7,464 nt of DNA, taken from assembly GCA_023653245.1 (NCBI GenBank), contig JAMNXK010000089.1, positions 1-7,464 of the forward strand. The letters run 5' to 3'. Source of the stretch: Tagaea sp. GTDB taxonomy: Bacteria > Pseudomonadota > Alphaproteobacteria > CACIAM-22H2. Within the stretch, counting starts at the first letter, position 1, and every line of letters begins with the position of its first letter. Under the pieces are notes generated by a model. It saw only the letters and a program-made list of their open reading frames with translations. It searched no databases and had not been told where the DNA came from. The position numbers and the translations under genes were made by a program. Positions 1 through 7,464 of the stretch are shown piece by piece.

Positions 1-2
1 AC

Positions 3-647
3 GCGATCTGCAAGCGCCACGGCATCGCGCTGATCCTCGACGAGGTGATGTGCGGCATGGGCCGCACGGGTTCGCTCTTCGCCTACGAACGCGAAAACAT
101 CCGCCCCGACATCGTGGCGATCGCCAAGGGCCTGGGCGGCGGGGCGCAACCGATCGGCGCGCTGCTGGTGGCCCCGGCGATCGTCGCGGCGATCGAGGGC
201 GGTTCGGGCGCCTTCAAACACGGCCACACCTATTTGGGGCATCCGATGGCGTGCGCGGCGGCTTTGGCCGTGCAGCGCGCGATCCGCGACGAAGACCTGC
301 TCGCGAATGTCCGCGCGATGGGCGCGCGGCTCGAAGCCGGATTGACCGAGCGCCTGGGCAATCACGCGCATGCCGGCGACATTCGCGGGCGCGGGCTGTT
401 TTGGGCGGTCGAGTTCGTGGCCGAGCGCGCCGCGAAAACCCCATTCGATCCGGCGCGCAAATTCAACGCGGCCGTCAAGCGCGAAGCCTTCGCGCGCGGC
501 CTGCTGGTCTACGCCATGGGTGGGACGATCGACGGCGCGCGCGGCGATCACGTCATACTCGCCCCGCCCTACAATTCCACGCCGGAAGAGATCGATTTCT
601 GCGTCGCGGCTTTGGGGACGGCGATCGACGCCGCGCGCGCGTCGTGA
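3..647 (+). CDS. Class III PLP-dependent aminotransferase, C-terminal half (5' end outside window)
   Basis: The reading frame is open from the first bases of the window and gives 214 visible residues. It carries the hallmarks of class III (omega) aminotransferases: LILDEV at visible residues 10-15, whose Asp13 should contact the pyridine nitrogen of PLP; a GRTG motif; and AIAKGLGGG, whose Lys42 (bases 126-128) is the expected Schiff-base lysine. HGHTYLGHP follows, and then the small C-terminal domain ending with an LAPPYN segment. Family members are usually about 430-460 residues, so roughly half of the gene lies upstream; the ATG at base 45 is internal, not the start. The enzyme should move an amino group between an amine or omega-amino acid and a keto acid in the cytoplasm, but the substrate cannot be read from this part. 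The stop overlaps the start of the racemase-like gene, which suggests one transcript. Confidence 0.93.
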   Translation, partial: AICKRHGIALILDEVMCGMGRTGSLFAYERENIRPDIVAIAKGLGGGAQPIGALLVAPAIVAAIEGGSGAFKHGHTYLGHPMACAAALAVQRAIRDEDLLANVRAMGARLEAGLTERLGNHAHAGDIRGRGLFWAVEFVAERAAKTPFDPARKFNAAVKREAFARGLLVYAMGGTIDGARGDHVILAPPYNSTPEEIDFCVAALGTAIDAARAS

Positions 648-1291
648 GCCGGATTTTCCTCATCCACGCTTTGCGCGATTCGGTCGAGCCCGCCCGCACC
701 GCCATGGCGCGCTTCTGGCCCGAAGCGGACGTCGTGAACCTGCTCGACGATTCGCTCTCGGCGGATCTGGCGCGGGCCGGGAAACTCGACGCCGCGATGA
801 TCGCGCGCTTCGCGCGCCTCGGCCGCTACGCGCGCGACCAGCGCGCGGACGGCATCCTGTTCACCTGCTCGGCCTTCGGCCCGGCGATCGAGGCCGTCGC
901 GGCCGAGCTGCCGATCCCCGTGCTCAAACCCAACGAAAGCGCGTTCCGCGCGGCGCTCGCGCACGGCAAGCGCATCGGACTGCTCGTGACCTTTCCGGGC
1001 TCGCTCGCTCCCTTGACCGAAGAGCTCCAGACCATGGCCGGGCCCGATTTGGAACTGCACGCGCGCGTCGTGCCCGCCGCACTCGCGGCTTTGCAGGCGG
1101 GCGACGGCGAAACCCACGACCGCAAGATCGCCGACGCGGCTTCGCATCTGCCGCCGGTGGACGCGCTGGTGCTCGGTCAATTCTCGATGGCGCGCGCGGC
1201 CCCCGCGATCGCGGACCGGACGGTCTACACCACGCCCGGCGCCGCCGTCGCCGAGCTCAAAGCGCGCGTCACTTCCCTTCGAGCGCGTTGA
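644..1291 (+). CDS. Asp/Glu racemase superfamily protein (single-cysteine type)
   Basis: A 215-residue cytoplasmic protein starting at GTG 644, which overlaps the aminotransferase stop as GTGA. No clear ribosome site precedes it, so translational coupling is likely. The N-terminus (RIFLIHAL) is a Rossmann-like first strand. ILFTCSAFGP at residues 71-80 holds Cys75 in the place of the first catalytic cysteine of Asp/Glu/hydantoin racemases. PNESAF at 96-101 and GLLVTFPGS at 112-120 fit the same two-domain fold. The second catalytic position, normally a Cys in an LGCT-like motif, reads LVLGQFSMA, so Gln179 replaces it and Cys75 is the only cysteine in the protein. From memory, a set of proteobacterial relatives shares this Gln. 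A classical two-base racemization is therefore doubtful; an isomerase, lyase or decarboxylase-like activity is possible. The substrate is probably linked to that of the aminotransferase. Confidence 0.85.
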   Translation: MSRIFLIHALRDSVEPARTAMARFWPEADVVNLLDDSLSADLARAGKLDAAMIARFARLGRYARDQRADGILFTCSAFGPAIEAVAAELPIPVLKPNESAFRAALAHGKRIGLLVTFPGSLAPLTEELQTMAGPDLELHARVVPAALAALQAGDGETHDRKIADAASHLPPVDALVLGQFSMARAAPAIADRTVYTTPGAAVAELKARVTSLRAR

Positions 1292-3389
1292 CCGCGTCCC
1301 AATCGGGCCCGGGCGGATCGGCGAGCGCCGCCTCGACCCGGCCCAAGAACGAAGCGGCCGCCGGATCGCGCGCGGCGGCTTCGGCCAAGACCGCCTTGGC
1401 GCCGGCGAAATCGCGCGCGCGATACAGCACCAGCGCTTCGGCGTAGGGCCCTGCGAGTCCCGCGCGTTCGGCGGTCAAGGGCTCGTGGATTGCCACAGGC
1501 GCGGCGCGGCCTTTGACCTTCACGCGGTCGAGTTCGCGCCACACGATACCGTCCGCGCCCGCCGCCCGGCGCGTGGCGTCGGCGACCATGATCGCCGAGC
1601 CGAAATACTTGTTCGCCCCTTCCAGGCGCGAGGCGAGGTTCACCGTGTCGCCCATGACCGTGTAGTTGAAGCGCCGCGTCGAGCCGATATTCCCGACCAG
1701 CGCGCGGCCGGTGTTCACGCCGATGCGCGCGCCCAGCCGCTTGCCCCGGAACGGCTCGGCGGGATCGTCGTTGAGCCGGGCGAGCTTCGCCTGGCATTCG
1801 AGCGCGGCTTTCACGGCCGCGCGCGCATGGCCGGGATCGTCGAGGGGGGCGCCGAACACCGCGACGATCGCATCGCCGATATACTTGTCGACGAAGCCGC
1901 CATTCGCTTCCACGATCTCGGTCATCGCCGAGAGATAGACGTTCATGGTGGCGACGAGTTCGGCCGGCGTCAGGCCCTCCGACAAAGCCGTGAACCCCGC
2001 GACGTCGGAGAACAGCACCGAGATCTCGCGCTCCTCCCCGCCCAAGCGCGGCGGCTTGTCGCCCGCGACCAGCTTGTCGATCACGGCGGGCGCCAAATAG
2101 AGCGCGAAGCTCTGGCGCAGGAAGCGCTTGTCCTTGTCGGCGATCGCGAAGCGCCAGCCCATGGTCAACGCGGCCGCCAAGGCCGCCGCGGCCAATCCGT
2201 CGAGCCAGGGAATCACCAGCGCGCTCCGCAGCAGCAGCGTCGCGAATGCGGTCCATAGCGCGGCCAAACCCAGCAGTGCCGCGCCCGCGAGCGAAGCGGG
2301 CAACGCCAGCGCCGCCGCCGCCGCGAGCGCCACGCCGGGCAGTGCGGCGAGCGCGCGTTCGCCGGCCGAGAGCGTGCGCAAGCCGCCGCCGCGCAGGAAA
2401 TTCTCGATCGCCGCGGCGTGGATCAACACGCCCGGAACCGCCTCGCGCACGAACCCGGCCTTGACCAGATCGGCGCGGGGTTCGAGCGCGCAGCGCGGCC
2501 CCGCCCCCGCCCCTTCGGGGCCGGTCATGAAACGCTTGGCGGTGATCTTGCGGTCCTCGACGTCGAGCACCACGCCCACCAGCACGGCCTTGCCCGCGAA
2601 ATGGCGCTTGAAGAAGGCGGCGTCGTTCTTGTCCACGCAGGCGCGCAAATCGGCCAGCGAGAAAATCGGCACCTCGCGCCCGCCGCCGGTGAAGTCCACC
2701 GTCATGGCGTTGTCGTGGCCGCCGGGAATCCGCTTTCCCGAGAACGTCACCGTGCCGTTCGCCTCCTCGGGTCGAACGCCGGCCATGCGCGCTGCGATCT
2801 CCAATGCGAAGGCGGTTTCGCGGCGCGTCGTTCCGCCTTGGCCTTCGGCTTCGAAGAACAACGGCACGCGGCGGATGGCGTCGTCGCGATCGGCGAGGAG
2901 ATTGACCGCGCGGATGTTCTGGGCGTGGCCGACGGCGAAGCTTTGGCCCTGAAAGGGTGCGATCGGCTGGGTCTGGTGCTGGACCTTGCCGAGCAGCACG
3001 CGGCCGTCGCGCGCGCCCGCGCGAAGGGCGCGCAGAAAGTCGCGCTCGAACCCGGGCACGAGACGCTCGACCGAGGTCGGAAAGATCACGTCGAAGGCGA
3101 CGATCTTGGCTTCGGCGTCGAGCACGGCGTTGAGCACGGGGGCCAGCTCGCGCGTCCACAGCGCCTGGGGCAGGCCGCCGAAGGGCGGCGTGCGGTGGGT
3201 TTCCTCGTCGATCGCGATCACGACGACGTTGGAGTCTTCGGGCCCGCGCGCCGGCCCGAAGACCGCGTGGCGCAGCGCGAAGCCCGCGTCGAGCGACAAG
3301 CCGCCGAGGCGCTCGCCCCAGGGCGTCGCCGGAAAGAGCGAGACAACCGCGACGATCGACGCGGCGACGGCGATCTCGCGGAACTTCAT
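1269..3389 (-). CDS. CHASE2-domain class IIIb adenylate cyclase, membrane-bound
   Basis: A 706-residue protein predicted to make cAMP from ATP in response to a periplasmic signal. In order: membrane segment at about 7-24; periplasmic CHASE2 sensor at about 30-335 (VVVIAIDEETH at 55-65, IVAFDVIFPTS at 96-106); three membrane segments within about 346-413; cytoplasmic class III cyclase domain at about 450-640; and a helical tail to 706 ending PPGPDWDAV. Catalytic residues are complete: metal-binding Asp462 (FSDVAGF) and Asp506 (KYIGD), purine-selecting Lys502, Thr577 in NYTVMGD, Asn584 and Arg588. Thr at 577 instead of Asp is the class IIIb pattern, which in studied members goes with adenylate specificity and bicarbonate stimulation. 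The ATG touches the TAG of the upstream gene (TAGATG) with no Shine-Dalgarno, so translation is probably coupled. The 3' end overlaps the racemase-like gene by 23 bases. The signal sensed by CHASE2 is unknown. Confidence 0.95.
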   Translation of the reverse strand: MKFREIAVAASIVAVVSLFPATPWGERLGGLSLDAGFALRHAVFGPARGPEDSNVVVIAIDEETHRTPPFGGLPQALWTRELAPVLNAVLDAEAKIVAFDVIFPTSVERLVPGFERDFLRALRAGARDGRVLLGKVQHQTQPIAPFQGQSFAVGHAQNIRAVNLLADRDDAIRRVPLFFEAEGQGGTTRRETAFALEIAARMAGVRPEEANGTVTFSGKRIPGGHDNAMTVDFTGGGREVPIFSLADLRACVDKNDAAFFKRHFAGKAVLVGVVLDVEDRKITAKRFMTGPEGAGAGPRCALEPRADLVKAGFVREAVPGVLIHAAAIENFLRGGGLRTLSAGERALAALPGVALAAAAALALPASLAGAALLGLAALWTAFATLLLRSALVIPWLDGLAAAALAAALTMGWRFAIADKDKRFLRQSFALYLAPAVIDKLVAGDKPPRLGGEEREISVLFSDVAGFTALSEGLTPAELVATMNVYLSAMTEIVEANGGFVDKYIGDAIVAVFGAPLDDPGHARAAVKAALECQAKLARLNDDPAEPFRGKRLGARIGVNTGRALVGNIGSTRRFNYTVMGDTVNLASRLEGANKYFGSAIMVADATRRAAGADGIVWRELDRVKVKGRAAPVAIHEPLTAERAGLAGPYAEALVLYRARDFAGAKAVLAEAAARDPAAASFLGRVEAALADPPGPDWDAVNALEGK

Positions 3390-4049
3390 CTAGAGACGCA
3401 GCAGCCGGGACACGATGGGCGCTTGGCCCGGCTTGGCCTCGGGATCGATCTTGAACACCATTTCGCGGCCCGGCCCGGCCGACGCCTTGTAGACGCCGCC
3501 CGCGACCAAAGCCTGTCCCGATTTGGCGAGATCGTGGAACGCGCCGCGCTGGAGCTGCTGGGCCGCGACCTGGATGGTCAGCTTCTCGCCCGCTTGGTCG
3601 ACGCGCTCGATCGTCACCGTGCCGCCGCCGCGCACGTCGAGCACCGGCGACAGGCCGTAAAGCGTGGCTTGCGGCTGCGCGGGCGCGCCCGCCGGTCGCG
3701 GCGGCGCGCGGAACACCATCACCCCGGCCTGGCCGGATTGGGCTTGCGTGAGGCGCATGCGCCCGCCGTCGCATTCGACTTTCTCGCGGCGTACACTGCC
3801 GCCGGCGACATCCGACCGCTCGGCGCCCACGGTGACCGTGCCGCCTTTGATCGTTTCGCGCCAACACGAGCGCAGATAGCCGAGCACCAGCTCGTCGTTG
3901 GGGCCGAGTTTGATCACCCGCCCCACATCGACATAGTCCATGAAATCGACGTCGAGATTGCGCCCCTTGGCGTCCTCGACCAAAGCGGCTTGCTGGGCGA
4001 AGGCGGGGACGGCGATCAACATCGCGGCGGCGGCAAGAATTCGGCGCAT
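3390..4049 (-). CDS. Small secreted (periplasmic) protein of unknown family
   Basis: The 219-residue product begins with a clear signal peptide: MRR, a hydrophobic stretch at about 4-16, and AFA at 16-18 before a likely cut ahead of Gln19. ATG 4047-4049 was chosen because AAGGGG lies six bases upstream and the signal peptide starts there; an in-frame ATG 72 bases further up would add a GC-rich, non-signal extension. The mature part looks beta-rich: VDVGRVIKLGPNDELVLGYL at 40-59, then SCWRETIKGGTVTVG at 61-75, with two cysteines (62 and 93) that could form a disulphide. A Pro/Ala-rich linker at about 115-127 separates a second part containing TVTIERVDQAGEKLTIQV at 144-161. I recognise no named family; by eye the first part loosely recalls FecR-like beta domains, which is only a hint. 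Its position between a secreted caspase-like protein and a CHASE2 cyclase suggests a periplasmic partner of one of them. Confidence 0.85.
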   Translation of the reverse strand: MRRILAAAAMLIAVPAFAQQAALVEDAKGRNLDVDFMDYVDVGRVIKLGPNDELVLGYLRSCWRETIKGGTVTVGAERSDVAGGSVRREKVECDGGRMRLTQAQSGQAGVMVFRAPPRPAGAPAQPQATLYGLSPVLDVRGGGTVTIERVDQAGEKLTIQVAAQQLQRGAFHDLAKSGQALVAGGVYKASAGPGREMVFKIDPEAKPGQAPIVSRLLRL

Positions 4050-4055
4050 GGCGGA

Positions 4056-4061
4056 CCCCTT
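4056..4061 (-). promoter_or_regulatory. Ribosome binding site of the small secreted protein
   Basis: The minus strand reads AAGGGG, then six bases (TCCGCC), then ATG at 4049. It is the clearest Shine-Dalgarno-like sequence among the minus-strand genes and decides the start in favour of the ATG that opens the signal peptide rather than the in-frame ATG at 4121. Confidence 0.65.
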
Positions 4062-4092
4062 GGTTGGCGCGATCCTACCCGAACCAGCGGCC

Positions 4093-4118
4093 CCGGCAAT
4101 GACGGCCGTCACAGCCGG
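4093..4118. other. Intercistronic near-palindrome (hairpin or degenerate CRP-like site)
   Basis: The centre TGACGGCCGTCA (4100-4111) is a perfect 12-base palindrome. Outside two unpaired positions on each side, the symmetry continues as CCGGC (4093-4097) and GCCGG (4114-4118). In the minus-strand transcript this could fold into a stem with a GGCC loop, one G-U pair and one U-U mismatch. It starts 7 bases after the caspase stop and lies 43 bases before the next start. No U-tract follows, so it is not an obvious intrinsic terminator; it may stabilise or process the mRNA. Read as DNA, bases 4098-4113 also match TGTGA-N6-TCACA at 8 of 10 positions, but the GC-rich core makes CRP binding doubtful. 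Confidence 0.5.
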
Positions 4119-4124
4119 CATGGG

Positions 4125-5558
4125 TCAGCGATAGAGGATTTCGTGCTTGCGCCCGCGCGAACTCTCGAAGACGGTCCGGGCCTGCAATCGGCCGTTGGCT
4201 TCGACGACCTGGCCGGTCACAGTGTAGCGATCCTCGCCGTGATAACCCGAGCAAACGAGTTCAAAGGGATCGAGCGTCCGATCCGTGCCGACCACCCCGA
4301 CCCCGACGCACCGGATGACGTTCGTGACGCCGCCATGGGCGTGCGAAGTTCCCGTCAAGCGCACAACTCCCTCTTCGATCGTCAGGTATGAATCCACGAT
4401 CGTGGGATTGAGGACACCGGGCGAAATATTGGCGCGTAGTTGCGCATTCACCGGCGCGAAGACGCGCGACACCGCGCCCGCCGCCGACGCAATCTGCCGA
4501 GAACTCTGGCTCCGGAACTCGTCCATGGCCCGGCGCGCGCGTTCGGCTTCCGGACCCAGCCGCACCGTTTCTTGCGCCTCCAGCGCTCGCGCCGTTTCGG
4601 CCTGAAGGCGCGCGGCTTCGGCTTGGCTCGTCAGGCGTTGGGCTTCCGCCGCCGCTTGCGCGCGCGCGGCTTCGACCGCCGCGAGGCGCGCGCGCGCGAT
4701 CGGCGCGAAATGTCCGTTGGGATACAGCGTCAAATACGCGTTCAGCTCGGCCGGATCGGTGGACCCCTTTATCGAGTCCCAGAACATCGCTTCGCGGACG
4801 GCCGTCTGTTCGACAGGCGGCACGAAGAAGAAATCGCCGGTAAGCGAAGACGCTTCCCATGGGATCTGCGACCCGCCCGACGCGCGCGCGACTTCGATGC
4901 GCACGCTCTTGAACACTTCCTCGACCATCAAACCCGGCTCCGCAAGCGCCTTCAGCAGCGCTTGGGTGTAAAGACCGTTCGCTCCTTCGCCGTCGGCCGC
5001 CACGCGTCCTGGCGCGGTCGCATAGGCGATCAGAGTGCCTTCCGGCGCGTTGATTTGGGCAAGACCGCCGCCGGTCGAGCGGAAACGCCGCTCGAAAGGG
5101 TTGTTGCGGCAGGCGTCCAGGATCACCAAGCTGACTTTCGCCTTGGCCGCCGTGGTCTGATCGAGCACGGCCTCGACATCCAGCGCCTCCAGGCGCACGC
5201 GCTGCTCGGACGTGATCCGCGCATCGACCGGCAGAAGGTAATTCCGCCCCTGGACCTGCATCCCGTGGCCCGCGAAGAAGAAGAGCGCCGTGTCGCCGGC
5301 GGAAAGCTTTTCCCCGAAATCGGCCACCGCGTCGTTGAACTGCGCCTTGGACACATTCTCGCGCAGCAACACCTCGAAACCCTTGCCGCGAAGCTGGCGG
5401 GCGACCGCGCGCGCGTCGTTGACCGGATTGCGCAATGGCGCCTCGGCGTAGGCCGCGTTGCCGACGACCAGCGCCACCTTCTTGGCCGCAAACGCCGGCG
5501 CCGCCGATGCCAGAAGCGCCAACCCCATCACGACAAATTTTGCGGCGTTCCGAAGCAT
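4125..5558 (-). CDS. Secreted caspase-like protein (peptidase C14 family) with coiled coil and novel C-terminal domain
   Basis: From ATG 5556-5558 the product has 477 residues. A signal peptide spans about 1-24 (LRNAAKF, hydrophobic core, AFA before the cut). The caspase-fold domain covers about 26-246: KKVALVVGN opens it, FFFAGHG supplies catalytic His98, LVILDACRNNPF supplies catalytic Cys150, and PWEASSLTGDFFF closes it. FWDSIKGSTDPAELNAYLTLYPNG at about 259-282 is a helical segment often attached to such bacterial caspases. An Ala/Glu/Arg-rich coiled coil follows (about 285-350), then a beta-rich domain at about 375-477 with cysteines 417 and 436 that I do not recognise. Bacterial C14 members cut after Arg, Lys or Asp depending on subgroup; specificity is not readable here. 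An ATG at 5601-5603 would add 15 residues, but it lies inside the predicted -10 box and masks the signal peptide. It is the first gene of the predicted operon leading to the cyclase. Confidence 0.92.
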   Translation of the reverse strand: MLRNAAKFVVMGLALLASAAPAFAAKKVALVVGNAAYAEAPLRNPVNDARAVARQLRGKGFEVLLRENVSKAQFNDAVADFGEKLSAGDTALFFFAGHGMQVQGRNYLLPVDARITSEQRVRLEALDVEAVLDQTTAAKAKVSLVILDACRNNPFERRFRSTGGGLAQINAPEGTLIAYATAPGRVAADGEGANGLYTQALLKALAEPGLMVEEVFKSVRIEVARASGGSQIPWEASSLTGDFFFVPPVEQTAVREAMFWDSIKGSTDPAELNAYLTLYPNGHFAPIARARLAAVEAARAQAAAEAQRLTSQAEAARLQAETARALEAQETVRLGPEAERARRAMDEFRSQSSRQIASAAGAVSRVFAPVNAQLRANISPGVLNPTIVDSYLTIEEGVVRLTGTSHAHGGVTNVIRCVGVGVVGTDRTLDPFELVCSGYHGEDRYTVTGQVVEANGRLQARTVFESSRGRKHEILYR

Positions 5559-5567
5559 TTCACCCAC

Positions 5568-5583
5568 GAACACAGCTGAACAC
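5568..5583 (-). repeat. Two GAACAC direct repeats, ten bases apart, in the predicted 5' leader
   Basis: Plus strand GAACAC at 5568-5573 and again at 5578-5583, separated by AGCT; on the coding strand this is GTGTTC twice, one helical turn apart. They lie between the predicted transcription start and the caspase start codon. Such spacing suits tandem binding of a regulator, but a short repeat like this can arise by chance. Confidence 0.3.
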
Positions 5584-5591
5584 TCTGGATA

Positions 5592-5604
5592 TCTTTGTAC
5601 CATA
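5592..5604 (-). promoter_or_regulatory. Predicted -10 box and transcription start of the caspase-cyclase operon
   Basis: The minus strand reads TATGGT (5604 to 5599), matching TATAAT at 4 of 6 positions, and the implied start is the A at 5592. The -35 region is poor (CAGGCT with a 17-base spacer), as expected of an activator-dependent promoter. The implied start puts the centre of the CRP-type palindrome at -41.5, the class II position. TACAAA just downstream is an alternative -10 with an equal score and would shift the spacing to about -45.5, so the assignment is tentative. A start at 5592 leaves a leader of about 33 bases before ATG 5558 and rules out the ATG at 5603. Confidence 0.45.
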
Positions 5605-5625
5605 GCGATTCGAGACCGGCCAGCC

Positions 5626-5641
5626 TGTGATGCGTATCACA
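5626..5641. promoter_or_regulatory. CRP-type operator, perfect TGTGA-N6-TCACA palindrome
   Basis: TGTGATGCGTATCACA has six-base arms (TGTGAT/ATCACA) in perfect inverted symmetry around GCGT and matches the cAMP receptor protein core consensus at all ten conserved bases. FNR/FixK-type sites carry TTGAT-N4-ATCAA, so this is CRP-like rather than FNR-like. It sits two bases beyond the stop of the CHAT gene, in the gap upstream of the caspase gene. As RNA it could form only a six-pair hairpin with no U-tract, so a terminator is less likely. The operon it faces encodes an adenylate cyclase, which suggests feedback by cAMP. Confidence 0.72.
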
Positions 5642-5643
5642 CC

Positions 5644-7464
5644 CTACCGCGCGTCGGAGGTTTGGCGCGGGTTGCCGCCGCCATCGCCGACCAGCGAGAA
5701 CGGCGCCCAGAAGATCGGGTGGCTATAGGCGAAGACCGTGGCGCGGCTGGCCGGGTCGATGGCACCCGGCCCGTCGATGAGCCCGGTCATCGCCTGGCGC
5801 AAGGCTTGGGCGCGGGCGAGGCCTGGGTCGCGCGCCTGCCGGGCGAACAGATCGGTGGTGAGTTCGCGTGCCGAGGTGGTCTCAACCGGCCAGTTGGACA
5901 CCAATAGCGCGCGCGTGCCGGCGTAGAAGAACGCCCGGCCCAGACCCGAGACCGCTTCGGCACCCGCCCCGTCGCCCGTCGCCGTGTTGCATGCCGAGAG
6001 CACGACCCAATCGGCATTGAGCTTCAAGGCAAGCACCTCGTCGAGCGTGAGCAGCCCGTCGCCGTCCACGTCGGCGACGTCGGGCGCGGACAAGGCGAGG
6101 GCCGGCTGGGTGAGCCCGTTGAGGTCCCCCGGGATCAGCCCGTGGGTGGCGAACATCACGACCCGACGGTTGGAGATGTCCATGCCCTTCACATTGCGCT
6201 CGTTGGCTTGCGCCCCCAAGATCACGTCCGATGGGTCGGCGTTGAGCGCCAGGGCGATCCCGCGCACCTCGTCGGCCGTGTCGGGCAGGCGCGGCAGCAT
6301 GCCGAGTTCCGCGCTATCGACGTTCTGCGTGGCGGGCGCATTGCGCCGAACCAGCGGCAGCCCGCGCGTCTGCAAGCCCGCGCCCCGGGTTTGCAGCTGA
6401 GCGGTTTGCGTGCGCACTTCGGCGGCTTGTTCGCGGCTGAACCACGGATCGCCGAAGCCCACGAAGGCGCGCCGGTTGGCCGGCGGCACCGGCAAGCCCC
6501 GCAAGGTCGCCAAAGCCGCGACCGACGGCAGCTGCGTGATTGCCGCCTTGCGGATCAGAAACGGCACGTCTTTGTAGGCGGCGAACAGCGCCTCGCCTTG
6601 GCGTTCGGCGCGCAGCGGCGAGGCTTGGGTCACCAGCACGCCGAAGGGCAGCTGGCCGAGCGCGTCGTGCGGCACGACCAGCAGCGACTCCGCGTTGGCG
6701 AAACCGGCTTCGACGGGCTTCAACAGATCGTTATAGAGCGCATGCGCGAGACCGACATCGAAGGCCGGGATATCGCCCAATGTCGCGGCGTTGGGATCCA
6801 GGGACTTGCGCAAAGTGGCGACCGTCTCGGCGATCGCGCGCTGGCCCTTGTCCACGGCGGCGAACGCCACGGCGCCGGCTTGCGGCACGGCCCAGACGAA
6901 AGTTCGATCGCGCCCCACATAGGTGGCGATCAACGCCTCGCCCGGCCGCAAGCTCCGTCGCGTCTCCTCGATGGTCGCGGGCCGCGGATCGATGAGCTGG
7001 GCGTAGCTCGGGAAGCGCCGCTCGATCTCCAGGCGCAAGGCCGCCCGCGCCGAGCGCAAGCTGTCGATCTGGGTGCGCAGCGCGCGCACCGCGTTCTCGT
7101 CGCGCTCGGCAGAAGCGAGCACGTTGGTGAGCAGCCCTTGAAGGGCGCCCACCTGCTTCTGGGTATCCTGTTCGTTGCGCACGAGTTCGGCCAATGCGGG
7201 ATCCGCGGCCGCCGCGCGCGCCGAGGATTGCGCCAGCGCGCGTTGCACGCCCTGGCCGCGCACCGCGTCGGCCAGGCGGAAGGCGTCCTCGGCGGCACCC
7301 GGCCGGCCCGAGCGTGCCAGTGCCCCCATCGCCGCTTCGAAGATCATTTTGAGCCGGTTCTCGCGCGAGGCCGACCCGCTCTCCTCGTCGTCGGCTTGGC
7401 GCGAAGACTGGAGCAGGATCGGCAGCGCCGCGTCGAACTCGACGAGCGCGGCCGGCACATCGCC
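5644..7464 (-). CDS. CHAT-domain caspase-like protein, N-terminus outside window
   Basis: The frame is open to the window edge, giving 606 visible residues; the GTG at 7456-7458 is not a supported start. Visible residues up to about 150 are helical, with a coiled-coil-like stretch near 115-150; relatives usually carry TPR repeats further upstream. The CHAT domain spans about 240-595: LLVVPHDALGQLPFG at about 261-275, catalytic His441 in VMFATHG, catalytic Cys492 in VVLSACNTATGDG, GLGRAFFYAGTRALLVSNWPV at about 507-527, and the closing HPIFWAPFSLVGD. The His/Cys pair is intact, so proteolytic activity is plausible. Between the two, residues 465-476 match a full EF-hand loop pattern. A short LQTRG repeat lies at about 357-368. 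CHAT proteins are caspase relatives often used as effectors switched on by partners. It precedes the caspase-cyclase operon on the same strand with no clear terminator between, so read-through is possible. Confidence 0.93.
   Translation of the reverse strand, partial: GDVPAALVEFDAALPILLQSSRQADDEESGSASRENRLKMIFEAAMGALARSGRPGAAEDAFRLADAVRGQGVQRALAQSSARAAAADPALAELVRNEQDTQKQVGALQGLLTNVLASAERDENAVRALRTQIDSLRSARAALRLEIERRFPSYAQLIDPRPATIEETRRSLRPGEALIATYVGRDRTFVWAVPQAGAVAFAAVDKGQRAIAETVATLRKSLDPNAATLGDIPAFDVGLAHALYNDLLKPVEAGFANAESLLVVPHDALGQLPFGVLVTQASPLRAERQGEALFAAYKDVPFLIRKAAITQLPSVAALATLRGLPVPPANRRAFVGFGDPWFSREQAAEVRTQTAQLQTRGAGLQTRGLPLVRRNAPATQNVDSAELGMLPRLPDTADEVRGIALALNADPSDVILGAQANERNVKGMDISNRRVVMFATHGLIPGDLNGLTQPALALSAPDVADVDGDGLLTLDEVLALKLNADWVVLSACNTATGDGAGAEAVSGLGRAFFYAGTRALLVSNWPVETTSARELTTDLFARQARDPGLARAQALRQAMTGLIDGPGAIDPASRATVFAYSHPIFWAPFSLVGDGGGNPRQTSDAR
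6037..6072 (-). other. EF-hand-like loop inside the CHAT domain
   Basis: The codons encode DVDGDGLLTLDE, with Asp at loop positions 1, 3 and 5, Gly at 6, Leu at 8 and Glu at 12: the classical calcium-binding loop pattern. It falls between catalytic His441 and Cys492. CHAT relatives often have a similar DGLLT-x-x-E segment here, so part of the match is family-typical; the added DxDxDG is what completes the pattern. Calcium binding is not demonstrated. Confidence 0.4.

Follow-up and report, generated by a model that had tools for sequence, protein, structure and literature searches.

The closest known system to the locus described here is the CgrA feed-forward loop of Rhodospirillum centenum, in which, according to the sections of PMC4681086 drawn on here, the CRP homologue CgrA uses cGMP, protects TGTGA-N6-TCACA upstream of gcyB-gcyC-cgrA and raises cyclase subunit gene expression; the main text of that paper does not mention caspase. 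In Sinorhizobium meliloti, the CHASE2 cyclases CyaD1, CyaD2 and CyaK feed the CRP-like receptor Clr, whose targets, in excerpts of PMC5498481, PMC10127613 and PMC13001267, include a FecR-domain protein near cyaD1, a large TPR protein and the cyclase gene cyaF2; caspase is mentioned 0 times in PMC5498481 and PMC13001267. Our literature search, which had most subscription journals outside its reach, found no work uniting CHASE2, adenylate cyclase and caspase.

The present locus resembles the CgrA loop in that a candidate operator of the same form lies upstream of a cyclase unit, and the Clr system in that a CHASE2 cyclase would be paired with a CRP-like receptor. Unlike the CgrA loop, it has a single-chain CHASE2 cyclase beside CHAT and caspase genes, and whereas cgrA lies within its cluster, the candidate receptor genes of the relatives G023, G017 and G020 are on contigs other than the operon's. 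It also differs from the Clr system, for which the same excerpts give the consensus HGTYHC-N4-GRWACA: the Clr core GTNNC-N4-GNNAC is matched by neither of our sites, as site 1 has T instead of C at the fifth core position and site 2 ends in AT, and the small protein P3 encoded here matches no FecR model.

Layout of the locus

The window, i.e., the whole stretch of 7,464 nucleotides that was analyzed, carries on its minus strand, in this order, a CHAT gene, site 1, a caspase gene, site 2, the gene for P3 and a CHASE2 cyclase gene. The CHAT-domain protein (5644..7464) is incomplete because its gene runs past the window edge; 2 bp separate the stop codon from site 1. In G023 the protein has a relative of the TPR-CHAT type whose start is lipoprotein-like. 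The caspase-domain protein (4125..5558, start taken as ATG 5558) matched PF00656 with an E value of 1e-42 and, by inspection, has a signal-peptide-like N terminus. Its H98 and C150, which we take to be the His/Cys dyad of Peptidase C14, were invariant in all four aligned sequences. A longer reading frame from ATG 5603 was rejected, since this start falls within the -10 box described below and, in G023, a frame opened at the corresponding ATG is closed by a stop.

P3 (3390..4049) is a small protein, predicted by inspection of its signal peptide to be exported, without a family match; the searches used 3390-4052, i.e., one extra codon. An open reading frame listing begins P3 at 4121, in which case site 2 would fall in frame. 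Assignment of P3 as a FecR protein was rejected: Pfam gave only HPTransfase (E 0.38), and neither NCBIfam nor PADLOC lent support. The third gene of the operon (1269..3389), which the preliminary description had called a CHASE2 adenylate cyclase, did match CHASE2 and class III cyclase domains and contains the motifs FSD, DKYIGD and GDTVNLASR. A role in Pycsar defence was also considered and discarded: the cyclase hits PycC models (best E 6.8e-28), and the other hit among the four proteins was a caspase model, with no Pycsar effector.

Candidate operators and promoter spacing across relatives

Site 1, a candidate CRP-type operator between the CHAT and caspase genes, matches TGTGATGCGTATCACA exactly at 5626-5641 (minus-strand reading TGTGATACGCATCACA). 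As the preliminary description had it, TGTGAT-GCGT-ATCACA is a perfect TGTGA-N6-TCACA palindrome whose six-base arms are fully symmetric, with 0 mismatches. Its center is 75.5 bp upstream of the caspase ATG at 5558 (30.5 bp if the start were 5603). At up to two mismatches the window holds two matches against a shuffle mean of 0.77, and 35 of 200 shuffles reached at least two, so that the window by itself singles out just the exact match. The genomes of seven relatives, totaling about 28 Mb, contained five exact sites: three at the caspase promoter (G023, G017 and G011), the others within a transporter-like reading frame (G020) and before other genes (G023), while the genome scan found no exact site in G002, G001 or G022. 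Across eight genomes, sites with at most one mismatch numbered 134, compared to 41 for a reversed-pattern control, which is weak because it does not preserve dinucleotides. Similar sites were seen before MlaA/ArsR-methyltransferase and DUF2155 genes, hand-picked among the matches listed, and some of 20 hand-picked site regions, which count as leads only, lie within reading frames by crude gene calls (L212, L219, L224, L226 and L227).

Conservation of the arms in orthologous loci had been set beforehand as a check, and all five caspase-P3-cyclase loci whose upstream DNA is visible, counting the window, retain them. In these (the window, G023, G020, G017 and G002), a GTGA-N6-TCAC core lies 69.5 to 81.5 bp before the caspase start and its central bases differ each time; in G002 the distance is 81.5 bp to the ATG and 87.5 bp to the aligned first residue, and in G011 it is 51.5 or 81.5 bp, depending on the start used. 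The caspase set dropped duplicates, matches starting past query residue 35 and matches less than 200 bases from the locus start (including G001). The core was found in 9 of its 67 distinct upstream regions, all nine belonging to the 17 nearest caspases (a limit set post hoc), and was absent upstream of the 50 more distant ones. Second, tandem caspase copies (L101 and L104) also lack it. Elsewhere in the same loci, the background was 8 cores per 615,191 positions.

The comparison further indicated that the candidate operator stays at the head of the cyclase unit across differing gene orders. It lies between the CHAT gene and caspase-P3-cyclase in the five loci above, between the CHAT gene and P3-cyclase in G022, G024 and G021, directly before P3-cyclase in G003, and before CHAT-P3-cyclase in G011. 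Among the 15 family genomes with visible DNA upstream of P3, the site was absent there in five (G018, G019, G008, G013 and G007), although G018, G019 and G007 have a CRP gene; G025 has just a two-mismatch site, and G013 has a core with two mismatches 2.4 kb upstream of P3, which was left out of the count. P3 distances in this comparison were measured to the position aligned with the query's first codon, the query having its one surplus codon. A search at order level added no genome to the 23 of the family. At class level, 27 P3 loci were scanned, leaving out three already in the set and two matches without a locus, and 6 had the core upstream of P3; two loci, L289 and L297, have shortened flanks that misplace the upstream stretch, with no core anywhere in either. 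The site also occurs at caspases without a P3 or cyclase homologue in the fetched loci (G003, G011, G392 and G113), so cyclase linkage is not its sole context.

The preliminary description pictured a single site. Site 1 stood, but a second match at 4098-4113 (site 2, TGTGACGGCCGTCATT, minus strand), two mismatches from the pattern and preceding P3 and the cyclase, had been overlooked; it is conserved in G023 and is probably functional as well. Its center is 56.5 bp before the P3 ATG (53.5 bp if counted to the query's first codon), and its -10-like TAGGAT (4072..4077, minus strand), 20 bases past the palindrome, is identical and equally spaced in G023. The frame upstream of P3 is open over site 2 in both the window and G023, and coding could therefore account for part of this conservation.

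In class II CRP-dependent promoters of E. coli, the operator is centered near -41.5. Taking the hexamer TATGGT (5599..5604, minus strand), 21 bases after site 1, as the -10 box places the predicted transcription start at 5592 on the minus strand and the palindrome center at -41.5, and the arithmetic of the preliminary description was correct. The locus is like the E. coli class II promoters in having TGTGA-N6-TCACA centered 41.5 bp before a start, although here the start is inferred and the -10 is of a TANNNT type. The counterparts of the hexamer are TATGGT in G023 and TATGCT in G020 and G017, each 20 bases past the palindrome. The choice of hexamer with class II spacing gained support over 17 sites, 15 of which have TANNNT 20 to 22 bases after the palindrome (both window sites among them, at 21 for site 1 and 20 for site 2), compared to a maximum of 6 in 5000 shuffles; the site centers are 28.5 to 30.5 bp before the first base of TANNNT. 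TANNNT was picked as the form to count after inspecting the sequences, and G025 joined the set once its tail had been looked at; leaving it out gives 14 of 16. The exceptions were the caspase sites of G011 (none) and G003 (at 23). In a TATAAT-score test of the nine caspase sites, the peak at 20 to 21 bases was matched by 0 of 2000 shuffles, which in both tests preserve base content only. For the six class-level P3 loci with the core, TANNNT was at 20 to 22 in one. A sigma-70 consensus promoter was not found in 3300-5900, which would be expected for class II promoters.

Cyclase and candidate receptor

The best solved relatives of the cyclase are named adenylate cyclases. The lysine in DKYIGD, presumably a mark of adenylate cyclases, is shared with 6fht (Bacteriophytochrome, Adenylate cyclase), whereas the top match, 2w01, has Glu. 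The CHASE2 cyclase probably makes cyclic AMP. G023, the nearest relative, has eight PF00211 matches, i.e., several other cyclase genes, and the loop would therefore probably be one input among several.

A CRP-type regulator of the host had also been named in advance as something to look for; among relatives, 19 of the 23 family genomes gave a match at E <= 1e-20; the presence of such a receptor in the window's own genome is accordingly expected from relatives. The best match bears RETVAR in 18 of the 19 genomes, and in G015 the helix is cut off. Nineteen proteins from the genomes of 18 relatives combine a GE[LI]...R[ST]A phosphate pocket with the RETVAR helix. Compared to the recognition helix of the CRP main cluster, defined as RE(T/M)VGR in the portion of PMC10127613 drawn on, RETVAR in these relatives' proteins has Ala for Gly. 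The paralogues G003b, G026b, G012b and G003c differ from the RETVAR type. FNR-type receptors were rejected as the regulator, since the three other CRP/FNR-like proteins of G023 that were compared (L111, L115 and L119) have ETVCR, ETVSR or QWVTI helices; L127 is GntR-like, which among the matches above the cut-off leaves the RETVAR protein as the best receptor candidate. Its closest solved relatives by sequence are 4byy, 4cyd and 3r6s, which we take to be GlxR of Corynebacterium glutamicum; the Thr-Asn base contacts of GlxR correspond in the candidate to Ser-Thr (G023) or Ala-Thr (G017).

Proposed circuit and alternatives

The comparison supports the interpretation given in the preliminary description, with qualifications on receptor and ligand. 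We consider it likely that sites 1 and 2 are CRP-family operators, each belonging to a class II-type promoter, site 1 for caspase-P3-cyclase and site 2 for just P3-cyclase, and that they drive feedback on the cyclase's own gene and expression of an exported caspase. A liganded receptor near -41 would substitute for a -35 box and recruit RNA polymerase to the TANNNT 20 to 22 bp downstream. A signal sensed outside the membrane would stimulate the CHASE2 cyclase, and the rise in cyclic nucleotide would give more cyclase, i.e., positive feedback, and more exported caspase.

The ligand and the purpose of the site are where other explanations come closest. The same operator and loop could act through a receptor that responds to cGMP, like CgrA, or to both nucleotides, like Clr, with cAMP not the main inducer; the available sections describe CgrA as using cGMP at the same TGTGA-N6-TCACA (PMC4681086) and Clr as answering to both nucleotides (PMC10127613), and the receptor's Ser-Thr or Ala-Thr departs from the Thr-Asn of GlxR. 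Set against this are the DKYIGD lysine, as in 6fht, and the names of the cyclase's best solved relatives, and we regard a different ligand as possible but the less favored reading. Slightly less credible still is that the site serves mainly the caspase and CHAT genes as members of a broader envelope regulon, the cyclase being controlled as a by-product of neighborhood with no meaningful feedback. The four caspases that carry the site apart from any cyclase homologue, the hand-picked sites before MlaA/ArsR-methyltransferase and DUF2155 genes among the matches listed and the eight PF00211 matches of G023 would fit such a regulon, but in G021, G022, G024 and G003 the site precedes P3-cyclase and no caspase intervenes, P3 has an extra site in front of it in both the window and G023, and the class-level scan placed the core before P3 in 6 of 27 loci.

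CRP-family proteins can also act as repressors, and a bound receptor that represses would turn the loop into negative feedback. This seems improbable given that 15 of 17 centers sit at the class II activation position relative to TANNNT and that 3300-5900 yielded no sigma-70 consensus promoter. That the palindrome is mere chance, or a piece of an RNA hairpin or terminator, we consider very improbable: the window does hold two matches at up to two mismatches where 0.77 would be expected, but both the site and its -10 spacing are conserved across loci. The hairpin version was rejected, as the predicted folding of 5559-5660 does not exceed that of shuffles (z 0.69) and no terminator-like element was found in the gap.

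To our knowledge, the triggers of bacterial caspase homologues are poorly known. For the feedback circuit preferred here, the promoter, the regulator class and the likely second messenger could be named from sequence. Tentatively, it may form a self-amplifying switch in envelope-stressed cells, in which caspase, TPR-CHAT and cyclase would constitute one regulon, since the operator accompanies their genes even when unlinked, with a role in development or cell death; the TPR-CHAT protein and the caspase both belong to the caspase clan and appear exported or membrane-linked. The locus would widen the CgrA type of loop to include a CHASE2 cyclase partnered by caspase and CHAT proteins.

A conserved CRP-type site before the caspase gene

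ORF and domain searches of the window (G+C content, 69%) showed four genes on the minus strand, encoding a CHAT-domain protein cut by the window end (5644-7464), a caspase (4125-5558), a small exported protein, here called P3 (3390-4049; searches used 3390-4052 as the query), and a class III cyclase with a CHASE2 domain (1269-3389). The preliminary description had reported a perfect palindrome before the caspase gene, and a motif scan of the window showed the sequence at 5626-5641 (site 1, TGTGATGCGTATCACA) to be indeed exact and symmetric; it lies in the 85 bp that separate the CHAT stop from the caspase ATG. Site 2 (4098-4113), with two mismatches to the CRP-type motif, lies between caspase and P3. 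On the plus strand, an aminotransferase-like gene (3-647) and an Asp/Glu-racemase-like gene (about 644-1291), both named by inspection, are convergent with the cyclase gene, which they also adjoin in the related genomes G023 and G017.

A scan of species genomes returned 59 loci with caspase relatives, among which the full gene order was visible in L002 and part of it in L001. In the family of G002, the genome containing L002, caspase matches at E ≤ 1e-50 were found in 11 of 23 genomes, and the order CHAT-caspase-P3-cyclase was present in G023 (72-88% identity), G020, G017, and G002; the G001 contig starts at the caspase. Site alignment across these loci showed a CRP-like site kept in all four relatives whose upstream DNA is visible. 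The best site was located 69.5 to 81.5 bp upstream of the caspase start in the window and these four genomes, with no mismatches in the window, G023, and G017, one in G020, and two in G002, and the central bases of the palindrome were different in each. The core, GTGA-N6-TCAC, occurred in 9 of 67 distinct caspase upstream regions, all belonging to the 17 most similar caspases (0/50 for the remainder), and 8 times in 615,191 positions elsewhere in the same loci. Genome-wide, the exact motif was rare: it was found once each in G017 and G011, both times in the caspase promoter, twice in G023 (one being the caspase promoter), once in G020, inside a transporter-like reading frame, and not in G002, G001, or G022. 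Two tandem caspase genes in G003 (L003:4578-7960) have a site before the first only, as expected if the pair forms one operon. Between CHAT and the caspase promoter, G002 has an additional small ORF (L002:6407-6768), the start of which resembles a signal peptide by inspection.

Similar sites were also seen elsewhere in the relatives. A CRP-type site lies between MlaA-type and divergent ArsR-methyltransferase-type genes in G023 (L109:1501-1516) and G002 (L211:1545-1560), where Pfam was run on one protein per locus. One-mismatch sites precede a small ORF and then a DUF2155 gene in G020 (L208:1587) and G002 (L210:1548), and a similar site in G017 (L209:1622) comes after the gene that also lies upstream in G020. 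Others were located about 183 bp before an unlinked TPR protein gene in G020 (L225:1635-1650), the protein start resembling a TPR-CHAT N terminus, and before related uncharacterised genes in G017 (L221:1576; no Pfam family in the protein) and G020 (L222:1506).

Promoter geometry

Scored against TATAAT, the best -10 offset for nine caspase sites was 20 to 21 bases past the palindrome, a score matched by 0 of 2,000 shuffles. With the form TANNNT, picked after the sequences had been viewed, hexamers started 20 to 22 bases past the palindrome in 15 of 17 sites from 13 genomes, window included (14/16 without G025, which entered the set after its tail was viewed), while the best three-offset bin in 5,000 shuffles reached a maximum of 6. 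The G003 caspase site has TANNNT at 23, the G011 caspase site has none, and the G011 CHAT site has a perfect TATAAT at 21. This spacing comparison bore out the hexamer TATGGT, earlier chosen as the -10 box, and made a class II position the best reading; taking the start as 7 bases past the hexamer, site 1 would be centred at -41.5 and site 2 at -40.5. Judged by these sequence comparisons, the conserved CRP-type operator in a class II-like promoter of the caspase and CHASE2-cyclase gene set is real.

Regulation or coding at site 2

Site 2 and its TAGGAT box were kept in G023. Site 2 was absent from G020, G017, and G002, whose caspase and P3 genes have little or no gap between them. The reading frame upstream of P3 is open in both the window and G023, and coding could therefore be a partial cause of site 2 conservation. 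Regulation is favoured by the sites that precede P3 where the genes are ordered differently. P3 matches were found in 17 of 23 family genomes; G022, G024, and G021 have CHAT, site, P3, and cyclase without the caspase (one arm in G021 being TCATA), G003 has a site immediately upstream of P3, and G011 has one at the head of CHAT-P3-cyclase. Across 15 genomes with visible upstream DNA, a count outside which G001 and G026 fall because the P3-unit head is hidden, this head carried a site in nine (G023, G020, G017, G002, G021, G022, G024, G003, and G011); G025 had a two-mismatch site upstream of P3, and no site was found in the DNA upstream of P3 in five (G018, G019, G008, G013, and G007), the stretch being short in G019 and G008. 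At class level, the core was found 89 to 191 bp upstream of P3 in 6 of 27 scanned P3 loci, with no core elsewhere in these six and TANNNT at 20 to 22 in only one of them. The window probably has two operators, sites 1 and 2. Sites also precede caspases in G003, G011, G392, and G113 whose examined loci lack P3 and cyclase homologues; taken with those before P3-cyclase units, they indicate that the operator accompanies both kinds of gene.

Candidate receptor and cyclase

A candidate for the CRP-type regulator expected from the earlier proposal was found when the relatives' genomes were scanned, 19 of 23 family genomes having a CRP-like protein at E ≤ 1e-20. The pattern GE[LI]...R[ST]A with a RETVAR helix was present in the best match of 18 of these 19 genomes (19 proteins, two of them from G002); the G015 match ends before the helix, four weaker paralogues differ, and the helices of three further CRP/FNR-like proteins in G023 are not the same. 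The nearest solved relatives are GlxR and the CRP of mycobacteria, followed by E. coli CAP. The C helix has Ser-Thr (G023) or Ala-Thr (G017) compared to Thr-Asn in GlxR, and with residues unlike those of GlxR the ligand may be cAMP or cGMP. G008, G009, G010, and G013 gave no match at E ≤ 1e-20, and in G008 and G013 P3 is present and the site absent. The RETVAR protein was also found in the more distant G392 and G113, which have the site before a caspase; no match to the CRP-like protein was obtained in G383, where a site precedes P3. In G002, a class III cyclase match adjoins both CRP-like gene copies (G002:C396 and G002:C101).

The CHASE2 cyclase contains FSD, DKYIGD, and GDTVNLASR, and its best solved relatives are proteins named adenylate cyclases. 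G023 has eight PF00211 matches, and the CHASE2 cyclase is thus not the sole possible source of cyclic nucleotide.

CgrA of Rhodospirillum centenum, a CRP homologue, protects a TGTGA-N6-TCACA sequence that precedes RC1_3785-gcyB-gcyC-cgrA, with cGMP production rising in a feed-forward loop (PMC4681086). Work on Sinorhizobium meliloti (PMC5498481, PMC10127613) describes Clr as fed by CHASE2 cyclases; the Clr consensus differs from the operator here, and its targets include cyaF2, itself a cyclase gene, a TPR protein, and a FecR protein encoded close to cyaD1. The word "cyclase" is absent from a survey (PMC3501461) covering caspase homologues in prokaryotes and the operons they belong to, and a literature search joining CHASE2, adenylate cyclase, and caspase found no paper. 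In the gene set described here, a cyclic nucleotide, cAMP or cGMP, likely exerts positive feedback on its own cyclase; feedback by cAMP had been proposed before.
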